Of a DNA stretch of 64,000 nucleotides, positions 1-64,000 are shown piece after piece; the first letter of the stretch is position 1, and each line of letters starts with the position of its first letter. The stretch spans positions 1-64,000 of the forward strand of contig NW_026683308.1 in NCBI RefSeq assembly GCF_030247195.1, written 5' to 3'. The notes beneath the pieces were generated by a model that saw nothing but the letters and a program-made list of their open reading frames with translations, was not told the origin of the DNA and made no database searches. Position numbers and translations under genes: made by a program. This DNA is from Topomyia yanbarensis. Taxonomy: Eukaryota > Arthropoda > Insecta > Diptera > Culicidae.

Positions 1-147
1 TCGGGAAAAAAATGTAAAACAATATTTTTAAAACATTAACCGCTGTCAGTCTAACTTCAAAATGTATAGTTAAGTTTGAGCATTAATTTAGTTTCATAAT
101 CGATTATAAGAAGTTGTCTGAAGAATCATGTAGTTCAAAGTACACAC

Positions 148-1046
148 CTGCTCTTCGGGTCGATAATAATTGTTGATAAACAATAAATTGATCCACCACT
201 TCTCCCGGCATATCGTCCTAATCATCGGTATAATTCTGTACGCTGATGGATTGATCTGAAATCGATCGAAGATCGAGGTGCTGAACAAAATTACCAAAGC
301 ATACACCGGCAAGGAGCGAAGATACCGATTCACTACTCCCATCCAGAATGGTTTGATGCTGAACCGCCTGCCTTCGGTATATCCGATGAAGCGTACTGTT
401 AGTAGAATACCACTGATGGCAAGGAACACGTCCACTACCAATGGGAGGAGTGTTTGGAGCATTTGTATTCCTATGCCCGAAAGGAACTGAAATTCATAAC
501 GATTAAGAACTAGGTCTGTCATCAACCAAATTCGTTTCTTTTTACCTTCTCGATCGCTTCCGGATTCTGGCTGGTAGTCATCCCCAGTGCTATAATCACG
601 TGAACGAGTGTGATGATGGTTATTAAGTACACACGGATAGCATCCAGGAAGCGCAGGTCCTGCTGGATAGCATCAGTTGTCAGTTCGAATGTGAGTCGAT
701 TGATATTTCGCCTCAGAGAGAACGCGGTTAGCAGTTTAGTCTCTGAAAGCATTGTGAACAATTAGTCAGCAGCTTCAGCTTCCGGCTCGGCGATGGCCAC
801 ATACTTGTGCCCTTCAAAGGCATCCGATAGTGATTGGGGTCCTTCGCTAGCCAGGAGTCGTAGACGGTAGACGCGAGGGCGAGTAGCAAAAGTGATCCAA
901 TCGTTGCAAAGAACGCGATATCCAAATAATCTGAAATGGGTAGAGCTTAGATCATCGGAGTTTCACGGTGTGCCCAGAGCCGTTATGAACAGAAAAAAAT
1001 TACCATCAATTCGGCATTCGAAAGATGTAGTATCCAAGCATCTTCT
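148..1046 (-). CDS. NRF-6-like acyltransferase gene A, middle exons (gene continues past left edge)
   Basis: Four exons on the minus strand fit together: 1004-1046, 805-930, 546-742 and 148-486. Each is bounded by AG/GT and the reading phase is continuous (14 codons+1, then 42, then 66, then 113 codons). They encode the end of the extracellular NRF domain, a first transmembrane helix (DIAFFATIGSLLLLALAS), the linker, and the start of the acyltransferase-3 domain with a DLRFLDAIRVY motif and the hydrophobic VDVFLAISGILLTV segment. The family comprises multipass membrane proteins, named after C. elegans nrf-6, involved in uptake or transport of lipids and drugs; the enzymatic substrate is unknown. 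The last donor follows YYRPEEQ; the next exon (expected CLLHTWY-type) lies beyond base 1. Exon 1004-1046 is short and poorly conserved, so it is the least certain. The exon at 148-486 is a close paralogue of 63651-63989. Confidence 0.85.
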
Positions 1047-1439
1047 CTGTAAATTTCGAAATGATGCATTGGGGGAGTCGTAAGATATCGCAATTTGAAG
1101 TTTTCTGTCAGTTCGGTCTTTACACCCGTTGCGATCGGTTCGTTCATCAGTTAGCTCAGCGCATTTCTTTCAAAGGTTGGTGTCTAGGCTATTCCTCAGC
1201 CTTTCAGCTACTACTTTGCCAAGTGCGGCTACTTTCCAAAGTGCTAGTGAGGCTGAAAAGCTGAAATCCTGGTCCAGTGATTGTCCAAAGACCAAGAATT
1301 ATCAGAAGATTTGTCACCACGTACAAGTTGTAAAACTGCCTAATTCTAACGCCCCACATAACGGGCCGCAAAAAGATCACCAACGGTGAACCAGTGATCT
1401 AAAGCAGGTGAAGAGAATAAAGTTCATTTTCTCAATAAA

Positions 1440-2420
1440 AACCACAAGTGCATCGTAGTAAACAATAACAAATACTAGTGACGTTTGCATTGTCCAACTT
1501 ATTGAGTGAGTCTATTACCCCTTCGCTATAATCGGTTCAAACTTGAAATCACACGTATTAGTGCATCAGTAGCAAAACTAGCACACAAGTTGCCGTGCAA
1601 CTTTCGGTTGAATACAACAAGTGCAACCAGCAGTTGGTCTCCCGTGCGAGTTCTTCCATCTTCAGTGCAACCCAGCACTGGATTGCACTGAACAGTTTGC
1701 AGCACACAAGTTCGCGTGAACCAACGTCGCGACAACGTACGCGCAGCATCTTGAAGCAGTGCTGCCACCGGAGGAGGAGCTCATCGATGCTCTCCTTGAG
1801 GACTTCTGGACCAGGACTAAAGCAGCCATAAGCAGCACTGCTGGCTGGCGGAACCGATCGCGATAGGAAACGCTTGGGCAGTAGTATTACGATCGACGGC
1901 GACGAGTTCGAGGTGGTTGACGAGTTCATCTATTTTCCTGGCGAAGGAAATTCACCCGATACCGATTCATCTTTGGTTTTTGCACCACAACTTTTTGAGA
2001 CCTTTGGCTCCCTGTCCGGTGCCATTTAGCACCGCAACTCCTTTAAGATCTTTGGCCCTCTTTCGTTCCATTTCGTCCCACTTCCTCGATGAGCCATTCA
2101 GCTTCCAACTTTACGAAAATCTGTTTTGCGAACTACTCGGTCTAGCCCCAGACGATGTATATAGCCTACTCCGACGGAGAATACCCTGGCGAGAGAGGTT
2201 CTCTAGAAATCGAGCGGTAGATTTTTCCCGATACCAAAATTCGTTTCCATGAGCCATTTAGCTTCGTCCCGATCTGCTCGGTCTAGTCCCCAGCGATGGA
2301 CTTAGCCTATTCAACGGGCTAGTCAGTAGGTGCTGAGGTCCATCCAGCGATTCCGGGTGGATCGCAGCTTCTGGTTCACTGGTGCTCCAACTACCCACTG
2401 CTAGCTATTCGACACGGCCT
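1440..2420. repeat. Mosaic of degenerate LINE fragments
   Basis: No intact gene. At about 1890-1935 the plus strand encodes IDGDEFEVVDEFIYF, matching the IDGDEIEMVDEFVYLGSLV block of the RTE-like LINE at 57448-57500. Around 2140-2400 the text (gtctagccccag, ttctggttcactggtgc) resembles the 3' part of the R1-like LINE found near 55.0 and 63.2 kb. The rest is frame-broken. Confidence 0.5.
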
Positions 2421-2515
2421 ACTTGATCTATCAACAGTTGTTACGGCATTTAATTAGCAAGGGATTGGAAGGTGAAGTATATTTTTCAATATTTAGAGCC
2501 TTAGTACTCAAGGGA

Positions 2516-2645
2516 GAGCAAGGAGTTGAAGGGAGAAAGTTTAGAAAAGCGTGGAAGGGTCATATATGCAAGCTTAGAGCTCACCGGCGACTTAACTTTT
2601 TGTCTGCTACCGTAGGAGTCAGGGTCTTTTGGCATTAGAAATGCG
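2516..2645 (+). repeat. Dispersed repeat segment shared with 47903-48022
   Basis: Both places share gaaagtttagaa, catat-gcaagcttagag and ac-gtaggagtcag in the same order, about 75% alike by eye. The other copy lies beside a degenerate LINE, so this is probably a piece of the same family's leader. No ORF. Confidence 0.45.
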
Positions 2646-3020
2646 AATCACCTGCGTCTACGGCATGTCCGGACAAGCGTAAAGTAACTTGTTACTTCAT
2701 GCTGTCGGAACCGAGGATCGTTCACTCAAACATGGGTGGGATCCAAACAAGGTGACAAGGACTTTTGCCAAACAAAAGATTTGAGGGTTTCAAAAATTGG
2801 TGGGTTTTCATAAAGAATTGTTATTTTCTAGTTTTAGATTACTACGGATCTGTCGGTTCCAGGAAGGCTCATATTAGGTCAAAAATGTACCTTTACATTC
2901 CATATCGTAGCATGTTGGGTGCAAAAGTTCATGATATTTCGCGCGATGTGAAATTCTTGCATTCATAACTTCCTACTGTTCACTCAAGATCAGTATGGAT
3001 ACTCTGGCACTAGTACCGTA

Positions 3021-4388
3021 GGGGAGACTGAGGAGACTTGATCCCCTTTTTTTATTTTTCAGTCCAACTCCGTGGAATGATAAAAAACTATGTATTTTTT
3101 TGTAGTTTTATATTGTTTCTAGGGATGACTAATAATCATAAAAAAATTACATGGAAATATTATACTGGACATGAGCTAAGAGCATTTCTGGAAAACAAAA
3201 AATGGAAAATTCTTAGATTACTGGAGACTCGATCCTTAATTTGGGGACACTTGATTCCTTTATGAAAACGTATTTAAAAGAGCATGTAGGGTAATAAGCC
3301 TATTTTTGCCCTGTTTCTACTATCATCCTACCCATCTGAAGCTTTTAGTTAGAGCAGCGTCTGCCATCTTTGCTCAACGCATTGACTCAAATGGTATTGC
3401 GATAATGGGGGTACTCGATTAGAGATTTTCCTGCGCTCAAACAGAAGATTTTCACCATTCTCAAGACAATTTTGTTATTATATTGGCTCTTAATAAGAGG
3501 CGAATGACCTTAACGTTAAAACCTCCATAATCGAAATAAAAAATGGACCTTCATAACAAATCAAAGAAGCTGAAATAATAAAATTATTGTAGTAATAATG
3601 TGGTACCCTTCTTAATAGGGCAAAAACGGGTACATTACCCCATTCAATTTTATTAAGTGGATTGTAGTATTGATTAAATTGTTATGATTAGGTATTGTTA
3701 TTTTTGTTACTACATATTACGCATCTCTCACCTGATTTTTTTACGAATTCCCCAAATCTCCGTTCAATTATTTGAAAGCTGTCTTTATTATGGTTGAGGA
3801 ACTTCAAATGTGGGATGAATAGTTGCTACGTATACTGTAGTAAACAATTACAGTTATGTTTCTTTACGATGAAGCGTTCATTTTTGACATTTTTTTATGA
3901 CAACAATGACTTCAATTATTCTGGTGTGAATTTGGTTATTTTCAGTGGTGTGTATGAAGTATGGCGAAGGGGATCAAATCTCCACGAATTTGAAGGGATC
4001 AAGTGAACCCATAGCATCTATTTCAGCAAATTTTAGTAAAAATATAGTTGAACAAAAGAATCAGCTCAATCATAACGTATTCATATAATTGACATTCTCC
4101 TGTAATTCTGTATGCAAAAGTAGAGTATGTAGTGGGTGATTTTATCAATTTTATAAAAGTTTGAAAATTTGAAAAATAAATCTTCTTCAGTTCTTCTGAG
4201 ACTTTTTTTTAAATCGATAAAAATTCGGTTACACAAAAGTCCAATTTCTTTTTTCTGTGTTAATGAAATTTATGTTTAGATAAAACTACGCAACTTTATA
4301 GTATATTCGATTAATGTATTCTGATCCGCCTTTGAGTTACAATGATGGGATCAAGTCTCCCCGGGGATCAAGTCTCCTCAGTCTCCCC
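3021..4388. mobile_element. Non-autonomous TIR element flanked by TA
   Basis: A perfect 26-bp terminal inverted repeat, GGGGAGACTGAGGAGACTTG and on to ATCCCC at 3021-3046, is matched by its reverse complement at 4363-4388. Both ends are flanked by TA (3019-3020 and 4389-4390). The interior has no ORF over about 75 codons and carries diverged internal copies of the terminal motif gggatcaagtctcc (3969, 3998, 4348). A truncated SINE tail sits inside at about 3491. TA duplication suggests a Tc1/mariner-type or similar parent; the family is not recognised. Confidence 0.75.
3491..3546 (+). repeat. 3' end of a tRNA-derived SINE
   Basis: gaggcgaatgaccttaacg followed by ttaaaacctccataatcgaa and an A-rich tail matches the 3' half of the complete SINE copy at 54704-54871. 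The tRNA-like head is missing, so this is a 5'-truncated copy. Confidence 0.6.
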
Positions 4389-4544
4389 TATGGATCGATA
4401 CGATATCTTCGTCAACTTTTTTCATACAATTGGTAGCAGAGTAGAATTCTTAGATATTCATATTACTACGTTGAATTTTCGTAGTTTTAGGTTAAATTTA
4501 TGAATTTTCAACAATGTTCAATAGACCATACCGCCTCAGTCTCG

Positions 4545-5110
4545 ATTGAATCATCAATCTACCCCGTATTTCACGAACGTTTCTCGTAACCCGAACGGGA
4601 GTATCGGAGGCTCCACTCGGACCTTGAAGAGCAGCACCGTTTCATCAGCGTAGGAGTCATCAAGGCGCCATAATAGGAAAAAGGAATTCTGGTTGCATCG
4701 ATGCTCAACTATCCATGGGAAATGTGCAAATCCTAACGTCTCAGGGAACGGGTTTGGACTGCCTCCCGACCCGCTAAAAACCACTGCTCTTGCCCAGAAC
4801 CTGATTCCTCTCCGGCTATACCTTACGGCATTACATAGGCAAGGGGACTAATTCTTTTCAGTAGGGTTACAGCACCACTCTACATCATCCTCACAGGCGG
4901 GCAATTTCTCCATGGCAGTCGGAAAGTTAGCTGTGGGTCGAGACTTAGTGCTCTTCCTCTACAAAGACAATCTGGGAGGTAAGCTTCAGATTGTCTAATT
5001 TACTGAGCCCTACGGCTCCCTTCTTGTACCATTCAGCCCCACTTTCTCGTTGTTTGCGAACTACTAGGTCTAGTCCCCAGGACCAAGCCTACTTCTACCC
5101 TAGCCCGGTG
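4545..5110. repeat. Fragment related to the 3' region of the R1-like LINE
   Basis: ctcttgcccagaacctgatt, ccttacggcattac and gtctagtccccag recur in the same order at 54905-55110, where they follow the C-terminus of an R1-like ORF2. No ORF survives here. Confidence 0.45.
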
Positions 5111-5147
5111 AGAGCAGTTCTTTCGAAACCGAGATCATCCACCAGGT

Positions 5148-5440
5148 AGTATGTATGTATGTATGTATGTGTGTATATGGCAAAAAAATGTTTCTCAGCG
5201 ATGGCTGGATCGATTTGAGCAAACTTATTCCCAAATGCAAGGTACAACCTTCCCATCAGTCGCTATTGATTTTTGTTGTTGATCGGACTTCCTGTTTCGG
5301 AGTTATGGGTTTAAGAGTGCGATCCCACAGAAAATCCCCATCTAAACTGGTACCACCATGATATCAAAATGATACAAAAATTTTAAAAATAGGTGCAAAA
5401 TTATTTGGATCACCGCCAGTCTAGATCAATAGTGACTAAC
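5148..5440 (+). repeat. Fragment of the (TG)n-bearing GCCTTTCTC repeat family
   Basis: A short (GTAT)n tract at 5148-5172 is followed by tctcagcgatggctggatcg, aacttattcccaaatgc and acttcctgtttcggagttatg, matching the middle of the repeats at 48505 and 52054. Both ends of the family are missing here. Confidence 0.55.
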
Positions 5441-6401
5441 CAAAGTCGCTTTGAATTGATGCTAGGATAGGATCCGCCAGCTCTGTCTACTGTTTTTGAA
5501 CCAATTCTGAACCAGCTCGTGATTGGACGAAAGTGACATTGGCAAACGTTCGGCTTGGAAACTAAAAGTACTAAAGGGCTGCTTGGAAGTGTTGTCGTAT
5601 TGTGATATAAAACGTAAAACAACGTTTGTTTACCGTTTTGTTTTTTTTTTGGTTTTCTTGAGATTCCGCTTTCTTTCCATAACGTCCGTCTGTAATTATG
5701 AAGTGAAAGGCATTTTCTGGCAGACGAATTCAAACATATTATCTCTCTTTTCGAAGTCTAACCGAGTAACTGACTATTTAGCCTAAGTATGAAAATTATT
5801 TCAACTTCATGTAAAAATTGTCTTTGTTCCAGCGCCGAGTAAATTGGGAGTGTTGTCTATCGCGAGATAATATAGCATTTCGTCGAGTTGTTGCTATATG
5901 GGATACACACGAGTGCGGTCGAAACAAAAACAAACGTCAAAATGTTTTCTCACTCGCACTGATGCAAACTAGATGGGCGCGTAATTCAACGCACGGCCCT
6001 GTGACGCATGGCTGAAAAGTCGCAATGTGGATTTAAGAAATGATTCGCAATACTTTGGGGCAAATCGTGAGAGTTATCCTGGAAATCGCTTGTTGTTCTT
6101 CTTTTAGTATTATCGATACAGTTGAATTTTACAGTTTTTAACTGCATCAATCATCGGTGGAAATAGGAGCGTGTTATTTTCTACTGCTGTTTTCTCCGAA
6201 AAAATCCCATGAAGTACTGGAACAAACCTAAACACCTATACAAACTAAACAAAAATTAAGCCTTGCAAAAAAGTAGTTTTAGAATATTTAAACCAAATGC
6301 GAACAGAGAAGATTGATCTTGTGAATGAGGTTGCTCGACTCAGAAAGCAACTTACAAAAATTAAGAGCATGGAAATATTTTTCGTAATGGCCAACAACAA
6401 A

Positions 6402-6639
6402 TCTCGACAAACATATGATTACGGCCTAAAAGCCAACTGTCAAAATCCACTTTGAATGGAAATTCCGGACAAACCGTTACACGCCAATCACAGATGTTGG
6501 TTTGTAAATGAAAGAGAAAAGTTTTATCTTTCATAAACTGTTGTGAACTGTGTTCAACTAGTAACGGTTTGTCTAGAATTTCCATTCAAAGTGGATTTTG
6601 ACAGTTGGCTTTTAGGCCGTAATCATATGTTTGTCGAGA
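6402..6639. repeat. Foldback element with 79-bp arms
   Basis: 6402-6480 and 6561-6639 are near-perfect inverted copies (ttacggcctaaaagccaact on the left, its complement on the right) around an 80-bp spacer. No ORF; it looks like a MITE or foldback element inside the long intron of gene A. Confidence 0.75.
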
Positions 6640-6912
6640 AATATATATTATTTTGCTTTGCTGTATTCCGATGGAAGACCCGTAATGATCATTTAAATGC
6701 GGATATAAAGACTAAATCATTGATTTTTCCCGGAGCGTGAAATTGATACATAATATAGAATATTTTAATCAGAACAATTTAAGTTTTGGACACGACTGTA
6801 ACAAAACAAATATTTTGGCAACATTGGTCGAGTGGGGGTATGTCGTTTTCAGCAGGGATTAGCAAAATATAAGAAGAAGCCAGCTGGCGGATCCTATCCT
6901 AGAATAATTCTA

Positions 6913-6916
<4 letters not shown>

Positions 6917-6979
<63 letters not shown>

Positions 6980-6986
6980 ATTAATA
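6917..6986. repeat. (ATT)n microsatellite
   Basis: About 70 bp of uninterrupted ATT units. Unlike the tracts at 14325, 34545 and 41953, it is not next to an I-clade LINE end. Confidence 0.9.
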
Positions 6987-6999
6987 ATTATTGATGCTA

Positions 7000-8600
7000 A
7001 TTTTTTCCGTTAATAACGTTTTTGGGCACACTGTGTTTATCATTGATGCAAGACAAACCAACCGGTTTTTCTAGTTGAATTTGTGGTACAATATTCAATT
7101 TCTGAGTATACGTTTAGATTGTACTTAGTCTGTATTCGGTAGTTTTGGCAAATATTCACTATCATACTATACCGATGTCTGTAATTGTGGATATTTGGCA
7201 CCATCCAATCATTGCTAGTGTACTGGAAATAGAAGAAAAAATGTTTCAGATTTAATATACATATAAAATAGTTCATAAAAAACCAGAGGGGGAACAACTT
7301 GACAGCTCCTATAAAATTCGTTGAAACCATTTTTTTGGGTCTGTGGGTCTAAAATGGCGGATCAATCTTTATTTAAGAGCAATTTCTAAAAAAAGCGTAA
7401 ACTTGTGTTGAAAATTTTCTTGTTCAGATTTTTTTACTTCCGATAATTCATTTTTGAAGACTTTTTGGGTTTGGCGTTGTTTTATTATAAAAATAATGCA
7501 TCTTTATTCCGATGCATTATTTTTAAATGATTCATGATTTTTTGGAATCATCAGCATACAAACAAGCGGCGCTTATACTAGTTAGTGAGCATCTTCATTT
7601 AGTTTTAAGATATTTGGTAGTAATATTTGCATTGCAATGTAAACAACACATACAATGATACTGGACTGTTTTTCTCCCTCTCCGATAGAAAATGAGCTGT
7701 CATCAGTTCTGAATTTTGTTAAAACCTTTGCACCGTAAATGTCGCATGCTGTCAGAAATAAACAATCGAGGTGAATCCTGCCTTTATTAAATACGAAGTG
7801 AAAAATGATAATCTCAAAACTAAATGTATTTAATACTAACGACAAACTTTCGAGAATTGTCATATGCGAAAGATATTTCAAGGGCGACGGGAGAAGAAAA
7901 AGTTCACACTAGAAGTGCACTCAAATCAAATCATACATTTTACATTCGGCACAATTTGTAATCCTTTTATGAAACTCCAAAATGACGAATTAACTTGTTT
8001 GTATTTATATTAAATTATTGCGCTGTTTCGAAATGATCATCTTGATTACCGCTTCCGAATGTAAATAAAGAAAACAAGTTCGTAAAAGACGTCACGGAAT
8101 TATTTTCTCGCATAGAAATTTACAGTATCGCAATTTGTGGACGGCGTTCTATGGTGGCGACATCATTCGAAACACGGTGGTTTCATGCAACTTAGGCTAA
8201 ACGTCAAGTTGCGGGAGGGTTGTAAAAAACCTTTTTGACCTAGGACTACGTCTTTGTTTATGCTTTGGTTGGTGAATGAATTTATATTTCCTCTGCACTC
8301 ATTCGATTCTGCATGAAATTTCAGTCAGTTGGAAAGTGAATGAATGAGAGAGGCGTTGAATCTGAATGTCGGTTTCGGTAAATGCAAGCAGAAATAGGTA
8401 ATTGATTTTGAAATTTCTTAACACTGCTCCTAGAGGAATTGTTTTGTGAAAGTTAATTTCCTCATGCGAAATCCCATGTAAACTTTAAACCGTAGGCGCA
8501 AAAATATAGTTCTAGAACCCGAAAGGTATCCAAAAAGTTGCTCGGAGCAGGAATCTATCTTTTGTCCCACCCTAATGGACAGCCTTATACAATTTACTCA
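7000..8600. other. Intron sequence without a recognised feature
   Basis: This is part of the 7.9-kb intron of gene A. ORFs do not exceed 100 codons on either strand and none has a recognisable motif. I see no tandem structure or terminal repeats. Confidence 0.5.
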
Positions 8601-8654
8601 TTTTTATTAACTTGACTTTGTTGTTTTTTAACGTTTTCTTGAATCTCAGACCGG

Positions 8655-8771
8655 AACGCAGCAGTTCAATTAACAACATCAATTGGTGTAATCCGAGTCG
8701 GAGCCAACCAAATGTTTTATACCGGTTTAATGGTTAATATGTTGCAACAAGAGCTTGGAGCTTACGGTAAT
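8655..8771 (+). other. Orphan exon-like open segment
   Basis: A pyrimidine-rich acceptor (ttgaatctcag) opens a 117-bp segment closed by a G/GTAATT donor. In one frame it reads without stops, including AVQLTTSIGVIRVGANQMFY. It lies antisense inside the gene A intron. I do not recognise the protein and find no partner exons, so it may be a chance or a pseudogene fragment. Confidence 0.25.
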
Positions 8772-8920
8772 TAGGATCCTAAACTCCATTTTAATGAATT
8801 TCTACATTATTTTTTTATTGTCGCGAAAAAATCCGAAATATAACTATTTTTTGTACTCTACAGTGATGTAACCCCTTAATGATTGATCGTGATTAGAGGA
8901 CTGATGGTAACATTATTTAC

Positions 8921-9452
8921 CTTATACTTAATATCGAACTTGGGCTGCAAAAACTGCGCCCTTTGCTGATCGGATAATGTTTTCACTAATTCTTCGCATT
9001 GCTCCAAACAGACACCACGGGTCAGAATACTATGTTGATGCTGAAATGGGTATTGTGAATATTCCTGCGAAAATATATAAATGCATCAGACTCTTTCAGA
9101 TCCGAGCCCCAAGGCACCAATGATTACTTCAATAGTTCTCCAAATCGACGATCGTTCGTCAGGTTTCACCACACTTTTCACAACACAGAAAACTCCAGCC
9201 GGATTGGATCTGAGGCAGTCTTCGATGCTTTCGTACTGAAATAGGGCCGGCATTTTCCAATACTCTGTCACTGTAGCAAAAAAAAACACAATTGAAATAA
9301 AAAAAATATATAGACCCGCTCGAAGGATGTAAATTAAATGAAACGTTGGTCTACTAACTGTTATACTGCACACCGATTTCAATGCTGCTAGTCGCGGGAA
9401 TCCACTGAGCGGTAACAAATGTCATAAAAGAGAGCAAGGTTTGTCTTTTCAT
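8921..9452 (-). CDS. NRF-6-like acyltransferase gene A, first three exons (signal peptide and NRF domain)
   Basis: The start codon is at 9452-9450. Exon 1 (9359-9452) encodes a signal peptide beginning MKRQTLLSFMTFVTAQW, which splits a codon at a GTTAGT donor. Exon 2 (9128-9270) restores the frame and encodes YWKMPALFQYESIEDCLRS and GVFCVVKSVVKP, the typical secreted NRF-domain core with paired cysteines. Exon 3 (8921-9064) encodes YPFQHQHSILTRGVCLEQC and ends at an AAG/GTAAAT donor. Lengths of 94, 143 and 144 nt keep phase. The next coding exon I can find is at 1004-1046, after a 7.9-kb intron filled with repeats, so an unseen small exon between them is possible. With the exons at 148-1046 the visible part of the protein is 362 codons, about half the usual 650-750 residues. 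Confidence 0.85.
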
Positions 9453-10246
9453 TGTGAAATACGCTCACGATTCTTTGGAATGTTCAGAACCGCGAATCAG
9501 GTACACACGTGTTTTCAAATGTTACATCTATCACAACGATCAACCAGAAACGGACTGAACATCAAGGGTTGCCCTGGACGAATCGATCGATATACATACA
9601 TACAGGGTCATAATTCTGATGACGAACTCGGTGAGAAAAAACGGGGCAGTTCTACTTTCGCGCTATAGTTTTCTGACTTAACCGCGTACGAGTGGTATTC
9701 AAATTACGGCCAACAATAGCCTAAAATGCGCGAAGCTACTGATACGCGTAAATTTTTCATCCGTGATACCTGCCTCAGGCTGCCACCTTCAACCAAATAC
9801 ACCTAAGCTAGACGTTGTCAGTTTCTACTTAACAGCCTTTTTCTCACGGATAAAAATTGCACTGACCAGAGATGATCACTGCAGTCAGATAAGCTGAACA
9901 CCAGCCATGTTTTGCATGCGTAAACATCAAAATGTCGTGCGCGTGGAAATCATGCAAAAGCCGCTTACATAGCACGCGCCCACAAAATGCTACTTATCGT
10001 ACACGGCTAATATGGCGGAGACTTTCGAGAGTTGAAAGTCAAAGTGGAAAGTCGCCGATGAAAAGGTAACAGAATCAGTTTTTGATTTATTAGTATAATC
10101 ACAACAATATGATCAGTATTTGCTGCAACATCTGCCTTACAGGAATGTTCTGTCCGTATGCTGTACGGTGTACACAGAAGTAGACGGTAATAGAAAATCA
10201 ACACTCGTTGCAAGACGGTATGACGAGACTCAAGCGTTGGTAAATT

Positions 10247-10690
10247 TACCCGACCAGGAGAAAATAACTGGCCAATAACCCAAGCATAATATTTTTGGTA
10301 TTCATACCAAAACTTGGTATTGATTGATTATTATACCTCATTGAGGTATTAAGCAGGTATCGAAGAAACATTTTTAATACCTGCTGAATACCTGAGGTAT
10401 GATACATTATTTTAGTATAATTTATGTATTCCTGTGATTTTAACAAATACTAATTGAATACCACCATACTGTGAATTTTGTTATTGTTAGGTTGAAAATT
10501 TTTAATTGTTATTCAGGTATTATAATAATTCGTTTCATTATTAAATAGTTATTTGTAGAACATGTCTGTGTTACTATTTTTGATATTTTTCCTCTTATGT
10601 AGAGCTTATTAATACCATAATGTGGTATTCAGTTGTTGGTATGGATTACCTGAATGTAGTATTCCGCTATTATTTTCTTCTGCTCGGGTA
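10247..10690. mobile_element. MITE with TACCCGA termini
   Basis: Left end TACCCGACCAGGAGAAAATA and right end, reversed, TACCCGAGCAGAAGAAAATA match at 18 of 20 positions. The 444-bp interior is rich in GGTAT/ATACC palindromes and has no ORF. It lies upstream of gene A. Confidence 0.7.
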
Positions 10691-11572
10691 GCAGCATATA
10701 TCTATTATTCTACGGTGGCAGACGGTTAGGGTCGTCCCTTCGCAGTTTTCATAGTGCAAATCGTGCAAAGCTTCCACTACCAATCGGCTCAGCTCGACAA
10801 ACTCAACAATCTCTGTATGTATGTGTGTGTGTGTGTATGTATGCATGAAATGAAACTAGTTTCAAATGAGAGGCCTAACGTGACAATTTGACACACTAAT
10901 TTTTGTTTTTCGATGTTGTTTCCTTTCTGAGATATAGGTGATTTTGTCAAAACACAACATGTTTTACGCAAATAGCATTCCAACAAAGCGATCACTTGGA
11001 AATAGAAAGCTTAAAATCCATTTCTAACAAGCTATTATTGTCAAAATCCGTTCACAAGCGGCGGAGATATTAAACACTTTGTATTTTTATTCCTCGCTGA
11101 CCAATTTCCACTAACTAAAAATGTGATCATTACAAAGTCCTTGCTTCACTGGTGTTTTAGGGGCTAAAATAAAGCGATTTTAAATATCGGGGTATGGAAA
11201 CATATCTACGTGGTTCAAGGAATTAGATTTTGTAAACTTTTTGTGAATTACTTTAATAATATATAAACTATTTCTGAAAAATTTATTTGTAAATTTTCTT
11301 CAAAGACAAAATAATGTGTGAGTTGACTTCATAGTGAAATTAGACATTACGTTCAACCGTGAGGTAGATGTTGGAGGGTATATTAATTCATAGATCTCAA
11401 ATTTCAAAATAATTCTAGCAAAAATTTGGCTTATTTTGCAAGGTTATACAGCTCCTGGCGCAAAAATTACTAGTTGCGTTATTTATAATAAAGGTGTAAA
11501 GAATTAACTATATCACATAATATAAAGTACCGGTGGCGGCGGCGCACATAACTAGTTTTATGGTAACCGAAC

Positions 11573-11830
11573 GCCGCCGTCTTGGATTTCAAAATGGCGG
11601 CAATTGTCAATTTTCGCCTTCTACTAATTAATACCTTTCAAATGACACCCATATTGATAGTGGTTTTAAGTGTTTCGTGGTAACCGGAAGCCGCCATCTT
11701 GAATTTCAAAATGGCGTCAATCGTCAATTTTCGCATTTTACTAATCAATACCTTTCAAATGATACCCATATTGATGGTGATTTAAAGTGTTATGTGATAA
11801 CCGAAAGCCGCCACCTTGGATTTCAAAATG
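11573..11830. repeat. Tandem repeat, period about 117 bp
   Basis: gccgccNtcttggatttcaa starts at 11573, 11690 and 11808. Between them come atggcg, cgtcaattttcgc and aatacctttcaaatgaNacc in the same order each time. About 2.2 diverged units, no coding potential. Confidence 0.7.
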
Positions 11831-11924
11831 CCAATTAATCAATCAATCGACATAATGCACTTTCGAAATATCTGGGTGAGTAATAGATGATCCTAGCAGT
11901 TAACAATTTCCGTGAGGTGACTTA

Positions 11925-12075
11925 AAAAATACGATTCTGAGAGTCACCTGGGTGACGACGGTCACCCAAAAGTCACCTCACCTAAAATGAGTCTCGGAAT
12001 ACCTCTTCGTGGGTGAGGTGACTGGTAAGTGAGGTGATGGTGACTCTAGTGAGGTGAGGTAGCGGTGAGAATAGG
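11925..12075. repeat. Cluster of GAGGTGAC / GTCACCTC motifs
   Basis: The octamer gaggtgac or close variants recurs on both strands about ten times in 150 bp, giving potential for multiple hairpins. Family not recognised. Confidence 0.4.
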
Positions 12076-12369
12076 GCCCTTGATTTATTTGATTCATTTT
12101 ATTTACTTGATTCATTTGATTCAATTGATTGATTTGACTGCTAATAATCTTTGCTTGTAAACATTGCTAATTCATCACCGAACAATAAAAGCAGATTACC
12201 TCTATTAACAGAAAAGCTGCTTAACAATTCAATCAATATTATGTCCATCATTCATTTCATTTCGAGCAAGAAATTTTCCATCCAAAACACAACCTACCTT
12301 CCGGGAGCGTCAACAGCTGCGCCATTTTTGTAGTGGCTGCTGGAACCGAGCATTCGGCTAATTTTGGCT

Positions 12370-12640
12370 GACGAACGTCTGTTGTTGAAATCTGTGTTTC
12401 GGTCAAAAAAATCTTTTCGCCATCTGTGATGATTAAAACAGAAAAAATCAGTGAAAATCTGCGTTAAATTTCCAAAAAATCTGTGAAAAATTACATTATT
12501 TCCAAAAATTGGTGGAAATCTGTGAAATTTTCATCAAAATGCCAAAAGTCTGCCATCTGTGAAAAAAATCTGTGATTAAAAATTGTAAAAGAATATGTTA
12601 CATAACAGAAAAATCTGTGAATATGATAACCCTGGCTCGT
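12370..12640. repeat. Degenerate repeat rich in AATCTGTG
   Basis: aatctgtg recurs at irregular spacing, as it does at 19070-19310 inside the CACTA-like element. This suggests two copies of one dispersed repeat. Confidence 0.4.
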
Positions 12641-12681
12641 ATTAGGTTCTCTACAGACACAGGTTACCTCACTTTTCTTGG

Positions 12682-12790
12682 CAGTTCGCTTGTACTGTTT
12701 ACATGTACTTAGAAAAATTTGTGGACGACTAGATTCGAAGAAAATCGTAAATAATTTTTCAAAGTCCATGTAAACAGTACAAGCGAACTG
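12682..12790. repeat. Foldback element with 24-bp perfect arms
   Basis: CAGTTCGCTTGTACTGTTTA plus CATG at 12682-12705 is the exact complement of 12767-12790. A related foldback with the same GACAGTTC...TTTACATG plan occurs at 51921-52053. Confidence 0.65.
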
Positions 12791-12837
12791 TCAAAAATGA
12801 ACACTCAGTTCATTTGTAACGTCAGCATAAAGTATTC

Positions 12838-13445
12838 AATTCGATACCATCGGGCTGGATGTTGTTGGCTCGAATCAAAACTTGTCGAAAGTAAACAAAG
12901 TTCATTCCGTATCGTCAAACTGGTGCCCAGGTGGTGAAATCGTTGGAGTTCAATGGGGTGCTGGAGCGTTGCCAGAAAATTTTTATTTCCCAGATTAAAT
13001 TTTAGGAAACTTCTCAGTTAAGCTCAGCCGAAATGTTGGCTGGTTCTAATTCGTGTTCCGGCTCCAGTGACAAAACCGATTCTAGGTAAATTGGGTGGTT
13101 TCACTGAAGCCGGAATACTCATTAGAACCAACCAGAATTCCGGATCATTTCCGGTTAAGCTTTACTGGGTTCCGGTAACCATCCGATACTCTTCAGGAAC
13201 CTCTGTTTAAGGGATACCATTTAGATGCGGCTTAGCTGCATAACCGAGGCCTAGGAACGCCGGGCGAGGTGGTCACCGACTCATCTTCGGAAGCAAGCGA
13301 ACCTGTGATCCACTCGTTTGCCCGGCTTACTCAAACATATAGGTGCGGACAGCACGCGCAAAAGCGATGTGGCACTCCGGAAGAACCTATCGTCAAGTTA
13401 CATTTCGACGAGTATTGATTCGAGCCAATAATATGGGCCCTACCA
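12838..13445. repeat. Repeat unit present inverted at 25265-25835
   Basis: Segments such as gttgccagaaaatttttatt, ggatcacaggttcgc (complement) and agcgatgtggc occur here and in inverse orientation and order at 25265-25835. Both copies contain the CCCAGTTAAG foldback at the same internal place, so it is one family, not two chance hits. Confidence 0.6.
13013..13169. repeat. CCCAGTTAAG-family foldback, copy 1
   Basis: Left end tcagttaagctcagccg and right end cggttaagctttactggg are inverted. The inner arms carry ccggctccagtgac and its complement. Other copies: 18845-19010, 23276-23388, 25567-25687. Confidence 0.6.
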
Positions 13446-14323
13446 TCGAGTTTATTTTCCGAATCGCTTGTAAATGTGTGTGTGTTTGGTTTGTATCGAT
13501 TGAACCTACACGCAGAAAAAATCAGTTAACAAAATTTTCGTTTTAACGGACCACTTCACAATAAACTGTGAATATTTACTTACTGAATATAACGATTTTT
13601 TCACCGCCCTTACGGCGCCTACGGCGTTCAATTCAACACCTAAAAAAGAGCATAGAAAATATTTTAGAATGAATATAAAATTAATTCATTCATTCTTGGC
13701 AAAGATTTCCTGTCCAGAAAACTAAAGGCCTAGTACAGATTGCAATGCCATAGTGTTACCTGACGCTGCAATTCTCTGGCCAGTTTTTCTAAGCCTCTAT
13801 CAAATAGATAGTACTCCACTTACCTTGATCCCTTTGTGACACCCAAAGAAAGCTCTTCAAGTCAGCAGAATCCACCAAAAAGGCCCTTGAATCGGAATTT
13901 CCTGTCCGAAAGTTTTATGAAAGTAACCCTTTGTTTACATTCCTATCGGCAACGCTAAGGAATTTGTCAAAATTTGCGCACACTGTGTGCATTTTGTTGT
14001 AATGTGGTCAGAATTCAATATTGAATCCTTTGAGACATATATTTCGAAACTTTATTAACTTTATACATGGACCAATGCATCGACAGTACATTTTTTTATG
14101 AAAAAACAATTTTGATGCGTATTTTTTTCGATTTACGTTCAACTAATGAATGAAACATGCCGATATAATTGACCATTCATGGTTGATGGTTTGTTACAGT
14201 GTGCAAACACGTTTCATAAAAATTATATCACATGGCCATCTACCTATAGTTTCGCTTATTTGTTGACATACTTTCATCGCTGTTAAACGGTTTATCTAGT
14301 GAGCTAACTGAAAAGGGATTATA

Positions 14324-14722
<399 letters not shown>

Positions 14723-14738
14723 CACTGTACCAAAATCG
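14723..14738 (+). repeat. Left terminal inverted repeat of the CACTA-like element
   Basis: CACTGTACCAAAATCG; partner at 28054-28069. Preceded by TA. Confidence 0.75.
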
Positions 14739-15237
14739 AAGAACGAATTCAAATGATATTTAATATGACCCGGCCCCTTAACATTAGGCAGTTGTATTTC
14801 GGATGACTGCCATTTTGATTATTGTCAAGCTTCATTTCGGCTGTGTAAGCAAGATTCAAATGGTACGCATACGGTAATTAAATGTAAGCGTTTTGGAATT
14901 CAAAGGAGAAATTGTTTGTGATTGAAACATATTCATTCATTATTCAATAGCAGAATTTTGGGATTTGAATAGATAATCAATTATTTAGTATATGTAGTTA
15001 ATAAGCGACACGAACTACTTTCATTGCAAATTTGCGTGTATGTCATCAAAAAGTTGATTGAAAGTTGTTCAAACGACAACCTCATGTAGTACGTTTTAAG
15101 TAAGTGAATCTGTTCAATCGACGAATATTCAAGGAGCTTGTTCATTATATTTCTGTCGTCCCGAGGTAATAACCAAAAGGGCTAAGTGAAACCAATATTT
15201 TGAGATGTTTCAATGTGATTTATTTAAATACATTAAT

Positions 15238-18122
15238 TTATATAAAATCCTTATACATATATAATTTTCTTCTGAAAAAAATGGAATTTCCAATATGCTC
15301 TAGAAGAAATGGAGGACCATCAAATATGTTTAAATCTAAAATACTCTTAAGGTCAAGCTTTATATCTACAGCGTAAGCTTGATAATGTTCATCATAATGT
15401 TTAACTCGCCAATGGTGGGCGGCTACGAACCATGTATTTCTATGATTAATGCATTCTATTATCTCATATAGTTCTACAGTTGTATCTACAGTAACTGATA
15501 AAAAACTACCTGTCTTGTAGATTGTATTTTTGTACACTCAAAAAAAAGTAAACGTTATGCCTATTGATTTTACACATAGATTTTTGCAATTAACGGAGGC
15601 ATATAGACACTATTTGCTGGCACATAAACCTAATGTGTGTATTCACAAGAAATATTAATCTTACATTCACATTTCATAACTATTAGGCACATAAAACCCC
15701 ATTCTATAATAATATGCACATATAACTTATGTGTGTGCATACATAGTTTATACAGTTGACACATAGAAGGTATGTGTGCGCGTGATAACAATAGCATTTC
15801 TTCTTCATATGAATTTTAAGCGGTTTGAAGCAAATAGAATTAACGTTTGGATTTCTTTCAGTGTACGTTAGTGAGTCACATGACAACACTAGTTCGTTAG
15901 CATCGATTTCGATTGTACTTAGCAAGTTGGTTGTTGCATACGGTTTTGTACACCATACGCTTTCTACAAATTTTCCATCGGTCTTGGTTTGTAAAAATGT
16001 TTCATTTATAACATCATAGGAGAAGAAAAGACTTGCTTTAATACACATTGTAAGGCAAACGTTTTTTCGAGAAGATGTTACATTGAAATATTCCTTGAAG
16101 TCGCGATGACGGGCTTCGTGTCTTATACAGCACATTTTTTTTATTGGTCCGCTACTTCTAATAACGCTAGCGTAATGGTTTAGAAAATGATGTTTAGGTT
16201 TCAAACTTTTTTTAAACAAATGTTGGTATAAACGATGATGCTCGCTAACAAGACAATTCAATAATTCCAAATCTTTTTCTGAAAAAGCTGGCAGGTTTAT
16301 TGTATCTATAAGTTTCATCAAAGTGGTAGTATAATGCCACACTGGATCTTGCAAAGGAACAAAGGGTCCGCATATGAATGAAAAGAAGTTGCTGAAGGCA
16401 GCCATTTCACTAGCTGTCATTCTTAGTGTTATCGATTTAATTCGTCTGTTATCTTCTAAATCTGGCATTCGTGATAAACCTTCCTCAAACTTGAAATTGT
16501 TAAGTTCTTTTCTGCGCATATTCATCTGACTGATCGTACAAAACTTCCTCTCGTGAACGATATAGCTAATTATTTCTGTGAAACCATACATACACACTCC
16601 GGAGCTATATAAATCATGCATACTGTCGCAATATAAATTTTCAACAACGCTATAAGACGGCAATGTATTGAACAATGAATATCCTGTTAATCCGGAGTCT
16701 GATTGCTTTAATTGCACGTCGGTATGATAATTATCTTTATTCCTTAAATATGTTTCGTACTCTATAAGATCTTTACTGAGTTGGTCTTTGCTTCTTTTGC
16801 AAAACCTGCAATAAAAATTAGCAGAAAATGAACCTGAAAATTTTAACATTTGGTGAATTCCTAGGTTATCTCCTTGTATTAACATTAATGCGAAATGTAC
16901 TTTAACATTTGTATTCCCTGTGGTAATAAGAATTCCATTCTGTTCTATCGCTTTCATCTTATCTATTATATATATCATAAACATATCAATATCATGACCC
17001 GAAAAATCAATTTTCCTTATCACACCAGCGACAAAAATGTTTGAAAGCTTAGCTGCGTAGCGTTCCGGTATCGTCGGGAAACTGTAATACATAGCGAACA
17101 ACGAATGCCTCTTGTTATGAGAACTGAGCGGATCGTTGACCTCGAACTCATCTCCGTACAAAAATAGTGGTATCAGAAGCCTTCCCGGATCTTTTTCTTG
17201 CACTTTTCTATAAACCGAACCGTTAATAAAATTACTATTTTTCACACTTGTCGTTAGTAGTCGCATATTTCTAATTGTTTTCTCGTAAACCTGACCGTTT
17301 TCAAAATACTTTCTGATTTGAAATTCCAAATCCATAAGAACCAAATGTGATTGGTTTCCCAAGCTTTCTAATTCTAAATCAACAGCTAAATTGATTTTAT
17401 TATTGTGTATTGTATATACTTTAGGTATTTTAAACAAATCGGCCTGTTCAAGGTACCTAAACAGTTTATGCTCAGTTCCTATGAAATCAAACAGGGTCGA
17501 TATCTTGTTCACGAAAGTTTCGTATAGAAATGTTTGGTCTGGGTCTACCGATGCAAAAAGTGGCGTTGATGTTTTGATTATATTTTGGAGATAACTATTT
17601 ATAGTTGTAACGGCATTCTGTATATCCACGACATCCTTACGGGTCAAATTACGTTTTCGATGTAAATCAAGTGAAAAGTTTACCGCCAAACGATCAATGG
17701 CAAGTAATGATTCACATATGTAACTCTGATCTCTACCACCAGTTGAAGGCTCGCAATCAGTAGATTCTTCGATGGAGTTCGCCTAAAACAAATAAAATGC
17801 GTGATTAAATAAAGAATTTCATTTTCTCATTTTTTTTCAATACCAATGGCGTCGTCCTTTTATGCTTTGCGATATTATCTACTGATCGATTATAGTTGAT
17901 TTCAGTGTTAGAGTGTGTATCTACTGAACGAACGTGAGTTATGATGTGACGATGGAACTTATATAAATTGGACATTTTCTGAGTGCAGTCTTGGTATGTA
18001 CAACGTAGTTTTAGTGGTTTGCTTAAGTTATGTGCTTTAATGTGTGTAATGTAAACAGTGGTATCTTCAGCATATTCATCACAACCCTCAACGAAACATT
18101 TGAACTGGTCACAACGCTGCAT
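15238..18122 (-). CDS. C2H2 zinc-finger / tnp2-like transposase, 3 exons, 830 aa predicted
   Basis: Exon 1 (17844-18122) starts MQRCDQFKC and holds two C2H2 fingers, C-x4-C-x12-H-x3-H, at residues 9-31 and 40-63. Exon 2 (15845-17782) carries the large domain, with GDNLGIHQML near residue 397, ANFYCRFCKRS near 419, CDSMHDLY near 481 and RHEARHRDFKEY near 648. Exon 3 (15238-15513) encodes the tail with YDEHYQAYAV. Layout and motifs match zinc-finger plus transposase-domain proteins widespread in mosquitoes, cnidarians and fish; the conserved D, D and E in the named blocks are candidate catalytic residues of an RNase-H-fold transposase (inferred). The exon 2 donor (AAC/GTTAAT) is weak and could be misplaced. 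The start lies 29 nt after the stop of the accessory gene, with no acceptor between. Confidence 0.8.
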
Positions 18123-18151
18123 CGCAGAGTTTCTTCAGATCTTCAATACCT

Positions 18152-21100
18152 TTATATTTTGCGGGTCTTGAAATATTGTAGAGTTTCTTCGATTACGTAC
18201 CACACTAGCTTCGTAATTTTCGAGTATGGAAGCTTGAATACGTTGCACAGTTTAATTATTACATCAATAGCACGAGCAAGTGAATTGAACTGATAGACGA
18301 TGTCTTTGAAAATGATGTAAAAATCTCCGCTCAACGCTGTGTAGTCTGTTCCAATAACAACCACCTTAGGATGTGTTGGAATGTTCTTGGCAGCGTAGGT
18401 GTCAAGTAATTCACTAATCGATCTTTTGGCAGATTCTAAATCGTTCGCAAAAACAAACACATCTTCCTGTGCTGTTAAAATCGATGGTTTGAAAGTTTTA
18501 GACACTTTGCAAGGCTGGACGCAGCAGTTCAATAGCATCAACGTACAACAAATTAGCGTATCTGAAATAATAAAATAATTAACATTCATTAAAAAAATGC
18601 ATCTGTTTAACTAGTTAACCATCACCGAGAAAACAATAAAGCTTTTCTGGCAGATACAATATAATGCTTTCGGTGGCGTCTAAAAATTTGTTTTGGAGAA
18701 AATATTTCGTAGTGGTGGTTGATTCAATTCGTTGGTTTTTTTAGAAAACTTCTATTCAAATGACTCGCGGATCAACTATTCTAAATGGTCTAAACAAAAT
18801 GAATGATTTACTGTGCAGTATTGGGCGATATTGTATCGATACATCCCAGTTAAGTTCAGACGAAAAATGAACCGGAATGCTGGCTGGTTCCAGTTCGCAT
18901 TCCGCCTCCAGTGACACAACCGATTCTATAGTTCGGTTGTGTCACTGGAGCCGGAATACTAACTAGAACTAGCCATAATTCCAGTTCATTTCCGGGTGAA
19001 CTTTACTGGGATATAATATCGATAATTCGGAGCCAGAATCAGGGTTGCCAGGTAATATTTTGTGAAATCTGTGCGCAGCCTATGTAAAAATCTGTGTTAT
19101 GGAATACGTACAAGTTTGTCTCAAAACAAAAAGTGGTGACCTTTTTTTAAGTTTTCGCTCGAGGCAAAAATTAAGTGCGCGGTCGAAAATTGAGAGATCT
19201 GCTAGTCTGTGTATTATAACAGAAAACTGGTAATCTTTGCATTTAAACAGAAAACTATGGAAATCTGTGCAGCATATTGAAAATCTGTGAAACACAGATT
19301 GATCTGTGCACCTGGTATCCATGGCCAGAATATAGAGACTTTATAAACGGGCCTTACACGATCAATATTTTTATCAATACTAGGGAGTATTTACGAATTT
19401 CGCGCCAACTCGAACAAATTTTGGCAGCACCCTCTCAGATTTTAATGAAACCTTCTGTACATGAGAACTTTGTTACAAAAAGCCACTTTGCATACTTTGT
19501 TTTTCCAAAAATAATCTAAACTGTCTTTTAAAAAGGGTCAAACTTTTTTTACCAATTTTTTTCAAATGGCTTTAGACTAAAAATGACAAATCCTACAAAA
19601 AATGTTGTATGAGTGATTTTCACAAAATTAGTTAAATTTTTGAATAAAAATATTGAAACAATTTTTCATCGACTCCTACACTGAAAAAAACAATTTTAAA
19701 AATTTAAGGTCAATTTACAAAAAAAAACCATCTTTGATTTGGATGAAATTTTGTTCCAAGATAGGTAATTACGTTCCCTACCGTCAAAAATTCAAGATGG
19801 GCACTTTCAAGGAAAAAGTTATTTGAAAAAACTTTTCCTTGTCCTAATCATCAAAGAATCCAATTTTCCAACTGCTAGTTGCCAGTATTCCAAGTATTCC
19901 AAATATTACAAGTATGCAAAGTCTTCCAAGTATTCCAAGTATGCTATGCCTTCCAAGTACAGTCGTGATTCGTTGGTTGGGCCACAGCCTATGTCCAACT
20001 AACGAATTTAATTCGCTAGTTGGACCGACTGACAAATGTCAAAAACTCTCCAAAGAAGGCATTAGTAGTGTAAAAGATTGTTAGATAGATTGTCAAAGTC
20101 AATTTGACATGAGATTTTGACGTTCAGATGCTTTTTAGTTGGACAACGGTCCAACTAGTGGAGGTCCAACTAAAAATTTAAGAGTTGTGTGCAGGACACG
20201 ACCACGGCGACATTGAAAATGTAGTGTGCAATATAATTCGCGGCGTCGGCGGTAAAACATGATGAGTTATGTTCTATCAACGACCATGTATTAAACTTGG
20301 GTTGAAAGCCCAACTTCTACCAGCAGAAGCCAATCGATTCTTTACATTTCCTTTCGATCATGGCCATATGAGCCAGCCTAGTCCTAGTTTTACGTGTTAT
20401 GTTTATAACTGATTCGCTCTAGAATACCTATTTTTCAATTTCATTGCTTTCGCTTCTCTTAGTCTTAAATTTGCCGAAAACAGCCCACAAAATCAATACA
20501 ATAATCGAATTATCGCACGTTTACTCTCTTCACGGATATGGTCGGACAAAGTATTCATTTTGTCGAGTAGTCGTTGACGACCGGGTTGTCAAACATCAAT
20601 TGAGTCATTTGATGCCAACGAAACGTGCACATATTTTATGTGTTTGGATATAAACCCGTATTAATCTATATGAAATGGAAAAAAACAGCGTTATATTTTA
20701 CGAATACTTCAAACATTTTACATTGTGTGTCATCATATTAAAAGTATGTACAGTTTTTCCACACATATATGAAAGCTAAAAAGAACTACTTAGACAGTGC
20801 GAAACCACGCATATAATATGAATTCATTTAAAAAAAAAATTATTGCGTATTTAAACAATTGCTTTGAAACCTACTTTTGTTGAGTCGATAAGGTTCAACT
20901 TCAAGTTAAATTACAATATATTTCTTTCGTTTTGTTTAAATGACTTAAAACTAGCGAATATTTGTCACGCTTCGATTTTCGCTTTACCATTTCGATCAAT
21001 GCATACCGTTTTAAACAATAGCCAGTACCGTGCCAGGGGCCATGTATAAATGACGTAGTACTTTAGGGGGTAGAGGGGTGTAGCAAATTTAAGACGAGGG

Positions 21101-24100
21101 GGGATATTGTGACAAAATGTTACGAGGGGGAGGGAGGGGTCGAAATTAGCCGAAAAAAAGCTACGTCATTTGTGTATGGCCGCAATGGGTAGGGTTACGA
21201 TATGGGTCGAGCTAACTAGGGCTCAACATTTTCGGTACGCACAAATTTTAATCTTTTATGCGGAACGAGTACCTAAATAAATCGAAATGAGCAAGAGAGT
21301 GTGCCGGTGTAAATACACCGAGTTTCAAGGTGTTCCACGAAGTTCAAAACAATCGGCTTTCCAAATTTGTGAACCGTCGATTTGTTTTTTGTCAGTTTTA
21401 AAACTCTAGTGCCGCAAAAAGCAACGCGGTACTAGATTCATCGCAACGGCATACTGACTAGCACTGAGACTGAGTGCCGTAACTCTCCAGTTGTGGTGTG
21501 CAAAGTAGTACACAGCGAACTTCATAATTTAAATTTATCTGTCACCTACTGCTATCGTCTGCGCTCCGAGAGCAACAACCCCAACAAGCAACAATGCCCA
21601 ACTTGAATTTTTGACGGTAGGTAGGGAACATAATTACCTATCTTGGAACAAAATTTCATCTAAATCAAAGATGGGGTTTTTTGCAAATCGACTTTAAATT
21701 TTTTAAATCGTTTTTTTTTCAGTATAGGAGTCGATGAAAATTTTTTTCAATATTTTTATTCAAAAATTTGACTAATGTTGTGAAAATCACTCCTACAACA
21801 TTTTTTTGTAGGATTTGTCATTTTTAGACTAGTCATTTGAAAAATATTGGTAAAAAAAGTTTGAACCTTTTCAAAAGACAGTCTAGATCATTTTTGGAAA
21901 AACAAAGTACGCAAAGTGGCTTTTTATGACAAGGTCTTCGTGTACAGAAAGTCTCATTAAAATCTGAGGGGGTGCTGCCAACTTTGAATACGATTTAGCG
22001 CGAAATTCAGTGACAAAAGTAGTGAATGTAATAGAACATTGCATTGTGACTCTCAGATCAAAAATTAATACTCTGAAAAAAGAATCAACGAAAGCTCTTA
22101 AATTTACTAACGATCTCCTTATATTCACCGTTATTTTTGTACTTAACTCATTTACATTAGCATTTTATTATGCAGTTTTGACAATCAGGCTTGAGGATAA
22201 TTTGTCCTGTGTCTTTTTGCAGTGTAGATATTTTATTTTTGAAAAAGATACTTGTACAAAACTATTGCAAAACCTCCGTATCATTTTGATTTAAGATTAA
22301 ATGAATCTGTAGAGAATTAATATTTTTTCTTTTATTTGCAGACAATAAAGAGACAATGCAATGATGTTTACTTGCTAGTCGAAATCAAAGTCCTCCAATA
22401 TATACTGAAACAATATTAACCAGTAAAATGACAACACCGTCGAAAGAAAAAGTTAACAATAGAGGTTATCTCATTGGCATTTAGGACCATTTGACATATT
22501 TGACTAGTTTTGGTAGTTTTGCTGTTTTCAAAAAATGGTATTGAAATATCAATATTCTAGAGCGTTTTTTCATTACATCATATCTAACAGAAACGTCAAA
22601 CGGAGAAAATCGCGTGCAAAAATTTCCTTGCGACTTTTAAATTTATTTAGCAATTTAAGCACACAGAAGGCTATTAATTGTACTACCACCTCTGCAATTA
22701 CTCATTGCAGGATCGTATAAGCATATTACATGTTTTTCGCGAAGATAATAGGGAGATAATTGATAACTATTTTTTTATTACATTTGGCCGATCACTATTA
22801 TGCTCTTTTACATATGTGGTCTTGGCAACACCATTTGTATATGGCACATTTTACTGTGACGTTTTGAGAGACGGGTTTGTAGTTGTGATATATTTCATGT
22901 GCTGTATTGCAACCGAGAGTGTAGATATGAGGTTTGGCATTGGAAAAAGATGCTAACTACAGTCGACTTGAAAAACATCACAACGCAAAACATCACATCT
23001 ACATAATGTTTGCAAAACTTTGGTATAGTATATGTGACATTTTGACTTAAGATTAAATAAACATGTAAAGAGTTATTATATTTCTCTATTATTTGTGGAC
23101 GATAAAGAGTCAATGCTTAGCTTTTATTTGGCATAATAAACTCAGTTTGTTTACATTTGTTAGATATGACGTTTTGAATAAACGGTATAGTATTATGTAT
23201 CGATTCAATATCGCCCAATACAATTTTACAGTAACAAGAAATTTGTTCCAGTACCAGGAAAAACAGAAAGTAGCTCGGCTCCAGTGACACAACCGATTCT
23301 AACTAGAATCGGTTGTATCCCTCGGAGCCGGTGTACGAATTGAAACCAGTCAGCATTCCGGCTCATTTTCCGGCTGAACTTAACTGGGCCGGAGTAAAAA
23401 GGAGCTGCTGAGCAAGAGGACCAATAAGCGTGTACTGGAACAAACCTAATATTCAAAAGCTTTTTTTCAAAACGTCATTTAACATTGAGTAAATCTTTGT
23501 TTACTTTCTCTTTCCATTTTTGCGGCTAGTACTTTCAACTAATTTCACAGTACAGATCGAAGGACGATGATTCTTAGTAGCATATTATACAGAGTTGTGG
23601 GGCAAATGTTAGTGACCGAGTAATTAACAAAAGAAAGTAAACAGTCTCATTGTTAGAAATATTTTGAAGAAAGCTGTTGTGTTGTGATTTTAGCTGAGAG
23701 GTCAACTGCTGTTAAAAAAATATGAAACAGGCCACACTGACTCTGTTTCGGGGATAAACAAAACGGCATTAGATTAAAATGTTTACCTTTTGTAACGTTG
23801 GCTCGATTCATGTGCTGCAAAATTGCGATGGAAAATTCATCCTTGACTTTAAGTATAAAATACGGTTTCATTGACGATATCACTCCTTCCCAACCAAGAA
23901 TTCCTTCGGTGTATCCTAGTATCCGATAATCTTCATCCACCTTTAAGAAAACAGGTAAACCTATTAAATAAAATTTATGCAGTATGCATTTGGTATAAGG
24001 CCGTGATTCTCAGAACAGTTTCATTTGCTAAGCAATTCCTATGTAGGTGGGAATGTTATGCCTATCACGGCAGTATACATTATATTTCACATAAACAATT

Positions 24101-27100
24101 CAGAAGCTGCTCTAGAACGTTTAAAAATGATATCGACATGACATAAATTGTTTGGTATAATACTCACGAGTTGGTATCCTAAATCATTGCAATAATGTCC
24201 GTATTTGGCAATCACAGCATCGAAACGAAGAGTTTTCAAATCCTTCAAACGACATTCGGCACTTATTATCCAGTTGCTAAGTACCAATTCCCATGGCCGT
24301 TGGTTCAGTTGCAGCCATCGACAGGCCTGTAATGAACGTTGATCTACTTCAACGGCTACTTCTTTTTGTAGTTTCTGTTGGTGACGTAACTCTCTTTGTT
24401 CTCGATTTCTTGCAGCGTATTTCAATTTTCTATATGTCTGACATAACAAACCACCTGGATTTCTTCTCTCTGGAGGAGCAGATGGGATATAATAAATAAG
24501 CTGAAAATGTACCAAACCGATTAGTATATAGGTAACGAGAAATGCAGTAAGAAGTAATGTGACACGCTGAGTTTCGAACATATAAAGCTGTACGCACACG
24601 AGGCGACAGGACACACGCCACAAAAAATATTCACTATGGATTTTGTTGTACCTATACCAACGCGGCAACAGCAACATCGTTGGAATAGGTAGAACAAAAT
24701 CCATAGTGAATATTTTTTTGTGGCGTGTGTCCTGCCGCCTCGTGAGCGAACAGCTTAATTACTTTCATGGATATCAAGATCTAACTTCATATATTGAAAC
24801 TCAAGTCTAGTATACTTCGGGGGTGTAAATGATTAATTACCTTATCCTGCACTTCCCGTGGAAATAAATGCATGATGCATTCTGTGTAATTTTGTAACTC
24901 GACTTTCGTTAGAGTACTTTTATTCAGTCCATCACAATCGTTTAACCAGCTAATGTGGTGATGAGCAATGATTTCGCTGAGTTCCTTTTTGCTATCTTTC
25001 GATAACGTGCCACGATTGGCATTCTGTATGATTGCTGAACCAACTTTCGTGGCGCTTAAAAGATTTTTCAACTTGTTCGGTGTAAAAAATCGGCCTAAAG
25101 TGCCACCACGAACCGCTCTACCGGTGCTCCCTGTTGCCTTTGCTGAATGTCGCGAGAAATCAATGGCCTGCGAATGTAAAATTAACACTTACTAAGTAAA
25201 ATGCGTTTTACACGATGTCGGCCTTGTTCCAGTGAAACTCGCGCACACAATACCAACGGCATGGAAAGGGGCCCATATTATTGGCACGAATCAAAACTCG
25301 TCGAAATGTCAATTGGCGATAGGTTCATCCGGAGTGTTCATTTGTGTTTACATTTTGCTAGCGTTGCCAATTTCATTTTGATTTCACTACCCAATGTGGC
25401 TACGCCACATCGCTTTTGCGAGTGCTGTCCGACTTCGCTACCGCTCAGTCGGACTTAAACTAGGGATAGCCCCTATGTTTGAGTAAGCCGGGCAAACGAG
25501 TGGATCACAGGTTCGCTAGTACATCTTAAACAGAGGTTCCTAAAGGGTATCGGATGGTTACCGGAACCCAGTAAAGTTCAACCTAAAATGTGCCGGAATT
25601 CTGGTTGGTTCTAATTCGTATTCCGGCTTCGGCTGAAGCCGCAATACGAATTAGAACCAGCCAGCATTCCGGCTGAGCTTAACTGGGAAGTTTCCTAATA
25701 TTTAATCTAGGAAATAAAAATTTTCTGGCAACGCTCCAGCACCCCGTTGAACTTTTCACCCCTTGGGTATCAGTTTGACGCTACGGAATGAACTTTGTTT
25801 ACTTTCGACAAGTTTTGATTCGTGCCAACAGTGTTTGCCCCATGGAAAGTGTGGACCAAGGTGTTTAGAATTCTAAGGTGATTCGTTTTTGGCAGTAACT
25901 AGGTGAGAAGTGAGGTAAGCGTGCAACTGCGAGGGTGAAAAATGACAGCAAAAAAACTCTGTGTGCAAACTGAAATTCAAGCAATCCGAGACGAATGTTT
26001 CATCACTAGTAACTAGTAAACAATGTTGTTTGCGGTCGCTTTTAAAACCAGCATGACTGATCGGTGTTTTAGATAATCGTATCACCTGAGAATAAAAGCT
26101 CCTTGGTGTGGACGTTCGAAACATATGAATGCGCGTACGAGAAATGCATTCAACTTATCCTGACGGAACGTGCCGTTGGTGTTCTATTCCATTGAAGAAG
26201 GTTAATTCACACGATAAATCTTACTTAGAACAGGACTCGCAGATTTTTGAATATACTTGTGTGCTCTTATCATTGTCTAAGCGATGATATAGAGCATATT
26301 TTTAAAAACTTTATTGATTTTTTCAACACAGCAAATTTGTGAGATTAATATGATTTTTGCTTGTGGCGACACTAATTCTAACCCCACCCGCTGAGCTGAC
26401 AGTAGTTGGGGCTAAAATCCGATGCAGTATCAGAGCATAGGTAAAACAGCACACATTTTCAATTTCTTCCAAATAAATATAATTTCGTTTTTCGTCGAAA
26501 GCACCGGACGGGGTTTGAACTGCTTTATTACTTTCGAGAAAGGCAGTCTTCCAATGTATTTCAATGAAAAGCGACATAATGTTTATGAGGGAGATATTAT
26601 TTTCGTAACATTCTTCTAACATGTAAAATATACCGTAACGAAAGAGATTACCTGTCCAGACGACTCAGCGGTATCTGATGATGATGATGATGATTCACCG
26701 AAATCGGAAGATGCATTATTCTCTGTGTTAATCAAATCCATAGATGTTGAAGTTCGTTGTGGAGTGCGTTGTTTTGGTAAATCTGTATTGCTCAGATCTC
26801 GAAAAACGGTTCTCCGAGCATTTCCCAAGACATTAGCTGATTCTTCCAAAGAGTCTTCCTGGCAGTGCAATGACTGTTCATTCTGAGGAAGAAAAGTATA
26901 ACAGTTATTATTTATGATATATTTGCAGTCGCGCACACCAGTGATCGGTACTTGGGGTATGATACTAGATCTAGTATCAACAAATTAATATTATTTTTTA
27001 TTACCAAATCCGACTCAGGGTCAACAAAATTTGTACTTGCATCCTTCGGAAGATCTGTTGGTTGGTCTTTAGTCGAACCAGCTCGACCGGTGCTATGCAA

Positions 27101-27723
27101 ATCCTGCGAAAAAAATGACGTATAATTACGTTTAAGGTTCAAGGATGCTTGAAACTAAACTTACGTCTGGAGATTGTTGGTCATCATACACCAAAAAGCT
27201 GCATTTGTCCATTTGCGGAATGAATGGCGAAGACAATCCCTATGAAAATTTAAGAAAAGAAATCTCGTTAAACGTAACGTTTTCTCAAGCATTTTCTGCA
27301 CAATCATTCACTCAAATGTTAAAGCAATCGGAAGTAACACACATGGAGGAGGAAAAGCTATTACCGGAGAACTAAATGAATAATCCAAAAAATCCTCAAA
27401 GGACCAATTTTGCGTCTATAAATAATGTTATATTAAACTTACCGAATTATTTTTCCAATCAGCAATACGACTGCAAATGAATTCACCATCAACTCCTTGT
27501 AGGAGGTCGGACCATTCTTGTGCCGTCATGCAGAAAAACTTTTCCGCTGGTATATTGTTATCTGAATAAATGGAATTCGTTTCAATAAAAACATGCTCAT
27601 GTTCATATGCTTTATTTATATTTACTTACCACTTATTGCAAATACAATTCGCACTGGTAGCTCTAGTTGGTTCGCAATTTTTAATAAATGGTTGAAATTT
27701 TGGTCGATAATGCGCAATTCCAT
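18152..27723 (-). CDS. Nine-exon accessory protein of the CACTA-like element, 613 aa predicted
   Basis: Exons: 27630-27723 (starts MELRIIDQNFNHLLK), 27443-27561, 27165-27239, 27005-27103, 26652-26882, 24841-25167, 24168-24500, 23787-23940, 18152-18561. All junctions are AG/GT and the total of 1842 nt is 614 codons including the stop; every phase agrees. Exons 1-3 form a small N-terminal domain with FFCMTAQEW and SFLVYDD. Exons 4-5 are acidic, Ser/Thr-rich and probably disordered. Exon 6 has KELSEIIAHHHISWL and LFPREVQ, exon 7 YYIPSAPPERRNPGG and a basic coiled stretch, and exon 9 VFVFANDLESAKRS and KVVVIGTDYTALSG. The same order of blocks occurs in uncharacterised proteins that accompany this transposase type; DNA binding is plausible but not shown. 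The last intron (5.2 kb) is packed with repeats. Confidence 0.8.
18845..19010. repeat. CCCAGTTAAG-family foldback, copy 2
   Basis: cccagttaagttcag on the left and gtgaactttactggg on the right are inverted; the centre is a strong palindrome around gtgacacaaccgattctat. It lies in the last intron of the accessory gene. Confidence 0.7.
19877..19962. repeat. Minisatellite of TTCCAAGTA units
   Basis: About eight imperfect 9-10-bp units of the type ttccaagta(t), followed by an inverted pair gttggtt...ccaacta. Lies in the spacer of the inverted repeat pair. Confidence 0.6.
21037..21182. mobile_element. MITE related to the one at 58702-58961
   Basis: GGGCCATGTATAAATGACG on the left and the inverted GCGGCCATACACAAATGACG on the right bracket a 146-bp G-rich core. 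The plan (GGGxCCAT..ATAAAT.ACGTA ends, G/C-rich core) matches the element at 58702, so the two look like subfamilies. Confidence 0.6.
23276..23388. repeat. CCCAGTTAAG-family foldback, copy 3 (left end missing)
   Basis: The palindromic centre cacaaccgattctaactaga and right end ggctgaacttaactggg are present. The outer left arm is absent. Last intron of the accessory gene. Confidence 0.55.
24585..24756. repeat. Near-perfect palindrome (foldback MITE) in intron 6
   Basis: AAGCTGT...GAGGCGACAGGACACACGCC on the left is repeated in inverse as GGCGTGTGTCCTG and CGCCTCG...ACAGCTT on the right. Arms are about 78 bp with a loop near 15 nt. It lies in the intron between 24841 and 24500. Confidence 0.75.
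25265..25835. repeat. Inverted partner of the repeat at 12838-13445
   Basis: Reads as the reverse complement of 12838-13445 over most of its length and includes a CCCAGT foldback at 25567-25687. It lies in intron 5 of the accessory gene. Confidence 0.6.
25567..25687. repeat. CCCAGTTAAG-family foldback, copy 4
   Basis: cccagtaaagttcaacc and ggctgagcttaactggg bracket a tight palindrome around ggcttcggctgaagcc. Nested inside the inverted repeat unit at 25265-25835. Confidence 0.7.
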
Positions 27724-28053
27724 CTTGATTGAATGCGAGGATATACAAAATGGCGTAATGTATCAAATGTCTGTCATTTGAGTCAGCCCTCAGACTGAAA
27801 ACAGATGTAATGGGAATGATGATCTGTTGACATTTGGAATGATCATCATAAACGTCATAGTTTTCTATTGCTGAATGCAAGCAATACATTTGAAGCTGTA
27901 TTCATCCTTCAAAAATCGGATGAGTGTTCACTCCGATATAAACATCAAATCATTCGATTTGGCATTAACTTGTTATTCGGATGATTACTCTTCGAAAATG
28001 TAATCGTTAGGTTTTCTTGTGGTTCATATGACAAATCATACGCTAATTTGCAA

Positions 28054-28069
28054 CGATTTTTGTTCAGTG
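28054..28069 (-). repeat. Right terminal inverted repeat of the CACTA-like element
   Basis: CGATTTTTGTTCAGTG, followed by TA and then the resumed LINE leader. Upstream bases 27917-27990 hold two CGGATGA subterminal motifs. Confidence 0.75.
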
Positions 28070-28546
28070 TACTGGGCCGACCGGCCCGTGTCATTCACTC
28101 GCTGTGGATGCCGGTCGCGTGTGTGACGGTGTGCTGAACGGGGGATATTTTTGAAGCCGTAAAAAAGTGAAAAGTTTTTAAAAAATATTGAATTTTTTTT
28201 TTACGTTGGATTTGGTGGTATTTGAGATACCAATACAGTGTGTATCAATATTAGTACGGTACAGTGCGTGTCAAAAGTGTTGGAACGGCACAAAAATCAA
28301 AATCGTCAAAGTGCGTTTTTCTTGCTCGTATTACTATCTAGTGGCTGCGTAGAAGCTAGTAAGCGAGCAGATTCATCACTGCGCACCTACAGTGTGTCCC
28401 AAAATTGTGGGAACACTCGTAAACCGTCGACGTTGAGGGGGCAATTAAGGTAGGATCTTTCTTTTTTTGCCTTTTTGCCTATTTGGGGGTGGTACCGGGT
28501 GACCGTGCCAAAGAGTATTTTCCAACGTCTGGTGGTGTAATCCAAG

Positions 28547-29788
28547 ATGGCGGCCGCTAGTAGCGGTGATCCGGGTGGGTCGAGAACGAGAAGACTACCA
28601 GAGTACATGGACCCAACGAACAAATTTGGTGAACTGACATTCCTGCAGCTGACAGGTAAAGACGGTGTACCATTGCCAAGAAACCCGTTTATCATTGGGA
28701 AATCGGTTGAGGTTGCCGCTGGAGGTCCAATTGAAGGTGCGAATACCGAAGCTCAGGGGACACGGTATACCCTTCGAGTTCGGAACCCAGCCCAAGTTGC
28801 CAAACTTATGAAAATGACCAAGCTCATGGACGGTACTGATGTTGTGGTTGAATCCCATCCGAATCTGAACGTAAGCAGATGCGTAATTTCCTGCTACGAT
28901 CTGATTCACTTGGAAGAAAAGGAAGTCTTACAAGAAATTCTAAGCCAGGGAGTGATTCGTGTGCAGCGAATTACACGTAAAGAAGCCGAAAACAGAGTGA
29001 ATACGCCAGCACTCATCTTGACTTTCTGCAAGACCACATACCCGGAATACATGAAGATCGGTTTGCTTCGCGTCCCAACTCGCCCGTACTTCCCAAACCC
29101 GATGCTCTGCTATGGTTGCTTTAAATACGGCCATACGCGTGTTCGCTGTCCTGGCCCGCAACGTTGTCCTAACTGCTCTGGAGAACATCAAAGCGAAGAA
29201 AAATGTCGAGCACCCCAGTTTTGTCTAAATTGTAAAGGAGATCACCAACCAACAAGCCGCCAATGTCCAAATTACAAAAAGGAAGTAGAGGTTATAAAAA
29301 TAAAAATCCGCGACAATTTGACATTCCCGGAAGCGCGCAAACGAGCTGAACAGCAAAATCTAGGAAGTTACGCCCAGGCTGCAGCGCAATCAAATGAGAT
29401 CCTGAATAAATTGAAAGAACTGGAGCAGACAATGAAGAAGAAGGATGAGCAGATCGTTAAGCTTCTGGCAGAGAACAAACGCAAGGACGAGAAACAACAT
29501 TCCGCCAGCCAAGAAAAACCACAGCACAGTAAAGAACAAAAACCAACGAATCAAACTGTCGGGCCAATAACACGATCCAGGAACAACTCACCAGCGATAA
29601 ATACGGACTCAAAACGAGGAAGACCACAGAAACAACAAACCCCGTTCAGCAAACCAACGGCAACCTCACCGGATAACCTAAGCCCACCACCAAAAAAAAC
29701 CGCTGCCACTACCACCAACGAAACTATGGAATATTCAGACGATGAAATTGAGATTACCGAGACGCCTCCTAGCCAGCCTCTTCGATAA
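28547..29788 (+). CDS. I-clade LINE copy 1 ORF1 (gag-like nucleic-acid-binding protein, 413 aa)
   Basis: Starts at the ATG of MAAASSGDPGG, preceded by caag. The N-terminal half is an RRM-like gag core (TFLQLTGKDGVPLPRNPF). Three zinc knuckles follow: CYGCFKYGHTRVRC near residues 187-200, CPNCSGEHQSEEKC near 207-220 and CLNCKGDHQPTSRQC near 226-240. A charged coiled coil at about 285-325 and a Pro/Thr/Ser-rich tail end the protein. The family role is to coat element RNA and chaperone target-primed reverse transcription. The last 47 nt overlap ORF2 in a +1-shifted frame. Length equals that of I-factor ORF1 (about 420 aa). Copy 2 carries 12 more residues in the coiled coil (KIEQMIAYIHQMK region). 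Confidence 0.9.
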   Translation: MAAASSGDPGGSRTRRLPEYMDPTNKFGELTFLQLTGKDGVPLPRNPFIIGKSVEVAAGGPIEGANTEAQGTRYTLRVRNPAQVAKLMKMTKLMDGTDVVVESHPNLNVSRCVISCYDLIHLEEKEVLQEILSQGVIRVQRITRKEAENRVNTPALILTFCKTTYPEYMKIGLLRVPTRPYFPNPMLCYGCFKYGHTRVRCPGPQRCPNCSGEHQSEEKCRAPQFCLNCKGDHQPTSRQCPNYKKEVEVIKIKIRDNLTFPEARKRAEQQNLGSYAQAAAQSNEILNKLKELEQTMKKKDEQIVKLLAENKRKDEKQHSASQEKPQHSKEQKPTNQTVGPITRSRNNSPAINTDSKRGRPQKQQTPFSKPTATSPDNLSPPPKKTAATTTNETMEYSDDEIEITETPPSQPLR

Positions 29789-32700
29789 TTCTCATTTTCA
29801 TCAACGTTTGGATACCAACGACAACCAACGCACGAATACTGACCACGAGATAGATCGGTTTGGAAGAGAGGAAAGTGTAGTACTCCTTCCAACGCAAGCA
29901 CAGCAGGATGAAGGAACTATCCGGGCCGTCATACCCCAACCCGTTGATAGTGAATTCACCTCTGTGGCCGATAGGAACACCGATTTCACCACTACAGCTT
30001 GTAAACCAGCAGACCAAAAACCCACGATCGACGAACAGAAGGAGATCAGCAGAACTACACAAAGTCTATCCCCAGTGCCGACCGCAGTCGGTGTTCGTGA
30101 GCATAATAGTGTAGTTTGTACGACAGCGGTTGGCACTGTGGGGCTGGACCTTCCTCAGGTCAGTTCCGAAATTGTCAATCCCCTTGCAGGTACTGCTTGT
30201 TCTGATGTTCTTCCAGGTGACACGCTCCTTCCACATCACCACACGCTGTCGCCCGGAGAAGGTCCATCGAGATATTCGTTTCGGGATGGAACAGCTGCCA
30301 ACACAACAGTAGCGTCGAAGCAAACATCGAAAACTACACAAAGTCTTTCCCCAGTGCCGGTCGCTGTCGGCAATTCTGGAAGTAATCGTGTAGTAGTTTC
30401 GACAGCGGCTGGCACTGTGGGGCTAGACGTCCCACAGGTCAGTCCTATTCCACCTCGCTTACGAACGGATTCTGTTGCGTTTTATCCTGTTACAGATGTG
30501 AACAGCACGAATCGAACGAGTAACCGGTTTGGGGAAGAAGAGAAGAAAGTAGCTTCCCCACTTCATCATGAAGGGATCGACCGGGGGGAAGAGGACTGTC
30601 CCTACCTCCCGTATATACAGTCCTCGCAATTCTCCTCCTGGCTTTCCGCCGGTGAAGGCACATCACAACAGCAGTTCCAGAACACCGATCTCCCAACCAC
30701 GTCGAGGAACCCTATCGGCGAGCCAATACGATCTCGTAGACGTTCGCCATCAACATCGTCGTCGTCAGCGACAATCACCACTCGCAACAGCAAAAGTTTC
30801 GCACTGCAGTGGAACATTCGGGGTCTGCGCTGCAATATCAGTGACCTTAAGCAGCTGATCGCCCAATACGAACCGAGCTTGATAGCGTTACAAGAAACAA
30901 AGCTGGACAACCGAGTGATCTCAGCAGATTTCGTCGGTAACAACTACACTCTACTACTTGAGACTGGGAGTCGCCGATACTGGCAACAAGGGGTAGGGCT
31001 CGCCATTCGGGATGGTGTACCCTTCGAGAGACTTGAGGTCGGTGGCAATATTCAAGCAATCGCTGTTCGGATACAACTGCCACATCAAATGACGGTGGTG
31101 TCGATCTACGTCCCTCCCAGTACTCAACAATGTCAAGAGCAGCTGGGAGAATTCTTTGAGCAGCTCCCACGTCCGGTACTTGTACTGGGCGACTTCAACG
31201 CGCACCATATCTGCTGGGGTTCCAATAAATCTACTGCACTAGGCTACTTTATCGCCGAGAAAACATTGTCGGAAAGACTAGTCATTCTCAACGACGGATC
31301 ACATACCCGGATTGATCCAGCTACCGGTGTCACTTCAGCTATTGACCTCTCTATCTGTTCTGAAACTGTAGCCTCGAAATTTATTTGGCGAACTCTCCCG
31401 GACACCCATAATAGTGACCATTTTCCAATTCTCGTTTCCACTCCCGGACTGTCACATACTCCAACGAAAAGACAGAAATGGATCTACGACCAAGCGGATT
31501 GGACAACTTTCGAACATCTAACCGCCAGCGCTATTCGACCGGGTGCCGAAATATCAATTGACTGTTTCGTTGACCGTTTGATTAAAGCAGCAAACACTGC
31601 GATACCCCGCACAACCGGTAGATTCGGTCCAAAAGCGGTTCCGTGGTGGTGTCCGGAGGTTAAAGCGGCCATCAAAACGAGAAGAAAAACACTGAGAGCA
31701 CTAAGGCGTATTCAAGCAGAAGACCCACGGAAAGCCGATGCACTAAAACACTTCCAAGAGGCGCGTGCAGCTGCACGAAAGTCGATCCATGATGCCAAAC
31801 AGCGATCATGGGAGGAATTCGTCACGAAGATATCTCCGAGTTCCACTGCGACGGAGATGTGGCAGACAGTGAACAGGTTGAGAGGGAAACGTCAGCATCG
31901 ACCAACTGTCATCAAGCGATCTAGCGGCTACACGGATAAGGCTGAAGAAGTAGCTGAAGAACTGGCACAACATTACAGCGAACGATCCGCCACCTCCAGC
32001 TACTCGCCATTGTTCCAAAGAGAGAAGGAAAAGGCCGAACGAAACCGCGTGAATTTCTCGCCAGATACCGACGATACTTACAACACAGACTTCACTCTGA
32101 ACGAGCTGCTTTGGGCACTCGATAGAGGACGAAGTGGCTCTTCAGGCCCGGACTGCATCGGTTATCCAATGCTTCAGCGACTGCCGTTGTCGGTGAAAAC
32201 TGCCATGTTGGAACTATTCAATAGAATATGGCGTAGTGGCGTGTTTCCACCCTGTTGGCGAACTGGAATCATCGTACCAATTCCCAAGTCAAACTCGAAT
32301 GACGCGGGTCCAGCTGCATTCCGTCCAATAACCCTAACGAGCTGTATGGCGAAGGTTTTCGAGCGAATAGTCAACCGACGGCTGACCACCGAACTAGAGG
32401 CGAACGGGCATCTCGGCAAACGACAACATGCCTTCAGGTCCGGTCGGGGCACTGACACATATTTTGCGGAGTTGGAGAGGTCATTACCCGACCGTGACGA
32501 GCACTGTCTGATAGCGTCGCTTGACTTGTCCAAGGCTTACGATACCACGTGGAGGTATGGCATACTACGAACACTAAAGAAATGGCACATACGCGGTAGA
32601 ATGATCAACGTGTTGAACAGCTTCCTGACAGAAAGATCGTTCCAGGTTAATGTAGAGGGTTACTTATCGCCAGCGCATCCGCTGGAAAACGGTGTGCCAC

Positions 32701-34403
32701 AAGGCTCAGTGCTCTCGGTTACGCTGTTTCTCGTGGCCATTCAACCCATCTTTCGCGTGGTTCCGAACACTGTGAAGATCTTGTTGTACGCCGACGATAT
32801 CCTACTCGTAGTTTGGGGGAAGAAAGACCAGCCGCTTTATCGAAAGCTTCAGTCAGCAGTAAAAGCCGTCCATGAATGGGCAAGAAGTGTTGGATTTACG
32901 ATATCTGCAACAAAATCCAGCACCTTCTATTGTAGCCCTAATGCCCGTCGTGCACCCAGTCAAGCAATCACGATAGATCGAGTTGCTATACCGACAGAAA
33001 CACGCCTGAAAATTCTCGGCGTTACCCTCGATCGATCACTCAACTTCGCAGCGCACTGCAAATTGACGAAGAAGGCATGCGAATCTAGGCTGCGCATCCT
33101 GAAGATGATCGGTGCCAAACTTCCCCGTGGTCAACGCTCATCCTTACTGCGAATTGGATCCGCAATTATTACTTCGCGACTTTTGTACGGTATAGGAATC
33201 GTTAGTAGGGGTGGAGATGCTGTCATCAAAACCCTGGCACCCGCATACAACAAGATGATCAGATATGCATCTGGAGCATACGTCACCAGTCCGATCATAG
33301 CCATTATGGCTGAAGCAGGTACTCTACCGTTAGATCTTCTCATTCTCCAAACTGTAGCCCAATTAGCCATCAGAATGTTGGGAAACAGCAGGGAGAATGC
33401 TGACCTTCCCCTGGTTTGCCGAGCTTCCGAACGTTTGACAGAAATAGTCGGAACTGCTCTCCCAAACATCTACACCCGAACGCGACTATCTGATCGAAAG
33501 TGGTACGACCGCACACCCCAGATCCTTTGGGAAATCAAGAAGCGCGTAAAAGCTGGAGACCCCTCGGGTATTGTTCGTCCAGTTGTTCAAGAGCTCCTGA
33601 CAAATCATCTCAGCCGTTCAACAATCGTCTACACAGATGGCTCGAAAGACGATACCGCAGTAGGCGCCGGAGTTTTTGGAGAACACTTCCAACAGTCACT
33701 TGGTCTTCCACAGCAATGCAGTGTCTACTCGGCAGAGGCATTCGCAATAAAAACAGCGCTAACAACATTCAACACGGTCAGCGACTTAGTAATAATGTCC
33801 GATTCGGCCAGCTGTTTATCGGCAATCGAAGCCGGCACATCCCAGCACCCGTGGATCCAGGAAATTGAAAACCTGCTACGAAATCGTTCAATCAAGCTTT
33901 GCTGGATTCCAGGTCACGCTGGCATCCGTGGCAACGAGGAGGCAGACAGACTCGCTGGAGAAGCGAGGAACATTGCTCCGTTAGCTATATCTGTTCCGGG
34001 GGCAGACGCCGTCAAGCATATAAAAACAGCTATCCGAAACCAATGGTACCGTCGGTGGTCAGCGTCCACTGAAGTAAAACTTCGTGAAGTTAAATTCGAC
34101 ACAGTGAAGTGGACTGACCGCGAGAATTCGGCCGAACAGCGAGTTCTTACCCGGCTTCGAATAGGGCATACTCGGCTAACACACGACTTTCTGCTAAAGA
34201 AAACTTCACCACCAGTGTGCGACTGCTGTGGGATCGTTGTAGATGTCCGCCATGTGATCCTCCACTGCAGAAAGTACGACGACGTTAGAAGGAAGCACGA
34301 CATCGAGTCGACTAGTCTGCGAGCGGCTCTGCGCAACGACAGGAAAAATGAGGAGAGTATGATAAAATTCCTCAGGGAAACTAACTTGTTTAAAATGTTG
34401 TAA
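29742..34403 (+). CDS. I-clade LINE copy 1 ORF2 (endonuclease, reverse transcriptase, RNase H; 1553 aa)
   Basis: The first in-frame ATG (29742) is also present in copy 2. Residues 1-350 are an unusual Ser/Thr/Pro-rich extension holding two related blocks, TTQSLSPVPTAVG..GTVGLDLPQVS and TTQSLSPVPVAVG..GTVGLDVPQVS. An APE-type endonuclease follows (FALQWNIRGLR near 351, LALQETKLDN-type block, GDFNAHH, SDHFPILVS near 556). The reverse transcriptase spans about 800-1100, with FRPITLTSCMAKVFERIV, SLDLSKAYDT, GVPQGSVLS and catalytic YADD near 1014. RNase H covers about 1293-1410 (YTDGSKDD, SAEAFAIKTAL, SDSASC, WIPGHAGIRGNEEAD). A C-terminal CDCCG..H..C zinc motif lies near 1492. No stop or shift is seen. 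The authentic start could be downstream of 29742 if the extension is not translated, but its conservation in copy 2 argues for translation. Confidence 0.9.
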   Translation: MKLRLPRRLLASLFDNSHFHQRLDTNDNQRTNTDHEIDRFGREESVVLLPTQAQQDEGTIRAVIPQPVDSEFTSVADRNTDFTTTACKPADQKPTIDEQKEISRTTQSLSPVPTAVGVREHNSVVCTTAVGTVGLDLPQVSSEIVNPLAGTACSDVLPGDTLLPHHHTLSPGEGPSRYSFRDGTAANTTVASKQTSKTTQSLSPVPVAVGNSGSNRVVVSTAAGTVGLDVPQVSPIPPRLRTDSVAFYPVTDVNSTNRTSNRFGEEEKKVASPLHHEGIDRGEEDCPYLPYIQSSQFSSWLSAGEGTSQQQFQNTDLPTTSRNPIGEPIRSRRRSPSTSSSSATITTRNSKSFALQWNIRGLRCNISDLKQLIAQYEPSLIALQETKLDNRVISADFVGNNYTLLLETGSRRYWQQGVGLAIRDGVPFERLEVGGNIQAIAVRIQLPHQMTVVSIYVPPSTQQCQEQLGEFFEQLPRPVLVLGDFNAHHICWGSNKSTALGYFIAEKTLSERLVILNDGSHTRIDPATGVTSAIDLSICSETVASKFIWRTLPDTHNSDHFPILVSTPGLSHTPTKRQKWIYDQADWTTFEHLTASAIRPGAEISIDCFVDRLIKAANTAIPRTTGRFGPKAVPWWCPEVKAAIKTRRKTLRALRRIQAEDPRKADALKHFQEARAAARKSIHDAKQRSWEEFVTKISPSSTATEMWQTVNRLRGKRQHRPTVIKRSSGYTDKAEEVAEELAQHYSERSATSSYSPLFQREKEKAERNRVNFSPDTDDTYNTDFTLNELLWALDRGRSGSSGPDCIGYPMLQRLPLSVKTAMLELFNRIWRSGVFPPCWRTGIIVPIPKSNSNDAGPAAFRPITLTSCMAKVFERIVNRRLTTELEANGHLGKRQHAFRSGRGTDTYFAELERSLPDRDEHCLIASLDLSKAYDTTWRYGILRTLKKWHIRGRMINVLNSFLTERSFQVNVEGYLSPAHPLENGVPQGSVLSVTLFLVAIQPIFRVVPNTVKILLYADDILLVVWGKKDQPLYRKLQSAVKAVHEWARSVGFTISATKSSTFYCSPNARRAPSQAITIDRVAIPTETRLKILGVTLDRSLNFAAHCKLTKKACESRLRILKMIGAKLPRGQRSSLLRIGSAIITSRLLYGIGIVSRGGDAVIKTLAPAYNKMIRYASGAYVTSPIIAIMAEAGTLPLDLLILQTVAQLAIRMLGNSRENADLPLVCRASERLTEIVGTALPNIYTRTRLSDRKWYDRTPQILWEIKKRVKAGDPSGIVRPVVQELLTNHLSRSTIVYTDGSKDDTAVGAGVFGEHFQQSLGLPQQCSVYSAEAFAIKTALTTFNTVSDLVIMSDSASCLSAIEAGTSQHPWIQEIENLLRNRSIKLCWIPGHAGIRGNEEADRLAGEARNIAPLAISVPGADAVKHIKTAIRNQWYRRWSASTEVKLREVKFDTVKWTDRENSAEQRVLTRLRIGHTRLTHDFLLKKTSPPVCDCCGIVVDVRHVILHCRKYDDVRRKHDIESTSLRAALRNDRKNEESMIKFLRETNLFKML

Positions 34404-34477
34404 CTTTATACTTTGAATTGTAAATGATAACTGACAACTGCATTGAAAATTTTTTTTCAGGTTAAATATTTTTCTTT

Positions 34478-34521
34478 CGACACGAATGCACCACTTCTTG
34501 GTGTAAAGTGTCGTTAATAAA
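34478..34521 (+). promoter_or_regulatory. 3' stem-loop and polyadenylation signal of I-clade LINE copy 1
   Basis: CGACAC pairs with GTGTCG (34508-34513) and inner GCACCA with TGGTGT, then AATAAA at 34516. The same hairpin is at 41891-41924 in copy 2. It is a likely recognition site for the element's reverse transcriptase (inferred). Confidence 0.6.
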
Positions 34522-34536
34522 CAACAACAACAACAA

Positions 34537-34544
<8 letters not shown>

Positions 34545-34580
<36 letters not shown>
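34545..34580. repeat. (ATT)n tract joining LINE copies 1 and 2
   Basis: Twelve ATT units separate the AAC-repeat tail of copy 1 from the first base of copy 2. Confidence 0.9.
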
Positions 34581-34582
<2 letters not shown>

Positions 34583-35295
34583 TCTGAGTTGGAAACACCG
34601 TTCCGTACGGTATAAACAGCGCGCATTCGGGAATTAAACACAGTGTTTTTTCGGTGTTCTTCGCGATATTCGCGGTTTATTTTTCGACAAAAAGGTGAAC
34701 GAAGTGCTTCTCTAGTGGTGAACAGTGAAAGTTTGGTGAAAATCGGTTCAGAAACGGCTGAAAAAAGTGAATTTTAGTTTTGCCCACGCGGTGCAATAGG
34801 TAAACAGCCATCGCTGTGCCTACCCGCGTGGTTGCCGGGCCGATCTTGCATTCACTCGCTGGTGGAGTGTGACGGTGTGCTGAACGGACGATATTTTTGA
34901 GTCGCAAAAAACGTAAAAAGTTTTTGAAAAATTAATGAATTTTTTTTTTAACGTTGGATTTGGTGGTATTTGAGATACCAGTACAGTGTGTACCGATATT
35001 TGTACGGTACAGTGCTGGCCAAAAGTGTATGAACGGCAAAAATAAAAATTGGAAAAGTGCGTTTTTCTTGCTTGTTTTGCTATTTAGAGGCTGTGTAGAA
35101 GCAAGCAAGCGAACAGATTCACCACTGCGCATCTACAGTGTGTCCCAAAACTGTGGGAACGCTTCGAAAAAGTCGACGTTGAAGGGGCAAATAGGGTAAG
35201 ATCTTTCCTTTTCTTCACCTTTTTTGTCCATTTGGGGTTGGTATCGGGTGACCGTGCCACATAGCAGTTTCCAACGTCTGGTGGCGTAATCCAAG

Positions 35296-36573
35296 ATGGC
35301 GGCCGCTAGTAGCGGTGATCCGGGAGGGTCAAGTCAAAGAAGATTGCCGGTATACATGGATCCGACGAACAAATTCGGCGAATTGACGTTCCTGCAGCTG
35401 ACAGGCAAAGACGGTGTACCTTTGCCAAGAAACCCGTTCGTCATTGGTAAATCGGTGGAGGTTGTCGCTGGAGGCCCAATTGAAGGTGCGAATACCGAAG
35501 CTCAAGGGACACGGTATACCCTTCGAGTTCGGAACCCAGTCCAAGTTACCAAATTAATGAAGATGACCAAGCTTATTGACGGTACTGATGTTGTGGTTGA
35601 ATTGCATCCGAATCTGAACGTAAGCAGATGCGTAATTTCCTGCTACGATCTGATTCACCTTGAAGAAAAGGAGGTTTTGCAAGAAATTATAAGCCAGGGT
35701 GTGATTCGTGTACAGCGAATTACACGAAAGGAAGAGGAGAAAAGAGTGAATACGCCAGCGCTTATCTTGACCTTCTGCAAGACCACATACCCGGAATACA
35801 TGAAGATCGGTTTGCTTCGCGTCCCTACCCGCCCGTACTTCCCAAACCCGATGCTTTGTTATGGTTGCTTCAAATACGGCCATACTCGTGTTCGCTGTCC
35901 TGGCCCGCAACGTTGTCCTAATTGCTCTGGAGAACATCAAGGTGAAGAAAAATGTCGAGCAGCTCAGTTCTGCCTAAATTGTAAAGGTGATCACCAACCA
36001 ACAAGCCGCCAATGTCCAAATTACAAAAAGGAAGCAGAGGTCATAAAAATAAAAATCCGCGACAATTTGACATTCCCGGAAGCGCGCAAACGAGCTGAAC
36101 AGCAAAATCTTGGAAGTTACGCCCAAGCCGCAGCGCAACCGAGCGAAATTCTTAATAAACTAAAAGAGCTGGAGCTGACAATGAAGAGGAAGGATGAGCA
36201 GATCGCAAAACTTCTGGCGGAGGCCAAAAGAAAGGATGAAAAAATTGAACAAATGATAGCGTACATACACCAGATGAAACAACAGTCCGCTAGTCAAGAA
36301 AAACCACAGCAAAGTAAAGAACAAAAACCAACGAACCAGACAGCCGGGCCAATAACAAGATCAAGGAACAACTCACCAGCGACTAACACGGACTCGAAGC
36401 GAGGAAGACCACAGAAACAACACACCCCGTTCAGCAAACCCACGACAATCCCACCGGATAACTTGAGCCCACCACCAAAAAGAACCGCTACCACTACCAC
36501 CAACGAAACCATGGATTATTCAGACGATGAAATTGAGATTACCGAGAAGCCTCCTAGCCAGCCTCTTCGATAA
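35296..36573 (+). CDS. I-clade LINE copy 2 ORF1 (gag-like, 425 aa)
   Basis: Same start and plan as ORF1 of copy 1: RRM-like core, three CCHC-type knuckles (CYGCFKYGHTRVRC, CPNCSGEHQGEEKC, CLNCKGDHQPTSRQC), coiled coil with an extra KRKDEKIEQMIAYIHQMK stretch, and a Pro-rich tail. It is intact and ends in the same 47-nt overlap with ORF2. Confidence 0.9.
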   Translation: MAAASSGDPGGSSQRRLPVYMDPTNKFGELTFLQLTGKDGVPLPRNPFVIGKSVEVVAGGPIEGANTEAQGTRYTLRVRNPVQVTKLMKMTKLIDGTDVVVELHPNLNVSRCVISCYDLIHLEEKEVLQEIISQGVIRVQRITRKEEEKRVNTPALILTFCKTTYPEYMKIGLLRVPTRPYFPNPMLCYGCFKYGHTRVRCPGPQRCPNCSGEHQGEEKCRAAQFCLNCKGDHQPTSRQCPNYKKEAEVIKIKIRDNLTFPEARKRAEQQNLGSYAQAAAQPSEILNKLKELELTMKRKDEQIAKLLAEAKRKDEKIEQMIAYIHQMKQQSASQEKPQQSKEQKPTNQTAGPITRSRNNSPATNTDSKRGRPQKQHTPFSKPTTIPPDNLSPPPKRTATTTTNETMDYSDDEIEITEKPPSQPLR

Positions 36574-39500
36574 TTTTCATTTTCAACAACGTTTGGATAC
36601 CAACGACAACCCACGCACGAATACTGACCACGAGATAGATCGGTTTGGAAGAGAGGAAAGTGTAGTACTCCTTCCAACGCAAGCACAGCAGGATGAAGGA
36701 ACTATCCGGGCCGTCATACCCCAACCCGTTGATAGTGAATTCACCTCTGTGGCCGATAGGAACACCGATTTCACCACTACAGCTTGTAAACCAGCAGACC
36801 AAAAACCCACGATCGACGAACAGAAGGAGATCAGCAGAACTACACAAAGTCTATCCCCAGTGCCGACCGCAGTCGGTGTTCGTGAGCATAATAGTGTAGT
36901 TTGTACGACAGCGGTTGGCACTGTGGGGCTGGACCTTCCTCAGGTCAGTTCCGAAATTGTCAATCCCCTTGCAGGTACTGCTTGTTCTGATGTTCTTCCA
37001 GGTTTGACTGACAACATCGACGACACGCTCCTTCCACATCACCACTCGCTGTCGCCCGGAGAAGGTCCATCGAGATATCCGTTTCGAGATGGAACAGCTG
37101 TCACCACAACAGTAGCGTCGAAGCAGACAACGAAAACTACACAAAGTCTTTCCCCAGTGCCGGTCGCTGTCGGCAATTCTGGAAGTAATCGTGTAGTAGT
37201 TTCGACAGCGGCTGGCACTGTGGGGCTAGACGTCCCACAGGTCAGTCCTATTCCACCTCGTTCACGAACGGATTCTGTTGCGGTTTATCCCGTTACAGAT
37301 ATGACCAGCACGCATCGAACGAGTAACCGGTTTGGGGAAGAAGAGAAGAAAGTAGCTTCCCCACTTCATCATGAAGGGATCGACCGGGGGGAAGAGGACT
37401 GTCCCTACTTCCCAGATATACAGTCCTCGCAATTCTCCTCCTGGCTTTCCGCCGGCGAAGATACACCGCAACAACAGCAGAAGCATCAGAGCACCGATAT
37501 CCCGGTTGAAATCAGCGCAACCACGTCCCGGTACCAACGAAGCACACCGGCGAGAACCCGCAGGCAATCACCTTCGCCATCAACATCGTCTTCGTCAGCG
37601 ACTTTCGCCAATCGAGACAGCAGATGCTTCGCCCTTCAATGGAACATTCGGGGCCTGCGAACCAACATCAGCGAGCTTAAACAGCTGATATGCGAGTACG
37701 GACCGAGCCTGATAGCGCTTCAGGAAACAAAAGTTGACAACCGAGTAGTCGCAGCAGATTTCATCGGCAACAACTACACTCTTTTGCTGAAAACTGGGAG
37801 TTGTCGATACTGGCAACAAGGAGTAGGTCTTGCCATTCGGGATGGTGTTCCATTCGAACGAATTGATATCGACGATAGTATACAAGCTATCGCAGTTCGG
37901 ATCCAACTGCCACAGCAAATGACGGTGGTGTCGATCTACGTCCCTCCCAATACTCAACAGTGCCAAGAACAGCTGGGTGACTTCCTCGAAAAGCTTCCAC
38001 GTCCAGTGCTGATACTAGGCGACTTCAACGCGCACCATATTTGCTGGGGTTCTACGAAATCTACCGCACTAGGCCACTTCATCGCCGAAAAAACGCTATC
38101 GGAACGATTACTCATCCTCAACGACGGCTCGCACACTCGGATTGACCCAGCTACCGGTATCACTTCGGCCATTGACCTCTCGATCTGCTCAGAATCGGTG
38201 GCTTCGAAATTTGTTTGGCGAACACTTCCGGACACCCACAGCAGTGATCACTTTCCCATTCTCGTTTCCATTCCCGGACTGTCGACTATCCCAACGAAAA
38301 GACAGAAATGGATTTACGACCAGGCAGATTGGACAACCTACGAGCGATTGACCGCCAACGCTATTCGACCGGGCGTCGAAATATCAATCGACTGTTTCGT
38401 TGACCGGTTGATTAGAGCAGCAAACACCGCGATACCTCGCACTACCGGCAGAGTCGGTCCCAAAGCGGTTCCGTGGTGGTGTCCGGAGGTGAAAGCAGCT
38501 ATCAAAAATCGGAGAAAAGCACTTAGAGCACTGAAGCGTATACCAGCAGAGGACCCACGAAAAGTGGATGCACTGAAAAGCTTCCTGGAATCACGGGCAG
38601 CAGCAAGAAAGTCTATCCATGACGCCAAGAAAAAATCATGGGAAGACTTCGTCGCGAAGATATCTCCAAGTTCAACTACGTCGGAGATGTGGCAGACAGT
38701 GAACACGTTGAGAGGGAAACGCCAACACCGCCCAACTGTCATCAAGCGGTCCAATGGTTACACGGATAAGCCAGAAGAAATAGCTGAAGAACTGGCGCAA
38801 CACTACAGCGAAAGATCCGCAACCTCCAGCTATTCGTCGCCACAGCAGTGATCACTTTCCCATTCTCGTTTCCATTCCCGGACTGTCGACTATCCCAACG
38901 AAAAGACAGAAATGGATTTACGACCAGGCAGATTGGACAACCTACGAGCGATTGACCGCCAACGCTATTCGACCGGGCGTCGAAATATCAATCGACTGTT
39001 TCGTTGACCGGTTGATTAGAGCAGCAAACACCGCGATACCTCGCACTACCGGCAGAGTCGGTCCCAAAGCGGTTCCGTGGTGGTGTCCGGAGGTGAAAGC
39101 AGCTATCAAAAATCGGAGAAAAGCACTTAGAGCACTGAAGCGTATACCAGCAGAGGACCCACGAAAAGTGGATGCACTGAAAAGCTTCCTGGAATCACGG
39201 GCAGCAGCAAGAAAGTCTATCCATGACGCCAAGAAAAAATCATGGGAAGACTTCGTCGCGAAGATATCTCCAAGTTCAACTACGTCGGAGATGTGGCAGA
39301 CAGTGAACACGTTGAGAGGGAAACGCCAACACCGCCCAACTGTCATCAAGCGGTCCAATGGTTACACGGATAAGCCAGAAGAAATAGCTGAAGAACTGGC
39401 GCAACACTACAGCGAAAGATCCGCAACCTCCAGCTATTCGTCGTTGTTCCAGAGGGAGAAAGAAAAGGCAGAACGAAACCGCATAAACTTCTCGCCAGAT

Positions 39501-41837
39501 AGCGATGATATCTACAATTCGGACTTCACCCTGAATGAATTGCTGTTGGCACTCGACAGAGGAAGAAGTGGCTCTTCAGGACCGGACTGCATCGGCTATC
39601 CAATGCTTCAGCGACTGCCATTGTCTGTGAAAACTGCCATGTTGGAACTTTTCAACAGAATATGGCGCAGTGGCGTATTCCCACCCTGTTGGCGAACCGG
39701 AATCATCGTACCAATTCCAAAGCCAAGCTCGGATGACGCGGGTCCAGCTGCATTCCGTCCAATCACGTTAACTAGTTGTATGGCGAAGGTGTTCGAGCGA
39801 ATTGTCAACCGACGGTTAACCACCGAACTAGAGTCGAACGGGCGTCTCGACAAACGACAACATGCCTTCAGATCTGGTCGGGGTACTGACACATACTTTG
39901 CGGAGTTGGAGAGGTCATTACCCGACCGTGACGAGCACTGTCTGATAGCGTCGCTAGACTTGGCTAAGGCATACGACACCACCTGGAGATATGGCATCCT
40001 ACGAACATTGCAGAAATGGCAAATACGCGGAAGGATGGTAAACATTGTCAACAGCTTTCTGGCAGAGAGAACGTTCCAGGTCAACGTAGAGGGGCATTTG
40101 TCGCCAGCGCATCCGCTGGAAAACGGTGTACCACAGGGCTCAGTGCTCTCTGTTACACTATTTCTCGTGGCTATCCAACCCATCTTCCGTGTCGTTCCGA
40201 ATTCCGTACAAGTGTTGCTGTACGCCGACGATATCCTGCTCCTTGTATGGGGGAAGAAAGACCAGTCGCTCCACCGAAAACTTCAGGCCGCAGTGAAAGC
40301 CGTCGATAAATGGTCGAGAAGTGTTGGATTTACGATATCTGCAACGAAATCCAGCATCTTCTATTGCAGCCCTAACGTACGCCGTGAACCCATGCAGGCG
40401 ATAAAGGTAGATGGTGTAGCCGTTCCGACACAAACGCTGCTGAGAACCCTCGGTGTTACTCTCGACCGATCGCTCAACTTTAAAGCGCATTGCAAAATGA
40501 CGAAGAAGACGTGCGAATCCAGGCTGCGTATCTTGAAGATGATCGGCGCCAAGCTACCCCGTGGTCAACGCGCTTCTTTACTTCAAATCGGGTCAGTAAT
40601 TGTCACCTCTCGGTTACTATACGGCATGGGGCTCGTAAGCAGAGGAGGAGATGCCGTCGTCCAAACGCTCGCACCTACATACAACAGGATGGTAAGGTTT
40701 TCATCTGGTGCATACGTCACGAGTCCAATTCTAGCCATTATGGCTGAAGCAGGTACTTTGCCGTTCGATCTGCTTGTCCTCCAAACCATCGCACGATTGG
40801 CTATCCGTATGTTAGAGAATAGTAGGGATAATGCTGCTCTTCCCTTGGTACATCGAGCTTCCAGTCGTTTGATGGAGATGGTCGGAACGCCTCTTCCAAA
40901 TATCTGCTCCCGCACGCGGTTAACTACTCGGAAGTGGTACGAAGCCAAACCCCAGATCGTGTGGGACATCAAGAAACGCGTAAAAGCCGGAGATCCTTCG
41001 GATACTGTCCGTCCAGTCGTTCAGGAGCTACTGACAGAACGTTTCAGCCGCTCAACAGTCGTTTACACAGATGGGTCGAAAGACGATATCGCTGTCGGCG
41101 CGGGAGTTTTCGGAGAACACTATCAACAGTCGCTAGGTCTTCCACAGCAATGCAGCGTCTTCTCAGCCGAGGCATTTGCAATAAAAACAGCGCTAACAGC
41201 ATACCACACGTCTAGCGATTTGCTGATCATGTCAGATTCGGCTAGCTGTTTATCAGCAATCGAAGCCGGCACATCCCAGCACCCGTGGATCCAACAGATT
41301 GAAAACATGCTTCGGAACCGTCCAATCAATCTGTGCTGGATTCCAGGTCACACTGGCATCCGCGGTAACGAAGAGGCAGACCGACTTGCAGGAGAAGCCA
41401 GGGGCGTTCCCCCATTGGAAATATCCGTTCCCGGAGCAGATGCCGTTATTCAAATCAAAACAACTATCCGAAATCGATGGTACCAGCGGTGGTCAGCGTC
41501 CACCGAGGTGAAACTGCGCGAAGTAAAATTCAACACAACAAAGTGGGCTGACCGCGAGAATTCGGCCGACCAACGAGTGCTAACGTGCTTGCGAATAGGG
41601 CATACCCGATTGACGCACGAATTCCTGCTGAAAAAAGAAGCCCCACCGGTTTGTGACAGCTGCGGGGTAACTACTGACGTCCGTCATGTGATCCTCCACT
41701 GTAAGAGGTACGACGAAGCCAGGAAGAAGAACGATATTGAATCGTCGAGTCTACGAATGACTTTATGCAACAACAGAGACAACGAAGAGAATTTGCTAAA
41801 CTTCCTCAAGGAAACAAATCTGTATAAAAAAAATTGA
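36527..41837 (+). pseudogene. I-clade LINE copy 2 ORF2, broken by a 604-bp tandem duplication
   Basis: The frame is open from 36527 to 38851 (N-terminal extension with the paired GTVGLD repeats, then the endonuclease) and again from about 38850 to 41837 (linker, reverse transcriptase with YADD, RNase H with YTDGSKDD and WIPGHTGIRGNEEAD, C-terminal CDSCG zinc motif). Bases 38236-38839 are repeated as 38840-39443. Since 604 is not a multiple of three, the frame shifts and meets a stop right after the junction. Apart from this the ORF would match copy 1 in length. It should make only a truncated endonuclease-containing protein. Confidence 0.9.
38236..39443 (+). repeat. 604-bp direct tandem duplication inside ORF2 of copy 2
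   Basis: Unit 1 is 38236-38839 and unit 2 is 38840-39443; both start ccacagcagtgatcacttt. The 138-codon antisense frames at 38338 and 38942 are identical residue for residue, so the copies are the same or nearly so. Confidence 0.9.
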
Positions 41838-41950
41838 AAAATCTGTATTGTAAATTAATGTTTGTGAAAGCGAAATTGAAACTAACTTTCCGACACGAAT
41901 GCACCCTTCTGGTGTAAAGTGTCATTAATAAACAACAACAACAACAACAA

Positions 41951-44664
<2,714 letters not shown>

Positions 44665-45769
44665 TCAATCAGTCAGAGCCGTAGCAACCTAAGGGGCAAA
44701 AGGAGGCTTTGCCCCCTCACGCGTTTTGCGCCAAAAGAAATAAAGAATTAATCAAATAAAAAGCAAGAGAGCAATTTATATAGTTTATACTGTGTTAATT
44801 AGTATCGAACCGAAATTTCATCGCCGCAATAAATTTAACACGTATAGCATAAAATATAGTTAACACTTCAATGCATAACACTGTTTTAAAACAACATTAC
44901 GCAAAACATCTCAAAATTATCACAGTAATGTATTGAAACTATGAAACAATTTTCACAAAATTTAAAAAAAAAATATTTGCGCCTTTGAGGGTTAATATGA
45001 CTCCCATGTTTGGAAATAAAGTCAAATGTGATGTCAGTTGATACAAAAAATATCTATTGCACATTTTTAAAAGACCTATACAACAATAATGTTGCCAAAA
45101 ACGGATCCCATTTGTTGCCAAAATCTGAGTGTACCGAAAAGGGACCATGCAAAAATCGGAACGTGCCAAAAACGGAATCTTACTGTACTATCACTGAACA
45201 GCCTCCAAGAAACATAAAAACACATATCGTCAATACTTCCTTCATTCCATTACACGTTGAATAACCTTGTCAATACGCTCCAGTATTGACAAAACAACTG
45301 AACGTGTAAGGACCGCTAATATGGAACACAAACAAGTTGTTGAATCAAACATTCTTCACTATATGATGATTGACAGCAGGAAAAACAAAAACCACCACAA
45401 AAAGGATAAGCAATCAAAACATCAGGAAAATAATCTTTAGAACAGATGGATAAATTGTCGTACCCGGAACATCACGTTCCAGATCCATTCTTAACCACTC
45501 ATCATTCCGAATTAGATCCACATGACATCACTGTGAACAGTCTAGTGAAAGAAACCGATTCCACGCACACCGGCTTGGCCACAAAGTCAACTTACTGTAC
45601 TATCATACTACAAATTATGACAAACATCAAACTGTCTTGAAAACAAAAACTCCAAAGTCTGTTAATGATTAGCGGCTCTTAAGCGATCAATAATCCATTG
45701 TGGTATAACAAAGTTGGGTTGACGATGTGCATCAAAAATATTGAACGCGTAAAGTCCGCTATTCATTTA

Positions 45770-46183
45770 GAGCATGTTCAGGAGTGTTTCAGTTTTTGAT
45801 TTATAATTTTGACAGTTCTATAATATAAAACTGAAAATTTTAAAACTGGAACTTTCTGTCCCCAGCAGCAGTTTTAGCGGGCGTTCTATTCAGTTTAAAA
45901 TTCATGTCTCGCCATGCCTTCAGCGTTACTGCATTCAAATTTATTTTTCCCCAGTCTATCGGTTCTAAGTGTCTGTGCTGGAAACTTTGCATGTATTTAA
46001 AACACAGTTCTAAACGTGTTTTAAAATCAGCAACAAATAGAACGGCGTCGTATAACAGTTTTAAATTTTGAAACAAAACTGTTCGAAATAATAAAACAAA
46101 ACGCTCTGCGGGGGATGTCAATGTTTTAGTTCCAGTTCTACTTTGAAACTCCTATATAAAATAAAACGCTCCTGAACATGCCC
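45770..46183. mobile_element. Harbinger-type MITE with TTA duplication
   Basis: GAGCATGTTCAGGAGTGTTT at the left end and the inverted GGGCATGTTCAGGAGCGTTT at the right end; TTA flanks both sides (45767-45769, 46184-46186). The 414-bp interior has no transposase. A TTA duplication is the PIF/Harbinger signature. Confidence 0.75.
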
Positions 46184-46836
46184 TTATACCTATGTGGAAT
46201 ATTAACGATATACAAAGGGACAATCTGCTCGCTTAGCAAATTACAAACACGCACATGCACTCGACTGACACTACACCACTCCATCGATACAAAACACCAT
46301 GGCAGCGTCAATGCAAACAATCGCAAGCACCGCTCCCGCTCGCATGTGGTGGGAATTGAATCGATTTTCGATTTAGGCGAACATAGATCGCGATCCAAAT
46401 TTTTGAGGAAGAATCGCATTGCCGAACGGATCCGCTCATCATTGTTCGAATACAATTCCGAACAAGTATCGGAAAGAATCCAAATCGCAGCGATCCAAGG
46501 TGAGCGCAAGAGAGAAAAAATACGAACATATGAGATACCATATTCACTTGGCTTTGGTCGATCGGGCGCTCAACAGATGCACACTCATAAACAAGAAAAA
46601 CAGAATAAAGCATCGGAGGTAGGTGAGTGCGCATGAGCCTACAGTGAGCGTAAAACGATGCGATTCTTCCTATCCTTGGCGGTGATAGTCATTGAGGGGT
46701 CCTACTGAGCGGGATAAAAGAATCGTCTAAGAAGGTTCCCCTCAAGATGCGAAGCATTCTAGACCGTAACACGTCTTTTCCACTTCTGAGCTGAGCAGTT
46801 TTGTCGTTACTCTCTCCATTATCTGCCGCAGGAACC

Positions 46837-47870
46837 TTAGACTACAGGATCAACTTTATACTTCTTTAATACCTTGATGAGGAGCGAGTTCGGTATGGAG
46901 TTGTATGTCTTCTTGTAATCGATATAGGCCATACTAAGGTTCCGTTGATTACACACTACTTCTCCAACAATGACTGCATCGTTTATGGCTTGATCTTTTG
47001 TGTTTTTCTTATATCCCTTCTGCTCCTCTGTCAGGATGCTACTCTTCTCATAGTGGGCCCTTACGTATGTAGTGATGAAGGTGCTCATGATCTTGTGCAG
47101 ACTTGTTAGACAGGTAATTGGTGTGTCCTTGGGGACGAGAATTGTGGCACCACGGGTGATGAAATCCGGCGATAAACGGGGGTCGCGTAACTCTCAATTT
47201 CAGAGATACTGCGAATCCTCGCGTACATCATTGGTTTCGACGGAGACAGCTGACATCTCGTCGATTTCTTCGCCTGCTCATTTCTCCTCGTGCCTAAGCC
47301 GCTGTTGCCCTTCGCGATGTTGTACGGGGATCTCCCAAATACTGGTTCAAAAGTTATAACGCTGATATCCGGTAGACCTTCGCTGAAATTAGGATTCTTG
47401 TGGCTGATTTGGTAATAGAAGTGTAACGCCTTAGCCATTTTGATAAGACGCTCCGTTACTGTATTAGTGTGTCGTGTTTTTTCGTCAGCTGGCGAGCTCC
47501 CAGTATGCGAAGCTTAGTAGGTGCAATGATAGCGGCAGAGTTTTTCGAGATCCGACTCTCCAATCTCCGCTACCTTGGAGATATTTGATTTTCTCGGTGA
47601 TGTTGAGACGGGTCGCCTCTAGGTGTAAATCGGTGTCGTAAACATCTTACGGTTGCCACTGCAGCACAGAATACTTCCAGGTTCTGCACAAATTCCAGGT
47701 GAATTGGGAGCCCTTTATCATTCATGACCTGAAAATCACAGGTCAACTTAAAAGAATACTGCAGCTTCGAGATCCTGGGGCGCAACATTGGATCCGTGTC
47801 GCGACATTGCGCAACCGCTTCATCCACATTAAAGACCAAAACACGTAGTAGCTGCCGAAAAACGGGTGGG
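46837..47870 (-). pseudogene. Degenerate non-LTR reverse transcriptase fragment (R4/Dong-like?)
   Basis: The minus frame 46837-47088 encodes MSTFITTYVRAHYEKSSILT, GYKKNTKDQAINDAV and LSMAYIDYKKTYNSIPNSLL, the N-terminal half of a reverse transcriptase palm with its first catalytic Asp in YIDYKK. Upstream minus frames at 47106-47438 and 47570-47839 (YSFKLTCDFQVMNDKGLPIH) are probably the preceding part of the same polyprotein in other frames. The YADD region and 3' end are missing. The R4/Dong assignment rests on this short block only. Confidence 0.55.
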
Positions 47871-47902
47871 TCTTCTTTGTTTTTATCTAGTAACGAGCGA
47901 GA

Positions 47903-48022
47903 CGATGAAGGAAGAAAGTTTAGAACAGCGCGGAAAAAGTCATATGAGCAAGCTTAGAGTTTGCTGACAACGTAACCCTTTGTGTTCTACCGCAGGAGTC
48001 AGAATCGTCTTGGCTCTAAATA
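47903..48022 (+). repeat. Dispersed repeat segment shared with 2516-2645
   Basis: Same ordered words as at 2516-2645. Here it lies just upstream (in LINE orientation) of the fragment at 46837-47870. Confidence 0.4.
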
Positions 48023-48504
48023 ATAAAAATAACTTTCCTTCCAGTCCCTTGCTTTTAATATACGTTAAGATTAATCGAAAAAATTGCCCTCTCACGCAAA
48101 ACAGGATTGCTACGGCTCTGTCAATCAGTACTGTTGTTTAAAATTACAAAAAAAATTGTTTCATTATTGACAGTTTCAACTAATATTTCGTTTGAAACAA
48201 CAAAGATATTAATTGTGCTTTCCTGTCATTCTCGGTGGCAACCAAACAGCATGGTAAATTTAACCAAACAAACACGTTCAAGTTGAACAAATTCAGGTTA
48301 GAATGAAACAAATCAAACGGTAGAATTAACAACCACTAGCGAACTACTGCAACGTAATTCAGTACTTATTATCAGAAGCGTTACTGTTTTTGACCGATTT
48401 GATGGATGTTAAGATGTACGATTCGAAATGTAATGTATATTTGTGATGATGTAAAATAAAATATTCCAATATTATTAGTATGCTTCAACGAATTTTTATT
48501 TTTT

Positions 48505-49606
48505 GCCTTTCTCATATAGAAAGGTTATGCAATCACTCTGAAAAACGTCAACCTAATCCCGGCCCGGACGACCGAGTGTCATATCCCATTCGATTCAGTT
48601 CGTCGAGATCGGAAAAAGTCTGTATGTGTGTGCGTATGTGTGTGTGTGTATGTGTGTGTATGTGTGTACATGTGTGTGTATGTATGTGCGTATGTGTCAA
48701 ATAATGTCACTCATTTTTCTCAGAGATGGCTGGACCGATTTGCCCAAACTTAGTCTCAAATGAAAGGTGCAACCTTCCCATCGGCTGCTATTGAATTTTG
48801 GATCAATCGGAATTCTGGTTCCGGAATTACGGGTTTCAGAGTGCGGCCACACAGAAATTTCTCATATAAACTATAGGAAAAATTAAAAATAGAATTTTTA
48901 TTTTTGATGCTAAATGTGTTCAAGGTGCATGAAACGTCGAGATTTGTTGCAAACTGGAAAAAAAATTTGACGACGGTTCACTTTTTTGGATTTTGGCACA
49001 TTTTTGCCTTTCTCATATAGAAAGGTTATGCAATCACTCTGAAAAACGTCAACCTAATCCCGGCCTTTTTTTTCGACTCGCATATGGTTTCTGGATTTTA
49101 ACAGGGGCGTAGTTGATGGTTTACGGAGAGGGGTTACACCCCCCCCCTCTACTGTTCACTCCCCTCCTTTAAAAATCTCTTTAAATCACCCCTCAGACCA
49201 CCACCCCATCCAGCCCTCATACCCCTCCCTTTCAACCCCATCATCTTTAAACCACCACTATATCACAAAGCATACCAATTTAAGCTGGGGAGTCGTTCGT
49301 TCATGGGACTTTCGCCCTCCTCACATACCCACCCCCGCATGACAAAATGAGTTAGTAAGCAGATAACATTGATCTAATGCTGATTAGGCTAATGGAGTAT
49401 GATATTTTTTTGTTTCAAGTGTTTCACCGTCGTAACGTAGCTCATCAAGTTCGTGGCTGGCATGCCATTGTGTATAAGTGCAAAGTGTTCTAAGAATGTA
49501 ATGGACATTTCCACAATTATGTTGAACATAAAAAGCCTCCGTGCCATAGTTTAGAGAAATGAGAAAGGCACAATTGCACCGCTAGGTGGATTAAAACAGG
49601 TTTTTT
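48505..49606 (+). repeat. GCCTTTCTC repeat family, composite copy with (TG)n
   Basis: Begins GCCTTTCTCATATAGAAAGG and has a (TG/TATG)n tract at 48620-48700, then cagagatggctggaccgatt and ggttccggaattacggg. A second 5' end restarts at 49006 with about 60 identical bases. It ends gagaaaggcacaattgcacc. GCCTTTCTC and GAGAAAGGC form short inverted ends. A high-copy mosquito repeat by its look; no ORF beyond the microsatellite frames. Confidence 0.65.
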
Positions 49607-49609
49607 AAT

Positions 49610-50550
49610 CTTTGTTGTGCACTCTACAACCGGTAGCACTAATCCTCGCGTGAGAATAAAACTTCTCACGCAGTGGGAACAAATATTTTGCATGAACCAA
49701 CAGGGCTGTTTCGGATTTTAAAGAGATTTGAAAACTGCAACCCTGTGCAGAGGTATCCACTGGACTGGCTTTATTAAATATTACTTGGTATCCCTAAAAA
49801 TGCAAGGCCTTGTATCTTCCTACGCTTACACTGTGATCTATCTCCGATACAGCTCACTCTGCTGATTTGATGGTTCGCGGACCGAAAATTCTGAGATGTG
49901 TCTTCATATCTTCCCGTAAAATGCTTGTGCACTCCCATCTCCAGATTTTCCAATATTTAACCCACATGTTTAGTCAGTGCTTGCTTTTAAATTCGTCTTT
50001 TCTTATCCTTTCCGCCAGCAAAAGCTTGGTACCTAACTATAGCCATCGTAAATGTATCGAAAGCTATCGGCGCGACATTTAGCTCTGCTGCCTGTTTTGC
50101 TTGTCCCCAAATTCAGTATATTTTGTATTGATGTGCGTTTTTAGGTTCATATTTCCAATTTCGAAAATACAAAATACTTTCGAAGAAATATAACAGAAGA
50201 GTAAAAATTTGCTTCGTCGTCAATGGTTGCTGCGATCCAACTCCTTTATAAACAATTAAAAAAAATCTGAAAATTGCTACCTGACTGAGGGGAAGTATTG
50301 TTACACTTTCTTTGACATTTTATTGTATCGCCATCTACTTCAAAGTACCGTAGAAGCTTACATATCCATCTTCAATTACTAAGCTATCTACGAGTCTCCA
50401 GGTACAGCAATACTGATGAGACGACACCTTCGAAAAATAATGGCTCCGAATGGCACGCATCTCGAATTATTCGGAAACACTGGCGAAAGGGGAGCATTTA
50501 GTCCCATCACCAATAGTAGGTATTTTATTGCGATATTGGTTGATGACAGT
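49610..50550. other. Sequence downstream of gene B without a recognised feature
   Basis: The longest frame is 71 codons with no motif. This should include the 3' UTR and polyadenylation region of gene B on the minus strand, but I cannot place the site. Confidence 0.4.
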
Positions 50551-50557
50551 CCATCCT

Positions 50558-51735
50558 TTACTCTTTAAGCTTATTTCGTATCTCAAGAGAATGCTCGGGA
50601 ATGATGTTTAACTGTTTGGGAATGTCAGTGTGATTGCTGCATATAGTTCGTGAGATTATCGCATCATTTTTCTCTTCCTCTCTCGTTCCACCGCCCAACA
50701 GATGTTTAAATATAATATCGAAAGGTTTTTCCACCAAAATGTATGCCATTAGCGCTAGAGGTAAGGTGATTAACACAGTTGAACAATACACGATGATCTA
50801 CAACGAATAGAATACCAAATCAGTAGTATTACTTGATTCCACACATACACACACATATAAATCAGCTTACCACCAGCCCAACCGATATCCTCATAGCTTC
50901 ATGATGGGTACCGACAATCGCTGCCATTACAATTAAGTGGATCAAGTAGAAGCCAATGCTCAGCCTACTGAGTACCCTATAGAATGCATTCTGCAGCAGA
51001 TTGGACATCCGAAGTTTCCCAAAAAAGCTACCCGGCTGGGCAAACATGAGCAGCAAGAATCCAACGCTCACAAAGCTAGTTGCGATCAGTCGAACAACTC
51101 CGGCGTATATGGACATCCACACGGAAGGTTTGCTAAAGTTGAATAGGTGGAAAAGTGGACCCGGTAGGCAAACTAAGACCAGCATCGGCACTGTGATATA
51201 CTGAAGCATTGTATACAGCTGGTTCGAAAAAGAAACTTCAAGGATAGATTTGTGTCATAGATCGATTTTTAGTTACCTTTGATTTTGCCAGTAGCTGGTC
51301 ATCCTTTTGCATTTTGTGATAGATGATCCCTACTAACAACCCACCAAAGTAACACAGGCAGTGCGTTTCCGTCGCTTGGTAGGTTCGCGTCAACCATTCA
51401 TCGTACCACAGCAGAAATGCTATTGACCTTGAAACAATACAGACATGTAGTTTGGAGAATGTACATCAATTACAGCTGAAGATTACTTCATATTTATTAG
51501 CATGATGGCGTCCATTGAGTTGTAGTACACGTTCACCATCGGTAGAATGAATCCGACCACAAGAAGAAAATATATCATTGGTCGCAGCAGACTATTGCAT
51601 CTGAAATTCGCTAGAAGATAATTAGTATTCTCGATTCTGAAAGGAAATGAGTTACTTCCACAGCACCATTAGAATCGTCAGCCCGACGATGAACAGTTGG
51701 ATATCAGCCGCCATGTACCATGTATGCAATAGACA
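50558..51735 (-). CDS. NRF-6-like acyltransferase gene B, last five exons (complete C-terminus)
   Basis: Exons on the minus strand: 51656-51735 (CLLHTWYMAADIQLFIVGLT), 51487-51600 (LRPMIYFLLVVGFILPMVN), 51277-51427 (YQATETHCLCYFGGLLVGII), 50871-51218 (LSRLSIGFYLIHLIV) and 50558-50797 (LALMAYILVEKPFD, then stop). Lengths 80+114+151 make 115 codons, then 116 codons, then 80 including the stop, with AG/GT at every edge. These are the second half of the multipass acyltransferase-3 domain with its conserved HTWY and VEKPF motifs. The first exon accepts phase 0, exactly what the exon at 63651-63989 donates (PEEQ then CLLHTW), as in other family members. A polar tail of about 45 residues ends the protein. 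Confidence 0.88.
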
Positions 51736-51920
51736 CTGGTAAAGAAACGAAAATCATTAACGCACAGCATACTGAGTTGTCCAACTATGGTAACAAGTTG
51801 TTGAATTGCATACAAGAAGATTATTTAATTGCTTGGAAGCCATCTGCGGTATGCTAAATTTAGACCTCACTTGTCTCACTATTTGAACTATAGAACAGTG
51901 CATGAAAATGTTTAACCTCA

Positions 51921-52053
51921 ATTTTTGACAGTTCAGAGAGCTTGTTTACATGGGCTTAGAAGTTTTTTATTCGACTCCAGTGCGAGAAGCATAATTCGAA
52001 TCGCTTTAAAAATATTAAGACCTTGTAAACAAGTTCACTGAACTGTCATTTTT
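51921..52053. repeat. Foldback element related to 12682-12790
   Basis: tttttgacagttcagagagc and its imperfect complement gttcactgaactgtcaaaa-type arm at 52030-52053; inner arms gcttgtttacatgg / cttgtaaacaag. It abuts the GCCTTTCTC repeat that starts at 52054. Confidence 0.55.
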
Positions 52054-52950
52054 GCCTTTCTCATATAAAGAAAGGCTATACAATCACTGTAAAAATCGAC
52101 TTTTTAACCGAGGCCCGGAGGGCCGAGTATCATACACCATTCGATTCAGTTCGTCGAGATCGGCAAATGTCTGTGTGTGTGTATGTATGTGTGTGTGTAT
52201 GTGTGTGTGTATGTGTGTGTGTATGTGTGTGTGTGTCATTTAAACTCACACAATTTTCTCAGAGATGGCTGAACCGATTTTCGCAAACTTAGTTTCATAT
52301 GAAAGGTATAACGCTCCCATAAGCTGCTATTGAATTTTTAGTTGATCCGACTTCCGGTTCCGGAGTTACGGGTTGAAGAGTGCGGTCACACAGCAAATTC
52401 CCATATAAACTGGTACCACCATGGTGTTCAAATGATGTAAAACATATTAAAATTGATGTAACATTACTCTAGTTTGCGGGTCTGGATCACTAATGATCAA
52501 TCAAAGCAGCTTTGACCACATTGGCCACCTATGACGGTTCATGACGCCCTCGGGGAACCCGCCAAGTTCCTAAGCTAATATCACACCCATTCCACAACGA
52601 ATTCTCTACCGATTTTTACGAACTTAATTTCAAATGAAAGATACAGTAATGCCATTGACTGCTGCTGAATTTCATTCGGTTCTGACTCTTGCTTCCGGAG
52701 TTACAGGGGTGTTAGTAAGGATACACTGGAATTTCCCATATAAATCGGTACAATCGTAATACCTCAGAGGCTAAAAACTATTGAAATGGTCACCAAATTA
52801 CTTCTAATCGTAGATCTAGATCACTGATTGCCAATCAAACATTCTTTGAATATATTGTCCACTATCGACGATTCCGGAAGTCCGGAATTCCGGGCATATT
52901 CCACAATTAAAGTCACATCGGTTCATCGGTGATGACTGAACCGATTTTCT
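52054..52950 (+). repeat. GCCTTTCTC repeat family, second copy
   Basis: Starts GCCTTTCTCATATAAAGAAA, has a (TG)n tract at 52170-52240, then tctcagagatggctgaaccg, ccgacttccggttccggag and several further degenerate rounds of the 'accgattttctcaaacc' module. The right end is unclear because a further copy starts at about 53268. Confidence 0.6.
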
Positions 52951-53267
52951 CAAACCAAGTCTCAAATGGAAGGCAAAATATGCAGTTGAGTATTGCGTAG
53001 CCGCCCCTTCCCCCCCCTCCCCACTTTGCCCTTACACCTCCCTCCTTCATCACTCCCCTCTTCTTGGATCACCCTCACGCCCAGATTTCCTTCATCCACC
53101 CCGTATACCGAAATAAGATGAAGGATTTCTGACGCATCCTCCACACCCACTCTACTAAACCCCCATTCCCTACACGTTCAAACGCATTCCACCAACCTTT
53201 GCAAATTATAATCATATGAAGATAACATTGAACTCATGCTTATTAAGCTAATTAAATATTATTCTTT

Positions 53268-54276
53268 TGTCTTTCTCATATAGAAAGGTTATGCAATTGC
53301 TTCAAAAACCGATTTTCTAACCGGGGCCCGGAGGGCCGAGTCTCATATAACATTCGACTCAGTTCGCCGGGATCGCAAAATATCTGTGTGTATGTATGTG
53401 TGTATGTATGTATGTGTGTATGTGTATGTGTGTATGTATGTGTGTGTATGTGCGGATTTGTTAACAAAATGTCCACATCGGTTACTCGGAGATGGCTGAA
53501 CCGATTTTTACAAACTAAGATTCAAATGAAAGGTATAATATTCCCATAGGTTGCTATTGAATTTCATTTTCAACCGACATCTTGTTCCGAATTACGAGTT
53601 GAAGAGTATGGTTACAAAACAATATTTGTTGATTTTTCCAAATCGGTTTCTCGGAATTTTCTGAACCGATTTTGACAAACTTAATTTTAAATGAAAGGTC
53701 CATCAGCTGCTGTTGAATTTTGTGTGGATCCGAGTTCTGGTTTCTGAATTACAGGGTGATACGTACGATCACGCAGCAAATCCCGATTCTAACGAATTCT
53801 GCGATGAATGTAAAAAGGTGATTTTTTTCCAAAATGTAAACACAACTGTTGAATTTGTAGATCTAGGTCCCCAACAGTCATTCAAAGTCTCTTTGGCCAC
53901 ACTGGCCACCATCGACGGATCCGGAAGCATCCAAAGTCAGAATAACGGTTATATTGGTTTCTCGAAAATGGCTAGATTTGCTCAACTTAGTCTCAAATGA
54001 AAGGTGTTGCGTCCCCAGAAACTGATATTAAATTCCATCTCCATCCGACTTCCAGCACCGGAGTTACGGGTTGTGGAGGTCGATCACATAGAAAACTCCG
54101 ATTCAAACCGATACCGCGATGAATGCAAAAAGGTGCTCTTATATATACTTACCAAGTGTAATAAGAATGAAAGACATTTCCATAAAGTTATATTGTACGA
54201 ACCAGCTATTAAATCATAGTTTGGAGAAATGAGAAAGGCACAATTGCACCTCTAGGTGGATTAAAACAGGTTTTTC
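53268..54276 (+). repeat. GCCTTTCTC repeat family, third copy with both ends
   Basis: Starts gtctttctcatatagaaagg, has (TG)n at 53380-53455, three rounds of a module containing ctgaaccgatttt / aatgaaaggt / gagttacgggtt, and ends gagaaaggcacaattgcacc with a ggtttttcc tail. It is a complete copy by comparison with 48505-49606. Confidence 0.65.
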
Positions 54277-54703
54277 CTTTATTATCATCATTATGAAATG
54301 TTCCATAGACAGCTACACTCATGGTACATAAGTGTCGCGGATGTAAAAACTGCAAAACTGGCTATTAGAAAGCATGAAATAACTGATGTAAACATGCGAC
54401 TAGCAAAATCAAACACACACCGCTCTATAATGGGACACTGAATGAATACACGAAACTGACATATTGTCAGTGTTTTATCAGCTAGTTGAAAACTGTGTAT
54501 GGAATGTAGAAGGAAAAAAGACGATCATTTAGATCAAAAAACTATTATTGGCGCAATCGGACCTTTTCAAAGAAGGGAATATTCCAAGAAAATCAGGTTT
54601 TAAATTAATTCAGTGTGTTTCTATGTGTGTGTGTGTTTTAGAGAGCAAAAAAATGTCAAAAAATACACTGAGCAGAAAAAATGTATAAAAACTAACTCAA
54701 AAA

Positions 54704-54871
54704 ACGAGGTAGGCGTGGCGTAGTTGGTAAATCGATTGCCTTGTACGCAGCGCACCCGGGTTCGAGTCCCGACCCTGCACAAAGGGTTAGAAATTTTTCA
54801 TAAGAGTTTTTCTAACCCGAAGAGGCGAATGACCATAAGGTTAAAACCTCTATAATCGAAATAAAAAAACT
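54704..54871 (+). mobile_element. tRNA-derived SINE with target-site duplication
   Basis: The head carries an A box (TGGCGTAGTTGG) and a B box (GGTTCGAGTCCC) spaced as in a tRNA gene; a non-tRNA body follows (aggcgaatgaccataaggtt) and a tail ending ataatcgaaataaaaaaa. AACTCAAAAAAC before and AACTCAAGAAAC after look like a 12-bp duplication with one change. The arms do not fold into a clean cloverleaf, so it is not a working tRNA gene. A truncated relative is at 3491-3546. Confidence 0.75.
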
Positions 54872-55501
54872 CAAGAAACAGGTTTGGGAAGCTACCCTGA
54901 TCCGCTAAAAAGACTACTCTTGCCCGGAACCTGATTACTCCCGGGCACTACATTACGGCATTACTTCGGGGAAGAGAATTCTCCGACGAAAGAAATTCTC
55001 CCGAAACCGAGCCAACCAGTGATTTCGGTGGAGTAGGGCGTCCGGTTCGCTGGTGCCCCGGCGACCCGTGACTGGTGGTGTCTCGTCGCGTCCGACTCAG
55101 TCTAGTCCCCGAAGGTAAATCTAGCTTACACCGACGGAAAGTTCCCCGGCGAAAGAACTTCTCCCGTTACTGATTCTTGTTTGGTTTCCGCTATAGTTCT
55201 CTTGGGCCAACCGGTAGGGTGCCATGGTTGGCCCGGCGATTACCAGTGCAGAATGCTGCCCGGTTCGCTGGTATTCCGACGACCCATACTCTGTCGCAGT
55301 TTACACGCTGTTCATCAGACCATTTCCGCTGCAAGGCGGTCATGATCTGCGTCACCACTCTGTTGACCGCGTTCCACGTTTTTACATCGCTTGGTATTCT
55401 GTAGATATTAACCTGGTTGATGTCCAGTCTTCCCGTTTCAAGCGTCTTCTTGCGTATCGCTTCGAATCTCTGACATTCGAAGACCACATGCTCCGGTGTC
55501 T

Positions 55502-58079
55502 GCGTCAACGCGTGATTGGATGGACTGTAAGTTGAGGATCAAAGGCCATTTCTTCAACTACAGCATCACTACCCACCCACACTGCCCACACGATGGGAGA
55601 CCCGATGACGAGAAGGAAGCGTTCTACGCAAAGCTGGATGAGGTGTACGACGGCTATTCGCAACGGGACGTGAAAATCGTCATCGGTGATGTGAATGCTC
55701 AGGTAGGACGGGAGGTAATGTTTAGACCGGAATTCGGGCCAAGCAACTCACACACCGTATCGAATGACAAGGGGCCAACGATGCGTGAACTTCGCAGCCT
55801 CCCGTGGCATGGTAGTCCGAAGTACCTTATTCCCCCGCAGAGATATCCATAAAGCCACCTGGAGATCACCTGACCAACGCACCGAAAACCAAATCGATTA
55901 CGTTCTAATCGACGGTCGATTCTTCTCTGATATCACCAACGTTCGTACCTACCGCAGTGCGAATATAGATTCGGACCATTACCTAGTTGCAGTAAGCATG
56001 CGCTTAAAACTCTGGACGGTGTACAACACTCGTCTTAGTCGGACGCCAAGGCCCAACATCGCGCAACTTCGGGACGCCGGGGTTGCCCAACACTTCGCAC
56101 AGCGGCTGGAAGCAGCACTACCCACGGAAGAACAGCTGAGCGCAGCTACTCTTGAAGATAGCTGGAGGGAGATCCGTTCCGGCATAGGAAGTACTGCTAT
56201 AGCGGCACTAGGTACAGCAATTCCGAATCGAGGAAACGACTGGTTCGATAACGAATGTAAGCAGTTTATGGAGGAGAAGAATGCAGCATGGGCGAGGATG
56301 CTGCAGCACGGAACGAGACAGAATATGGAGCGATACAAACAAGCACGGAACAGGCAAATCGCGTTCCTCCGGAGAAAGAAGCGCCAACAGGAGGAACGAG
56401 ATCGCGAAGCGATGGAGCAACTGTACCGCGTAAACGACACACGGAAGTTCTACGAGAAGCTGAACAGTTCGCGCAAAGGCTACGTTCCGTAAGCCGATAT
56501 GTGCAGGGACTTAGACGGCAACCTTTTTACGAACGAGTGTGAGGTGATTGACAGGTGGAAGCAGTACTATGACGAGCATCTCAACGGTGAATCAGCAGAG
56601 GACGAAGGCGGTATGGCAACGGATCTTGGAGCACGCGCGGAAGACGATCTCTGATCTCCAAGAAGTCAAGGAGGAGATCGGTCGGCTGAAAAACAACAAA
56701 GCTGCCGGTGTAGATCAACTACCCAGCAAGCTATTAAAATACGGTCGTGAAACACTGGCTAGAGCGCTGCACTAGGTAATCGCCAAAATTTGGGAAAAGG
56801 AGATTCTTCCGGCGGAGGGTGTCGGTAGCCCAATCTACAAAAAGGGTGACAAGTTGGATTGCTGCAACTACCGCGTGATACCACTACTTAGCGCCGCCTA
56901 CAAGATCCTCTCCAAAATTCTTTACCGCCGATTGTCACGATTTGCAAGGGAGTTCGTGGGGCACTACCAAGCGGGATTCATGGGTTGCCGCGCCACCACG
57001 GACCAAATATTCATTCTGCAGAAGTGCCGCGAATACAACGTGCCACCATATCATTTGTTCATCGATTTCAAATCCGCGTATGACGCAATCGATCGAGATC
57101 AGCTATGGCAGATAATGCACGAGTACGGTTTTGCCGTTAAGATAACACGATTAGTCAAAGCGACGATGGATCGGGTGATGTCCCTTTGTTGTTCCATCCC
57201 TTTGAATCTCGAAGAGGGTTGAGGCAAGGTGATGGTCTATCGTGCCTGCTGTTCAACGTCCAGCTTCTTAGCTTCGCCGATGACATTGGCGTAATGGCAC
57301 GGAACTTTGAGGCGATGTCGGAACCGTACATCAGACTGAAAGCTGAAGCCAGCAGGATTGGACTTGCCATCAACGTTTCGAAGACAAAATACATGAGAGG
57401 AAGAGGTTCTAGAGATGACAATGTGAACCTCCCATCCCGAGTTCGGATTGACGGTGACGAAATCGAGATGGTCGACGAATTCGTGTATTTGGGCTCACTG
57501 GTAACCACCGACAATGATACCAGCAGAGAAATTCAGAGACGGATCTTGGCAGGAAATCGTGCCTACTTTGGACTCCGGAGGACGCTCCGGTGGAACAAAA
57601 TTCGCCGCCGCGCGAAGTTGCTTATCTACAAGACGCTGATTAGACCGGTGGTCCTCTACGGCCACAAGACCTGGACTATGCTCGTGGAGGACCAACGCGC
57701 CCTTGAAGTTTTCGAACGAAAGGTGTTGTGTACCATCTATGGTAGCGTGCAGATGGAAGACGAAATGTGGCGTGGGCGAATGAACCATGAGTTGCATCAG
57801 CTGCTGGAAGAACCATCCATCGCGCATACTGCAAAAATAGAACGTTTGTGGTGGGCTGGACACCTCGTAAGAATGTCAGACGTGAAGATGATTCTTGAGG
57901 GCGACCCTATAGGAACAAGAAAACGGGGCGCACAGCGAGCACGGTGGATCGACCAGATAGAAGACGACCTACGGACCCTTCGAAGACTGCGAGGCTGGCG
58001 ACAAGCAGCAATGGACCGAGTACATACAGCTTCTGCATACAGCAAGAGGCAAGGCTCTAGCCTGAACGGTAAGGTGAGT
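55502..58079 (+). mobile_element. RTE-like LINE, 5'-truncated, inserted in the R1-like LINE
   Basis: Flanked by the 14-bp duplication ATGCTCCGGTGTCT (55488-55501 and 58080-58093). Both flanks are ORF2 sequence of the R1-like element, and the LINE reads across when the insertion is ignored. The 3' end finishes gcctgaacggtaaggtgagt without a poly-A tail, as usual in RTE-type elements. Confidence 0.85.
55530..58060 (+). pseudogene. RTE-like endonuclease / reverse transcriptase, frame-broken
   Basis: Endonuclease: HPHCPHDGRPDDEKEAFYAK and KIVIGDVNAQVGRE (about 55570-55710), a frameshift, then HKATWRSPDQRTENQIDYVL and ANIDSDHYLVAVSMRLKL (to about 56010). A basic linker (QMEEKNAAW type) follows, a stop near 56490, then LKNNKAAGVDQLPSKLLKYG (56690-56750), another stop, DCCNYRVIPLLSAAYKILSK, HLFIDFKSAYDAIDRDQLWQ (57055-57110), RRGLRQGDGLSCLLFNVQLL and FADDIGVMARNF (57270-57310), then the C-terminal IDGDEIEMVDEFVYLGSLV and RAQRARWIDQIEDD. 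The motifs match the RTE-type proteins common in mosquito genomes, which use target-primed reverse transcription. At least three disabling changes and a deletion before FADD make this copy inactive. Confidence 0.8.
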
Positions 58080-58701
58080 ATGCTCCGGTGTCTCCTCGAT
58101 GTTTTCAAACTCCAGGCCTAACGGTTACATTGCGTGCCCGAACCGATGGACATACTTCCATGTGAGGTTCCTATCGGACCATGGCTGCGACAGGTTTGGG
58201 ATGCTTTTCTTTCTCCGTATTTTCCCATTCCTGCTGCCACCTCGCCATCGAATTTATTTTCATCATCTTCCACACGTTTCTGGTGTTTCTCCGGTTCTAG
58301 CACTCGATATCCTCTGCCAAGGTGATGCAGATGGGGATCATCCCGGCGATAGCGCCTACTACCTCCAACGATATTGTTCTGAATGCGCTTGAGACTCATA
58401 CGGCCATTAACTGAAACGTCCTATGCAGATTTTCGTGGTTCCGCTTGGTTTTCAGCGCCGCATCCTAGGCAGGAACTCCACATCGCAGTATCGATGGCGA
58501 TACACTAGATAAGAGACGTATCGTGCTGCTTTTAGGACCGCCGATGTTTGGCATGGTCCTCGCTATTGCGTTCGTTGCCTTCGCCGGCATTTCGTAGGCG
58601 TAGTCGACGTGATTGTTGAAGCTCAACCGGTCATCGATTATCAGTGTACGCGTAAATGCAATCACGTGCCCTCCGACGATCTGCATCAGCTGAACCGCTT
58701 T

Positions 58702-58961
58702 GGGACCATTCATAAATTACGTAACGCAAAAATTGCCCAAAATTGACTCCCCCCTCCCCCTATGTAACAAATTGTCACAAATTTTTCCATCCCCCCCTCC
58801 CCTGTTACGTAACAAATTCCAAGAAAAAATTTTTTTTCTTCGATGGAAACATGTTACGTAACGATCTAGTTAACACCCCCTCCCGCCTATGTCACAACTT
58901 GTCACATCTTGTCGTACCCCCCCTCCCCCCTAAAAGCGTTACGTAATTTATGAATGGTCCC
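58702..58961. mobile_element. 260-bp MITE with perfect 26-bp TIRs inserted in the R1-like LINE
   Basis: GGGACCATTCATAAATTACG and six more bases (58702-58727) are exactly inverted at 58936-58961. TTT flanks both sides (58699-58701 and 58962-58964). Removing the element and one TTT restores the LINE frame across HHKTELLLVSHCK and AVQLMQIVGG. The 3-bp duplication hints at PIF/Harbinger or CACTA parentage. Confidence 0.85.
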
Positions 58962-61900
58962 TTTGCAGTGGCTGACCAACAACAGCTCCGTCTTGTGGTG
59001 AGCTATTTGCAGCTTGATCCCGTTCATCCAGTTCTCGATCGCATCTATTGTCTCCGTCACCGATACCTCCACTTTTTCAAGTGTCTCGCCCATCACCGTT
59101 GGTGACACGTCGTTCGTGAAACCCACGATTTTCACTTTCCTGAGCAGGTGCTGTGTTAGGACTTCATGAGGTCCCATTCCAAAGAGTTGTACCAAGAATG
59201 GAGCCTCAGGGTTAACCCGCTGTCACTCGCATTGACTTCTGCCCTTCGTTAGTCTCGTACAGCACCACTCTGCCGTGAAAGTAGCTCTTCAGGATCTGCC
59301 ATAGATAGTCGGGAACCCTCATTCTGTGCAGTGCTGTAGCAATGGCTTTCCACCTATCGTTACCTATCTATCGTTACCATAGCGCAGTATCGATCTCGTC
59401 TTCGCTTCCGTTTAGATGCCTTCTCCGAACTCTTGCGCACTGTCCAAATTGCCTCCACTGTCGATATTCTTTTGCGGAATCTGAACTGCGTCTTAGACAG
59501 TTCGCGCTCGTCCTCCGAGCATTCCATAGACCTATTGATAATAATTCTTTCTAGAAGTTTTCGGAGTGTATCCAGCAATCATATAGGTTTATACGAGGCC
59601 GGATTGTCCGGTGGCTTCCCTGAATTTGGCAGCAGCACCAGCTTCTGTACCTTCCGTGTTTCGGGGAAGTTACCTTCATTTGGACACTTCGGCAGCACCA
59701 TCCTAAACATGTCCGGGTATACCAGATCACAGCTTTCAGCACAACGTTTGGTATTCATTGCGGACTGGGGGCTTCCTTTGGTTTAAGGCGCTTCGATGCT
59801 TCTGCGAGCTCATCGTTAGTCATTTGCCGATCGTCCGTGTTTGCTCCTTCTTCTTTACCGTACTGTGTCGTTGGCCATGTAGATGGATCGTGTTTCGGGA
59901 AGAGACCCTCAACGATTATCTTCAGCTTTTTCGGGCACATTTCGCTTGGCGTGGACGAAGCCTTCACGACTCGAGATTGGCGTCTTTTTCTCGGCTCAGC
60001 TCCTTGTGGCCGACTGACTTGCTAAGCTTGATCTTCCGTTTTAAAGTATCCCTAGCTTTCAGAAACGCTGCCTTGTGCTTCGCTGTACCTGCTCCGACAT
60101 TGCTCTCGAAGCCCGCCTTCTGGATCTAACAGAAGCAGCGCGCATCGATCTGAGTATATCGTTCCACCAGTAAGCTAGACGCCGTCTATTGCGTGACTTC
60201 AGTTTTCGCGGCATTGTGGCGTCACAAGCCATCACAATCGTTCGTGTTAGATGGGCTGCATTGACGTTCTCGGTCCCGCTGTCCGGCCGAAGTGCCTCAA
60301 TTGAGAGGACTATGTTGAAGGCTTTCGTCTTCCATTTTCGCTCGCCGGTCATCCTTCGCCGTGCTACATCAGAGTTCCGATAGCTGATATGGTAGCAAAT
60401 CGCCTGATGGTCGGCATGGGTATACTGCTCGCATACTCTCCTGTCTATGTTTGCCGTCAGTGAAGGATTACAGAATGCGACGTCGATGATAGACTCCATC
60501 GCGTCTCTCTGAAATGTGCTAACGGAACCTTCATTGCACAATCATATTTTGCTAGAACTTCCTGCAGGATGCTGGGTACTCTACTGCCCCACTCCCAGGC
60601 ATTGAAGTCACCACCAATGACTACCAGCTTTCGGCCGATCAACTGCTCAGTAACTGCTCCAGCATTAGGCTGAACTACTCCACTGTCCACCTTTGAGGAG
60701 CGTAACAGCTACGCACAAAGACGCCGTTGATTTTAGCAATCACGAAGCCTTCGTATGAGCAATCTACCACTTCTTGAATGGGTATCGTAGCCGTTCCCTT
60801 TCTATCCTTCACTCAGCTACCGTTATCAGCAGGACCCGATACGGCTTTCCAATTAAAATCATGTCACACATCGTTTCTGTCGTGGACTGCCACAGCAGTT
60901 GCAGTGCGGTTTCACAGGGATTCAAATTTACCTGGGTTATCTCCATTACCATCTTCTAGAAAGAGCATTTGAAGCCCCGGCTCTGCGTGCAGTCTCTCAC
61001 AAGATGACCCGTCTACCCGCATTTCTAGCACATTCTTGATCTAGCCGGGCCCTTTCAAGCTACTGCCAAATGCCTAAAACCCAACCACTTAGAACATTTC
61101 TCTGTTTGTTGATTCAGTCGTAGTGCGGCTCTCAATCGCATCTCGAACTTTGCCTACCTCAAGCGCCTTGTAAGCAGACATTACCGGTACACGAAACCAT
61201 CGCTGTCTGAGTTCCTCCGTGCCCCTTCTTTAACCGTCATCGTCGTGGGCACCTCGCTCAGGTTGCTGCTGCTGTGCACCTCTCAGCTGGTCTTCCGTCG
61301 TGATCTCATCCAGGTCCTTGCATACAATCACCGTATCCGGCCCTAATGCTTTAACTTCTGCCTCTTCACCCAGCGATTTGGCCAAAATTTCCTGCATAAT
61401 CGAGCTATTAACCGTGGGATCCTCCGTCAACTCGAAGTGCGTCTCATGTTTTTGGGTACGGCCTGGTTCTTACCACGTTGTCCTCCAAATCCCTTAGCTC
61501 TGGATCATCTCTGACATTCTTGAGGAGCGCTGCATACGTCGTCGCGTCATTGGCTTTGATGAGTATGGCTTCTTTCTTGGGCGCTTTCTGATGAGCTGGA
61601 GTTTTTCCTTTCTTCTGCTCCACTTTTCTCTCCTACTTCCGCGTTTGCTGCTTCTTGTGTTTCTCCCTCCGACCTACAACGGTACTCCAGTTATATCCCT
61701 GTTGAGTGGCATGCTGCACTTCGGCAGTAAGAGTGTTCTCGCGCGTTTGCCTCTTGGGCCGGCTGGTTCTCCGACTGGCGAGGTTCTTGCCCTCTTTGGA
61801 GTCACGGATTCCTTTGCTTCGGGGAGGGAGAAGACAGCAGCCTTAGCCGACGCCAATTCTCGTTCAGCTGCATCAGTCAGTCCTCAGCGTTGCCGTGTCA

Positions 61901-61999
61901 TACTTCTTCACGGCAGACACTAGCGCCTTTCGGATTCTGAGAACTATCTCCTTAATTTATAGACATTGTTTCTCGCGTCCACAAACTTGTGGAGCTCCT

Positions 62000-63050
62000 C
62001 CGCCAAGCACTTCGCTGCCACTACTTTTGGCTTCTGTGGAGTGTAACTCATCCCGCTCTGCTCTCTCTGGCTGTTGTTACTGCTTGTTCTTGTTCGCCGC
62101 GCCTGTACCGTATGTTGTTTTTCTCCATTTCATTGGGTCCCAACTCCGGGCCACTATCTCCACTCGTTGTACATAGTCACCTCTTATGATCCCATGATTA
62201 TCTATGAAGCAGGGAGGTCATGCTAGGGTTGAGACTATCCTTCATAGTGTTCAAGGCCGGGTCGCGTAAAATCGGGAATGTTCCAACCGAACCTAGTGCC
62301 ACCAACTAAATGTTGAGAAGTTTTGAACAACCTGCCAGGGTTTTGTTGGGACGAAGGCAGCCGTGCTGTTAGCCCACTTGCCATTTCAAGTCGGTATCAT
62401 CCTTCCTTACTCAGGGAGTAGGACACCATACCTGTCAGCCAAAAGTCGCCGTCCAATTCGATATCCGTGTCCTGTCCGTTGACGTTCGCCATGGCCAGTA
62501 TGTCATAATCAGGACGTTACTGGCGTCGATCCTGATCTGCCGGTTGGCACTCTGGTTGGGCTGGGGTGTCTTTATTGCGATGATCTTAGAGTACTGGAAT
62601 GTTAGGATCTTGGCAGAAGTGGCACAGACTCGCTTCGTCGGAGTTATAGCTTTTTAGGGGTTTAGAAGAGCCCAATCCCAGGGGCGGCGAAATACTTTAC
62701 GCCCGAGTGGGTAGAAAGCATAGGGTGAGGGGTCCATTAGTAAGGATTGTTTTCCTTTTCCCAATGCACACGCTTACATTACATTCACATTAAATCACGT
62801 TCGTTTATGCAAATGGAATTGTGGTACTTTGATGTTTTCAAATGTGTGTAGTGCGAGATATATGCGTTGCTCATCTAAATTTTTCGAAATTGTTCAAAAT
62901 TTCGAGTGGGTAATTACCCACTCGGTTATTTTCGAGTGGGTAATACTACCCATACTACCCACGCTTTCCGCCGGCTCTGCCCAATCCAACCCCCCCTTCA
63001 TATCCTAGCAAGACTCCCTATCTCGCAGAAGGTCTGGGGGAAGGTGGAAG
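62000..63050. other. Probable LINE leader and flanking intron; no gene seen
   Basis: 62000-62700 may be the 5' leader of the R1-like LINE (minus strand), judged only from position. 62900-62970 holds inverted gagtgggtaattacccactc and related units. Nothing else is recognised. Confidence 0.35.
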
Positions 63051-63059
63051 GGTCGTTAA

Positions 63060-63440
63060 GCTCCTAGACTCCTGCCCTTGCTGTCCCCGTCTGTGTAATA
63101 TTCTACATGCGTTCTTTTCTCCGTTGACCAGTTGGATGCCGTGGCCGAGCTAGCGATTCCATTTGGAGGGTGGCTTCCGGTTCACTGGTGCCCCGATGAC
63201 CCTATACTGATGGTTTGTCGCATTCGGTACTACTCGACTAGTCTCCGGCGGTGGATCTAGCCTACTTCGGCGAAGAGTTCCCGGACGTTGATTGTACTCT
63301 CCCGAAACCGTCGTTCGCTGTTCATCACGCCATTTCCGCTGCAAGGCGGTCATAATCTGCGTCGCCACTCTGTTGACCGCGCTCCACGTGTTTACATCGC
63401 TTGGTATTCTGTAGGCGTCATTATCTGGGTTGATGTCCGG
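63060..63440 (-). repeat. Second R1-like LINE 3' fragment
   Basis: On the minus strand VATQIMTALQRKWRDEQRTT matches the C-terminus of the R1-like ORF2 at about 55190-55400, followed by the same 3' text (cttccggttcactggtgccc on the plus strand). The upstream part is missing, so this is a 5'-truncated copy. Confidence 0.65.
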
Positions 63441-63650
63441 TCCTCCCGATTAATAAAAATAGGCATTTTTTCCACCCAGTGCTAAATTGTTACGCTGGTC
63501 TATTATACATTAGAATTATCTGCAATCTTCACATAATCAATAACAATGACCGCTGTCAGTCTAACGTCAAAATGAATCGTGGAGTTTAGGCATTCATTTA
63601 GTTTCATAATAAGAAGTTGTCTGAAGAATCATGTAGTTCAAAGTACACAC

Positions 63651-63989
63651 CTGCTCTTCGGGTCGATAATAATTGTGGATAAACAGTAAATTGATCCACC
63701 ACTTCTCCCGGCATATCGTCCTACCCACCGGTATGATTCTGTACGCTGATGGATTCATCTGAAAGTGATCGGAGATCGAGGTGGTGAACAAAATTACCAA
63801 GGCATACACCGGCAAGGACCGAAGATACCGATTCACTACTCCCATCCAGAATGGTTTGATGCTGAACCGCTTGCTTTCGGTATATCTGATGAAGTGTACT
63901 GTTAGCAGAAGACCACTGATGGCCAAGAACACGTCCACTTCCAGTTGGACGAGTGTTGGGAACATTTGTGTTCCTATGTTCGAGCCGAA
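63651..63989 (-). CDS. NRF-6-like acyltransferase gene B, internal exon (gene enters from right edge)
   Basis: A 339-nt exon, 113 codons, phase 0 at both ends (TTTCAG/TTCGG acceptor, GAGCAG/GTGTGT donor). It encodes FGSNIGTQM, VDVFLAISGLLLTVHFIRYT, SIKPFWMGVVNRYLRSLPVY and INLLFIHNYYRPEEQ, the start of the acyltransferase-3 membrane domain. It has the same length and boundaries as 148-486 in gene A. It splices in phase to 51656-51735 across an 11.9-kb intron. Similarity to gene A continues past the donor into intron sequence (63543-63650 versus 37-147), showing the duplication included non-coding DNA. N-terminal exons of gene B lie beyond base 64000. Confidence 0.85.
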
Positions 63990-64000
63990 CTGAAATGCAT

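Follow-up and report, generated by a model that had tools for sequence, protein, structure and literature searches.

The window analysed here, 64,000 nucleotides of contig NW_026683308.1 (positions 1 to 64,000; assembly GCF_030247195.1), agrees with records from the mosquito Topomyia yanbarensis. As the best overall explanation of our observations, it probably contains a copy of a cut-and-paste transposon of the CMC (CACTA-Mirage-Chapaev) clade, 13 kb long and with two genes. In 18 diverged families from this genome the stop codon of the companion gene overlaps the start codon of the transposase gene or lies in near-contact with it, which is a new observation. In the proposed mechanism, the transposase, a DDE enzyme whose catalytic core resembles RAG1 and whose N-terminus bears a C2H2 pair, would bind the CACTG ends, excise the element and reinsert it at TA, duplicating both bases. 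A second gene, just upstream of the transposase, codes for a companion protein. By analogy, the enzyme presumably works like other CMC/Transib transposases.

The borders of the element and the TA duplication are real (Table 1). TA followed by CACTG at 14723, and CAGTG at 28069 followed by TA, are read directly in the window, and the terminal 16-mers agree in 14 positions out of 16, whereas none of 200,000 random window pairs reaches 14 or more. In a search of the left 178 bp against the own genome, base 1 is the start of the match in 39 out of 40 cases (best 40 of 94 candidates), and for the right 180 bp, base 180 is the end of the match, also in 39 out of 40 (best 40 of 98 candidates). Among the matches listed, 14 of the 40 left ends have a co-oriented right end no more than 30 kb away, these being three copies of the window element and 11 others. 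A second full copy, flanked by TA on both sides, is located at C2:102343505-102356554 (C2 is a chromosome-scale sequence), with 98.9% identity to the window copy across the main 12.2-kb block. When the flanks are joined with one TA, LINE leaders cross the junction in 37 of the best 40 of 370 candidates, 30 of these 37, among the matches listed, with at least 97% identity; the other three are broken halves at the window locus and on the sister contig. Chance borders are ruled out by the random 16-mer pairs and by these uninterrupted leaders. The sequence-only reading, which had claimed CACTG...CAGTG ends with TA flanks, insertion into the leader of an I-type LINE and a DNA transposon of defined extent that bears two spliced genes, is supported in all three points. 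The host LINE is young.

TABLE 1. Coordinates of the element, its genes and its surroundings in the window.
Feature	Position	Strand	Basis or remark
LINE leader, left part	14500 to 14722	+	162-bp stretch from 14561 tested; 14500 is a nominal outer limit
Left target-site duplication, TA	14721..14722	.	Element-free LINE copies have one TA
Whole element, window copy	14723..28069	- (both genes on the minus strand)	13,347 bp; borders from second copy, end searches and uninterrupted LINE leaders
Left terminal inverted repeat, CACTGTACCAAAATCG	14723..14738	+	14/16 vs. right end
Transposase exon 2, including the MITE	15238..17782	-	Catalytic core upstream of the MITE in reading direction
Nested MITE, CACTC...CAGTG	15535..15863	.	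329 bp; TA at 15533-15534 and 15864-15865; inside transposase exon 2
Transposase exon 1 (C2H2 pair)	17844..18122	-	Matches public model P0001, LOC131694748; profile fits solved C2H2 fingers
Companion last exon	18152..18561	-	Stop at 18152 here owing to a 2-bp deletion near 18181; homologues P0032-P0036
Old inverted repeats, companion intron 8	18818..23388 (18818-18909 with 23195-23388; 19421-19803 with 21595-21981)	.	
Companion exon 8	23787..23940	-	Splice sites, phase; residues present in P0032
Companion exon 7	24168..24500	-	Splice sites, phase; P0032
Companion exon 6	24841..25167	-	Splice sites, phase; P0032
Companion exon 5	26652..26882	-	Public model P0032 begins inside
Predicted companion exons 1-4	27005..27723 (27630-27723, 27443-27561, 27165-27239, 27005-27103)	-	Predicted from splice sites and reading phase
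Right terminal inverted repeat, CACTGAACAAAAATCG (minus-strand letters)	28054..28069	-	14/16 vs. left end
Right target-site duplication, TA	28070..28071	.	Element-free LINE copies have one TA
LINE remainder: leader, ORF1 28541-29788, ORF2 29682-34403 (stop-to-stop limits)	28072..34403	+	

The nine-exon model of the companion gene is open and in phase; for exons 1-4 and the beginning of exon 5, neither homologues nor P0032 give support. Searches against Pfam yield nothing convincing for the companion or its relatives, its predicted structure is poor (pLDDT 49.9), and none of the 69 matches in viral contigs searched by pattern is a relative. The selection test for the companion is not significant (8/1,455 vs. 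77/8,820, p = 0.27); the transposase shows just four codon differences, three of them synonymous. The C2 copy, which can be aligned across this region, shares the inverted repeats of the companion intron 8.

In intact copies the overlap between companion stop and transposase ATG amounts to 14 nt. Out of 30 fetched loci, three (L036, L044, L049) are not evaluable and one (L020, the window copy with the 2-bp deletion) was left out; the remaining 26 were merged into 18 families by near-identical DNA or identical junctions. These families, all from one genome, share ancestry and hence do not count as independent: the overlap is 4-34 nt in 15 of them, and a gap of 2, 8 or 16 nt is observed in the other three. 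At L034 an earlier in-frame companion stop was skipped as degeneration (overlap of 4 nt, vs. a gap of 56 nt otherwise), at L048 the automatic call (gap of 237 nt) was judged failed and the ATG was picked by hand, and L045 is degenerate, with internal stops. A purine occupies position -3 of the transposase ATG in all 18 families, and nine transposases compared among families have 38-68% identity. As to the ends of these relatives, the 826-aa family (L040/L041) has no CACTG-like motif at the homology break, one of the four 828-aa copies (L028) has no CAGTG there, and five other loci, seen on one side only, terminate in CAGTG or GAGTG, the next two bases being TA (L027, L029, L032), TT (L030) or CA (L033). 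In the literature covered, mainly openly accessible, searches for such overlaps or for dicistrony among DNA transposons list no eukaryotic CMC element with this layout.

The likeliest reason for the overlap, tentatively suggested by the junction sequences, is that both proteins may be produced from one dicistronic mRNA via termination and reinitiation. A slightly more tentative extension is that an entire lineage of animal RAG1-like (CMC) transposons may couple translation of the two proteins on one mRNA. The overlap would then have persisted across deep divergence while its length and frame drifted, as in overlapping bacterial gene pairs, and the transposase output would be tied to translation of the companion. 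A serious contender, itself short of probable, is separate transcription or splicing, where an internal promoter or a splice dropping the companion would yield a transposase mRNA, the overlap being a compact or ancestral leftover. Indeed, the public annotation has two separate genes, P0001 and P0032, and no known reinitiation signal is seen in the 18 families: TGGGA within 100 nt upstream is present in just two of them, and the folding z, which averages +0.45 on the upstream side and +0.09 on the downstream side, gives no sign of a structured signal. Plant En/Spm proteins are made by alternative splicing. Several spliced forms are also described for SmTRC1 in the available text of PMC1636069. 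On the other hand, the element has multi-kilobase introns and is therefore under no compactness pressure, and still the overlap or near-contact is present in 18 out of 18 evaluable families, in both frames.

Judged by its catalytic motif and predicted fold, the element is a CMC-clade transposon close to Transib/RAG1. The catalytic residues of the transposase are D, D, C(2)C, H(3)H and E, the termini are CA...TG with a duplication of 2 bp, inside the 2-5 bp range of the clade, and the predicted model has a RAG1/Transib-like fold, its closest solved folds being Transib, RAG1 and BbRAGL. These share the order D, D, C(2)C, H, H, E with the window transposase, differing from it in sequence (about 10% identity); a PDB sequence search with the transposase ORF gives nothing relevant, and its profile finds zinc fingers and no RAG1 by sequence alone (best 60 of 76 rows). 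Transib generates 5-bp target-site duplications, compared to 2 bp here. For the CMCT clade, the consulted portion of PMC12730594 gives as definition a DDE triad in which C(2)C and H(3-4)H are placed between the second D and the last E, and both lie there in our transposase. A canonical EnSpm/CACTA element, to which the CAC...GTG termini and a weak match to Transposase_21 point, is unlikely: both ends have CACTG rather than CACTA, the duplication, judged against LINE copies without the element, is the 2-bp TA rather than 3 bp, and Transposase_21 scores 17.6 bits with P0001 against a cut-off of 28.6, matching just three of 31 relatives at E <= 0.05. Hence the EnSpm/CACTA label proposed earlier stands in the wide sense of CMC kinship and lacks support as strict membership.

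A fused companion-transposase protein, produced through a frameshift or through a splice that bridges the stop codon, is still less plausible. A predicted, partial protein of Aphis craccivora (P0029) does combine a transposase of this type with an upstream weak companion match (37 residues, 27%, E 0.017), yet the frame relation between the two genes is inconstant, nine families needing one shift and nine the other, and in 17 out of 18 families a transposase-frame stop is found 3-39 nt upstream of the ATG. A single programmed frameshift is rejected, as both frames are used across families.

The window copy itself is damaged. In-phase joining of all 12 exons, as claimed earlier, is not confirmed: the nine-exon companion model is in phase, with a 2-bp deletion close to the gene end, and in the transposase the gap between predicted exons 2 and 3 is a TA-flanked 329-bp insert, the supposed third exon being the rest of exon 2 behind this MITE. 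The MITE is missing both from the C2 copy and from the sister contig C122, which is 99.9% identical to the window sequence and may be either an allelic or a recently duplicated version of the window contig C87; in both, the transposase is uninterrupted, 830 aa long and one residue apart. Two more MITE copies are found on C2, one flanked by TA and the other by TT. The insertion into the window transposase is recent. The suggestion that the element may still be active therefore fails for the window copy and is not refuted for the family, which has intact copies; we infer that the window copy now has no working transposase and could be moved by an enzyme from another copy. It is very improbable that the MITE acts as an intron and the window copy still yields a nearly complete transposase, even though 81 enumerated GT/GC-AG pairs would restore the frame: pairs of this sort can be expected by chance, none of them excises the MITE exactly, the interval 15535-15863 did not exist before the insertion, as C122 and C2 show, and the public model P0001 stops exactly at the MITE.

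Several known systems share some of these features. ESTA elements, EnSpm-like elements of rust fungi, have the TA duplication, CMCT-clade membership and the placement of C(2)C and H(3-4)H after the second D and before the last E in common with our element, and differ in being fungal and in some having a TET/JBP gene (compared by description only, from part of PMC12730594). TRC elements (SmTRC1 type), which include members from Aedes aegypti and Tribolium, are animal CACTA relatives of several kb with 2-bp direct repeats and Transposase_21 kinship; their termini begin with CCC, unlike the CACTG observed here, and the sections of PMC1636069 consulted mention no companion overlapping the transposase start. 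The same sections describe insect relatives with 2-bp direct repeats, one of 9.2 kb in Aedes aegypti and one of 5.2 kb in Tribolium castaneum, so that large delimited elements of this kin were already known from insects. CMC MITEs of wasps and wasp viruses, and ENS1_Cis, have CAC...GTG ends and a 2-bp duplication, being non-autonomous or from a tunicate, and a two-gene layout is not described in the accessible part of PMC6004678. A partner gene is also present in the RAG1-RAG2 pair, while the companion model is too poor to reveal a likeness to RAG2. Finally, the PIF/Harbinger transposase and its MADF partner come from a two-gene DNA transposon, and a domesticated pair is reported to be dicistronically transcribed in Anopheles; this is another superfamily, and overlap is not mentioned in the text of PMC9710019 covered here.

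A TA-flanked MITE within an exon can mimic an intron in gene models built by eye. The fully delimited, recently moving insect CMC transposon, together with intact copies in the genome, makes excision and insertion directly testable. If the overlap reflects coupled translation, this would be a rare eukaryotic DNA transposon in which translation fixes the balance between the two proteins, and a partner protein for a RAG1-like enzyme could then be put to the test.

The limits of the transposon proposed by the sequence-only reading were borne out by searches of the host genome (1.168-Gb assembly) with both ends: among the matches listed, 39 of 40 scored left-end matches begin at base 1, and as many right-end matches reach the last base. 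TA adjoins CACTG in all eight left-end loci inspected (seven sites). Among the matches listed, 14 of the 40 left ends are paired with an equally oriented right end at most 30 kb away, three belonging to the element's own family and 11 to relatives, many approximately 3.8–4.3 kb long. When the flanks are fused with a single TA, LINE leaders run uninterrupted across the junction in 37 of the 40 matches listed (30 at 97% identity or more). The element therefore entered a young LINE already resident at this locus and duplicated TA, as had been claimed.

Coordinates of the element, its copies and associated features
Feature	Location	Remarks
Transposon	window 14723..28069, genes on minus strand	TA before CACTG at 14723 and CAGTG before TA at 28069, read directly
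(ATT)n tract	window 14318-14471	beside LINE start; length differs between C87 (window contig) and C122 (sister contig)
MITE	window 15535-15863	329 bp; ends CACTC/CACTG, TA duplication; missing in C122 and C2 copies
Companion introns	window 24582-24759, 25592-25673	short hairpin-like inverted repeats, possibly small nested MITEs
LINE	window 28541-34403	leader with at least 30 relatives at 97% identity or more among matches listed; member of a young family
Sister region	C122:1-40000	99.8-100% identity to window in all six aligned blocks
7.27-kb insertion	C122:16763-24035, at window 27812	not in window copy; ends CACGGAAA...TTTCCGTG, TG duplication; longest stop-free frame 120 aa
Second full copy	C2:102343505-102356554 (chromosome-scale contig)	13,050 bp
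Right-end piece	C2:102356555-102358752 (L014-L015)	2.2 kb; window 25900-28071, 98.1%; directly behind full C2 copy
Relative L017	C3:143872647-143885543	five related left ends, spaced exactly 3,180 bp

C122 could be allelic to the window contig or have arisen from it by recent duplication; in either case the MITE and the 7.27-kb insertion both postdate the split. The search for other full copies yielded the one on C2. It and the adjoining right-end piece both terminate in CAGTG followed by TA; the piece could reflect gap-repair slippage or an insertion beside a shortened copy. Two further MITE copies lie near the C2 element, one between TA and the other between TT, the latter suggesting that, as for CMC elements, the rule is a 2-bp duplication and not TA strictly. 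At L017, the 10 kb examined matches itself at 99.9% identity at the 3,180-bp lag, so a relative of the element has turned into a tandem array.

The window transposase ORF is identical to the public model LOC131694748 (Topomyia yanbarensis) along 92% of its length. The C122 and C2 copies of the gene consist of two exons with an 830-aa frame, and their products are one residue apart. The 830 aa predicted by the sequence-only reading thus agree with the family length, but the third exon of that reading is not spliced: it is the remainder of exon 2, interrupted by the MITE, which the window frame enters, giving a 785-aa product whose tail is foreign. Chance splicing around the MITE, for which 81 in-frame pairs are available, is very improbable. 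Continued activity, considered possible earlier, is accordingly unlikely for the window copy with its broken frame, but plausible for the family. Transposase relatives are encoded at 62 or more places in the host genome, and 13 of 30 loci examined have stop-free frames of 816–845 aa. Between C122 and C2, 4 of 2,473 transposase positions differ, compared to 77 of 8,820 non-coding ones (p = 3.8e-5); as only four codons differ, this lower divergence is modest evidence of selection.

At the N-terminus of the transposase lies a C2H2 pair, whose profile matches solved fingers (E 4.5e-9); it is followed by the catalytic residues D304, D398, C418-x2-C421, H625-x3-H629, and E649, kept in 31, 31, 31, 27, and 26 of 31 aligned relatives, respectively, with every relative having letters at a position agreeing. 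The best structural match of the predicted model (pLDDT 83.5) is RAG1, followed by BbRAGL and HzTransib. The proposed profile comparison with Pfam Transposase_21 gave a score under the cut-off. The EnSpm/CACTA label holds only in a wide sense: the transposase belongs to the CMC clade and is not canonical CACTA.

The companion gene, just upstream, is modeled with nine exons (613 aa, open and in phase). From exon 5 onward it agrees with the public model P0032 and with proteins of approximately 50% identity from Aedes, Armigeres, Wyeomyia, and Ochlerotatus; exons 1–4 are prediction only. The Pfam search gave no fitting family, and the structure model is poor. The companion differs at 8 of 1,455 positions between C122 and C2, not significantly unlike non-coding sequence (77/8,820, p = 0.27). 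A predicted, partial Aphis craccivora protein (P0029) seemingly combines, within a single chain, a companion-like part (weak match) and a transposase of the same type.

In the copies on C122 and C2, the companion frame ends at a TGA that produces a 14-nt overlap with the transposase start (ATG); in the window a 2-bp loss shortly before the companion end places the stop 30 nt upstream of this ATG. Junctions could be evaluated at 26 of 30 loci, grouped into 18 families (L048 was set by hand, and L034 scored past an earlier companion stop). Overlaps are observed in 15 families (14, 4, 11, 11, 8, 4, 4, 17, 4, 14, 4, 8, 4, 23, and 34 nt), six having the 4-nt ATGA form, and gaps in three (2, 16, and 8 nt). 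A purine occupies position –3 of the transposase ATG in all 18 families, which by base composition alone has p ~1e-5, assuming independent families, which they are not; of the other ATGs within 400 nt upstream, 30 of 76 have a purine there. As the transposase frame is closed 3–39 nt upstream of the ATG in 17 of 18 families, translation likely starts at this ATG.

The reading we prefer is that companion translation would terminate and be coupled to reinitiation at the transposase ATG; separate transcripts for the two genes are about as likely. The TGGGA motif occurs in only two of 18 families, and no unusual folding was found at the 18 family junctions. A single programmed frameshift is rejected, since nine families have one relative frame of the two genes and nine the other.

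To judge from the passages cited, elements of this kind are already known: PMC12730594 defines the CMCT clade and describes ESTA elements of rust fungi, which share the TA duplication, while animal CACTA relatives, among them a 9.2-kb element of Aedes aegypti, likewise have 2-bp repeats (PMC1636069). What is new is the element's family, its insertion history, and the two-gene layout with the stop/start overlap, which is the main point of interest of the element.
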